Source: Tubulanus polymorphus (taxonomy: Eukaryota > Nemertea > Palaeonemertea > Tubulaniformes > Tubulanidae). Taken from it: 64,000 bases of DNA. Numbering within the stretch: position 1 is the stretch's first letter; each line of letters opens with the position of its first letter. The notes below the pieces were generated by a model, which was not told where the DNA came from, ran no database searches, and saw nothing but the letters and a program-made list of their open reading frames with translations. The stretch spans positions 22,090,650 through 22,154,649 of the forward strand of contig NC_134026.1 in assembly GCF_964204645.1 (NCBI RefSeq), read 5' to 3'. Shown here one piece after another: positions 1 through 64,000 of this stretch. The position numbers and the translations under genes were made by a program.

Positions 1-709
1 AGTTTCGCCTTCATCGGTGGTGGTGATCTTCTCTATTTTGCAGTTTCTATTTGCAGGTACTTGTATCTTGTGCCGATGATATTTTGGTTTATGCATTTAA
101 TGATATTGTTTGTTATTTGGATACGTGCGTAGAAATGTGTGTCTTCTTTTTCTTAGATGAATTTATGCGAATATGATTCTATTTAGTTTTAACATCATTT
201 GATTTTATTTGATTTTTTTTTCGTGCGGCGTGTGGACGTTTTTTTTCTGATTTTGTATATATACATTTCATTTTATTTCCAGCGGTGCATAATTTTCTGA
301 ATGATAGCCATGTATCAGCGTATACATACAGTAAGTGCACTTTCAGTTTCTGCACAACCCTCTGATTTGTACAATGCCGAAGACACTATACGATATACCG
401 CATCAAATCCTCATTTTACAGCGGTTTTTGCAAGATAGCACTCTGCGCAACCTGCGCTTCGCTTCGTTGATCGTGGGCCGGGTGTTTCAGTGGTGTGCAG
501 TGCACGTTACGCTATCCCGGCTAACTGTGTTGAAATCTTGAAGATGACTCATTATGATGAACACAATTTTCATCTGAAATAATATTTTCGATCAAGAATC
601 TTTACGCGGCAATTCGAATCATATGCCCACCGAATGTAGAATCTCTGGAATCAAATTTATAGACCTAGCTATCGTCATCTGGACCCAGTTCGATAAGTCA
701 TGGTAGCTT

Positions 710-955
710 GGGGCCGATCCAAGGGGAGGGTGCAGGGGGCGCGCACCCCCTAAAATGTCAAGTTGCCCTGAAATTTTATGGGAAAGACAAAAATTGATAA
801 ACGGATACTTTCAAAGTTAAATTCATAAGCTCGTTCTCTGTATTTCCAAAAATGAGTCAATGTTTTCCGATGAGTTTTTTTTTCGGGGTGCCAATTTGAT
901 TATGCCCTATTTTGGGGTTGTACACCTCCCTGATTCAGACCGTAGATCCGCCCCC
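710..955. repeat. GC-rich-ended foldback repeat
   Basis: The two ends are imperfect inverted repeats. The left end reads GGGGCCGATCCAAGGGGAGG and the reverse complement of the right end begins GGGGGCGGATCTACGG. Both then run into a GGG..CCCC palindrome followed by AAAAT. Inside the left arm is a perfect GC palindrome, GGGGGCGCGCACCCCC-like, at about 734-750. This looks like a non-autonomous foldback element. No target duplication was identified, so the class is unknown. A related half-end, GGGGCCGATCTAG, occurs near 7614. Confidence 0.4.
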
Positions 956-3900
956 GAACTGCATTCGAATTCGGTTTCAAATAAAATTGATTTTTTGATG
1001 ATTCAACTTCACCACTACTCTAGGACTGGTTCGTGGTATGATCAGTCGATCGTGTGGAAAGAGGTTTCGTGTCTTCGGTATATATAAACATGTTCATTAC
1101 TATGTACTGTATACTAACCCATACCGCCTTTGTTAGATTAGCGAAAACGTGTTTTGCTTTATTTGTTAGTTTCAGGTTCCACAGATAGGATCTTATTCAC
1201 TGTGCATATTTTCAGTTTTATCACGATACTGACATCCGGAAATGTAAATTATAGCTATTATATTTATTTCGATGATATCTTGCATTATCTTTAGTTCCTC
1301 CATCTCGTGCATGATTATTTTCAGAACATTTTATGATTAAAATGTGCATGTTTCTATCTTTATCGAAATGAATATAACCAAAGTCTGTGAGAGAGGAACG
1401 CATGCGCTCAGAGAATGAAATCTGAATTTCAGTGTTACGTATTTAATCTATTTTTCCAATTTCCTGTCAATCAGGTACGAGCAACGTGGTCGCAAATGTA
1501 AAACGGCAATTTATCGTGTGGGAAATTATCATTTTCACCGATTGTTTCCATCGCTTCCGTACATGGATGATGTCGTATTCTGCAATACAGCGTCGTGATC
1601 AATAGGCCAGCAAGCTTCATAATCAAGTTGTCAACACGCCGTGATAGCGCAATAAATCCCCAGCCTCGGGTCCGCCGTGTATAGCACCAGAGAATCAGCG
1701 CACACAGCGCGCGAGAAATTCCGCGACACTTTTCCTCGACATAAAATAACCATAATATAACATCGGTTATGCCATTTTCATAAAGACGCCGACTGCAACA
1801 TTCATCTTAGAAGGCGCTGCAAGCACGTAATGCTTTATTCGGCGATTACAGATTACTGTATTTAACGTGTTTATCAAGGAGCGATTATTTTGTCTTATTT
1901 CCAAGAACTGCGCGGCAATCTGGATTTAATGAACCGAGTACGCCGGTGTCGGCCCGTTTCGCCTCGGTTGAACCGCGCGGGTACCGACACAGAAACCGCC
2001 GACACTGCCGGGCCAACCGGTGCAATCGCTTGATGCTATATTTGCTATTTTACTGCCGAATGATTGCAAATAAACGACTCGTTTGCCTTGTCACGTCGCA
2101 GGAAATATCGGTCGTCTGGTGTCTCCGTATACTAATGTCCATCCTTTAACTTTCGATTTTCAACCCGCTTCAAACGAAATGTCGTTCTATTGCGGCGTTT
2201 TTGTAGACGTTGTTGTTACAGGAATCGATGACCCAATGCTGACCGATGCGTGGCCGATTGTCCTCGAATCCCATAAGATGATTTATCAAATGACGTGTAC
2301 ATAAGCTCTCAGCTATTCCCCCTAATCCGGAGACTTTTGACTAAAAGCAAACCAGAAATATCAGCCGAGTAAATCCTCAGAGGGATTATATACAGGCTAC
2401 AGCCTTCACCTCGACGCTGAAACAAAGGCACGGCATATTGATAAAATATGAAAATTGAACATTTGATTCGAATTGGTTAGATTGCTTTATCAAGCGGAAC
2501 AACATCATTTCCCATCACTGCGGCGGTATACATCGGAAAATGAAAGCAGCCCCACGGTGCTAGTTTCCATCGAGACAATGTATTATCGGTATATATTGAT
2601 GCGCGCAATGGCGCCTCGTACTGAAAGCGCCATTCTACTTATAAATCATCCAAAGCAATTTAGATAGTTGAGCCGGTCACCTGTCAGTTGCAGATCCATC
2701 GAAGCACCAACATCAGCGCGACTATGCCGGAATACCCTCTAACCGTCCGATGTTTCATAATAAGGCCTACGGACACCTCCGAAAAATAGCAGTTGCAAAA
2801 CTATAAGCGACGATACACTTTCGATGATCGATCAGGATATGGAGATTCGTATCGTGATTATGCTAGGAACTAGTCTATGTAATTCTATCCTGTTTCAAGG
2901 TTATCTATTTAGTTGCGATCGATAACGCGGACCCGTTCCACCGCAGGAAGTTACAGCTTTTATGTTCGTGACAAAATAGCAATTGGTAATAAACTTTTAA
3001 AAAGCTATTGAATGAATGAGCTAATGCTTTATTTTCAAAAATATAATTGATTCGTTGTTTATCTTTTTGCAAACGTATTTTTCCATCAAGCGATTCACAT
3101 TCAAATTCAGGAAAATTTCCAAGATCCGTTTGTCATCATTTCTAATAACGAATAATATATTATCCCCTATATTATGTCGATATGTATAAATGAAGCGTTT
3201 TTATGAACATTAGCCATGTATTACTGGTTTACGTAGAAATCTAGTGATACGAAAACACCTGTTTGATTGATGAGCACTTGAAAACACCAGCGTGAAAATG
3301 AAAAATAATTCTCACAGCTGGCCGGTCGTATGCTCGAATGAAAATCGATGATCGCACACAGTGGCGTGATTTCCTCCATCAAGAATTTTATAATCTCGGT
3401 ACAACTACGGCGAGTGAGTGATTTTAATTAGATTTTTATGCAAACAAACCCGTTACGAAGTTGCGCGTACGACGAGCGAGCGAGTTGTACAATATTTGCT
3501 GCTGCTGCATTTGCTGCATATTCAGTTCGAATGTATAATGTGAAATTCACCTATACAGACAACTCGATAATCATACGGCACCGCATAATTTAAACGGATT
3601 CAATTCGTATTCGTCGATCTGGAGTATTATGGAACGATAATCGAAAACGAAGGGTTTTATTGAGTGCGGAGTCCAACGGATATCCCGAACGGAAATGACG
3701 ATAAGGGCTCCGTTCATCAGAATTAAACCGACTCTATGTTCGCAACTCTTCACTCTGCAGATGTTCAGTTTCATATTTACAGTCCTGTAATTATTGGCCG
3801 CACATGTTATTAGACATATGCATATATATATGTATACGCATGAACCGTCGTAGTTTAGATTTCACGTTGATTTCGCTGGAAACTCGATGAGAAATATCGA

Positions 3901-4319
3901 CAAGCATTTGATAATGCGCGTTAGTTGTGAAAACGGCGTAAACAGGTTTTCAACACACGCGAAATAGCAAATTTTGACAAAATCGCATTTTATGCACATT
4001 ATATTGATTGATTGTTATTACATTTCATTCATATTTACGTATCTAGATTGACAAATTTTTCAAAATAGCAGTGTGTGAGCTGACAAGAGATCCGTTGCCG
4101 GAAAGAAGGTGTTGAGAAATGCGGTATTTGAGTCTACAATGGTCACCAGACGTCGTGCGCGTTAATTGATTCATGAAGCCCGAAATACTTCATAGAGGAA
4201 ATAATAATCGTTCATCAAGACGCGCTAATAGATACACCACATCAAATATGCAACATCCCATTCAGATCTCGAGGCAGATATTATATTCGCCAACCAACAA
4301 CTAGCTGGTAACACCGTAT

Positions 4320-4400
4320 CAATGGACCCGCAGGACGCACATGCGCACTAACGGGACGCGATGACGTGCTGCTACGTCGCAGACGATGCACTGAGATTGT
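4320..4400 (+). promoter_or_regulatory. Possible CpG-rich promoter upstream of the RGS gene
   Basis: This short stretch is richer in CpG than its AT-rich surroundings. It carries an NRF1-like half site (CACATGCGCA) and two CRE-like cores (TGACGT and TACGTCGCA). It lies 6.3 kb upstream of the RGS coding start, whose first coding exon opens straight after an acceptor, so an upstream untranslated exon is expected. Placing the promoter here is inference from composition only. Confidence 0.2.
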
Positions 4401-5640
4401 CTGGATTCTTTTGGTGGATGCGGTGAAGGTGGGCGACATTAAGTGTTTCGACGTGTATTTAACTTGTTTGTGAATAGTTAATGGAATATCGGATTCGTTT
4501 TGTGCAGGATATGTGGATTATGCCACGAAGTGACAGTCCGTGAGGAATTTTAAGAAACGGGAAACTACAAACAGGCGAGCCGGGTTGCTTTCGTTTCCAT
4601 GGCATCCTGTTCCATCCATGAGTTGTCGCCTGCCTACGACGACACTAGAGAGCTGCTGCAGTGTATGGCGGTGTTACACTCGTGGTGTACTGGTCACAAC
4701 AACTGTGGCAACTCCGTGTGAAGTTTACGGCAGCTGAGCCTTCCGAGGGCGTTCGTCCTATAACGACAGAATTTTAAATGCGCACGGAATTGGATTAGTA
4801 TACAGTATGCGAACCCATTAACCATCCCACTGATTAAATTTCGGCAGATATTCAAATTACCCTTACACGAGAGGGTTTGACGACTTAGCATATCTTCCAT
4901 ACATTTATACATATAGTACATTTAGCGGATTTGTTATGACTGGCGGAACTACCAATAGATTCGTTAAGAGAGTAACCTGAACTTGTGGAATATGAATTAC
5001 ATCTGGATATAGATCTAACTCAGTGTTTCGTTGTCTCATTTGGGAATTAATGACGCCATCCACTTAACAATTGACTAACTAAACGGATTACAGTTCATCT
5101 GTTTTATTTTCCTGAATGATTCACATGTCCACATTTATTAGTTTCCCCGGTCAAGAGTTAGACTACCTCAGGTCTACTGGCTTCGCTTATAACGTATTGC
5201 ATTGTGCCTTCATAATTTCCTGCCTCAATATACCACATTCCAGATTATCGAGCAAGGTGAGCGTTTTTATCGGCCGTCGCTTCTTTTTCTTGATTTCTCG
5301 ACGGTTTATGTTACAGGATTTAATGGTCGAAAATTTTCTCGTTCAGACCTGAAGATTCATGATTTATCGTATTCTATTCAGCCGGAACAAAGACCTCTCT
5401 ATCGGTTAGAATGATCTTTTTGTAGCTGATATATAAACTTATAACTTAAACGCTGTGCAAGCTACGATATTTTGCTTGAGTGTGTAAAATATGATAAAGG
5501 GGGACTTTTCGCGAAATTATGCAATCATGATGAAAATGTCCTCAATCTGGTAAGTTCATTAATTGAAGAAGTCGTTTGATTTTCGACCCCGTTATTTATA
5601 CAAAATTAATGGATGATAAGTCGAGAAGAGTCACAATATC

Positions 5641-5692
5641 CGACCGAGAGACGCCTGATGATGGCTAAACTCTTTAGCCAAAACGTTGGTCG
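5641..5692 (+). repeat. Hammerhead-ribozyme-like motif in a degenerate repeat
   Basis: CTGATGA at 5655-5661 is followed by one extra base, then a perfect 7-bp hairpin (GGCTAAA, loop CTC, TTTAGCC), then AAAAC where a hammerhead would have GAAAC, then GTT. The flanks CGACC (5641-5645) and GGTCG (5688-5692) are complementary and could form stem I. The changed G of the GAAA core and the extra base make activity doubtful. Probably a decayed retroelement end. Confidence 0.35.
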
Positions 5693-6285
5693 AAATATAT
5701 ACAGTTATTCACTTGTATTCTACACTTCTAAGAATTTTTCATCTTTGACTGAATTTATTGTGGGATTTCTCTCCTATGATAAATGACGCCTTAGACTGAA
5801 CTAGTCAGAAATCAGATATTTCAATCACGAGTGACAACAGTCTCTATGCCCCGATCACCTGTCTTTACCACTGACCTACTCTAGTCGGAAGTGCTCTCCG
5901 CTAGATCGTTGGCATTGTTCAAGAAATTTGCCCGAGAAGCGAGTATTTATTGATTGATTGATTGGCTCCCTAATTGATCGATCTAGTATCGATATACCAA
6001 TTGAGCGTCGTCAATAATCCGCATTCAAGATCGCTGGGCATCGTTAAATAGCCAGTTTCCGAATTTAGACAACGAACTAAAACCTTGAGGCGGCAACCAG
6101 ATAAACATTATCCATCGATCATTGTGTCTCCGTTGTGTGATGCCACCGAATCTAAGATCAATTCGATATTCCATATCAGAATCAACGATATTATATGTTA
6201 AACGGAACTGGGACCTACTGGTTTAAAGTATACACATGTGTAAGTCTAAAAAAATTGATACATTGTTTCTCATTTCTCTGAGCTT

Positions 6286-6398
6286 AAAAAGTTGACCCGG
6301 CCATCAGCCTCTATACCCTGTACATCACTTCTTTTTAGAAATCATGATCAAGCTTAACATAACAGACCCGGCAGCTTTAGAAATGAACTGATTACACA
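6286..6398 (+). repeat. Dispersed repeat, copy 1
   Basis: About 110 bp similar to 49041-49143, in the same orientation. Shared blocks include AAAGTTGACCC, AGAAATCATGATC or CGAAATCATGATC, AACAGACCCGG, and AGAAATG..TGATTACA. The two copies differ by substitutions and small indels, so they are old. The family is not recognised. Confidence 0.5.
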
Positions 6399-9300
6399 TT
6401 TTATTGTACTTTCAATATGATACGGCCAATTAGGAGAAACAAGGTATTTAAGTATACTCAGTATTTAAGAATTGAACCGATACCATGATGGCATAAACAC
6501 CATATAACAAACTTAAAATATGGCATTTAAACGACGGCTAACATGAAATAACTCGGCGCTGAAAGTTGACCAAGGCATGTTGATCAATCACTGTGTAACA
6601 CTTAAAACATCAGTATTGTAACCGGAACCGGACGACGTGTGATGTGCTGCTAACCATTCATCGTAAGGGTGTGTCCGTCACTCTTTGGTTGTGAGTTGCT
6701 CCGATGACCTTTTCACGTAGATATTTATACCACAGCAATTTTGGGACATTTTGGGAATTTTCAAATCATCCATGGAAGTAATTGGCGTTTTAAAGATGCA
6801 ATTTCAATGGATTCTATCTTGGAGCCCGAGGAATTAAACTTATATATAGTTCTTACGGCCTTGACCGGTTCTCACCAAAGTCGCAGTCAACCATTCAGAT
6901 TTGCAAAATCCGGCAATTCAGACAAAATCCCGAAGATACGTTTTCGTAAATGTCAAGTGACCGTCGTTATCCTCTTATCTCGTAGTAATTCTCGATCATC
7001 GGCCGCAGATCTCATCGGTTACGATTCCCGAAAGTCCTGATTTAGATTTGTGCACGAGCTTATCACCGGTTACGCCGAACTGAATCCCTGCCCTGACGTC
7101 ATTACATTCAGATCGACATATACACGAGTCGAGAGAATAATATATGGTTGCAAGGCATATTAGGTGGTTAGGTGAGGTTATAGTCGTTCATGATTGGATA
7201 TCGAATATATTCATTGATTTTGAATAATTCCGCTAATATCATTGTTTCTGCTTTGGTATCCGCGGGCTTTCAAATCGGTCCATTGTCTGATGCACAGACT
7301 GTTATTGCCTGAAATTAGCATGTTCAGCAACAGTGCGCGTAGGCTATCGTTTCACTGTTTGAACGATTTCGTACTGACCACTGATGTTGGTAAATAGCTG
7401 TATGTAGTGGTGTTCTATAAAGTCCGGGTATCATGGCTGTGAGTATGTGTGTATATTTAACTCATTTCCGAAACAGCGTTTATTAAGCGTTCCGATAAAC
7501 ACTTCTAGCAAATACGAGTAAATATCCAAAATTCACGCCCGTTGGAAAGATATTCATGTGGATGAATTCAAAATGGAAAATTGGTATCAGCGTCTGGTAG
7601 ACCAAATTGGCTGGGGCCGATCTAGAAAATTTGACAATGCAGCTCTCTGGGTACCAGAAAATTTTGAAAAATCGATACTTTTAGATAGTATTTCCTGCAT
7701 TTAGAATCATTTTCGAAAAGTGAATACTGACATTATTCAGTATATTTTATACACCACGAAATTATAATTCTAAATCAAATGTCGAATAAATCATTTTTGA
7801 ATATTTTCATGGGCACCTAAGATAGGAGACCTCTGCATATAGTAAAAACTAAGAATTATTGCTTTTTTCCCTTTTCCCCGAAAGACTGTTAAAGATATTC
7901 TAAATATATCTAAAAAATATACACCATTAGGCTATATATAAACATTTTCCGATCCCAGAATATTTGATTGAATTACATGTATTAGCCTACAGGTGATATT
8001 TTCCCACAAAACATGCCTTGCCATTCGCAGCATATGTCAAGTTTATGGCATGAATTTGCGGATGTACGTGTGTATGTGTTCGTTCTGATGGATATCTATT
8101 TGCCTTGGTCAGTAGTTATGTATACATTGAACTCGTCTGCATGATAATTTTATTGTTTTCGAAATACTGATGTAAATACGGCGATTGTTAATTGCCGATC
8201 GCGTGATATTGCTGGTCAAACTGTTGCAATTAACTACCTTTGTTCCTATGACCCTTGGCGTTGTGGTTGCGTTACTTTCCGTGAGATGTAACGACCAAGC
8301 TCGTCTCGTCTGTTCTGCTACTTGCACAAATTTTCCTTGTGTTCCCGTCACTATGGTAACAGCAGTCAGGGTAAAATAGCTAAGTGTCTTCTATCTCTTG
8401 CTTGTATGATGTCTTGACACAAGACATACGCAAACGTACGTCTGTGTGTATGTACGTATAAGTATCACTCAAAGTCGAAGTGAATATCATATATTTCCAA
8501 TTTGAATACCAGTTTAAGATGATTTGGTGGATATTTTGCTTATTCGCTGCAAAATGGATCTCACTCATATACATTGGTCCGATACATGTTGTGATATATA
8601 CTTCGAAAATTACGAGGTTACTGGGCTCCGTCCGATTTCATCCTTATGAATTATGTTGTTGTACCTGTACATATCAAATATGAAAAAACGCATTATATTC
8701 ACCTTAACGTATTTATGATGAAAATGTATGAACCCACGGTTCGTATTAAACGATTCGTTGAATTTTACAGAAGGTATTTTTCGTTTTTTTAAAGATCCGT
8801 TTTAGTGATATAGGATGTGATGCTGTGATTTAGCGCTATTTCCTTTGAAAACGCGGATTAAGTGAACGAATTTTGAGGTCGAAACGTTTATCTACTTAAA
8901 TTCGTATACATTTCCATATAAATCGATACGAATGATTTGCAGTTTTACTGGAACACTTTGACAGAACTATTATCTCGTCATTACGAGCTTCTGGCTAAAT
9001 ATGGTTCGACAGAAAGTTGTGCCGAATTAAAAGCTGTTCAGTCGAAGCTTCCGTACTGAGCCCTCTGGTGAAACCGCGAAGGCATCTATAACACCAATTC
9101 GCCGGTATTCGTTGATGTCACGTGATCATTCATATGATAGTCCGTATATCACTCTTATGTCGCATTGTTGCAACTTCATGAAATGTATTTTACATCTCTG
9201 GAATTAGACAATCACAAGGTTAGAATGTTGCTTAAAATGTCAGAATCCATATCAAGGACTGGTGAAATACGATAAAACACACACATCGCAAATAATGTGT

Positions 9301-9849
9301 TTATGAAAGAGAAAAGACGACCTAACAATGCAGGATAAATGTTCCCTGACAAAATGGAGGGTAGCAACTGTAAAATGGTTTATTCCATTCATTTTAACAT
9401 TTTCTGACTGATATTTCAACCGATATGACAACCTTTAGAACGAATTAGGAGTTCGCTTCCAAGTTGACATATGTCCAAAGGCACTCCTATCACCGTACGC
9501 CCTCGTCATCGATATGAATATCATTTTGCAAAAAAGTCGTCGTCTGTCTCGTAGGTGCATGTCATAATCGTGCCCACATCTACAATCAGTATTCATAAAA
9601 GATCCATCCTATAAACATGATAGTTTGGATGTTTTGAGATCTTATTTCATTTTCCTCTACTCAAATACTCGAAGCCAAGTAACTGAATGCGTTCGTGTCG
9701 AATTGAATTACCTCATACCAGGCTCGCGTCTTTCAAGGTTACAAATTGTCAAAAAACAAAAACAATCTAATATCGAGGGAACATCTTTATTAACTGGGAA
9801 AAATAAATTTTGAAATCCTCTGAATATTGCAGTTTGTTGTTTGATAGTT

Positions 9850-9960
9850 GTATGGGTGTGTGTGTGCGCGCCCGGGAAGCCGGGATTCGAGCCAACTCTA
9901 GCTAACCTAACTGAAGAAACCGAAGACCCTAGCCGTTCGGCCAAACGCTGAACTGATTTA
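9850..9960 (-). repeat. tRNA-related SINE fragment
   Basis: On the minus strand a pol III A box (TGGCCGAACGG, 9933-9943) is followed about 40 bases later by a B box (GGCTCGAATCCC, 9882-9893). Then comes a CA-rich simple-sequence tail (9850-9870). The flanking seven-base acceptor strands do not pair, so this is not a working tRNA gene. The A/B spacing and repetitive tail fit a tRNA-derived SINE head. Confidence 0.5.
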
Positions 9961-10696
9961 CGATCAAGCATAACGACCTAATCTGACTAGCTACTCGTGA
10001 CGCCATACCGAACCGTGGCAAGTGTAGAGATGAATATTGTAAATACTACGTATTTTCGACACGGTTAAAATGTTTTTTCAAATAATTGTATATATGATCT
10101 GCATTCACCTGTTGTTGAGCGAATTTTTGCTGATAAGGACTTCGCCCGGCGCATTTTGTGTGCACAATTTTTCGCCCGTGTACTGCCGCGAAACAGTGTG
10201 AAATAATTCGTTTTTTTTTTTAAAGTTTTTATTTCTCGCTTAATTCACGTTAATCGGAGGCTTTTTATCCTCTCCGTTGCGAATAGAACGAAGCATCCCA
10301 TTTCTTCATATGATCCGCACGGGCATGGCTTTTTGCGAATCCATTAATCGGCTTGGCTTTGTGACGTGCGTGTCCATCGAACTGGAACAGACTGGCATTG
10401 GATTATGTATAATTCATCATAACTGACTTGGCGTAGACGATCCCTCCTAGCAGGACCTGATACTTCACAGAGCTAATCTTCGTAATTCCGCATTTTTATT
10501 CGAAAATTCGATTTAGCCAACTTGTTAGTCATTCATTTTCGTAACATCGTTCAGAATCTTTAAAAAAATGGAATATACATTTCGCAAATATATATTAGAA
10601 TCTCATTTTAAACATTCAGCTCTGTGTAGACACTCTTTTCTCTTGTCGGTCCAATTAGCTACGACAACTTACGGGAGATTCTCATTATTTTTTCAG

Positions 10697-13600
10697 ATGA
10701 GTGGCAATGCATCGCCACGGGGCTCGACAACAACTTCGGTGGCTGTAGAAAATGACAATCGAGCCGCAAAGAACAATCGGCGCACAAGTAATCTCAGCCA
10801 ACAAGACCAGTTGAACAACGACAGTCCGCCCCCTTCGCCGGTCGGATCGGGCGCTGATAGAAATAATAAAGCTTGTTGCTTTTGCTGGTGTTGTTGCTGC
10901 AGCTGTTCGTGGTAAGTACGCGCACTGGCTACGAATGAATATATAAATAAATAAATATCGAAGTAGATGATTGGAAACGTACAGAACTTTTCCTGTTACA
11001 TCTTTCCCTCACTTTTGAAAATTAACGTTTAATAATGCTAAAAGTTAGTTCTAAGTTCCTTCGATGCGTAGTGTTCAATCGGGGAACAGAAATTAACGAC
11101 AAGTGTACTGCTATTTCAATTGTGATTGTTAGGAAGGGGGTGTGATGATGTGCATTTACTGTTATTTATTTCGTAAAAGTTTGTTTTTACAACCGCGAAA
11201 GTGCGCTTCAGTGTAAAAGATTGCCCAGCGCCATATTGCATGCAAACGCCCAAGTCCGTTCAACGAAAACGAACGTATAATTCATAGTTCATTTGTTATT
11301 TCACGAATCATGAATATGAAATATATTGAAAAAGGTTGATTTTGCCTGATCAGGGTTGGGGGATTTTTAGAAATCGGAATAAAAATTGAACGTAACAGCA
11401 CACTTTCAGCGTTTCGGAAACAAAGTAAAAAAGGCGTGTGTGTGCGAACGAATGAGAGTGATTGTGTTGTTATTTCGAATATCGAGGTTTTCATGTATAT
11501 CTCCGTCTTAAATCATTACAGAGAAAAAAACACCCTGAAATCTTCATTCAATCTAATGTAGAAACGTTGTATATAACTGGGAGACAGTTCAAAATTCGCA
11601 CGAACAAAAGGAATCAATTTATTATTACGGCGTATATATGAACCAAGTGCATTGTACATGTTACAACTATCACAAAAAGGGAAACACGCATCTGAACCCC
11701 AACCCAGATCGAGTAAAATCGACAACCTTGAATGCTAAATAGAAACTCGCCTTCCATTTCAGCGAAAGTCACTACTGACAATTATATTCACTTGTTCGTA
11801 TATTATATAGATTAGAGCACTCGTTTTAGATTAGAAAATTATATATAGGATATCTCTGTATTTCTTCTCACTGTTAGTACCGAACACGGATGATCATTTC
11901 ATCTTTCACTCTCCCTGCTCTCTTTTCTCTTTCTCTAAAAATGATATATTATTCTCATTATTTTCGATAATCCAATTCCGTGCGCGCAACTATTGTTCGT
12001 GTTTGCTCGCTATAACGGCGAAATATGGTTATTCGAAGCATAGCGCAATAAGTTAGATCGGCATATATTGGAAAATGCTAGCGTTACAGGCGATGCGGAG
12101 CAGCCCGTTGCGGCAGATTCACAACGCATAATGGGGCTCCGGCAGCGGACCTCGAGTAGGTCGACACTTCGCTTAGAGATTATGCCTTTGAACGTCCGCG
12201 CAACCGCATCGATTATCGAACGCGTTTCGTCTTACACAAAAAAGCAGCCGAATGTGTCACGGGGGAAGGGAAAGCGAACGAAATTGTTATCGTGTTACCG
12301 TCTTAAGCAAACGCTTAAGGAAAACTAAATAGCCACGTGACGATCTGAAGGAAAAATAGAGAAATATAGAACCGATACTTTCTATCTTCCGCGTGCCCGA
12401 GATCGGCGTGAAGAAAACTCACGAAAAGGCTAAGTTCATTCAGTGTTTAGTTTAGACGAGACGGAATTAGTTTTCTTTACGGGGATTTCTTTTTTCGAAG
12501 CTTAAAAATTAACCATCGCTGACCAATAACTCGTTCATATCTAAAGACGAAGGTATATTTGCATTTAACGGATATTTAAGTCCTCACAATTCTATATCGA
12601 TTTGAAAATTTAAGAAGCATGTTTCCCTTTGATAGGTTGTCGTGTCCAATGACGCAATACCAGAGTGCCAACCAAACGGACAATACAAACAAGTGAGGCA
12701 TTTTTATAGAGGCATAAATAGCTAATTTTTTTTAGAGAAAAAAAAAACGTCCGTACATGTTTTTCTTTTGTTCGTCTGCCTTGCCGGAGATATTTCAATA
12801 TTTGATCATTTGAACGTCATTTACTTGATGACAATAATTTCAACTGTTATGAATTACCAAAGATTCAAAATTGTCTATCTTTATCGAGTCGAACACACAA
12901 GAAATGTACGGATGGATTTTTAAGTGCGTATTAGTAGTTAACAAATGTATCTAACCGTTTTGCAGTCGCGAAAAAAACCGTGGCCATATATATTATTGTA
13001 TCTTATTGGTGACGTCCAAAGTGATTTATCTCGGCGAGATAATCAGGCCGAATTCAGGGTATTCGTATTTTGTGACGATAGATATATCAGCACAGGCAGT
13101 AAGCCTGGTGTCAGTTGCTCAAAAGTTGGTTAGAGATGAAAGAGTGGATAAATGAGATCGTGACAATTGAATTTAATACCATCATATTTTTCCACTGGTT
13201 AACTCTAACGAACTTTTGAGCAACCGGCCGAACTGAACTATAGTAAAAAAAAACCCATTAGAAATCCGAATCGATCTGACGTTCTAACTGATGATTATAA
13301 AAAGGGATGCGTTCGTCTCCGCAATACACGTAGACGACTATGCCGAGACTCCTCGTCGGAGGTTCTCCAGACAAGTTTTCACGTTGTTTGCTTAGCTGAT
13401 GATAAACTACTTTGGACGTGGTTTTGTTTCGTTTATATCACTGTATATTCATAATTGCGTGAATCGGAGAATGTTGACCATTTGGTATTTCTGTATATGT
13501 GTGTGTGTCGTTTTGTTTTGTTTTTCAAATCTGTAACAAACGGCTTGAACGAATGCGTTCCGTATATGTAGAGAATAACCAGAGGATGTTTCTCAGTTTT

Positions 13601-16111
13601 GTTAGCCTATTGATTTTCATCATTATTTTTTTCGGGGATCTCTAGTGGTCATCTGGTAGTCACGTTTGGTTTTGTCGAATGTGTTTAGTTGTTTCAAAAG
13701 ATGAAATAATGTCATATTTAAAAAAAGAATGGATCACATTAACGCGATCTCGAACGGTTTCTTTTACAGTCTTACTTTAAAAAACAGAGAACCAAATAAA
13801 AACCAAAATAAGGAGGCTACAAAATTAGAAAAGCTACAAGAAAGTAATGAACCGTAAGTAATTTGAATATCAAAATTTTGCCTATTTTATCTATCTAACT
13901 ATGAGAAGATAACTATAACAGTAGATAACTATATAAGTGATTTCAAGGATAAGATCTATAGGAGGTGAATGACTCCTCCCTATAGACAGAGCCAGCCTGA
14001 ACGGAGTATTTATCGGTGGGAATCGCAAGTAATTCGTTCTTATTGATTTCAATTAGCCTTAAGCGTACATGGCTTCATGAAATATTCAATCTTTATTTAA
14101 TGAAGTCTTTGATGTTGCCATAATACAAGAGACAAGATGATATCCATGTTTAGATCGTGTAAGTCAGCGTATACGTATTCGTATGTACATGTGAATCGGC
14201 GTTATCGAACGCCTCAACGTAGTAATCAAACGGCCAAAAGCGAAGTCTCCATCTAAGATTCAGACTGAGGTTTGCAATTCATTTATTATTCGTTTATCAA
14301 CCTAGAATATGAGTCGCTGTTGAATCAGTGATCTGATGTACGCGCACACAGACTCACTGTTCGGTTGTCGCCATCACAACTAGCAAAACCTCGTCGAAGT
14401 GACAGTACCAAATAAATAATGTTCGCGCAATCGATTTCTGTCCCCATATTGAATCATCGTTTGTCTCCGTTGGCTCTTCATCACATTTTGAACTAAATCA
14501 GGATTTATTCCTATAGTGCCAATGGGTACATGGCACAGGTATACAAACGCATAAACAGTCTCGTGACGTTTTGATGGCCTGACTAGATCAGCCTATATTT
14601 TTGTCATCTATGACAGTCTCATAGATATATTATATGACATGTTTGTACTTTCCTCGAATAAGATGAATTTCCCCGAAGGTTATTCCGACAGTCGAATCCT
14701 AGGACGTCCGGCATGGAAACCCAATACCCAAAATACCCAATACCTGAAATACCCAATTCGATGTTTTTCGGAATATCGTGTAAAATCCATTTTGCTCTCA
14801 GGAATTGGCGGCAAGAGAATCCTAATTTTTGCAAGTTCTAACATCTTATGATAGTTAATGATAATTAACATATTTTTCAGCCCTACAGCAGAAGAAATCA
14901 TATTATGGTCACAATCTTTTGACAAATTAATGGGTAATTTGTGTAAGTATGATGAAGGCAATCATTTCGTTGGGCATGGGTAATGGATTATTATGAACTT
15001 GATCACGATCAACTGGTTCTTTTCTTTTCGATTATCAAAAGTGAACTGCGCGTGCTTAAGCGTACACCATATTCTCTTCGTATCACAATTAAACGGTATT
15101 ACTTTCGAGTATCGGCTAACTGGAAGGAGTGGCATTAACCACACATGTAAAAATCGTGCTTCTGGTGACTGGGTTAACAACTAGTAACCCGTGTTCATCA
15201 GATTCCAGCGCATACCGCTGATATCAACAGAATCAAAAGTACCAGTTTCCATAGCAACCGAAACACAGGTATTATTAGGCCTGAAAATATAAGCGATCCG
15301 CGAAGCATCCTCCGTCACCAATACCCTTCAACACAGTGCCGTCTTCTCACTAAGCCGCAAGATGTTCTCTCCCATATTTTTCAAACGAATCCTCTTCGTA
15401 ACACAAAGTCGCCGTCATTGTAAATGTGAAGACGGAACATTCCTTTTGGGCTGGAGATTTTGTTTGATATTTTGAATCCACGGGTGGTTTTGTCGTTGTA
15501 GGTGGCAGGCGGACGTTTAGGGAATTCCTTCGGTCGGAATACAGCGAGGAGAACATGCTGTTTTGGATGGCTTGCGAAGACCTGAAAAACGAAAATAACG
15601 CCGAACTGGTGGAAGAAAAAGCGAGATTAATATATGAAGATTATATATCAATATTATCTCCCAAAGAGGTAATAGAAAAGTTCCTTGAAAACACAGATTT
15701 TAACAAAACATTTGGCCAAGCCATGCAAAAATTCGAAAACATCGTGAAATACTCATTTGCGAGGCTTAGTTCATCTTTATTCGATATAAAAACGAGGATT
15801 AAGCAGAATTAGAAACAGATTTTGAAATGAAAATACGATTGATTGTTTTTTTTCAGGTTAGTCTAGATTCGAGAGTAAGGGAAGTAATCAACCGGAACAT
15901 GGTGGACCCGACGCCGCATACGTTCGACGAGGCACAATTACAAATATACACGCTCATGCATAGAGATTCCTATCCTAGGTTTTTAAATTCCCAAATTTAC
16001 AAAAGACTTGTTCAGCAGACACAAACTACTGGGAGTCAATCTTCCCAATTACTTCTTCTACAACAACAACAACAACAAAAACAACAGTGTTCACAATCTA
16101 CATCATCTTGA
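10697..16111 (+). CDS. Regulator of G-protein signalling, RZ subfamily (RGS17/19/20-like)
   Basis: A GTPase-activating protein for heterotrimeric G-protein alpha subunits; vertebrate RZ members favour Gi/Gz. Four coding exons join in phase: 10697-10911, 14881-14942, 15502-15668 and 15857-16111 (232 residues). The N-terminal part ends in the hallmark cysteine string (KACCFCWCCCCSCS, about residues 57-71), the palmitoylation site that anchors this subfamily to membranes. The RGS box begins near PTAEEIILWSQSFDKLM and contains FREFLRSEYSEENMLFW, YEDYISILSPKE, SRVREVINRNM and FLNSQIYK. The C-terminus is a low-complexity tail with leucine and glutamine runs, unlike vertebrate relatives. The start ATG lies directly after the acceptor TTTTTTCAG, so a 5' UTR exon exists upstream. 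One gene here would stand for vertebrate RGS17, RGS19 and RGS20 together. Confidence 0.92.
13103..13235. repeat. Foldback MITE of the GTTGCTCAAA family, copy 1
   Basis: Left arm GTTGCTCAAAAGTTGGTTAG (from 13114) is matched by its near-perfect reverse complement ending at 13224, with about 65 bp between. The same terminal motif GTTGCTCAAA appears in a shorter palindrome near 61238-61292. Lies in the first coding-region intron of the RGS gene. Confidence 0.5.
14715..14760 (+). repeat. Short imperfect tandem repeat (AATACCCAA units)
   Basis: Three to four adjacent copies of a unit close to AATACCCAA, within an RGS intron about 120 bp upstream of its second coding exon. It explains the repetitive peptides of open frames read on either strand here. 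Confidence 0.6.
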
Positions 16112-18040
16112 AGGATGTTATTCCGTTATGATAGTTAAAAGATTATTCCCAGAGGAGTGTCGCCGATGCACGATACACAACAGTCGAATGTGTGGTGAAT
16201 TGTTTTATTCAGCTGATAGTTCCATTTTTCTAAATCGTTGGAAAAAGGAGCCCGATCGTTATATCTCATCTACGCACTAGCAGATGTTTACGCCGAAAAA
16301 AACAACAAGCGCCATGTCAATTCGCGTGGAAAATGGCTTGCAGGAAATGACGCCTCGAGCGCGTCATGAAAGTCCGTTTGTTGGATACATTCTAAAAATG
16401 GGACCAGCAATAAAAATGGCAACTGAAAACACGTTTGGCAATGCGTTCACTGCCAAAACTAGCACGTAGTTCTCTTCGTAGTCGAATGTGATGTCCAATA
16501 CTATAATTTTCTCATCTAAGAGCATAAACACGGGTAAAATACTCTTCGTCGCTAGAAACCTAGAGGTTTCGGTGCAGGATTATTAACACAACAATTGTTC
16601 AATGTCATACGTACACTGAACAGCTCTTTGATACAGATGGACGATAACTCATTAAGGTAATAGTAGGGGAATAATATCATATCATTCTTCCATATCACTG
16701 CCTGTCGTGATCTCTGTATCTGAAACTTCCATGATATGTGTATATACGCTAATGTTGATATTGGTCGGTCAGTGAACAGGATCACAAGGCATCGCTGTAA
16801 ATTAATCATACGTCATAACCATCATCCCGTGAGTGTTTACGGATCATATTGTTGCCTAGAATTTTACCTTATCTTGTACGTACAGCCGCGTCAACCAACG
16901 GCTGTCACCTAGGTCGTACGGTTCGTCTGTTCATTGAAAGATTTTCTCTGTATTTACTAGTACTATTTGAAGAAAAGTGTGTGTCGTTCATATATGAGAC
17001 CTAGGTTGGATTATTTTTCATTGAAAACAAGTTTCCATGTTGTCGCGTGATGCTTGTGTAGTGATGCGTTTGCAGATTACCGTGCACTATGCAAATGAGT
17101 GATTGCTTTAGCATGTGCATTTAAACCGTAACATTTTTCGTAAACCAGCTCAGCTTGTGCGCACTGATGATTTTGTGTTACTCTTCGCCGAAGCTATTCA
17201 CAAGAAAAAAAAGAAAACCGATTCTGGTATTATTTAGTCCGTTGCGGTGTATGTATAATATCTTACAGCTTCGAGAAACAACAGCTCCAGAAGATTCGTC
17301 CAAATAGACGGATTTTTTCCAAGATTCTCATGACTATCACACAATATGCTGATAATCTCATGTTATGTTTAATGATTCGTTGCAAACTATTCTAAAACTC
17401 GAGAAAGATCTGAAACCATTTTGCAGTAAGAAAAACGTGTTGTGGTGAATCTTTTTCGCGCTGATTGGATCGATAATATACGGTGACAAATCCCAATGAG
17501 AAATACTTTCTCAGCCAAAATCTTCCTAACGATTAGAACAATTTCACTTTTTACACTATAGGAAACGATAAATGTACACGATAACTTATAACACATATCA
17601 TGGTGATTTTGATCTGTATCAGTTTTGCCCCTTACTGTATCATCTCGGTCCTTCGAAACAAGAATTCATTCTGCTTATTTTTCCACGTGTATGACGTATC
17701 TCTCTCTGTCCTTATCTAGTCATGCACATATTGTGTACATATATACACATATATATATGTTCAAAAAAGCAATAAACGAACCTAAATTAGATTTCTTTTC
17801 CATAACGCTGAATGAACTGAATATATGGCTTCATGTATACATGATGTATATTGTACGTATAGAAACATTAGATTTATTCAAACGCAATCGGGAAGGCGCC
17901 GACAAAAACAGATAGCATCTGTTCGTTTTTTTTTATTATTCAACATCCAGCGTTCTTTAAATTTTGTCATTTACGTAATAACATATCGAATCGACTTCTT
18001 TTTATGCCGCACGGTGGCGTAAAAATGTATTATCTAGTCA

Positions 18041-18121
18041 TAATAAAAAATGATAGTAATATTGATGATGATAATAATGATAATAATAATAATAGTAAAT
18101 GATGATGGTAATAATAATGAT
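18041..18121 (+). repeat. (GAT/AAT)n microsatellite
   Basis: Imperfect trinucleotide tract of GAT, AAT and AGT units, for example GATGATGATAATAATGATAA, downstream of the RGS gene. Confidence 0.8.
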
Positions 18122-20791
18122 ATTCAATAATCGGTTCTAGTCAGCGCTGTTTGATATGAATAAAAGGTGAGGATTGTGTGAATGTTTGTTATAAATCCGT
18201 GATTTTAACCATCATTAGCATTTGTTGGGCTTCCTTCAACTGCGGCATTGCGAAGTCGTGCTATATTGCTTATACACACGATGACGTTCGGTACCATTTC
18301 ATAAATAAAAAAAGGTGAATCGAATCGCTTTCGATTATCGAACCAAGCCTTTACGAGGTTGAATATGAATGTTCGAGCACATTGTAGTCGAAAAAATGCA
18401 GGTGTCATTTTGAACTATTATCACCTTTCGATATCAATTTATGAATGTAGTACGACCGGTAATTTTTTTGTAAAATACTGGAAATTATTTTGAAGATGAA
18501 TTCACTAATATTGTTAAAATCATCGTTAAATAGAATATTTTGTGAATCTATAAATTCATGATATCGACAAGAAAAGAATATTTTCTGGGTAGACCATAAA
18601 TAGAAGTGCTGTATTGAATGTAACTTTCTACTTGCTTGTTAATGGGCTAATAATAGTAAATGCTTCAGATTCATCATATACTCTTTCCTCAGCATGAGTA
18701 CAAAACGAGACCTGTGTTTTAGATCTAAAGGACTGGGTCCACAGTCTACCTATCAGATACAAGTGAGTGATTTTGTCTTGGTAAAGCGGAACCGGAATAT
18801 GGGGAGTGGTTGTTTTATGAAAATATAGTAATTCTCGGAGAAATGTTGTTAATGTCTATATTTTAACGTTAAGGTTCTTACAGATATCTTACAGAAACGT
18901 TTAATGTTACCTATTAATTACAAGATTGGTCTTTAGAAGTATGTCCGTTACTAATATGATAAATATATACTCAGACATAAAGATTCTATCTTAGAATCAC
19001 GTTCGCTTTTCTCCCTCACGAAGCGAAAGCTTTTTAGACTCTAGTGTAGAATTATGTAGTAGTCATTAAACTGTTTTCGCTTGGATCTATTTATTTTGTT
19101 ATCTATTGAGTGAAAACCTAGTCTCGCCACTGTTATACAAAGTTATTCAGGGATTCTTATAAATACAGAAAACGAATACGTTATTCAATTAGGTTTCTTT
19201 TTTTATCGATGAAAGTTTTGTTAGGTTTTTTCAGCGCCAGTCGCTTCTCGAAGCATCCAAGATGGCGCGTATCTTGCGTAGTAGTTGGTGCTTTTTCTGT
19301 TGATTATGTAAAATGTATCTATATAGATATAGAAAGGTGATGTGTTCATGCGATATTTTATAGAGTTGCAATATAGAGTTGCTTTAAGTGTACATAAAAT
19401 ACAGGGTTGTACGAGATTAGGGGACAATCGTAGCGGTTCCTGAAGTGTGCGTACCTATGATTACGACCTACAGCAAGAGCGCGCGTGACATCCCCAATGA
19501 AATTAGACATCGGTTTTTGTTACTTGCACCAACTTAGTGATGATTACATTTTCATCATCCTTTCACGTCGACAATAAATCTGTTAGTGAATTAATCGTCA
19601 TACTCGTCTCATTTCTTCGTCGGGAAGAGGAAACCTATTTTTTACAATCGGAATATATTTGCATCTCATGCTCTTTCTCTTCTCTCTGAGGTCAATCAAG
19701 ATGAGTCCATTTTATTAAAGAAAAGATATTTCACTCGAATTAATCATAATTGTATCAACACGGTAAACGTTATATATAGTTTATCGCACTAATATCTTCA
19801 TAAAAAAATGCGCTTATAATTCCGTTTATTTCACCATAGATTTATTAGACGATGATAATGATTTAACTGCCGATACGAATGATAAAATGGTACAAATTAT
19901 TAAATGGAATGCAAACAATATTGAATTGACGTACAATTTGGCCGATTCCAATTATACGTATGTAAGTATTCGACAAACGAAAAAAAAATCGTCTACGCTC
20001 GTCTTTAATACGCAACAACGAAAGTTCACCGTCGAATATGTTTTATTTTTGTTTTGAGTATCTAGTTGAGATGCGCTCTTAAATACTATAAATCTGTATA
20101 CGAAGGACCTCGCGACTGAGGGGTTTCTGTCTGATATTAAATTCTCTTCACAAGAGAAACGTATGTAGATTTTACACTAGAATTATTTTCTATGTCTGTA
20201 TGGTTTGATGTATAAATTAAAAGTTTATCATGAATATTTATATTTATAATTTTGTTCCTGTGTCAGTTGTGTTGACTAGAAATGAACTTTACATATTACC
20301 ATAATGTAAATTAATGTGAAATAAATACCGACTGAAAATAATTCTGAAAGTGTCTGTATTGTTTTTTCTTCTTATATTGTGGCTTTTTGCATAAAAAGAC
20401 CGGCCCAGGTTTACTTTTACTGCAAGTATGCTAGGCTAGTTCGATCACTGGAAGTCCTGTCCTGGCCTTCGCTGTCTCGGCCGCCAGAAAACTTCAAAAT
20501 TATTGGTACGTATTCTAATCTATCACACTTATCACAATTTTCACTCTTTTTATCTTTTTCTGCAGTTCTGCGGAGATTTCATACTCGATTAATATAAGAA
20601 TTTTATTTCTATTTTTCCGGTCCTTCCAGTGAAACGCCTGTTATAAGAATTTCTTGAATATATTTTCCTTCTCCCTCCCATTCTTTTCTTTAAAAAATCC
20701 GTACCCAAAGTAATTAACAAAAAAGCCTTGACTTCCCCATTGAGCTTATGGGTAGGCTACACACTGCCCTTTCGTTCGGGTGGTGTATCCG

Positions 20792-20797
20792 TTTATT
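20792..20797 (-). terminator. Poly(A) signal for the small minus-strand ORF
   Basis: AATAAA on the minus strand, 17 bases past the stop codon of the small ORF at 20814-21068. The close position is the best non-coding support that the ORF is transcribed. Confidence 0.35.
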
Positions 20798-20813
20798 TTT
20801 GTATGTGGCTTTC

Positions 20814-21068
20814 TCAGATTTCCCAATGATCTGTAGAAGCCCAACTCTGCACGAATGCCGGTCCAGGTCTTGATTGAACGGGTTCTGTTGGTAAATAGTA
20901 TAAAGGTGGTATTATTCGGTAAATAGTTTGTCCGTATCTCAGGACACCTTGCGGCGGAATTCCATAAACAATATGGCGCCCACTGTCGAGGTAAGGTTTT
21001 TCATTTTTTGGCCGGTTTTTCAGGTTTAAATGGATTTTCCTACTATAATCGTCGTCGTATTTACTCAT
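20814..21068 (-). CDS. Candidate small protein of unknown function, divergent from ift52
   Basis: An open frame of 84 codons starting MSKYDDDYSRKIHLNL and ending ASTDHWEI. I do not recognise the family. The composition is protein-like (balanced, Tyr/Pro-rich, with YGIPPQGVLRYGQTIYRIIPP in the middle) and there is no membrane segment or signal peptide. An in-frame stop lies just upstream of the ATG and an AATAAA follows 17 bases after the stop, consistent with a compact single-exon gene. It is head-to-head with ift52. Without the 1.7-kb transposon now between them, the two ATGs would be about 470 bp apart. A role in cilia is only a guess from that neighbour. It could also be a chance ORF. Confidence 0.35.
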   Translation of the reverse strand: MSKYDDDYSRKIHLNLKNRPKNEKPYLDSGRHIVYGIPPQGVLRYGQTIYRIIPPLYYLPTEPVQSRPGPAFVQSWASTDHWEI

Positions 21069-21187
21069 GGGAACTAATAGAATATGATCTTCGGTCTAAC
21101 TGCAGTTAAGATGTACACTACTTAGAGCCTAGAGGCCTAACGGGTTGTAGGCTTTTAAAACGCTATCCAACTGTCACCCACGTCCAC

Positions 21188-22910
21188 GTCCACCACTAGT
21201 CAGTAACCTGACTGTGGTTTAGTTTCACGATCGGATATTTTCACAAACCACAGTCAGGAATGGGAAGGTCATTTTTGTATGAAATCTTCGTCAGCCAATT
21301 TGACTGACGAGTAATTTGCCTGGCATTTCATTGTCTCTTAAGATATCTGTCTCATTTTTGTTGTAATCGACGCACAACAGATTCGTAGTTTGTCTGATAC
21401 CTATAACACCTCACCTGACGATCTTAATCCATGTGCAAATCGGCCGTAAAGTGAGAGTAAATTTCCGTCCAGTCAACAGCTGCCATTTTGAAAATTACTG
21501 GAGGTGCTGGCACCTTAGTTAGTTACCTAATCGTTGGTGGTAAGCTTTTTATAATCGGATGGGCTTATACCAACGTTAGGGATGACAAGGACCAAAACAC
21601 GGTTGAAAAAAGTAACACTTCAAAAATATACTTTCTATTCACTTCAGTCCACAATTAATGGCTTAATTCACAAACTAACACAGGTACCTTTCGAAATAAT
21701 CCAATTTTATGTATGTTTCGAGTGATTAATCAACATTATTTTGAGAAATTAATTAATTTCTCCACAAATTTCGCCATTGGCCGCCATTTCTCTGTATTGC
21801 ACATGTGGCATGATAAGACAAGGGGACCTACAAGGATTTATATAAAACTTCCAAGACGAAACGACAATTTTTATTTTTGATGGTTTTCCAACTTTTATTT
21901 CAAGTCTTCGTGTTTTCCATAATAAATAATGAAATAATAAATTTCTGGTAAAAGAAAAATGTGAATAAAAATTGATTTTTTAATTTTTTTAAATTTCGTC
22001 GTTTCGCTTTGTTAGTTTGTGCTGTTGTCCTGGCCTCAGTCCACAGGTGCCAGCACCTCCAGTAATTTTCAAAATGGCAGCTGTTGACTGGACGGAAATT
22101 TACTCTCACTTTACGGCCGATTTGCACATGGATTAAGATCGTCAGGTGAGGTGTTATAGGTATCAGACAAACTACGAATCTGTTGTGCGTCGATTACAAC
22201 AAAAATGAGACAGATATCTTAAGAGACAATGAAATGCTAGGCAAATTACTCGTCAGTCAAATTGGCTGACGAAGATTTCATACAAAAATGACCTTCCCAT
22301 TCCTGACTGTGGTTTGTGAAAATATCCGATCGTGAAACTAAACCACAGTCAGGTTACTGACTACTGGCACCTGTGGACTGAGGCCAGGACAACAGCACAA
22401 ACTAACAAAGCGAAACGACGAAATTTAAAAAAATTAAAAAATCAACACTTATTCACATTTTTCTTTTACCAGAAATTTATTATTTCATTATTTATTATGG
22501 AAAACACGAAGACTTGAAATAAAAGTTGGAAAACCATCAAAAATAAAAATTGTCGTTTCGTCTTGGAAGTTTTATATAAATCCTTGTAGGTCCCCTTGTC
22601 TTATCATGCCACATGTGCAATACAGAGAAATGGCGGCCAATGGCGAAATTTGTGGAGAAATTAATTAATTTCTCAAAATAATGTTGATTAATCACTCGAA
22701 ACATACATAAAATTGGATTATTTCGAAAGGTACCTGTGTTAGTTTGTGAATTAAGCCATTAATTGTGGACTGAAGTGAATAGAAAGTATATTTTTGAAGT
22801 GTTACTTTTTTCAACCGTGTTTTGGTCCTTGTCATCCCTAACGTTGGTATAAGCCCATCCGATTATAAAAAGCTTACCACCAACGATTAGGTAACTAACT
22901 AGTCCACCAC
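21188..22910. mobile_element. 848-bp non-autonomous DNA transposon (outer copy) with 9-bp target duplication
   Basis: The outer copy runs from 21197 to 22901, interrupted by a second copy. It is flanked by the direct repeat GTCCACCAC at 21188-21196 and 22902-22910. Its ends are imperfect inverted repeats: TAGTCAGTAACC on the left, and TAGTTAGTTACC as the reverse complement of the right end. Without the inner copy and its duplicated target it is 848 bp long. Its left end carries a perfect 14-bp subterminal hairpin (CCTGACTGTGGTTT at 21207-21220 pairing with 21245-21258). No transposase is encoded. The open frames inside are short, lysine-rich and shared by both copies, so they are not evidence of a gene. 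A 9-bp duplication would fit a Mutator-like element; this class call is inference. Confidence 0.9.
21516..22363 (-). mobile_element. Second copy of the same 848-bp transposon, inserted inverted inside the first
   Basis: The inner copy is in the opposite orientation and also exactly 848 bp. It begins TAGTTAGTTACC and ends GGTTACTGACTA. It is flanked by its own 9-bp duplication CTGGCACCT at 21507-21515 and 22364-22372. That target is a unique sequence of the outer element, present once inside the inner copy as CTGGCACCTG in reverse complement. The two copies differ at only a few visible positions, for example around 21970 versus 22445, implying recent insertion. The arrangement gives two pairs of long inverted repeats of about 0.3 and 0.5 kb. 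Confidence 0.92.
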
Positions 22911-23261
22911 CACACCGTCGTCACCACACACACTACACATCACTGACACTGACAGTGACAGTTGACACTACTGACGACACACTTGATCCAACAAACAAGA
23001 CACCCCCGAACCGAACCATTTATATTGCTGTGAATCGCATTTTGGGACACCCGTCTCCACCATCCCTTGTGACAATTTGATCTGTCATTTGATATAGTTA
23101 TCACAACAGTTTTTAGGTGTCCCAATGGTAATGTACATTATTGTATATCTAACGCCAACCCGGTTATAACACTATTATTCAATAACACTAGCGCCCCTCA
23201 GTCGAGAGATGACCTAAACTGCAGTTAAATATTCATTTGTTATTCTTGTGTTATATAGGGC

Positions 23262-26200
23262 ATGGAAGAAAAAGGACCGAGAAACACGGTGCTGTTCAAC
23301 GCATCAAAACGAGAACTATTCAGTACGACAAGTGGCTTCAAAACCCTTAACAGAAAACTACGAACTAGCTGGAAAGTCTCGAGGTATTTACGCCAATTTC
23401 TGAATAATCAGTCAAGGGCATTGACATAAAGGGGGCCAATGCCCCTCGAATATATCTACTCTTCAAAAGATATTTCTGCGACCGACCTTCGCGGTTACCG
23501 TTCATAAAGTCAAAATATGATCTTATGGGCATTCGTTTCACTCGAATAGCGTCTCAGCCGTCCATGTTCAGAAGATTTAAATGCATTCTGTTTAAAGTAC
23601 TTAATCCCTTCAATAATTAATTACTGGCAGCACCTACAACAACTTGCTTACAACTAGGCCACAAAATTTGAGGTCAAAGGTATTTCAAAATTTGTGTTAA
23701 ACGCTGGACAAATTGGTGACCCTGCTCAGGAAAAAAATGTAAAAATGTTGATTTTGTATTTTTGCAGCAACAAAGATGAGATAACTGAGGAACTGTTGTC
23801 AACAGTGAGAGTTTTCATTCTCGGTGGACCAAGAGAAAAATTCACCGCAGCTGAGGTACCACAAAAATTGAAATTATTCCCTCCACGCGAAAGATATTAT
23901 TTGCGGTTCAAAAGTTTGTAAAATTTAATGAAATGAACATAAAGATGTGAGGGTATTGTCATTACCTATGTCTGTCTTATCATAGAACTATAAGCAGAAG
24001 GGAAGGCCAACTCCGTGACGTCACTATACATTTGCCTTTGCTATCTTCGAAATTGATCAGCGCCCTCACCCGTGGCGATAAACAATAGGTTCTCGGAAAT
24101 ATTTTCAATTATATGAATCACTGCGAGGATTGAACATTACCGTTTCTCAAGATTTGGTATTAAGAATTAAACAAATCAATAAAAAACGCTAAATTAAGAA
24201 AAGAGACCAGCAACCAGTCTACAACATCTATTGTTTATCGCCACCGGTGAGGGCGCTGAACTAAACACAAGATTACTAGCGGATTTTTTTAGCAGTTGGC
24301 CTTCCCATTTGATTATAGTTCTATGGTCTTATGGTCTATCCCCTATAATTCTTTTATTAGTTAGTATATATTCCATCAATTTCAAGGAAGGGCTTTTTCT
24401 ATCTAGTTCGATGCTATCAAGAAATACGTAGCTAGCGGTGGCAGTCTCATGGTGTTGATGGGTGAAGGTGGAGAGTCAAAATTTGATACGAACATCAACT
24501 TTCTACTGGAAGAATACGGCGTTTTTGTTAACAATGGTATTATAGATTCCTTTTTTCCATGGACCATGCTTTTTACAAATGATATCATTCCTTATTTGTC
24601 ATTTTAGTTCATGTCAAATCGATTAAGGTGAAGCTGAACCGGTATTAATGCTTACATAGATCTATAAGGCTTACTGGTGTATAACAAATTGATATGAATA
24701 ACTTACTGAAAAGTGTTTGTTATTACAGATACTGTGGTGCGGACTTCATATTATAAATATTTCCACCCGAAAGAAGCTTTAGTGTCAAATGGTGTGTTAA
24801 ACAGGTGAGGCACAGAGTGCTAATACTCCCCTTGCCTACACTAAGCATTTTATGCGAGTGTTTCCAAATAATAGAGTCGATAATAGCCTTAAACTTTACT
24901 GACTAACGTGCTATGAACATGAGCCACTTCTGCAATAGAATACTGGAATCAGTCAAATCTTCAATGTCTAACTTGAATTATCACCTAATAAAAAAACAAA
25001 GACAAAAATTGCTGAGCCTAATTTACTCAGTAGTCAAATTGATTGAATGATCAAGTTTTACAGCCTCGGACTGAATTCTTTCTGTCAATTTCAGAGCCAT
25101 CAGTAAAGCAGCTGGTAAAGTTATCCCCGGGGTTGGTGAAGAGGACGCGAACAACACACAGTAAGTATACACGTGAAAGTTTAAAATCAAGGCTTACTAT
25201 TACCGGTTAATATTATACCGGTTATTATTATTTTACCGGTTATTATATGAATAAGAATCCAATTCATCGTACTTTCAAAGAAAGATAATGATAATCATTT
25301 TGGCATCTTTACTCGAATGCTGTACAGTTTCTAGTATATTCAATTGTATATTTTCAATTCCCCTCGAAATAATTGAAGGAATATGACAGCGTAAGTAGTA
25401 GGATCAATTATGTTTTGTCTTGTCAGTCGCTTAGTTATCTACGATCCGATGACCATTTCGCTACACATAACTGTTTGTAGTATACATCAGTAATCGTCAC
25501 ATATATTAGCTTTTTAGCATTATCCATTGTTTTACCGTACATATTGTAGTGTAGCTTCTGCGCGAAAATTTCCCTTGAATTTTCGAGCCAACATATCTAA
25601 AATGAGATGCTGTAAACATTTCCTAACTGGCTTAAGACATTAAATGTGCTCAAGTTTCCCCGTGGCTAGAATGCTAAACTTATCTTACAGACTCAGACAT
25701 AACACAGAACTCAATCATCTCAGTTACCCAAGACATTGCCATTCTACCTATGGTAATTTCATTTTAATCCTTCGGTTGTGTTTTATAAATGTATATATTT
25801 TTCAGGGCATTAACCTTTATCTATCCATTCGGTGCAACCCTGAATGTCATAAAACCATCCATAGCAGTCTTGTCATCAGGCAGTGTAGCATTTCCTCTTA
25901 ATCGACCTGTATGCGCTTTGTACACGTCAAAGGTATGTTTTAAAGTTCGATGTATGTCCACAGTCGGGTTCTTTCGACATTGAAGTGTTTTCTATCGTGA
26001 TTTGTATTGTAGCAGAGCGGAGGCAAGATTACCGTAATCGGATCGGCCCACATGTTCAATGACCAATACATTGACAAGGAAGAAAACAGCAAAATCATGG
26101 TAATGTAGAAATAGTTGTGGTTCGATCATTGAAAAGAACAATGTTTCCACACTTGACAATCAATGTCAGGGGCTGGGAAATTCTATCCTTGATGGAGAGC

Positions 26201-27353
26201 CTACAAGAAAAATAGAGGAATTCGAATACTATCATTATTTCATTGTAAAAGGTTTAAGGATAACATGACGAATTGTGTTGTGTTTTCAGGATGTTATATT
26301 TCAATGTTTAACTACGAACGATGTCCAACTGAATGCGATCGACGCCGATGACCCGGAGGTTTCCGACTACAACATGCTCCCCGAAGTGGGCAAATTAGCC
26401 GACCAGCTTAAAACCTGTCTGCAAGAAAGTGAGGACATTCCCCGAGATTTCACCTCATTGTTCGACAATTCTTTATTCAAATTAGACACGTCGTCGGTCA
26501 CAAAATCGATAAAGTAAGTTCTACATTTCTAGATACCAGTGCAAATATATCTGACCCTTACTCTAGTGTAGCTTTGTATTGTGTTCTTTTCTAGAGCTTA
26601 CGAAACCCTGAAAACAAAACACGATACGTTGACTTTAATAACACCGCAATTTGAAACGCCACTGCCTCCACTACAACCTGCTGTAAGTAGATACCTAGGC
26701 AAAAAAAGATAAATGCCATTACTGTATCATGACAAAAACATGAATTGATTTCACATTTACCAGCCGTAGATGATATTGCGAATTTGTATTCCGAAGGATT
26801 AAACTATTATCTCTTTCGAATCATTACCATTGCAGGTATTCCCTCCTCAGTTCAGGGAATTACCCGCTCCATCGCTGGATTTGTTCGATTTGGATGAACA
26901 GTTCTCGTCGGAGAAAGTGCGACTCGCTCAGATAACCAATAAATGTAAGTACTGCTAGAACGAAAAATATTTCCGCGTTATGCAGTCTGATTGGGGAGTG
27001 TTTTGAATGAAGTTTTATTTCGTTTTATTATATTTTGTAGGTACGGATGATGATCTTGAATATTACGTACGAGAATGTGGAGATATTCTCGGCGTGACGA
27101 TGAAACTACCGCAGTCTGGTCGAGACGCTAAACACATCATAGATTATATATTTGCCCACGTTGTTGAATTCAAGAAATTGAATCAGGTATGTTAGTCGAG
27201 AATTAGTCGTTGAGAATTGTTCGATTGTGAAAAAAATGCCCAAATTTTGCAGCTGATGATGAATTTCCTATAAGACACATCGGGTGTCATTGATAAAAAA
27301 TTTATTTCGTTTCACAGGAACAAGACACCGATATGGGATTACAATATGGCTAA
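23262..27353 (+). CDS. ift52: Intraflagellar transport protein 52
   Basis: A core IFT-B subunit needed to assemble cilia and flagella; it bridges IFT88, IFT70 and IFT46 in the train. Twelve exons join in phase: 23262-23383, 23768-23855, 24407-24536, 24729-24804, 25095-25160, 25806-25932, 26013-26099, 26290-26513, 26595-26682, 26836-26944, 27041-27186 and 27318-27353, giving 432 residues (vertebrate protein about 437). Recognisable blocks include RNTVLFNASKRELFSTTSGF at the N-terminus, GGPREKFTAAE, VLMGEGGESKFDTNINFLLE, YYKYFHPKEALVSNGVLNR, SGSVAFPLNRP, QESEDIPRDFTSLFD, TPQFETPLPPLQPA, LAQITNKCTDDDLEYYV and VVEFKKLNQ. Exon 7 could also begin at 26016 (CAG/CAG acceptor choice). The ATG follows closely after a possible acceptor (TTATATAG), so a 5' UTR intron is likely. 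A MITE sits in intron 2. Confidence 0.97.
23981..24325. mobile_element. MITE in ift52 intron 2
   Basis: Terminal inverted repeats CATAGAACTATA (left) and TATAGTTCTATG (right) lie in arms of roughly 90 bp that share GGGAAGGCCAACT and CAGCGCCCTCACC with GGCGATAAACAATA. Flanking GTCTTAT on both sides gives a 7-bp (possibly 8-bp) target duplication, which would fit a hAT-type element. No coding capacity. Confidence 0.7.
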
Positions 27354-29896
27354 CAGTGAAATTAATGTCTCCTAAGTGAAAGTTCACAAAAAAAGTTTAG
27401 CGGAGAATTATCAACGAACTCGAATGGCAGCCAGCGTAGCAGTCGTTATCTTCTGGAGAGAACTGCTTTTAAAATTACAGTCAAAGTCCGTAATTAAGCC
27501 ATCCTTACAAATGCAATCGCTCTCTTAACGCCAACATTTTTCAGAGGACAAATTTGCCCGATTGATCTCGAATTCTTACCCTTCTTTATAACGCCAAATT
27601 CGTTACTTATACCATGCTTCCCATTGGTCCCAGTAGTGGCATTATCACGGACTTTGACTGTATGTACTTCAGGATGAAATAAAAGCCATGTTTTTAAACT
27701 TAAAACCATATTGTCTATCCTAGAGTGGGACTAAAAATGTAAAGACAGATACCGTACCTCACATTCACAATGTCAGGGAATACACTGCTTTTATTCCAAA
27801 TGATCAAATAAAAAATTGATACCCCCGGTAGTTACTGATAGAAACTAAGAGGTCTAGTTTTAAGAATTGTACATTTTAAGCATTATACCAGTAGCCAATG
27901 TTAATTGTGTGTACAATGTATAATAAGAATGTCTTTAAGCTTCAAAATTGAATTCCTTCCACGTTTTTTCCTCAAAGCACCATCTTTTAGTGCATGATTT
28001 TCATCTGTGCTTTCTCCGTCCTGATGTTTTTCAATTGTTTGGAGATTGTTTGCCACTTATGAGATGTATAATACACCACCGTTAGATCGAATAGTAAACT
28101 GTACGTTAATTTAGTACATGTACGTGTATATCATTATCTTTTGTAATAAATTATAATTTATCGTTGTCAAAAGTCGAGTTGGATTGGCTTCTTGGTCAAC
28201 GAGAGCATGCAAATGTTTTGGCACGAGCTTCTCCATCCGTTAGAAGTCTATAGCATCTGACCACCAGAAACTCCAAAAGAACGACTATCGTAACAATTGC
28301 AATTGGGACTCCTCGGATGTAAGACCACAGTTAGTCATGGCTTAGATTTGAGACCAACAATAGTTCTATAGTCAATCTAGCAACTTGAGACTACGTCACA
28401 ACTAGGCCCAGGTTCATTGTGCATGATAGAGTAACATCTCAACACATGGGCAAAATGAAATGATTTTTGTCAGCAGGAATAATAAATCCCTTAGAAATTG
28501 CAGTCAACAGACCATATCATAAAAGCTAGCGCACATGACAAAATTTTTTCATAGAAAGATTTATTACAGCTTGCCAACAAGTAAATGATAATAATCCAGT
28601 CAATCACACAAAATATACACCACATGGATTGATTCTTAGAATGGTTAAATACACATGCCTTGAAAACTAAAACCTAATGAACAATTTTTTAGACTTATTC
28701 ATTGGAAAAAGCCGTGCTACTCATTCAAGAATACGGTGAAGGCCTAAACTATGAAATTAATTTGCATTTACAGAGCATAAGCCAAGAAATGAGTAGATGT
28801 ATCCTTTTTCTCAAGTGTTCAGCAGAGGTGAAGTGGCATAGCTTACAGCTTCAAACCCGGTGTCATCGAGACTCCTCCGTGTAGTACGAAACCCTCTAGT
28901 TATAGACTGGCCAGAACATCTCTGGCATCGTACAATAAATAATTTCTGCGGTCGAGCAAACTGCAACAGTAAAATCCGGTTGGTATATTTGATCCGTTTG
29001 GTTAATAGCAGCAGGGTTTCTTGCCACACCAGAATCCTAATTACATCAGGATTTGAATCACTGCAAGTGAAGACACAGGACAATGTAATTTAGCTTCTGA
29101 TGGCGATCTCACAACAATGGTCATATATATCAAAAATATGACAGAATTTGGAAGAAAAGCCATCGGCCAAATCAAAAGTGCCTCAGGTAAGGATGAGGTT
29201 TCTCATGGAATATTCAGCTACTGGCCTACAATTTGTAAAAACTTAACACAATATCCACACAAGTCTATTCTTTAGTGTCTCATATCAACATTAGCCCGAT
29301 ATATTCTGTACACATGACATTTTTAAATCATTAAAAAATCAGACCGCTAATGAACCATTTTCACAGTAGTAGGCACTCAATAAATTCCCATTCAAAATAC
29401 AGCACCATTCATGAACAAAAAATAAACTGATATACTGTACAAAAAGCCATATCGAAACTCCTTACTGTGGTTTATAAAATGAAATGATTTTTTATTATTG
29501 CCTCAATGGAGGCCATCATTAGAAAATTTTTATCAGCTAGAATGTGCTATTCTTGAATAAGAAAATAATCAAATACGTCGATAAAACCGGCCATGCCAAT
29601 AAAGCCTACTCATCATTATTTCAGGTTTGCCAACACTGGATTGCTAATTATATCGAACGCAATGTTCTTCAAGCTTTGTTGTTAGAACATGAAAATACAA
29701 CATTTGAATATGAGATTTTCTATCTTAATTTTTTTTTTGGTTTATCATTCAACAAGAGCTCCATCCAAGTGTGTATTAGCAGTCTACTATGGACAACAGC
29801 GTACAGACAGCCGGCCTTCTCAGAAGACAGGACTTCTCACCATCTTACATACAATAAAGTACACACAACAAATTCTCAAATAGGTTTCTTAGATTA
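27354..29896. other. Convergent ift52/faf1 3' region
   Basis: 3' UTRs and intergenic DNA. Possible ift52 poly(A) signals AATAAA lie at 27807-27812 and 28145-28150. A minus-strand AATAAA for faf1 lies at 29491-29496. A tRNA-like SINE fragment is at about 28845-28915. No further coding sequence is supported. Confidence 0.5.
28845..28915 (-). repeat. Possible tRNA-related SINE fragment
   Basis: On the minus strand TGGCCAGTCTATAACTAGAG resembles an A box region. About 45 bases further GGGTTTGAAGC (28848-28858) resembles a B box. It shares CTAGAGGGTTTCG-like spacing with the element near 9.9 kb, so both may belong to one SINE family. Degenerate. Confidence 0.35.
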
Positions 29897-32800
29897 TCAT
29901 CGTTCCTCTAATATGACAGTTTCTTGTGGATACAGTTTCAGTTCTTTAAATGACTGATTTTCGTCTAGCGTCGTTAACTGAAAAACAAAATGACAAACGA
30001 ATCATCGAGAAAATCTATTTCGGCATTTAGAATTCAATTTGACTTGAGCTATCCGATCATAGCAGAGGTGTAGTAATTCAGTCTACTCACATCGCGTCTA
30101 GGATACGTCGTTAGTATCTTATAATCTTCTAAATGGAATCCTTTAGAAACTATATAATGAATGAGGTGTCTGAGTGGTGATGCGACGAGAAATCGTCGAG
30201 TAATCGGAGATCCGTTCGGAACACGAACTCGGATCATCGTCACTGGCTCTTCGCTGTCAGCGCATGGTTCTGGTGGTAACAGGTCGGCAACTGACTGCCG
30301 TCGTGCCTGTCAAAACAGGATCAAAACCAATCTTACTCAGCAACAAAAAATCAAATACATTTTTCTGGATATACACGATTTACGAACCTCTTTAAGCATA
30401 TCTTCTTCTTGTTGTTTCATTTGTTCAGCATGTTTCCGCGCTTCCTCTTCCATCTCTTCCTGTAGTATTCTCTCTTCTTCTTTTTTCTTGATTTCCGCCT
30501 ATAATAAGATTTATAACGACATTCATTTTCGTGACGACCTCGCTTCCTTGGGTAAGTTTTAACAGTCCTTAACTCAAATGTTTGTTCATTACTTAATTGG
30601 TTGCTGCTCAGAAGCGAAGGATTTCTGGATTTAAATTCTGAAGGACAGTGACAATAAGTCACAATTTCAGCTACTGCTGTCGTAGTCATCCATTATTGAG
30701 GAACACATTGTTCGCAATATTGGGGGAAACCACAGTGCAGAAGTTTATTGCTCTATATGTGAGCAAAGGGGTCAAGAAAAGAACAGTTGTGCCCCCTGCT
30801 TTTCTACTGCACTCCATATTATATAATATGTACCTACCTTTTCTCTGTCAGCTTTTAGTGATTCTTCATAAGCTTGATCTTGTTCTTGTTTTACTTGTTC
30901 ACGCATTTCTCGTTCATTCTGTTTATCAAAAAAATATTAAGTGTTAAAATTCTATATTCGTAAACAGGTAGATCATGTTTGTGATGCTATTATGAGGTTC
31001 AGTTGCGCTACATGGTATACACACCTCCTCTTTAATTTCAGCACTTTGTTGTGCTTGGAACACATCTACAGCTTGTATTAGACTTGACATCAACTCTTCT
31101 ATAGTAACATTACCTAAATGAAATACATATCACAGCTTCAATCGACTTATATATAACCTGGTTAGATAAATCTACATAATTCCATATTAAATGCAGCTAT
31201 AAAACGATTAATTTTTTTTCATTCATAAGTATTTAAGAACAGCTCCAAATAATTATCTTGGTCCAGGGCTACTGGTAGTTTCCATAACTACTGTTTTTGT
31301 CTGAACTGAATTAAAACTGAGCTTCAGAGTTAAAAATTTGATCTTCACTTAAGGTATGGAACTATGGGTTCCATATGATTATTCTCTAAAAATGTTTATT
31401 TTTTGCCTTATCACTTCATCAATTAACTATGTAACTTAAATCTCTATACATCAAATCAGAAAATACTGAAATATGACACTATGAGTAGAACCTCGCTACA
31501 ACGAACTTCAGGGCACCAGGAACCTGTTCATTATAACTGATAGTTCGTTATATTCGGTATGAAATGTTTAAAATTGTCCAATTCAGGATTAGATTCTAGG
31601 TTTGTAATAACCGATAAACCGTATTATCAGAGGCCGCCATAATGAGGTTGTAGATAGAATGAGCTTATAGTACCTTGTATAACTGTGAACACCTCATTCG
31701 TTGCTCTAGTGCGCGTTATCACCAAAATTAATGGCATTTGCTGAGCTTTAAAATTTCGTACCGTAGTCGTTGCCATACTGCCGAATTGCTGTGTGCAACT
31801 TTGTAAAAACCTTAAAAAGATTTCCAACAAAAAATAATCAGTGTGAATATCTAATAACATTTATTTTGGAAGCCATAATAGTGGAAAATTGAAGAAATCT
31901 TTCAAGTTTTCTTCAAACAAAAGGTAAATTTAGATTTATCGCTAGTGCAATTTCCTAGAGTTGAAGCTGTCAAATGAACAAGAGTAAATGTTCAGAACCG
32001 ATCTCACGGCACTGTGAACCACCACACAATAACAAAACAGCAAGAACTAATCCGGATAACAAATATTATCATCCAACGGAGATTATTATTAATCTATATA
32101 GCCACTGGACAATGGTTAATCACTATTGGACAGTGGGCATCCCACAAGGCCAATACATATGGCTTGAATTATGAGCAGATTTATAATCTTGTTATTGTTT
32201 ATTGCATAGTGGGAGAGTATAATAGGCAACACTGTGTCGATAAGAGAAAACACATTCGTGTAAAACGGTCCTACTTAGGGGGCCATTCACAATCCGTATG
32301 GTCGGCTAAGAACTTTCTGGTGTCACAACGAGGCTGCGCTAGAATCAGACACGGAAGGAATGAGTGCGGACAATTCCAGCATATTGCGCAATCAACCCGC
32401 TTTCATGCATCGTGCGTTGGGAACTATGAATTCATTCACGGTCGCATTCTTCTTCATTGGCCAAGCGTTGGTTATCATCAGTGGGAACAGCATGCTTTTA
32501 CTGTGTCTGATCCGAAACAAAAACCTACGCATTCATTTTGGCGCGATATTAGCCAGTTTAGCGCTGAATGATCTGTTGATAGGAATTCATCTGCTCGCGT
32601 TCATTTATCTGATGTTTATCGGCTATTCGAGCAACGTGGCTTGTTTGATGATAAACTTTTCCACCACAGTGATGCTCACTTCATCGTTGTTTCACGTGAC
32701 CGCAATCTCGATCCACCGATTCCTGGCCGTACGTCTGCCGGCGCGATTCCGAACTAAAGGACGCAATTGGACGATTATTTTCATCGTCGTTTCGTGGTGT

Positions 32801-33525
32801 TTGGGTCTGATGTTTGGCATCAATCGCGTGATTTTAATAAAACATGGAAGAATTCTTTGCGTCAATGTCATCGAGAAACCGATCATTTTACATATAGCGC
32901 AAACAGCCGGCTTGGTGTCTTTATTGATCACGTCGATCGGTTTTTATTTGAAAACGTTGCATTTGCTACGAAAACGAATCGAGCCATCGCCGGTGTCTGC
33001 GAACGGTGTCACCGAGCAAACATATACGAATGCGACGATACCCGCGTTCCAACGTATTCCGATGATGAACACGTTGAAGACAGCTGTCGGTATATTCATC
33101 GCGTATTTCATTAGTTGGATACCGCACCTGGCACTCAGTTGGTACACGAGAAGAGAGACGTGGTCCCTGGAAATGAATAGTCACGAAACGCACCTTTTGA
33201 TAGCTAGTGTTGTATCACATTTCGTACTCTATTCGAATTCGGCTTGCAATCCTTTTATTTATACATTTTTCAATTCGAAACATAGAATGGCTCTTCGAAA
33301 CCTATTTTGCTGCCGAAACCCGACTGCACCAGTGCCACCACTTAATACTATCACTAATCAGGGAATGAACGAGCCAGTTGAGTAATCATTGCTAACATAC
33401 TTATGTGATGGGATTTATCAATAGCCAGGAGTTGCATTATCGGTGAATCTGAACAAAACGTAACTCGAAATCGAGTACACGTTACTAAGAGGACCACATA
33501 GACTGGTGGAAAGGTAATTGGTCGG

Positions 33526-33591
<66 letters not shown>

Positions 33592-36500
33592 TACAAACCT
33601 ACAATTTTGAGAGTGGAATTGACTTCTCAAAATCAATTATACAACAACACATTTTTGTTGTTTGATGAAAAATGTGTATAATATTCAACGTACCTGTTTT
33701 TGTTTGATTCAAGCGTCATATCCCAAGGCCACATCACAAAGTTTTGACTAAGATAACTGCATATCGTTTCCTTACAGAGAATCTGTGAGCAAAATATGTT
33801 GGCTAAAATGCTGGTATCATTGTGAAGGTAAACTGCTAATAGGCGTTTCTGAAAAAAATAAAACACACACTGGTTACACAAATGAGATCTTTGATGAAGC
33901 TACAATTCAAATTTTCTATAATTAAACTACAGTGGAACCTCATTATAATGAACTCGGATAAAACGACAAGCATTTTGTCCCAAATAAGCCAATTTGATTA
34001 ATTTCATACTAGATATAACAAACTATCCATTATAATGGTTTTCTGGTCATGTGAAGTTTGCTGCAACTAGGTTCCACTGTATAATCAAGTCTCAACATAC
34101 CTCTTTCGCTCGGACTAATAAAGCATCCTTGATGGCATCATCCAATTTTCCGATATAAAAATCTGGGTGACATTCTCCATACCTAAACGAATAGATAATG
34201 AAGATATTTGATTAATGATATAGGCCCTATGTAATGTTCTGGCTTTTTAAGCTATCAACTATTGATTTAAATTGAAATCAATACCTCTCACGAAAAACGG
34301 CAGTGAAATTTTCTACTGCGATTGTTTCATCAGTTATGCCATCTGGAACTGGAAGAAAATTCTATCAGTGCGCTTACCAAGAGAAGAGATTATCAGGCCC
34401 GATTACGACAGGGATTTCCCCTGGAGAGACAACTGTTATGGACACCACAAAGAAAATGACTACACAAACACACTATAAAATCTAAAATGTTGAAGCCAAG
34501 GTCAATACATAGCAAAGGCTAGTGAAAGGAAACCACTACGGTCAAGGCCTTAAGCTAAACTCCCTTCGGACTAGCAACTACCGGTAATCAAATCATGAGT
34601 GAGTGAGGCGAGTACCCTGCAGACATTAGTTTACGCAAGTGTATTCTTCCCAAACTTACTGAGTGATTTTACTCTCAGTGTACTCGGTTCGGCTTCGAAA
34701 TCAATTTCCTCATCCATTGAAAAATGTTCAGCTGCATCTTCAAACTCGTCATCACTTTGCTCTAGTTCCATAGCTGCAGCCTGAAATGTTATCCCAAAGA
34801 AGCAATAGTTTAATTAAAAAGTTTTATACTGGGTAATGGTGATCTTAACTGTTAACAACTGATCCATATGGATTGGCTACCTCAGCAGTGTATGTCCTCC
34901 GGTTATCTCGGGTTTGACTGAGTTCAAGTTTGTGACAGGGAAAACCAATACCAGCACCAGCTAATGTCATCTGAAAATAGCAAATCATGATCATCATACT
35001 ACCACCAATTTTTATAGAAAAGTTATCAACTTGGTTCAGAATAATGTCATAAAAAAAGCTACGAAGTCGAAATTAATCTGAGTGTACATCCCGAACCTAC
35101 TATCTAAATTCAACGATGGATTCAAAGTTACCTTCCAAGCTGACAAAAAATATGCTGCCATGTAGGCCTATAGTAATAGTAATAACAATTTAATTTATAT
35201 AGCACCCTTTTCACTGTGATACAATGTGCAATGGCGCTTTCTACCATTAAATTGGTATTTTTACCCCCAACCTATACCTCAAACCATTTATCAGTCATCT
35301 CTCCCTGGGGAGCATTAACATCCGAGCAGCTACTAGGCACTCAGGAGTCATCTATGAGACCAGGAACCCATCTACTCCTAGGTGATGAGCGGCAATGAGG
35401 ATAAGTGTCTTGCCCAGGGGCACAACAGTAATACAGGTTTTCAAATCCACAACCTGGCTTCCAAGAGTCCAATGCTCTTACCACACGCCCATGCCACTTG
35501 CTCGCTCATATTAAATATTTTGTTATACTGACCTGTTCATCATCAGCACCGCTCGGCCAACCTTTCCACGATTGGGATCGGACAGGAATATCGGTAACGT
35601 GGTATACATCGCTTTTCACTTCCTGAACTGTTTTTGTACCCGGAAAATTGAGCGAATACTCGCGGTTATGTTGCGGCACGTTGATCAGTAACGTGAAATT
35701 CTGAGTTAACCGCTCTTCGAGAATGTTCGAACTGAAATGTAACAAAAGATTGAACAATTGATAAAGTCATTAGAAAAGATAAACCTCAAATATGTTAAGG
35801 TAAAAACAAGGCAAAAGCAACCAAAGGAAAACGCTACATGGTAATTCCGATAAGCAAAACATAAAATATAATATTAATCAATCATTTATGTGGCCCTACA
35901 TGGGCACAGCCAACTTGGCCTTCTCTACTAATATTATTGCAAAATTATTGCGAAATCTTGTAACTGTTCTTAATAGCGAAAATGAAGTTTTGAATAAGAA
36001 ACCTAAACTTACTCTTCCATTGAAGACTCAGAGACACAGGTGGCTGGTGTTAACAGAAATAATCTCACCTCTTTTGGTAGGTGTAAACTCTTTAAAACAT
36101 CCTAGAAATAATCAAAATATTCTTTCGAACTTATCATCAGAGCAAGCAGAAATTTAAGCGCTGATAATAATCAATAAACTACCTTATCTTCAGCTTGTCG
36201 GCTATTCCATCCGCGTAAAACCTGCTTATCAGCAGATATTCCGATATCTTCTGCGAGTACTTCCTTAATCCGACCTAGATCAGAAAAAGATGATAAATTC
36301 TTGTTCGAATTTCTACTCTTAAAAATATTTCGAATCGCACGATCACTATATGGGAGTTGTGATGTCACATTATGTTATAAGCAGTGATTTCCAATGACGA
36401 CCTGTGCTACTGGCTATTCCACCAGATGACTTTTGGTAGTGAGTGGAATGATCAACAAAGCCACAACGGAATCACAACTATAACAAAATTCACCAAATAG

Positions 36501-37582
36501 TATAATTACAGTACGATTGATTATGCCGAGTCACTTCAGCCTCATCAGGTATGATGTATTTCTAAAAAAAATGCTTTACTGTCACACCTACTGATCTGAG
36601 TTAATCTTATATTCATATCCTAAATAGTATGTTTATTACTGCAGTGGGCTTATATACCCTACGGTAAGTTTCTTTCATGTATTAATACCTTATTAGGCTG
36701 AAATGACTCAGCGAAATCGAACGTGCTGTCATAACACTATTTTCAAGGATTAATTTTGTGTTAAGTCATGATTCTGTTGTGGCCCTATCCCACCAGATGG
36801 CACGCACCACAATAGGACAATGAACTCACCGACGGTTTCCGTGTCTTTGAGTACGACTGGGATATCGCGACCTCTATACTCGATCGTGAAGTTTATGAAT
36901 CGCGGCGGTATACCGTACGACGACGAGGGTAAAGGTTCGTACGGTATATCAATCAGTGACGACGCCACATGCCACGAAGGACTAGACGACGGCTGCACCT
37001 GATGGCCTTGAACTTGTATATTCGGCTCTGGAGGAATATCTAACGGATGGTCAGATGAATCAGTTTCTAGATGAGCGACTGTACTGCTCAACGCTTCCTT
37101 TAACAAACAACCAAAATAAATTTTAAGACTTAGTAGGTTATAACTCATATTGAAGTTTTTCGAGCTATCTTCAAAAATTTTACCGTCAAATTCCAGTCAT
37201 GTCTCTCCAATACTGCAATACATTCCTCAATATTTTCCAGCTGGGTACAGGCCTGTTTTAAATAGAATCAACCATTGTGATTAGTACATTCGGTGGCAGC
37301 TGAAAGAAGACCTGGAGGTTGGGTAAAATCAGCTGATTCATTGACATCATTGGACTGGTGGACCAGCACAGAGACAGAATCGAACCGAATGAGACAGTCT
37401 TTAATTCAAGCTTGTGCATCGAAAAGTCAATAAAAACAATGGCTACAACAAAATGTGAACCGTGTCGCGTATGTTTTACCAAAACCGGGCGATAATCGTT
37501 AAACGAACGAACAATGACAACGAAACGCGACAAAATATACCTGAAAATTCACGAGAATTTCATTTCTGTCAGGATCAGCCAT
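29897..37582 (-). CDS. faf1: FAS-associated factor 1 (UBA-UAS-UBX protein)
   Basis: A p97/VCP adaptor that binds ubiquitylated clients through an N-terminal UBA and recruits p97 through a C-terminal UBX domain. Seventeen exons join in phase from 37541-37582 down to 29897-29977, giving 661 residues (human 650). Exons: 37541-37582, 37184-37252, 36830-37097, 36183-36274, 36013-36101, 35533-35731, 34881-34970, 34660-34780, 34285-34348, 34101-34182, 33694-33848, 31674-31810, 31025-31113, 30838-30918, 30388-30498, 30091-30306, 29897-29977. Order: UBA (MADPDRNEILVNFQ..CTQLENIEECIAVLE), two ubiquitin-like segments (FTIEYRGRDIPVVLKDTETV; NREYSLNFPGTKTVQEVK), acidic linker, thioredoxin-like UAS domain (LAVYLHNDTSILANIFCSQ), Glu/Lys-rich coiled coil, UBX ending YKILTTYPRRDLTTLDENQS. 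The donor after the 30388-30498 exon is GTTCGT, weaker than usual. Intron 11 contains a GPCR gene on the other strand. Confidence 0.96.
31488..31655. repeat. Degenerate Tc1/mariner-pogo-like MITE
   Basis: Left end AGTAGAACCTCGCTACAACG resembles the terminal repeat of the element at 33930-34079. The right side has the complementary CATAATGAGGTTGTAG. Ends are eroded. Lies in the faf1 intron between 31113 and 31674. Confidence 0.35.
32360..33385 (+). CDS. Rhodopsin-class G-protein-coupled receptor, intronless
   Basis: A 341-residue seven-transmembrane receptor in one exon; ligand unknown. Segments: TM1 about 26-51 with GNSMLLL, TM2 60-86 (LASLALNDLLIG), TM3 92-120, TM4 137-160, TM5 174-200, TM6 240-262 (FISWIPH), TM7 280-303. 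Conserved class A features: Cys95 and Cys167 placed for the extracellular disulphide, SNSACNPFIY (NPxxY, 297-301) ending TM7, and Cys317-Cys318 as a likely palmitoylation site. The DRY motif at the end of TM3 is HRF (119-121): arginine is kept but the acidic partner is lost. NDSS-type residues at 4-7 give a possible N-glycosylation site. The gene lies wholly inside faf1 intron 11 on the opposite strand. An overlapping frame at 32014-32571 is a shadow. Confidence 0.9.
   Translation: MSADNSSILRNQPAFMHRALGTMNSFTVAFFFIGQALVIISGNSMLLLCLIRNKNLRIHFGAILASLALNDLLIGIHLLAFIYLMFIGYSSNVACLMINFSTTVMLTSSLFHVTAISIHRFLAVRLPARFRTKGRNWTIIFIVVSWCLGLMFGINRVILIKHGRILCVNVIEKPIILHIAQTAGLVSLLITSIGFYLKTLHLLRKRIEPSPVSANGVTEQTYTNATIPAFQRIPMMNTLKTAVGIFIAYFISWIPHLALSWYTRRETWSLEMNSHETHLLIASVVSHFVLYSNSACNPFIYTFFNSKHRMALRNLFCCRNPTAPVPPLNTITNQGMNEPVE
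33527..33589 (+). repeat. (TA)n microsatellite
   Basis: About 31 uninterrupted TA dinucleotides, 140 bp after the stop of the nested GPCR and inside faf1 intron 11. Confidence 0.97.
33930..34079. mobile_element. 150-bp pogo/mariner-like MITE with TA target duplication
   Basis: The left end is CAGTGGAACCTCATTATAAT and the reverse complement of the right end is CAGTGGAACCTAGTTGCAGC. It is flanked by TA on both sides (33928-33929 and 34080-34081). Length, CAGTGGAACC termini and TA duplication fit a non-autonomous Tc1/mariner-pogo element. Lies in a faf1 intron. Confidence 0.8.
35165..35495 (-). repeat. tRNA-derived SINE
   Basis: On the minus strand the head GTGTGGTAAGAGCATTGG (A-box-like, 35474-35485) is followed by GTGGATTTGAAAACC (B-box-like, 35436-35450). 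Next comes a body including TTGTGCCCCTGGGCAAGACA, then TATATAAATTAAATTG and a TTATTACTA simple-repeat tail at the low-coordinate end. The GTGTCTTGCCCAGGGGCACA block is one I have seen in repeats of marine invertebrates (recollection, not checked). Lies in a faf1 intron. Confidence 0.65.
36508..36725. repeat. Foldback repeat with hammerhead-like arms
   Basis: Left arm (36508-36550) and right arm (36684-36725) are near inverted copies: GCCGAGTCACTTCAGCCTCA versus, in reverse complement, GCTGAGTCATTTCAGCCTAA. Read outwards, each arm resembles CTGATGA, one base, a 5-bp hairpin GCTGA..TCAGC, then GAAA. The right arm keeps GCGAAATCG but has CTTATTA for CTGATGA. The left arm keeps CTGATGA but has lost GAAA. 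Lies in a faf1 intron. Confidence 0.5.
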
Positions 37583-38199
37583 GATTCTTTGAAGCTAGCA
37601 AACGATTCGTTCGCATCCGACAGAGATACAATTCATCGCACCGTGACATGAAAAAATTATGACAAAAATATTTATTAGGCTACTTGTAGATAGATATTTT
37701 AGTTTTTACAAAAGTGGTTTGACAAAAGAAATCATTTGATTACAATGAGTTAAAACCCACTCTTTCCAGATATGAGAAGATATAACGTTAAATCAGGATC
37801 CTATTATTTATTTTGCAAGAGGAGATACAAAGAAGCTATATGCGGTTTAGGGCCACAGTGGATTATTTTGATTAACTGCATACGACCGATACTGAAATGG
37901 ATAAATTTTACAGAAATTAAAGTCGATCAGTCAAGCGTGACTCGGACATTAAGTCCGGTTCTGCGTCCGTAGAAATTCCGTTTCCGTGTGTTGTACGCGT
38001 TGAATTGTGGGTAGTAGATTGTTGTATAGCGCAGTGTTGTAAGAAGAGGGAAACCCGACAGAAATTCGCTTCACTTAATCATCTTTACTGGTGCGATGAA
38101 GAGGTACATCGGCAGATTTCTGACCTGATGGCGGCCTCCACATAGCGCAGATAGACTTGGTACCGGTTTGGTGGCGAATATTCGACCGCAACGACGAAA
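37583..38199. promoter_or_regulatory. Divergent faf1/setd1 intergenic region
   Basis: 617 bp separate the two start codons, which point away from each other. No TATA box stands out. The part nearest setd1 is richer in CpG. A shared bidirectional promoter is likely from the geometry alone; UTR limits are not visible. Confidence 0.45.
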
Positions 38200-41100
38200 A
38201 TGGACGGTCATTCGACGAGCAGTAGAAAGCACTCATTCTCTGAGTATTCCAGTGAGTGTATTCATCAATTTCAATCAGAATTTATTTCGCGTATTTTCAT
38301 CGCTCTACTTTCAGTTAGGTTGCCGAATCGTATAGGAAACATTGTGACGCTTCGAAGGAAATATTTTCGTGACTTTTTCGCTGATTCTAGAATTTTCAAT
38401 TGATTTTTGATTTGAAAGATGAAGTTAAACTTGAAAATCGGTCTAACTTTCACTCTGAAAATCTTATTTTTGCAGTCGATGAAACTGGGTTTGAACTTTG
38501 CTAAATATGATATATCACATTCGTTCGAAATTGATTTAGGCTACTTAAAAGTTTTGACTTCTTTCTATAGCTGGCTAAAAAATTGACAGATTGATCTATT
38601 CTCTTTTTTACAGGTTTGAATGGAATGTCGAGAGACCACCACGATCGCAGCTCCTACCACCACCACTCCCACCACGGCTCGGGACACGATGACAGAAGAA
38701 ACCGCCAGGGACACGATCGCGACAAGATGAAAAATTATAAGATTCTCGTCGACCCTGCTCTCGAAAAAGGCCAGCATCAGAAGGTTTATCGCTTCGACGG
38801 ATGCATGCCCGGGGTAGGTTCAAGTCTTACGTCTATTTTTTGTGTTAGATTGATATTCTGATTACCCATTCTAAAGAATTTTAGGAATGGGAGAAGTGGG
38901 TGCTTCAGGTCAATCAAAAATCACATCAATAAAATGTTCTGAGACATATTGTGTTTCCTATATTAGATACACATCTGTGGTCTAGGAGGTAAAAAATCAG
39001 CCACTCCATGCTTTTGATTGCATGCATTTGGGGAAGGTTGAAAGTGAGCAAAATTTGGAGTATTATATTTCCCCTTAGGCAAAAAATGTAGATTCATAGA
39101 AATATTGTGATTTTGTTTTCACAGGGTGTTCCTATCGAAACAAGAGATCCGCGTTTAAGATGGAACAAGATGTGGATGAAGAAACAATGCGCAGATTTAC
39201 CGGTTCCACGATTTAAGGTAGGATCCTTCGAGGGATCACATCTAATGTTTTATGATATAATCGGAAATGAAAGCAACGCGATCAGTAAAAATCGACCGTT
39301 TTCGTTTTGTTAACAGTACGATCAAAACTACGTCGGCGATCCGTTGCCGAAAGAAGTGACGTTCACAAATCTCAATGACAATATACACAGAAACTTCCTG
39401 GAAGACATGTGTAAAGTATTCGGTAAAATCGACGAAGTAAAAGTGTTTTATCATCCTCGAACGAAGAAGCATATCGGTGTCGGCCAGGTCAGTCGTCTTT
39501 CTGTGTGAAGTAATTGTGTCTTATCTGTTTATGAAGGGGTAATTAGGACATCAGGGTAGTGTATAGACAGGGTTCCTATGGCGCCTTGATTCCTTTAAAA
39601 CGGAAAATGCTTTAAAGGTGCTCGAATTAAGCAAAATACCCGAAACTCCTTTTTGAGAAATAGGCAATTGAAAAGTTTTGTCTAGTTTGTAGGTGTAGAG
39701 AAGATTTCACCTAGAAATCAATAGAATTGGGACCACAAATTTTTTTTTAACCTGCCTTAAAATTTGAAATTCTTTTACTCTAAGACTCCTTATATCCAAG
39801 AATAACTGATCAGTAAGAAACCTGTGTGTGTCATTTCGTACGGTTTATGTCATAAATATGATGTACAGAATATTTGCAATCCAATCATTAGTAGATAAGA
39901 ATGATCATACAACATATTTATTGGCGATTGATTGAAATATTGTTTGTTTTATTTCCAGGTGGTTTTCTGTTCGACTCGAGCTGCCAGAACGTGCGTAGAA
40001 AGATTGAATAATACAGCAAAAATGGGGAATGTAATGACTGTATTCGTCGATGTTATGGGTGAGTATCACAAAGTTCTTCGGATCACGGTTTATTTCTTTG
40101 TCATTTTCTATATCAAATCTCGTACTCAATCTAAGACATGACGATTGATTACAAAGCGATTGATTTGTGTGAATTTTCTCAACATGAGAAAACTTAACCG
40201 GGTTTTTCAGCAAAAAAAGAAAATCTGAAATTACGCTTTTTGTCTTGACATAGATTTTTAGAAAATTTATTTCCAATATTACGGAAACAGTACGTAAGCT
40301 ACAAAGATGTTTGCGATTTGTTTCAGGTAAAATCCGAGATACGGTTGTAAATGAATTAATAGCTCAACAAGATCGACCTCGATCCGATGAAAAGTCTGCC
40401 GAAAAACAGAAAAATGTTAAACCCGCATTTGTAAAGAAAGATCGCGAACGGCCCCGTACGCCGACCTTCTCCGATTATGGTATGGCCACGGTGCATCGCT
40501 TCAAAGACCCGGAGGAGGAACGTTTAGAACTCGAAAAGGAGAAAGAAAAGGAAAAACTCGAAAAACAGGAGAGCAAAAAGTCGGACCCGAGGGAACGGGA
40601 TCCGCGGGAACGAGTGAATTCGCGCGACGGTCGCGATCGCGGCAGCCGCGATCACGACAGCCGCGAACGCGAAAGCAAAGAACGCGACGCCGACTCTAGT
40701 TCCGGATACGGCAGCGGACTCCCGGAGACGCCGTCGTCGCATCGCACGAACACTCCGCAGCGATTCGCCGACACGCCGTCGTCGCATAGGAGTAACAACT
40801 TCTCGGAAAATACGCCGACACCCGGATACCCGGACACGCCGACGCAATATCAAACGCCGCCGGTCATGCCGTTTACGGCAGGTATGAATCCTCCGCCGTT
40901 CGTTCAGCCGGTCACGCAACAAAACTATGGATTAATGCAAAATCCGCAGATGAACTACGGCGCGGCGAATATGTCTCGGCAATTGCCGCCGAATGTGAAT
41001 TTCAACGCGCCGCCGCCGCAGACGAATTTCGCGCAGCAACCGCAAAACAGTTTCGCCGCGCAGCAGCAGAATTTCTCGCGGCCACAAAATAATTACGGCA

Positions 41101-44100
41101 TGCCGCCGAATTACGGCGTGCCAGGAGCGCCGAATTTCCGACCGGGTCAACCGATGTTCTCTCCGCAGACGAACATGCCGTTTAGTTTTAATCAGCCGAT
41201 GAATAATATGCGTTTGCCCGTGATGAACAATTCCGTACAGCCGCCGCCGCAGATGGTTCCCGCAATGAATCAAAACTTTGCGCCGTTCGGCGTACAGCCG
41301 ATTGTGAATCCTCAGAATGCTCTCGGAATGTGCGCGCCGTTTCAGTCGCCACCCCCGGTAACGACATGCGCCACAGATAATGGACAAATGAAAACGAACG
41401 ACGATGGTTCGCGTATCGAGAGTTTAGAATCGCGTATCGAATCTCTTCTGCGTTCGAAGGGCATCGGCGATTCGTTCAACAGTCCACCGGGTGGCGATCC
41501 GGAACCGATTCCCCCGCCTCCGGAACAGACACTGCCTGCGCCGCCGCCCGGTAACGGTTACGAGATGATGCCGCCTCTACCGCCGGAGTCGGACGCGAAT
41601 AACGCGGCGTGTGACAGACCACGAACTCCCGAGTGGGAGCCGCCGTCTCCCCCGACGCCACAACGGCAATCGCCGTTCATGTGGACGGATAGTAACAGTA
41701 ACCTCGGCATGGAAACGAGTATTAGTACTGCTGAATACGGATATAACGAACAGTATCACGAGGACGATATTATGATTCCTCAAGTCGGCGAAGAGAAGGA
41801 CATTTCGACCGAAATGGAAGACGGAGCCGACATCGGCGACGACAACGCCAGCAACGAAGACGATCGCATGAGTTTGTCGTCGTTGAGCAGCGGCGAACAA
41901 AAACTGGAAGTGCACACCGAGGAAGTGAACAGTAGCGATCTATTCCAATCGAATCAACAGCTCGGCCAAACGAACGTCAATCCGTTGATACCGCCGAGCT
42001 ATCAAATGACGAATCAGTGGGCGGCGAATCACGCGTTCGGTTCATACGCGCAGAACTATATGAATAATAGTCTGAGTCAGACGACGTTGGATAAAGACCC
42101 GACGGATGACACGTTCTCCGGCGTGTTGGATAAGGTCATCACCGAACTCAAACAGATAATGAAACGCGATTTGTGTAAGAAGATGGTGGAAAACGCTGCT
42201 TTCAAGTCACTCGAAGACTGGTGGGACAAAGAAGAAACAAAGGTATGCGCTCACTTGAATTGGCAACATCTATTTTGCATCTCTTAATATTCAGTTTCAC
42301 TCGAAGTTGATATCAAAAACCAAGTGGTACTTTGATAATATAAATTCTGATCAATCCTTGCTAACCTTATAATGATACGTCTTTTCTGGTTCTTTTATAT
42401 TCTTTGAATTAGATAAGAAAAACTTTCAAATTGGCTCTTGAATATAAACTTAAGTACTTAATTTTCACTAAATATGTCCTTCTAAAGAATCTTTATTCTC
42501 TGCACTTTGCATCCACACCCTCATTGCCAGGATCATGCAATACCTTTAATCAAATTTTTTTAAGCTTCAAAAGCCGACGACAGTCGAAACAGTTGTGGAT
42601 AAACCGTTGAAGTCTTCATCGGTCACCCAGGACACGACTGCATCCCTATCTGCGTTATTCGAAGTACAACATCCGTGGAAGGAAGGCGGCAGTTTCGCAG
42701 GTATTCGTGCAGGATGTGGAATCGGTGGCGGTGGACTGCTCGGTATTCGAGGTTCAGTGCCAAAGATTCCCAAGTTTCGTGTAAGTATTTACTTATGAAA
42801 GTCGATGGAAATGTTACTTGCTTGTCTCTACTTGTAAACTATTTTTGATTTGTGATGTTTTACAGAGAATGTTCCGTCCACCGTCGCCACCTGATGATAT
42901 TGATGATGATGTTAAATCATCTGAGGGTAAAACGAATAGGAAAGGTAGGTTAATCTCTGCGGCTGGGCTGTCGATACCAATCAGTTGGAGCTGGGTCCTC
43001 AATACAACTGGGTAGTGGCCACTTACCTGGAAATCAGTGAAAATTAGGGGAATTTTCTGATCTTATAAAAGTCAGGGTGTTTAGTAGAAAAGCTAAAAGA
43101 TCAGGGGGAAGGTCAGAAATCATTTGAGGTAGTAAAATGTAAATAGTTAACACCTATGTTTAACGTATTTGATTGTGTTGATTGATTGGATTCTTGGCAG
43201 GTAAATGCGAGGGAAAACAATTTACAGGGAATAGTCGGGGAAATATCAGATGTAAGTGGCCACCGCGTGACAAATATTTGAATATAAACGACGATATCGT
43301 TTATGGTCGATTTGTAGGTTACACGTCATCAAAGGCCAGAAAATCACCTAAGAAGCCACACGCTAGCAGTAAACCAACAGTGTCGATATACAGCAGTAGT
43401 AGTAGCAGCAGTAGCGAGAATGAATCCGATAGTGAAGAGGAAGAACATGCCGAGGATGTTGATGTGGAAGAAGAGGAATCGGAAAGTATGTAGTCATTTT
43501 GTTAATACAATGCTTGCATCTGTTGTCCCTGATCTTGAATTTTGAAAAAAATGTAGAAAACCTGTTTCTGATAATGGCTTGCTATTATATCCCCGTCTAA
43601 TTAACTTTTGAAAATCTTCGATTTAGGAAATCTGTTGAATCTCAGTTCATTATTAATGGCATTGTATACTGAAGTTGAATTTATATCAGTTTCAGGAGCA
43701 AGTTCGAGCGAAGACGAAAGCAGTGAATCGTCGGACAGTGATGATAGTGACAGCAGCAGTGATTCATCCGACGAAAGCAGCAGTTCCGAAGAGGAGGAAT
43801 CTATAGCACCTGAAAGCATTCAAAAGTATGCTGATTTTACATTTCATTTAACCCTTATTTCAGTGCTGAGTAATTAATACCCGAAAGTGCTGGAGATGAT
43901 TTGAAAATCTTCTGAAGATTTTTGAAGCTCAAAAATTCCACCTAACTGCGTTGAATAGCAGGCATACCACTATAGTGTATCTACTCCGCGATGCAGTGTA
44001 TCGTTAGATACTATTATTGCGCTATGTTTGACAGGTGCTGCTAATAGATATAAAAACTAATTACTATTAACATCAATACACCACGATGCGGTGTTCTAGC

Positions 44101-47022
44101 AAGTCTCTCACTGATTTATACACTGCACTACGGTGTATACACATTGAAAGGGTTGTTAATGGTGAAATCTCCCACAAGACTTAAAAGCAGCGTTTTAATC
44201 ATTGATTCTTTCATTTCAGGGATGAAAGCAAGGCCGAAGTCAGCAATATAGAAATACCGAAACGACTGGCAGTTATTGAAGAAAACAGGTACCTTCCTTT
44301 TACCTTCAGATTGTTGATAATGTTATTGGAATGAGATATGCTGCTGCATGCTATGATGTGCGTTTCGAATTTCGATTTCCTTCAGAGAACTCGTAGAACC
44401 GGTAAACAAGGAAACTTCGAAAAAGCGCGGGCGACCGCCGAAGAAGTTGTCTCCTATAAAAGAATACAAAGAGGTAGAGCGCGGCGTAATCGGTAGCAAC
44501 GCTGATCGACGTGTGGATGAATCGATGGAAACGTCGCTGTCCAATTTAGAGGATAGTTCTCCGCCGAGCGCTGCGTTCGTCGAGGAGGATGAATTGGTAA
44601 CCGACGACGTCGAAATACCGGAAAAGAAAGACGATAGAAACATCGATATTCGCAGCGATATTACTAAGGAGCCGCAGTTCGTTTTGGAACATAATTATTT
44701 CGCGAGGCCCCCGGCCATTGTCGCGCGAGATGCATCATCGACGGCAAAGGCGTCCAGCGATACGGAGGACGCCGACGAAGAATTGGAAGTGGCCGTAATT
44801 CCGCAGTTCCTATTGGAGCATAGTTACTGCGCGGTTCCGATGGTGGCGGTGAAATCGAGCGCGCGCAACGACGCCGACACCGACGCCGTTTACGAGGAAA
44901 TTCAATCGGAACTGAATAAAACGCGAGACAAATCGACGAGTTCCGACGTCGAGATGTCGCCGGTGAAAACGAAACGTTCGCCGAAGCCGAAAAAGGCCGA
45001 TAAACTGAAAGACATTACGTCTCGCATTCAGTCGAAAAGTAATCGCGGCAGTCGCGAGCTGGCGAGTTTACTGGAGGACGTGAAGTCGACGCCAGAAAAA
45101 GCGCCGCCGAAAATATTCAGCATGCGCGATCTCAACGAAGAACGCAATATCTTATACGAAATGTTTACCAAAGGTGATTGTCATGTTCAATTATTTTCTG
45201 ATATGCAAAATTTGTTTGATAGAATTGAGAGCATTTTTCTATACCTGAAAAACACAGTAGACTCTACTCAAGTAAGCCCTGTTCAAATCGGATAATCATA
45301 TGACTTGGATTTTAGTGGAAATATCTTTCTGCTCTATGAGCTAAACCCGCTGTTGACGATTTATCAGTCAAAACTTGGAAACTGTTAGAATAAGATCTTT
45401 CTTTCAATCAAATGTGGGTCTTGCTCATTAACTGTGGAATACTGAGATAAATATCAGTTTATCAGTCATGTTTCTGTCCCTACATGTATGAATTATGCCA
45501 TCACATATCCACACAAATTTATGACTTGAGCAGAGTCTCGGCAGTAACGCATTTTGCTGCTGAATTCTGTCCAGATCTGAAATGACAAAGACTTCAATCG
45601 TGAATGTTCCTTGTTTTTAGGTATCGATGCAGAGGATATTCAGTTCATGAAACGAAGCTACGAGGGTATGTTACAGGATGACAACTGTATGTACTATTGG
45701 TTGAATGATACGCATTGGGTGGACCATCCAGTAACCGACATTCCAGATCCACCGCGAAAACGCCGAAAGCTTGACGAACCAGAATTACGAAAACATACCT
45801 CAGGTAAAGTCATCTACCTCAGTTTTACCATGTAGTAAGTTTAAAAGTCTAAAAAACCCTTTTCATTCAACAGTTGTATTCAGCTAAGCTATAGGAGAAC
45901 TGTAGGAAAGTGTGGATAAAAAGTTGAATGAATGAATTTGTGCTTTTTCTCTCAGGTTGCGCACGAACGGAAGGGTTCTATAAAATCAGCGTACAAGAAA
46001 AGGCCAAGTACATGTGGAATGCTAAGAAATTGCTCGACGTGCAGCAGTTGGGTGCTGGAAAGGATAAACCAGAGGCTGTAAGTTCTTTTACGAATGTTTT
46101 CCTCAAGCGTTCTGTTCGTTGATTACGTATATAATGAATTTAGCTACGTAACGATGACTTTGTTTTGCAGGACAATAAGAATGTGAAGACTCAGGTACAG
46201 AATTCACGTGAAGCTCGTTCCAACCAACGACGTCTGCTGTCGGCTTATGGCAACCTGGTTGATTACAGTGATCTCCTTAAATTCAATCAACTGAAGGTAC
46301 GCAAAATATTTTTAATCAACGCCTAAACAAAAGAGGCTTAACTGGATCATTAAAATCCAAGATGTTGATCATTTAGAATAATTCCGTGAATGTACTTCAA
46401 ATACTAATAGTTGATAGTTGCGTCATTGAATTTCAGTTCCGAAAGAAGCAGATAAGATTCGCGAAATCGCGAATTCACGACTGGGGATTGTTCGCGTTGG
46501 AGCCGATCGCCGCCGAAGAGATGGTCATCGAGTATGTCGGACAGACGATACGAAAAACGGTCGCTGATTTCAGAGAGAAGTGCTATGAAAGCGAAGGAAT
46601 CGGTAGCAGTTATCTATTCCGCGTCGACAATGACGTGATCATTGATGCGACGAAATGCGGAAACCTGGCCAGATTCGTGAATCATTGCTGTAATGTAAGT
46701 TGCCTAGCGAAGGGGCCTAAAGATAACGTTGAACTGGGTCCTGGTTATTATTGTCATCCAACTTCAGTTACGATTACATTCAAATGGGGCTTATTTGAAA
46801 TCCAGTGTTGAGTGAAGATTGGTCATCTGAAATTTTGTGTATTTTCAGCCGAACTGTTACGCGAAGGTAATCACTGTTGATTCAGCGAAGAAGATCGTCA
46901 TTTATTCCAAAAGAGATATCGACGTCAACGAGGAGATCACCTACGATTACAAATTCCCGATCGAAGACGAAAAGATTCCGTGCCTGTGCGGAGCTCAAGG
47001 GTGTCGAGGCACATTGAATTGA
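38200..47022 (+). CDS. setd1: Histone H3K4 methyltransferase SETD1 (Set1/COMPASS catalytic subunit)
   Basis: Catalyses H3 lysine 4 methylation in the Set1/COMPASS complex. Seventeen exons join in phase: 38200-38251, 38614-38813, 39125-39217, 39317-39487, 39959-40058, 40327-42242, 42565-42780, 42866-42944, 43318-43485, 43696-43825, 44220-44288, 44386-45173, 45621-45803, 45956-46077, 46171-46296, 46437-46694, 46849-47022 (1614 residues; human SETD1A about 1707). Domains: N-terminal [20 protein letters not shown] (about 125-205, [20 protein letters not shown]), long disordered Pro/Asn/Gln-rich and SR-like exon, acidic Ser-rich stretch (43.38-43.8 kb), N-SET beginning with the WDR5-binding WIN motif GCARTEG (about 1389), SET ([40 protein letters not shown]) and post-[13 protein letters not shown]. 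All SET motifs are intact. Exon 1 is assigned from phase agreement and lacks strong conservation. Confidence 0.96.
43201..43251 (+). other. setd1: Possible alternative exon of setd1
   Basis: A 51-base segment with acceptor TTCTTGGCAG and donor GTAAGT lies between two constitutive setd1 exons. Both flanking junctions are phase 1 and the segment is also phase 1 at both ends. Including it would therefore add 17 residues (beginning [14 protein letters not shown]) without breaking the frame. No conservation is visible, so it may be a chance pseudo-exon. Confidence 0.3.
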
Positions 47023-48185
47023 GGGGATGATTCGTGCGACACGTAATTGGTGCTATAGATACCGGTCGATTGGAAGTCTTAACATACCAGGACCAGTGAG
47101 AGATAGCTTCACACGAGTGAAGAGTCGCTTGATAGCTACATCGATTAAAATGGATTAGGACCATAGACCAAAATGTACAAAATACCGAATATAGGGTATT
47201 ACTGCCATAAATGTATATAATTAAGATTGTACATAATAAGCTCAGTCGTTGTAAAGAATGACGAATATAATTGATGTATCACAATGCGACAATGAAGATT
47301 CTGTACATAGAAATGGATGTATGTATGTTTGTAGTCGAGATACGCACTTTATTTGTGAACAGTATCCATATGCGCCGATGTTCGAATGTTTCAAATTGTT
47401 AAGGTTATATTGTTGGTGTTTATTAGAAGTCTGTGCTAAATTACGTTGATAATATTATGGTAACGAAGTGTCCCTTTGTCGATTTCGTAATGTATGTTTT
47501 TGAAATGAAATATTTTTCTCAAGCACGCGATTTATACTCGAGCAATGATGGCTTTTAAAGCAGTGACGACTTTTGTAAGATGTGTCTCGCGATTATTTGT
47601 CTTATGTACCCGTAGTCAGTATGTAATTAAGTTAATATCAAGTAGTTCATTAAAATGCACTAATCGCACTTGTGTGGAAATATATACATATTTCCAGTAA
47701 AACAGTACCAATCAGTAAATGGATTTTGATAAGCTCCGATGACCGTAACTTATATTTATGGAAAAATTGTGCAATATCCTCATTCAAAGGTCTAATCTTC
47801 AAAGGTTCATGCGATCAAGGGACACTTTAAACAATTGGCTTTTCAAGTTGTAAATTAAAAAAGACATTAGTTAATAACTATGTAATTACGTACATAGATG
47901 TTTTGTACATACCCGGTATATTAAATGGCATTTTCAATTGTAGCAGATGAGTTCGAATTTTGTATTTTGCTCTTAAACATTGACAAAAAAATGTGGTTTG
48001 TAAATAAATAGATATCTCAAGACGTACCGTTTTGATGAACTTTTTAAATAAATTATGTTGTAGCCTAAGTTGTTTTTAACCGAAGAGAGGGAGACACCGC
48101 AAAGATAATACAATGCAAAATAGAGTTGACAATTGAATATTCTATTTTTATTAAACGAAAAAAAAAATGAGGAACTTAATTAGAT
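47023..48185. other. Convergent setd1/oxsm 3' UTRs
   Basis: Plus-strand AATAAA at 48003-48008 and 48047-48052 could end setd1 after a 1-kb 3' UTR. Minus-strand AATAAA at 48147-48152 lies 34 bases past the oxsm stop. The two transcripts probably end within about 150 bp of each other. No other gene seen. Confidence 0.55.
48147..48152 (-). terminator. oxsm poly(A) signal
   Basis: AATAAA on the minus strand 34 bases downstream of the oxsm stop codon. Confidence 0.5.
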
Positions 48186-50368
48186 TCACTCGCAGAAGCG
48201 TCCGATGCATAGGGAGGCATTTGTACCACCAAAACCAAATGAATTTGTCAAAGCTTTCAAATTGCCGTCGGTATTCGTATAAGTTTCATTACCGGTAGTT
48301 CGTAAATAGTCTAATTCTACCGGACTGTCAACATCATTTAAGTTCAATGTATGCGGTAGTTTTCGTTGTTGACAGGCTAACGCTGTGAATACTGTCTCTA
48401 TTGCTCCCGCTGCGCCTAATAAATGTCCTACAGCACCTTTCGTCGACGAGACTTTCATTTGCGAGCCGAACAAGCGCGAAATCGCGCTCGCTTCGGCTGA
48501 ATCGCCCTGCGGGGTGGAAGTCGCGTGAGTGTTTATGTATCCGATATCTGAAGGGTCTAAACACGCATTTCTAAGCGCCGACTGCATACAGCGATAGGCA
48601 CCTTGTCCATCGTTAGGCGGCGCTGTAATATGATGCGCGTCCCCGGATAAACCGTACCCGAGAACCTCGGCGATGATTTCGGCGCCTCTGTTTTTAGCGT
48701 GGTTGAGTTCCTCGAGTACGAGTATAGCGGAACCTTCCGACATGACGAAACCGTCTCGGTGTTTATCGTACGGACGAGATGCTTCCGACGGTGCGTCGTT
48801 GAATTTCGTGCTGAGCGCGCGTAAACGACAGAATCCGGCGAACGCGAATGGATTGATGGAAGCTTCCGTTCCACCGCAGATCATCACTTTGGCGTCGCCG
48901 CTCTGAATGAAACGAGTCGCGTCTCCGATGGCGTGGAGACCGGTCGTGCAAGCTGTCGACACTGCATGATTTGGCCCCTGGAAATAAAGAAATAATACAT
49001 ACTAAAAAATTGAAGTCATGTCCTTATTTCTGTTGAGGATAAAAGTTGACCCAGCCAACCATCTACCTACCATCTAATTTTTCGAAATCATGATCGAGCA
49101 AACAATAACAGACCCGGGAGCTATAGAAATGGGTTGATTACAACTTTTTTGCCGTTAACAAAATGACCTGGCCGAAGGGGGAAACATGGTATAATTTTAT
49201 TTTATCCTTATGTATCATTGCACTATAATTCACCTGAAGTCCATATAGTTGACTGATGTAACCAGCGGGCATGTTGATTAGGATTCTCGGAATAAAGAAC
49301 GGACTAACTTTGTTGTAACCTTTCTGACGTAGATTGTCACCAGTTGTAACTACGTCATCTAAGCCAACCATACCCATTCCTACAGCTACCCCTATGGAAT
49401 GAAATGTTCAGTTCAGTGTAAACGGTAAATATGTCTTGATAGATTTTACTTGAAGTGCATGTTATGTGTCGTCTTAATTCTATTGAGGTTGCTAGGTCAT
49501 TCCAGAGCATATTGAATAAGAGCTAGAAGTTAAAATCATAAATAATAATACATAGCCTATAGATTCAGCCTAAAATCTATTGGTTTTACATTACATATAA
49601 AAAGAAATGGAGAGAAATCTAAAAACGAGTTTGACTAATAGAACGATAACCACACTCAAACGTGGTGAACGGATAATAAGATAAAAGCCCACTATCTACA
49701 GATTAAAAGAATTTAAAAACAAGGATTTATTTATTCAATCTAAAATATATAGAATACACGACGTTTCGATCTCACCCTAGAGATCATCGTCAGGTGTTTG
49801 ACTAAGTTTTTATGAACAAATGGGTTTTGAGATTAGATTTACGAAGATCAAGTCATATACTCACAGACCTGTACTGGCTTTCTCCTCCTCTGTAGTTGGA
49901 CTCCACCGCGCGTGTGATAAAGCCTCGCCTGCTGCTACAACTGCGTAAGCCGACCCTAGACTCATTTCTTTCAGTTGGCGTTTGGAGAAATGTTCCTCCA
50001 AGTTCAACAATGATTCTCCTGTTCCTCTAGGTACGTAGCCAGCAACTTGACAAGGTATCTTCTCAAATCCTATAAAAGGATTAGAATAATTCAGCTGAAT
50101 TCTTATTTTTCACGTGATACTAGACTCATAACAATACCAACGTACCTTCACCAATAACATTCCTGATTCCACATTTTCCTTCGAGCAGTCGCTCCCATAC
50201 GTGGTTAGCACCAACACCCAGACATGAAACAACACCCATACCAGTGATAACAACTCTAGAACGAGGTGGCAGAGTAACCATTCTGGAATGCAGATGCCTG
50301 ACTGAATGACAAGCATTCACGAATGCAGTCTCTAATGACCCTTTCCCTTTTATACCAGTGATCAACAT
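48186..50368 (-). CDS. oxsm: Mitochondrial 3-oxoacyl-ACP synthase (KAS II type)
   Basis: Condensing enzyme of mitochondrial type II fatty-acid synthesis: malonyl-ACP plus acyl-ACP gives 3-oxoacyl-ACP, supplying octanoate for lipoate. Four exons join in phase: 50146-50368, 49869-50069, 49234-49391 and 48186-48977 (457 residues; human 459). The catalytic triad is present: Cys204 in STACTTG, His in [11 protein letters not shown] and His in [14 protein letters not shown]. The C-terminus has the glycine-rich [11 protein letters not shown]. The N-terminus ([20 protein letters not shown], with basic residues and few acids) is a plausible mitochondrial targeting peptide ahead of [15 protein letters not shown]. 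The donor of the second exon is GTCTGT, unusual but required by phase and by the conserved [10 protein letters not shown]. Divergent from hfm1. Confidence 0.96.
49041..49143 (+). repeat. Dispersed repeat, copy 2
   Basis: Similar to 6286-6398 in the same orientation (see that entry). Lies in the last intron of oxsm. Confidence 0.5.
49753..49797 (-). ncRNA. Hammerhead-ribozyme-like motif
   Basis: Read on the minus strand: ACAC (stem I), CTGACGA, one base, a perfect 6-bp hairpin GATCTC..GAGATC with loop TAGGGT, GAAAC, GTC, GTGT (stem I partner). All conserved core elements of a type I hammerhead are present: CTGANGA, GAAA, and NUH cleavage triplet GTC. Two features weaken it: an extra T before stem II, and a stem III of only two pairs with no loop, which would need dimers. 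Such minimal forms are known from Penelope-like retroelements. Lies in an oxsm intron on that gene's sense strand. Activity is inference. Confidence 0.4.
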
Positions 50369-50892
50369 CGTCTAGAAAAAAGGTAGCATTCAGTTAATTT
50401 TGCTGCAGGACAGCCATATATAGTGAAAGGTCAGTTTCCAGAGCAGTGGTTTAGTTTCACGACTTCAAATTTCTCAGAATCAAAATAGAGCCTTCCTTAT
50501 TAATCAAACCAACAACAACAATGTCTCAAATGACAATAGGTTATTCAACTGTAGGGGTCCAGGGGAGAAAGAAAACAACACATCCTAGCAAGCCTGGGCA
50601 TTCTTTGACTAACATTTGGCTTACATTAAAGGGGATTTCTAGATGAATTTTCCACAGAATCGTCATTAAATCATCTTAATTTGGTGAATATTTTTGAGCC
50701 TCATTGACAATAAGTAGGTCAATATTGTAGCTCCACAAAATAGGAACATTCGGAACTGAAAGGCTGACATTAGATTAGGATGTTTTCGGAGCCACCCGTT
50801 TTTCTTGACACTAGCAATTATTTCAAGGTCGTTGATCTATTCGTCTGTGGTGGCGAAATTGAAATGTCAAATTGATGCTGTCAAAAGTGGAG
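50369..50892. promoter_or_regulatory. Divergent oxsm/hfm1 intergenic region
   Basis: 524 bp separate the start codons of two genes transcribed away from each other, suggesting a shared promoter. No TATA box or other specific site was recognised. Confidence 0.4.
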
Positions 50893-53800
50893 ATGGATGA
50901 ATTAAGTCCTTTGGGGTTTTTAGATGATGTATCTATATCGCAGCCACCTCTATCGCAATCCCAAAGACAGAACAATTGGAAGAAAAGGTAAAATTGTTAA
51001 TATTTTTGTTACTTTTTACAGCTATTCGATCGCGACCTTGCTTCTATTCTTCCTTGTGACCAACAAATTTACCGAGATTAACTGATACCAAAAACATGGA
51101 CGGTAAGACACCCGCTGTCTTCAGTAACCTATCTGTGGTTTAGTCTCACAATCGGATATTTTCACAAACTATAGTTAGTATAAGCCCTTCCGATTATAAA
51201 AGCTTAACCACCAAAAGATTAGGTAACTAAAACTAAGACTGCTGTTTAGTTTTTCCTTGCTTGATTAGTGTTGAAGCAGGTGATGTAAGGGATACCCATA
51301 TGATGGTTCTAAACTGCAGTCACTCCAACTTGAAGCATTGTTTGCTGATCTCAAAAACCGTTTTAGAATTTTTTGAAAAGTTTTTTCTTTCTCTTCCAAT
51401 TTTGAAAGGCCAACTCAAACGAATAGATTTATAGCTCCTCCATTGTCAATGACTGTTCGACCACCAGCAGTTGAGAAAAATGATGGTAATGACTACATTT
51501 CCAATGACGTTCCTGAGCCGTCATTCAAGCTCCCTTTACCACCACCTATACAAACACCGCAACGAATAATTAGAAATCATTCATCCTTGAATTCGACTCC
51601 ACGAGGTTTACTGGTATTTGATGACGCTGCTAGCCAGCACCTTACCACACCCCTTGTGGCGCAGTCATCTAATGAATTTCCAGTTCAAGTTGGTAAGATC
51701 AACAATGAGATTGCAGTTCCATCTTTGAAACCGATACGTTTCATTCAATTTACTCGAGATCTAATACCTTTCAGAACCGACTCGGCGAGCTATGATAAGC
51801 AATCTACGATCAACCTCAGAAATATGTATCTTTTATTCTTTTGCAAAAATATTTGAACCACTAGTAATGGGTAAAAAGGCTGCAAAAGGAAAAGGCTGAA
51901 ATTTTTCAATACATAGAATATGGTCGTTCTTTGGTAAACTAAATAACTTTAACTCGCTGGTTTGACAGGTGAACAGTTTCGTGGTATATTCAACTTTCCA
52001 TATTTCAACATTGTCCAGTCAAAAGTTTTTGATGATGTAAGTGCATCCGAAATTCCCAGTACTTATTCTCCATCTAATCTGGTTTAATTCAACTCCAATT
52101 TGATTGTGAACTGAATGAATTTCGTTGATCCTAAATAGTCTGGATTTGGAATCTTGGTAAATGTCATAATTTGATACTTATGAGTAACAGGTGATGTACA
52201 CTGATCGGTCATTGGTGGTTTGTGCTCCAACTGGATCTGGTAAAACTGCAGTGTTTGAGTTGGCTATTGTGCGTCTGATGGTGAAATTTCAACATGAAAC
52301 AACACCGTTCAAAGTTGTTTATAGTTGAGTATGAGAAGTGTACATCGGTTACGAAATATCTAACAGTTTTGAAAATGAACTCAAAATTGATTGGATTTAG
52401 TCGATCATTGTTCATTTTAAGATATAAGAACAAAGACTATTTCCATATCAATCAAAATGTTCTTCATCATCGGAAGTTTAATCGAATTGTTTTCATTATT
52501 CAGTGGCACCCCTGAAAGCCCTGTGTAGTGAACGTTTCGAAGACTGGCGAATGAAATTTGGCACGCTCGGCCTGAAATGCATGGAACTCACTGGCGACAC
52601 TCAACTAGACGACCTTTTCGAACTTCAATCAGTGAACATAATCCTAACCACACCTGTATGTTTTAAAGTGCTTCTCATTCAGTACTTTAAAACTCTCTGC
52701 TCTAGATAGACAGAACTTTTAAAGATTCACTGATTCTCTATTCAGTACATTTCCGGTAGTTTTGGCAATATGATGACGATTGCAATATTTTATTCATAAA
52801 TAGGAGAAATGGGACAGCATGACAAGAAGATGGAAAGATAATCAGTCGTTATTGCAACAAGTGAAATTGTTTCTCGTCGATGAGGTACGGTGAACTACTT
52901 GGAATTGACTGGAATGAAATTTTTTAATTTTGGAACCTCACGTATTTTTCTATGCAGATACATACGTTGAATGATAATGCAAGAGGAGCGACAGTTGAAG
53001 CGGTCATCAGCCGGATGAAGACTGTCCAAACAGCAGTGAACCGATTGAATAATTCGAAACAGTCTCTGGACAGCACAATGAGATTTCTAGCTGTATCGGC
53101 GACAATACCTAATGTTGAGGATGTAAGTATTTTACCAAAATCTTCTATGGAGGCAAAAATTATTGAAAATTATCTCTAGTAAGCCCCCGACCTTATCTTC
53201 AGATATCAGCTTGGTTCGGATCAGAAAGTTCACCAGCCATCCATTATAGGTGAATAGTTTAAGAATGATTATCTTGAATCGCGGTCGTCTTAGATTTTTT
53301 TTTGAAAATCTGCATTTTGATTGTCTGTATTTTTTCTGACGCAGTCTCGATGACAGCTTTCGTCCGGTGAAACTGCGTAAAGTTGTACTCGGATACGAGT
53401 ATTCACAGAATTCGTCTGAATTCAAGTTCGACTTGTTTCTCAGTTATAAACTAGCCGGCATCATCGAAACATACTCCGATAAGAAACCAACTTTGGTCGT
53501 AAGTCGATCGCATTCATAACTTATAATAAAACCTGCATCAACTAGACAATCTGGAGACGAAGAAATTCATCAAGTTTGATGAGAATGAACTACAAACTCT
53601 AAATGTCTGAATTGGATCAAATCAAAATCTGTATTCAATGGTCCCTTCCCTATACTTTCAAAAGATATACATGTAGTATCAAGATTAGTCGATCTTTAAT
53701 AACTTTAACCTCTAAAAGATTCTAACTTAAAACTATAGCATCAGCCCCTGAATTGTTCATACGGTTTCGGATATCATCTTTAAAAATATTGCCCCGTCAC

Positions 53801-56800
53801 AGTTTTGTAGTACACGGAAAGGGGTCCAACAATCGGCATCGATTCTAATTAAAGATGCTCGTTACGTCATAAATGCTCAGCATAAAGATGAACTCATCAC
53901 TCAGTCCGGACGAATCTTAGAATCTAAATTACGAGGTACATTCGCTATGCTCCTCGAAAATCGATTTGAATTCTGAATGAATAGTTCTTGACTATTTTGA
54001 TACAATGTGTGTTATTTTTCAAAGACGTGTTGGTTTTCGGCGTGGGATATCATCACGCCGGTCTGGATATGAACGATAGGAAAATAATTGAAGAAATGTT
54101 TCTCAATGGAAAGTTGCCTGTCTTGTGTAAGTCAATGATGACTCTGAAAGTCCATATTTTATTCCTCATTGCTACCAAATGTCCAGACCTTCTCCTTGTA
54201 AATAGGAAACGTAGTTTTAGCACTGGGTATCTGTACGACTGTACAATTTAAGTATTTATACCTAGATTTCATCCCTGTGACCCCATGGCAAAAAAATGGT
54301 ATCATTCATTCTTTTTGTAGTTGCTACGAGTACGTTGGCAATGGGTATTAATCTACCGGCACATCTGGTTGTGATTAAGTCTACGATGTTCTATCAGTTG
54401 GGAATGTACCAGGAATACTCTGAGACTCAAATATTACAGATGATCGGACGAGCTGGTCGTCCACAATTCGACACTTCAGCGACCGCTGTGATCATGACGA
54501 AAACTGATATGAAGGTTTGAGCTTATTCTTTTCAATCTTGCATAATGAAATACAGTCAACCGCCGATTGACTGCTTCCCCGCCTAATGCCAGGTTTTTGA
54601 GGGAACAAAACATTGGTATTCTACCTTGGAACTAGTAGAAATTAACCCCCAATATACAGGCATTCTCTTTATATTGTCAACATCATAAATCACTGACATG
54701 GTATATTGGTCGACTGTAGATTCTTACTTAGTTTTGGTTGTATTTATATGTCAAACTCTATTCAGATTTTATTTCATTTGTTTCAGGCTCAGTATCAAAT
54801 GCTCTTGAATGGCACTCAAGTTATTGAAAGCAGGTGTTGTGAAAGTTACATGTTCTACATATTATGATATTGATATCTTAAGAACTTCTGACTGAAGAAT
54901 TTTTGTTCTTTTTTAGCTTACATCGAAATCTAATCGAGCATCTGAATGCTGAAATAGTTCTGCGTACAATTACTGATATAACTGTTGTTTTAGAATGGTT
55001 GAGGTCTACATTTCTGTACATACGAGCTTTGAAAAATCCTAGACACTATGGTAAGAAAAACTACCAATGAAATAGTTGTTCTTTTATAGGCCTAAAACCA
55101 TCAATCTGAAACACTGCTTACTGGTAAGAACTGAATAAAGATTTATCATGTTCTACCATTTTCTGAAAGATCATTTACCTTGTGTAGGCCTAACTGCAAA
55201 TACACTTCATGGAAAGCCTCATTGCTCTATGTTTTTCGTACATTTTGATTTTCTAGGTATTCCAGTAGGCTTGAACAAGGAGCAAATTGAGAAGAGGCTA
55301 CAAGGTGAACATTTAACAATGAATGAATCCTTGGGTACATTCAGCATATATCCGTTTATCAGTAAAGATTCATTTTCATTTTCTTTTATTTTATTTTGGG
55401 AACAGATATCATTGTTAGTAATTTGAATATGCTCGCTAATGAAGAGTTGATACTGACAGATGAAGATCATTTTGATGTGAAACCATCGGGTAAACATATA
55501 TTTGCTCATTCGCTGAAATTTCAAGATTCCTCACTCAATATGTGTAAGAACGTATCTCTTATTTCATTTTCTAGATACCGGACATCTGATGGCGAGGCAT
55601 TGTGTTTTATTTGAAACTATGAAACTTTTTCGGACAGTGAAAGGCACAGAAACCATTCAAGAATTGGTAATATCATTCCCTGTATTTTATACCCAGTAAG
55701 AAAATGTACCCGTAAATACTATTGATGTATTTCAGGTTTCTCTGTTAGCCGGATGTAAGGAATTCTCGGACATCAAACTTCGAATGAACGAACGCCGATT
55801 ATTGAATGTTCTCAATAAGGATAAGAATAGAGCAACAATAAGGTACACAAATTTTCAATTAGAACAATATATTCAGTAGCAGGATCTGATATAAGAGTTT
55901 ATCTCCATTTCTATCATAGGTTTCCCATGGATGGAAAAATTAAAACAAACGATATGAAAGTTAATTGGTACGTTTATAAACCCATGTTAGATTCCATAAA
56001 TGCAGTTAAAGGATGTACAATTGAATAAGGACATGTTTTTCACAGTTTGATGCAAGCCCAGTTTGGTTGTTTGTCATTGCAAGATTTTGGACTCAGTCAA
56101 GACACGGGAAGGATATTCCGAGTAGCATCCAGAGTGTCTAAGTGTGCGTTGATTTAAACTTTTTTGAATTGTTCATTTGTTAACAGACTTACGAGACATG
56201 AAACTTAATTTATATATGAGGGTACATTCTGTATAACTAAATAGGCCTGGCTGAGTTACTATGGCGTAAACCAGGTTATGTGGCTTTATTGAGTGCTGTG
56301 CAATTGATGAAATGTATTCACTGCAGACTGTGGGAAAATTCGGCATTTGTCTCGAAACAGTTAGAGGGAATCGGTGAGTGTATGATGGCTGTTTATCATG
56401 AAATGAACTTTGACAAAAATCTGTGTTTTTCGTGAATGGATTTCAGGTCCGACACTTTCGAGTGCTTTGAACAATGCTGGAATGAATTCTCTGAAGAAAC
56501 TTGAAGAATCAAATCCACGTGAGATTGAAATGGTAGGTGTTATTGTGATATGAAACTTGGTTCTTAACCCTTGGGCTTTTTCACTTTTCGTCCATCTGTC
56601 TGTCCATCCAGATCTGTAGACAAAATCTAGTATCAATTTTCGTCCTAGCATCATAGTAGATCATGTTCTATAATTGCTAGTGATTAACCAGATCTTGGTT
56701 TCTGAATATATTTCCATTTGATATTGGGATCGACGAATATTTTGTTATCACATTCAATTGCAAAGTTGTAGCTTAGGCCTATGACATTTTCTATGATTGC

Positions 56801-59511
56801 GTGATGATCATTGGTTTCTGTATATGTTCTCCAGGGGCATTGTGTATTGAAATTGTCAGATAACTTCCCGAGTGGGTATGATGTCCCTGGACCCCTGGTT
56901 ATTTTATTTTTCCAGGCAGTGAACCGAAATCCTCCATTCGGAAATCTGATTGTTGAACAGCTTAAAGGACTTCCTAAGTATCAGCTTTCAATTGAACAGG
57001 TTTCTTTCAGATTTCATTACTTTTTCGATCTTAATTGTTCGGTCTTAAATCTAAATAAAATAGGAAATTTCATATTAAGTTAGTACTATTTTCTAGGTCC
57101 CAAATTATGGCGAAATGAGGGCTGAACTATGTTTAGCAATAACTCTAACAAATATGACGCATTTGGAAAAGAAATTGACTGCTGGAATCGGCCACACCTG
57201 TGCTTTAATAGTCGGTGATTCAGACAATAATATCATTTATAAAACAAGAATCGGGTACAAACTTTTTCCCTGTCGGAAAAAAAATATGAAAGAACCTTCA
57301 AGTAATAATTCATGAAGAAATGGTGGTCAGCTTATGAAATTTTGAAATTTATTCAATACAGTGATTCCATATTGATGAAAACAGGCTGCTGGATGAAAAA
57401 AATTGATGTTACGAGGACACCGACTTCGGATGTATTGAATATAAATTTCATCAGTCAAACTTGGGGTAATTATACACACGATGTCCTGTCAATGATCAGG
57501 CGTTTTTATGACAATTCTTAAGACGTGTATTTATCACTCGTTTCAGCTGGTTTTGATATCCAGAATACATATACTCCATTTTATTCATCTAACCGTATTA
57601 CAGATCATCAACTGACCGACATCAATTATCAGAAGGTAAGGGTGCATCTAAGATATTTCTAAAATATTTGTCTAAAGATACTTAAAAACTTCTCAAAATT
57701 CCATTAATTAGGACAGAAATTTATGAACCTTATGCCTGGTATAGTTTGCAGTACAGGATTAGTTATTTTTGCTTTTAGAATGAAAACACTATTATGCAAC
57801 CTAACCCATCAGGAGGAGTTGATAAACCACAGAATGAGACCACAGTTCGATCATGTAGTCATCGCTGTTACAACAAACAGTACTGTGGCCACGAGTGCTG
57901 CAAAAATGGCATTGCAGTAAGAAAACAAAAAGAAGCGAAAACACCCAGTGAGCCAGCTGGCGCAGTCAGCGGTAAAAGGAGCTTAACAAACCAATCAGTT
58001 GCCAATTACGTCTCTGGACTGAAGCACAAAATCGACCAGATTCCACCAACTCCGAATTTGAAAAGACTCAAGGTAGTATATTAATCGAAACTCCCTTCTG
58101 GTCAGATAATAGGAAATCTTTGTTGAGGATTAAATCTTGATTAACTTGAGTATCCTGTCAATAAATTCAGTACCGGTACTAGATGTTATAACATGATTGA
58201 TTGTTGTGTTTCAGTATGCTAGAAATTCTAATTCATCGGTAGATTTGAAACAGTATTCGTATAACCCACCGAAACCATATACATACAACAAAAATACTAG
58301 CAGGAACACTGCTGTAGCTTCACTTTCGAAGTCATCCTCAGAGGAAAGTGTATGTTTCACAGCTTCGAAAACACCCAAGCTTGCATTTACTCCTAAAGGT
58401 TGGGACGGATTGGACCTATATCAACAACGCAGAATCAGTGGTAAGTAATGAGTTTTTGTACTTCATTCGTGATATTGAAGTGTTTTTTTCTACCCCTTCA
58501 ATTTACTTCTAGTATAGGTTATCTATCTATGAAAATGATTGATTGTAATAACAAGAATTGTTTGATTTCTCAATGCGCTAGGTTCTGGGAGTGTGCTGAA
58601 GATAAATGAGGTGCAAGATGCATTTACTGCTGAGAATAGGTATTTTTTGCTGAACTGAAATATTTGCTCAAACATTATGAATCTATGAATCTTAATTTGC
58701 CAAACTTAATGGTTTGATATAAATATTTGTAGTTGTTATTACGAGGACATAGATTTCGAGGAGCCATTCGTCGTGGAAGACTTTCAAGGAGGAAAACCCA
58801 AAGATAATCCAACAGAAATGATGCCACAAAAATTGTCAATGAATCAAGTAATGTGTTACAGATGGCGGGTCATTCAATCAGAAATCTCTCAAATCTATAA
58901 GTAGCATATTCACAAAAGGAAAATAATCTGTGATCCCTCAACTAGAGAAAATCATTAGGGGATATTCTTGGTCTGAGATATCGTGGTAAAATCTTTGGTT
59001 AAGATCTAAAAGAATCTCCATCAAAAGAAAGTCATGGTTTATATCATGCTTGACTTGTATTCGCTTGTCCATATTTTCAATTACAGTGTCTTGAAATTGA
59101 AGATGATGACGATGAATTTCCGAGTTACTTCGGTAACACCTCCTCTTTAACAACGTCTCGTTCGACACTGGATCAGCTTGGGGTGACAGCGAAGTCAACT
59201 GGGGATACCGCACCACCACCCAGACAGCCACTCGGTTTAGTTGCTAGAAACATATGTGGATTGTCTACTTCAACTACTAAAGTGCCTTATAGAAATTTCA
59301 AGTCATCAAATATGTATCAAAGCGATCCATCAGACAGATACGCGAACTGGTATCTATCATTAATTGCAAGACATTCTAAATATGTTTAATAGAAATGTTG
59401 AAAAGTTAGCATTTCATATCACTGATTATTTTGCATTTCAGTGCTAGCGTTATTGATGATGCTGATGAAGTTGAAGAAGTCTATAACAGTATTTTTGAAG
59501 GCATCTTTTGA
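50893..59511 (+). CDS. hfm1: ATP-dependent DNA helicase HFM1 (Mer3 homologue)
   Basis: A Ski2-like 3'-5' helicase promoting meiotic crossover formation. Thirty-two exons join in phase (1313 residues; human 1435), from 50893-50987 and 51409-51692 through 52191-52323, 52958-53122, 54321-54514, 56245-56373, 57779-58072 to 59442-59511. Motifs: Walker A CAPTGSGKT (about 161-168), LTTPEKWDSMTRRWKDN, DEIH box (270-273), SATIP, HHAGLDM, ATSTLAMGINLPAH, QMIGRAGRPQFD. These are followed by a winged helix and a Sec63 domain (LAGCKEFSDIKLRMNE; LEGIGPTLSSALNNAGM), a C-terminal Cys/His cluster CSHRCYNKQYCGHECC, and an acidic tail ending SIFEGIF like the vertebrate protein. An in-frame ATG at 50875 could add six residues. 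The donor at 52324 is GTTGAG, non-optimal but phase-required. A poly(A) signal lies at 59664-59669. Confidence 0.96.
51118..51235 (+). mobile_element. 118-bp miniature derivative of the 848-bp transposon
   Basis: The first 60 bases match the left end of the element at 21197, including CAGTAACC, the TGTGGTTTAGT hairpin arm and ATCGGATATTTTCACAAAC. The rest matches its right end (TATAAGCCC, CCGATTATAAAA, GATTAGGTAACTA). About 730 bp of the middle is absent. Substitutions and an unclear target duplication (GCTG shared on both flanks) mark it as older. Lies in hfm1 intron 1. Confidence 0.8.
54553..54716. mobile_element. 164-bp MITE with TA target duplication
   Basis: Left end CAGTCAACCGCC and reverse-complemented right end CAGTCGACCAAT form short terminal inverted repeats flanked by TA (54551-54552 and 54717-54718). 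Fits a Tc1/mariner-type non-autonomous element. Lies in an hfm1 intron. Confidence 0.65.
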
Positions 59512-59910
59512 ATGGTGATCTTCGAAACTATGAAGTAAACCAGTGCTGGAACTACTAGTGATTCAGTAGATTTAAGATTTTGTTATAAGTTGACTTCTAA
59601 ATTAATTAATTTATCATGTAAAAAGTATTTCTTTTGTTATTTTTATTCTAATGTTGACTTATAAATAAAAGGCATTAAATAATATTTTGTTGTGGCATTG
59701 TATTTCATGTGGCTCAGGATGGCCGGTTGGAATTGTATCTAGTTGAAATTTCATTTCAAACCAGGAGGTTTTTTAGGAATCATTTGAAGAATCTGACTAT
59801 TGGTCAAACTCATTGATAAGATTGAGGAGATAATCGAGCCGGTACGTGCTGGGTCGAATTCTATCGTCGGAGCGCTCCGTTAGTCGACTGTGGCACCCGA
59901 GTAAAGCAAG
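59512..59910. other. hfm1 to fdx2 intergenic region
   Basis: Includes the hfm1 poly(A) signal (AATAAA, 59664-59669) and the fdx2 promoter. The last 60 bases before fdx2 are CpG-richer. No TATA box seen. Confidence 0.5.
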
Positions 59911-61020
<1,110 letters not shown>

Positions 61021-61580
61021 TAGTTATCTGTACATGGATATACTGTAGAGATATGGTGTATTGTGATATTTCCTGTGCTTCAGAGTAGCGTTTTAAAACG
61101 AGTGAAGAAATGTGATCTGGTGCTTTGCCCATGACGAGTTTCAGTATTTAGTCAACAAAAAATACCCATGTTGTAGATCAAGCATATTGGACTCTTTATT
61201 GCTCTCCCAGGAAACAGAATCTAGGCTTCAGGAGCCTGTTGCTCAAACATTGTTTAATTCTAACCAGTCGTTAAGCTTAACGTTTGAGCAACTGGCCCCA
61301 GATTTTCTGAATAAGCGGTAGTATTGTTTTGTAAAAAATAAAAGGAATTGTAAATTTTTATTTAAACCTAGCTCTTTCATTCCATTTTCTGATAAGTATG
61401 TTTCCAAAGCAAGCTTACGTCGGAAAATCCTTAACCAGTACGAACAAGAAGCGAAATCATCCAAGAATCAGGTAAACAAGTAAGAATTATTTATTACATG
61501 GATGGAGAAAAAAATCACATATTCATACTAAATCCGGTAAAAATGAGTGTCGCTATTGATAATCCAAAAGATAGTCTTAT
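61021..61580. other. Convergent fdx2/ube2u 3' region
   Basis: fdx2 3' UTR up to its AATAAA at 61337-61342, including a short foldback repeat, then the end of the ube2u transcript. Nothing else coding was seen. Confidence 0.5.
61225..61305. repeat. Foldback MITE of the GTTGCTCAAA family, copy 2
   Basis: GAGCCTGTTGCTCAAAC (from 61232) and GTTTGAGCAACTGGCCCC (to about 61299) are inverted copies around a central TTAAGCTTAA palindrome. It shares its termini with the element at 13.1 kb. It lies within the fdx2 3' UTR, so the mRNA could form this hairpin. Confidence 0.5.
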
Positions 61581-63704
61581 TCAAAGTGCGTCGGCATTTA
61601 GATTAGCCGTCCACGCCACTAGGTCATCGACCTCTTTGTCCCACGGTTCTTCTTGTCCTAATTTGCGAGGTGTTGGTTCCGGGGCTACCGTTGGACCAGC
61701 TGAAATGATAACAATACTGGCTTACAATCTTTAGAACATATAGACTGGTAGTTAATTGTATGATTACATACTACGTACCGGCTTGTGTGCGTTTGGGCAG
61801 ATATATCCTCCTCATTTGGTTCAATTTATTGATCTTTTCTAGTTTTGCTTGTTCGTCGTTTTTATTTGTCTTAAAATTACCATACATTAGAGTCTGATGC
61901 CTGTAAATTGATAGATAAGAACGTATTCCATCAGACATGAGGTATAGGTCGGATAACGAGATAATTTTAGTGACTGAAGTCTTACTGGTCTAATTGCTGA
62001 GCCATTTGCTCTTGGATCTCTTCAAATGGAATTCCGAGATGCACTTTTTGTAAATGAGGTTTGTAGTGAAGATCCTCTAACACTGGAGAAATGAAACTTT
62101 CAGACATAAAACATATGGATGGACAACAAACAAATAGTGAAAAGCGTTGACTGCAAAACATAATTTAAGCACTTACGGACGTTTTTGCTTGATTCAGCTG
62201 GTTTCGATGTTGCTATACCCGACCAAACGGTATGATAATCTTCGAATGACATTTTACTAACTTTCACAGGTACATGAACATTACTGTTCGATTTTATTGG
62301 TTCAGGCGTCGTCGGCGCTTGGAAAGGAACCGTAGAATATTCACGCTCTAGATGTGGGCTTAAACCAGCTGAAAAATCGACCAAAGTACATAACTTACTG
62401 AGAATTATGAAAAGCAAAGCAAATACATGTATGAGTTTTTAGTCGCGCAATATTGAACATTCCTCTGTTCATCTTTGAGATCTGTTATAAGTTACTGGTG
62501 ATTAGATTAAATTACTGGTACAATGTTCAAACAAAACTGATGCTACTGCAGGTAAATGCATGTACCCTTAATTATTAAGACATCGACGTCAAGGTTTTTC
62601 AGATATAAATCAAATATTGTCTCTAGTAATGCTCCATAGCGAATCAGAAAGTAGTCGATCTACCTTCTACTCTACGACTGGCTGCAACGCAATCTAAAAC
62701 CATTTGTTTATAAGCGTGTGGATTATTGAGTATCATATCGACGGCTTCCGTATTTACTGCGTTATCAAGAACTGGATTTGACAACAAAGTCTGAAATTAC
62801 AAAAAACAGTTTAGACCCCAGTAAGGCTATAATACACAGACTCTGCGATAATGATTACATTATTTCTTAATTTTCATAGCCCCACAAACCAAATACTAAC
62901 GTTTAATCATATTCACGCAAGCCACGTTAATTAGGTCACTAATTAGAAATGATATTTTCAGGGAAAGTCATATATTCACCTGCATAGCGACCAATATATA
63001 GTCAATCGTAAAATTAGACGACCACTTGTTCAAATCATCCAAAAACTCTACACAAGGTTTTCCTGTTATCATATCAACTGAAAAAGTCAGGCATATTTAT
63101 TTGAAGTTCTTTCTAATGATACACACAAATCGGTAAGAGGGATCATTACTACTTACCATTCGGATGAAAAGGCACAGTGTGGAAGCAAACCATCGGTGGT
63201 TGAAGATTATAGTGCTCGTTATATTTCAAATATAAACGAAATATTCCACCTATAAAAAGATAATTACAATGATAGCAAAATTATGAATAATGGGGGCAGG
63301 ATCATCTTGCAGGATGTCCCTGCTGCTGGAAAGCGCTAGAGGATTCATAGCATATTGGGACTAAGCTGAAAGTGTATATACCTTCCCATAGTGTGTGTGA
63401 AAGCCCGTGGATCTTCGCTGTCCATTCGAAAATGTTATCATCTGTGAGGGGATGGGCATCTATACCCTGAAATAATCATCAATTAATGGTTTACAGTGCT
63501 TTAGTGAAAGACTAGGTACAGAAGAATTAATTTTCAATGAAATTTCATTGAATTCACTTGTCAATTTCATGAAATTATAATATAAGAAGAAGAAAGTTAA
63601 CTAACTGGATGGTGATGAGTGAACTGGAGGAGACATACCCATGGTTTATCCTTCTTGAACTTCTCGAAATCACGTTCAATGAGTAAATGCGCCCGGGAAT
63701 ACAT
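61581..63704 (-). CDS. ube2u: Ubiquitin-conjugating enzyme E2 U-like
   Basis: An E2 enzyme that carries ubiquitin as a thioester. Nine exons join in phase: 63639-63704, 63382-63466, 63157-63249, 62980-63077, 62664-62790, 62177-62368, 61986-62082, 61779-61900, 61581-61699 (332 residues). The UBC fold begins MYSRAHLLIERDFEKFKKDK, has the HPN motif (PFHPN, 77-81) and catalytic Cys90 in GKPCVEFLDDLNKWSSN. The long C-terminal extension (KMSFEDYHTVWSGIATSKPA, then EEPWDKEVDDLVAWTANLN) matches the tail of vertebrate UBE2U, which separates it from other E2s. Convergent with fdx2. Confidence 0.93.
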
Positions 63705-64000
63705 CGTTTAACTGTTTATAAACAGAACATATTTTAACTTCTACAAAAAAACCATCAAGAGCAAGAAGAGTTGTCAAAAATTGTTGCAATAACAAACTGT
63801 ATTTCAATTGTTGATCGCAGGAGTAATCATTTTTCCAGCATTAGATGAGACTCGCTTGCCAGGACCTCAAGTGGAGTGCTCCGCATTCACCTCTACCGGT
63901 GGCGGGTAGTAAACTTTTAAACGAATACTCCTTACTGTGCTTTTCCAGGTGATTTCAGCGTTTTTTTCGATATTACAAAAAGTGACGAGAAAACGCTTTT
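63705..64000. other. Upstream region of ube2u at the window edge
   Basis: Presumed ube2u promoter. A CpG-containing stretch lies at 63880-63915. No coding sequence can be supported before the window ends. Confidence 0.4.

Follow-up and report, generated by a model that had tools for sequence, protein, structure and literature searches.

The locus at positions 21188-22910 of the window, as we call the entire 64,000-nucleotide stretch of Tubulanus polymorphus DNA that was analysed, is a transposon nest in which one 848-bp unit has inserted, in inverted orientation, into another copy of the same unit. The nest arose as an ordinary accident in a transposon family that was active recently, and lies within ordinary transposon biology. 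We consider it highly probable that the family is a non-autonomous, MITE-like cut-and-paste DNA transposon of 848 bp that depends for its movement on a DDE-type transposase acting in trans and making 9-bp staggered cuts.

The outer unit lies on the forward strand and consists of a 5' part (unit positions 1-319, at 21197-21515) and a 3' part assigned by copy comparison (unit positions 320-848, at 22373-22901; 319 + 529 = 848 bp). The two parts are split by the inner unit, which occupies 21516-22363 on the reverse strand, is likewise 848 bp long and differs from the outer unit by four substitutions (positions 126, 393, 394 and 395). A sequence check located a perfect 9-bp target-site duplication (TSD) around each unit. 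GTCCACCAC flanks the outer unit at 21188-21196 and 22902-22910, and CTGGCACCT flanks the inner unit at 21507-21515, within the outer unit, and at 22364-22372, all on the forward strand. The nest also contains two pairs of inverted arms, one of 538 nt at 99% identity (21516-22053 and 22364-22901) and the other of 334 nt at 98% identity (21182-21515 and 22045-22378). The original prediction had described this arrangement, and it held to the base in the coordinates, the 848/848 lengths, the inverted orientation and the terminal motifs of the pair; both perfect duplications and the proposed 0.3- and 0.5-kb inverted repeats were likewise present.

Near-identical inverted copies that adjoin each other could also have arisen by inverted duplication, gene conversion or an assembly artefact instead of insertion, an explanation that we regard as practically untenable. 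When the inner unit and one copy of CTGGCACCT were deleted in silico, the remaining 848 bp matched without a single difference the copies L010, L019 and L024, which lie on three further chromosomes and provide the inner insertion with an exact paralogous empty site. This restoration of the outer unit to a sequence shared with other copies shows that the nest arose by insertion, not by inverted duplication. Two separate perfect duplications sitting exactly at the element ends argue against the same explanation, as does the presence of a second nest in the genome. A genome-wide search for the outer flanks of the nest did not find a second copy of the outer site. The second self-nest (L013, G000:C10:3513917-3516500) has an inner unit that is inserted at unit position 787 and runs in direct orientation, with GCATGAGGC as the outer and TGTCATCCC as the inner TSD. 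Without its inner unit, the outer copy is 848 bp long and has two differences from the unit. Here a copy of the CCTGTCTG subtype sits within a CCTGACTG copy, which shows that the former subtype was still mobile after that outer copy had landed. A 106-bp derivative is located approximately 270 bp beyond this nest. At C2:5944420-5947521, the coordinates of the ends, taken alone, suggest a third, inverted nest. Two proven nests and a suggestive third might be read as a preference of the transposon for its own copies as targets, and we judge this to be very unlikely. A rough calculation (approximately 1000 insertions x 235 x 848 bp in 267.8 Mb) gave approximately 0.7 expected self-hits, so a preference for own copies is not needed; two to three nests against that expectation represent at most a weak excess, and the insertion positions in the unit differ between the two nests (319 and 787). 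Nests are thus not unique in this genome, and their count is roughly as chance allows.

The family was assessed across the 267.8-Mb assembly (77 contigs). With 301 bp of the locus as query, 1375 first-look candidates were obtained, 40 were scored, and 37 loci were retrieved. All 37 contained the full unit, with lengths of 844-854 bp and 98-100% identity to the outer unit. Their TSDs were perfect over 9 bp at 34 loci and measured 10 bp at two, and the remaining one was cut off at the edge; among distinct copy sequences, with the inner unit included, 43 of 47 had a perfect 9-bp TSD. A search with an internal 45-mer, allowing up to 3 mismatches, counted at least 235 copies genome-wide compared to 0 for the reversed control, and the end pattern TAGTYAGTWACCTRA had 1062 matches compared to 12 for its reversed-pattern control, which together exclude chance. 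The further full copies and 9-bp duplications that had been anticipated were therefore found, and boundaries or duplication lengths that differed as a rule were looked for and not seen. Median divergence of the retrieved copies from the consensus was approximately 0.6%, a value that overstates the youth of the whole family since these copies were mostly top matches. Three loci were 100% identical to the outer unit, and such identity indicates that activity was recent, as had been proposed. The longest open reading frame of the unit encodes 97 amino acids, and none of the unit frames tested had a Pfam match. The unit is therefore a DNA transposon that is non-coding and non-autonomous and was active recently. 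The family has terminal inverted repeats (TIRs), fixed-length TSDs, no coding capacity, a uniform size and a high copy number, and we classify it as a non-autonomous class II family that behaves like a MITE.

The TIR is 12 bp long (TAGTYAGTWACC) and starts with TAGT, and full copies have the ends TAGTCAGTAACC and TAGTTAGTTACC. At each end the inverted repeat is followed by a hairpin of approximately 52-55 bp, CCTGACTGTGGTTT...AAACCACAGTCAGG at the 5' end and CCTAATCGTTGG...CCAACGTTAGG at the 3' end; folded as single-stranded DNA, both had z values near -5, and no shuffle was as stable. In the outer unit the 5' hairpin is at 21207-21258 on the forward strand (z -5.05, 0 shuffles equally stable) and the 3' hairpin is at 22837-22891 on the reverse strand (z -5.22). 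The inner unit repeats both sequences, with its 3' hairpin at 21526-21580 on the forward strand (z -5.22) and its 5' hairpin at 22302-22353 on the reverse strand. The 5' and 3' ends can be aligned to one another across the loop motif ATCGGAT as far as the closing motif YAGGRATG. Derivatives of 99-182 bp consist of almost nothing except the two ends, retaining the TIR together with the greater part of the hairpin. Six of their TSDs were read, and these were perfect over 9 bp in L076, L079, L081 and L085 and had one mismatch in L084 and at L013. Such near-perfect duplications on the derivatives suggest that the ends suffice, and that the outer 60-70 bp or so of each end are probably enough for mobilisation. 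At both ends, the terminal hairpin region is the putative transposase-bound site. One base pair of the 5' hairpin is disrupted in the CCTGTCTG subtype, which nevertheless remained mobile; the pair is therefore dispensable. The window holds a diverged small derivative at 51121-51230 (unit 4-52 at 92% and unit 790-845 at 90%) and a further fragment of the family at 50430-50462. In the literature searched, the terminal 12-mers matched only two papers, one dealing with lettuce markers and the other with porcine cells, neither of which bears on this family.

Insertion sites of the family are biased. Among 43 distinct sites, the base at -3 to the TSD was C in 30 (p ~6e-13), the base at +3 after the TSD was G in 26 (p ~4e-9), and A or T was favoured at -2 and +2. 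The last duplicated base was C in 23 of the 43 (p ~4e-7). The resulting consensus, C(A/T)N-N9-N(A/T)G, is symmetric, and the self-complementarity of single sites was not above chance (1.77 of 7 pairs compared to 1.84 expected).

Under the favoured explanation, a transposase supplied in trans would bind the terminal hairpin region at both ends of the unit, and its 9-bp stagger would leave a 9-bp, rarely 10-bp, TSD at the biased target. The inner copy would have landed at random, the already present outer copy being one among 235 or more available self-targets. The enzyme would most likely be a Mutator-like (MULE) or another 9-bp-type transposase. Weighing against this explanation, the loci searched yielded no element that carries a transposase between such ends, and mobilisation in trans is to that extent an inference. 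The nest shows that the family was still mobile after the outer copy had landed. With its defined ends, target bias and exact empty sites, this clean, recently active, non-autonomous family can be used for tracing the missing transposase and for dating insertions.

An autonomous partner had been expected in the genome; none was found among the sampled long end pairs, the listed end positions and the transposase loci. When the coordinates of MULE, Merlin and P matches were compared by hand with the end positions listed, no transposase was located inside a proper end pair. The 7.46 kb between proper ends at C1:14857396-14864853 are a unit copy (1-563 and 586-848) interrupted by a BEL/Pao-type LTR retrotransposon with long open frames (L078, G000:C1:14857100-14865150), a call made by eye from gag- and pol-like frames. 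Partner searches with patterns that kept the end and required a non-unit base deeper inside yielded two long end pairs, at C2:13863937-13876912 and C21:129080-140896 (13.0 and 11.8 kb), which represent one duplicated insertion site with the TSD GCTAGACGG. Each is an old unit copy of 90-93% identity, interrupted at position 400 by approximately 11 kb of repeats, minisatellite among them, and no transposase frame was present in the parts of the C21 insert that were read (somewhat over half of its approximately 11 kb). The small contig C21 (G000:C21:129060-140920) repeats the C2 locus (G000:C2:13863917-13876932), with a shared insertion and shared flanks and 1.2 kb less inside; it is either a haplotig or a segmental duplication. 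A further candidate, L108 (C1:17506094), has 93 bp of the 3' end followed by differing sequence, and another abundant repeat starts approximately 190 bp inside the end.

As far as its length goes, a 9-bp TSD would fit both the MULE and the Merlin superfamilies. The original prediction had named a Mutator-like transposase solely from this length, and of the 56 MULE matches in the genome none was found linked to the family's ends. That the family is mobilised by a MULE transposase of its own genome is possible, if somewhat doubtful. The family's duplications agree with those of MULEs (8-11 bp, mostly 9), and 9-bp TSDs are listed for many MULE groups (PMC6446971). MULE transposases are also present, some as near-identical multicopy open frames (L046-L048, 471 aa, >99.6% identical). 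Against this, none of 30 retrieved MULE loci had TAGTYAGTWACC ends at the element boundaries or a similar unit within 1.5 kb, and none was enclosed by the listed non-unit ends when coordinates were compared by hand. The five MULE copies with visible boundaries start with GGGGTCATCC, GGGAGCG or CGGAACGG, and their TSDs are 8 bp in four and 9 bp in one. The family's TIR is only 12 bp, compared to 13 bp to 1193 bp, mostly with a G/C start, in arthropod MULEs (PMC13359780). Long TIRs of tens to hundreds of bp, usually with a G/C start, are absent from the family, a feature that is not strictly diagnostic, as some MULEs have no TIRs. Mobilisation by a Merlin (IS1016/IS1595-type) transposase we consider unlikely. 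Merlin elements generate 8-9-bp TSDs, into which the 848-bp family fits, and the genome contains 43 PF12762 matches, some intact and multicopy; however, no such match was seen within an end pair when coordinates were compared with the end positions listed, and described Merlin ends start with GG. The P superfamily does not fit on duplication length, its TSDs being 7-8 bp and those of the family 9 bp, and none of 20 PF21787 matches was linked to the ends on comparison with the positions listed. There is a slim chance that the TAGTYAGTWACC ends, the ATCGGAT-loop hairpin and the biased 9-bp-stagger target are the trace of an undescribed transposase lineage. If so, the 848-bp family and its tiny derivatives would be that lineage's visible trace.

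Several MULE loci merit description in their own right. One group (L053, L054, L059, L056 and L058) comprises elements of approximately 2.6-2.9 kb whose terminal repeats resemble minisatellites (CCCACTAGTCCGGGGG and variants), with 8- or 9-bp TSDs and 97-99.7% identity between copies; in L053 a 444-aa frame that encodes FLYWCH and MULE domains is still intact. This group was probably recently active. L046 and L047 (both C5) and L048 (C12) share a MULE region of SWIM type that contains an open frame of 471 aa, and are at least 99.66% identical over the 3.28 kb read, with element ends outside that stretch. In the MULE frame of L060, a weak OTU-protease-like match (below the cut-off) lies upstream of the FLYWCH and MULE domains.

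Like MITEs, the 848-bp family is short and non-coding, with TIRs, a uniform length, many near-identical copies and fixed-length TSDs, and it has given rise to still shorter derivatives built from the ends. At 848 bp it is long for a MITE, however, and each of its ends combines a 12-bp TIR with an adjoining hairpin. Merlin elements share the 8-9-bp TSDs and have transposases in this genome, yet no linkage was seen between the TAGTYAGTWACC ends and a Merlin transposase. Muta1 of Aedes aegypti has 145-bp TIRs with subterminal tandem repeats, 8- or 9-bp TSDs and no apparent target preference (PMC5225508). The non-autonomous MULEs derived from Muta1 resemble the 848-bp family in their 8-9-bp TSDs and in their many derivatives with only the ends in common (PMC5225508), whereas the family has a 12-bp TIR, almost exclusively 9-bp TSDs and a biased target. 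Nested insertions are well documented, among them those in plant MULEs (PMC3903597) and self-insertions of artificial transposons (PMC4744444). As a transposon inside a transposon, the nest described here differs from these in nothing of principle; what is particular is that both partners are one and the same 848-bp unit.
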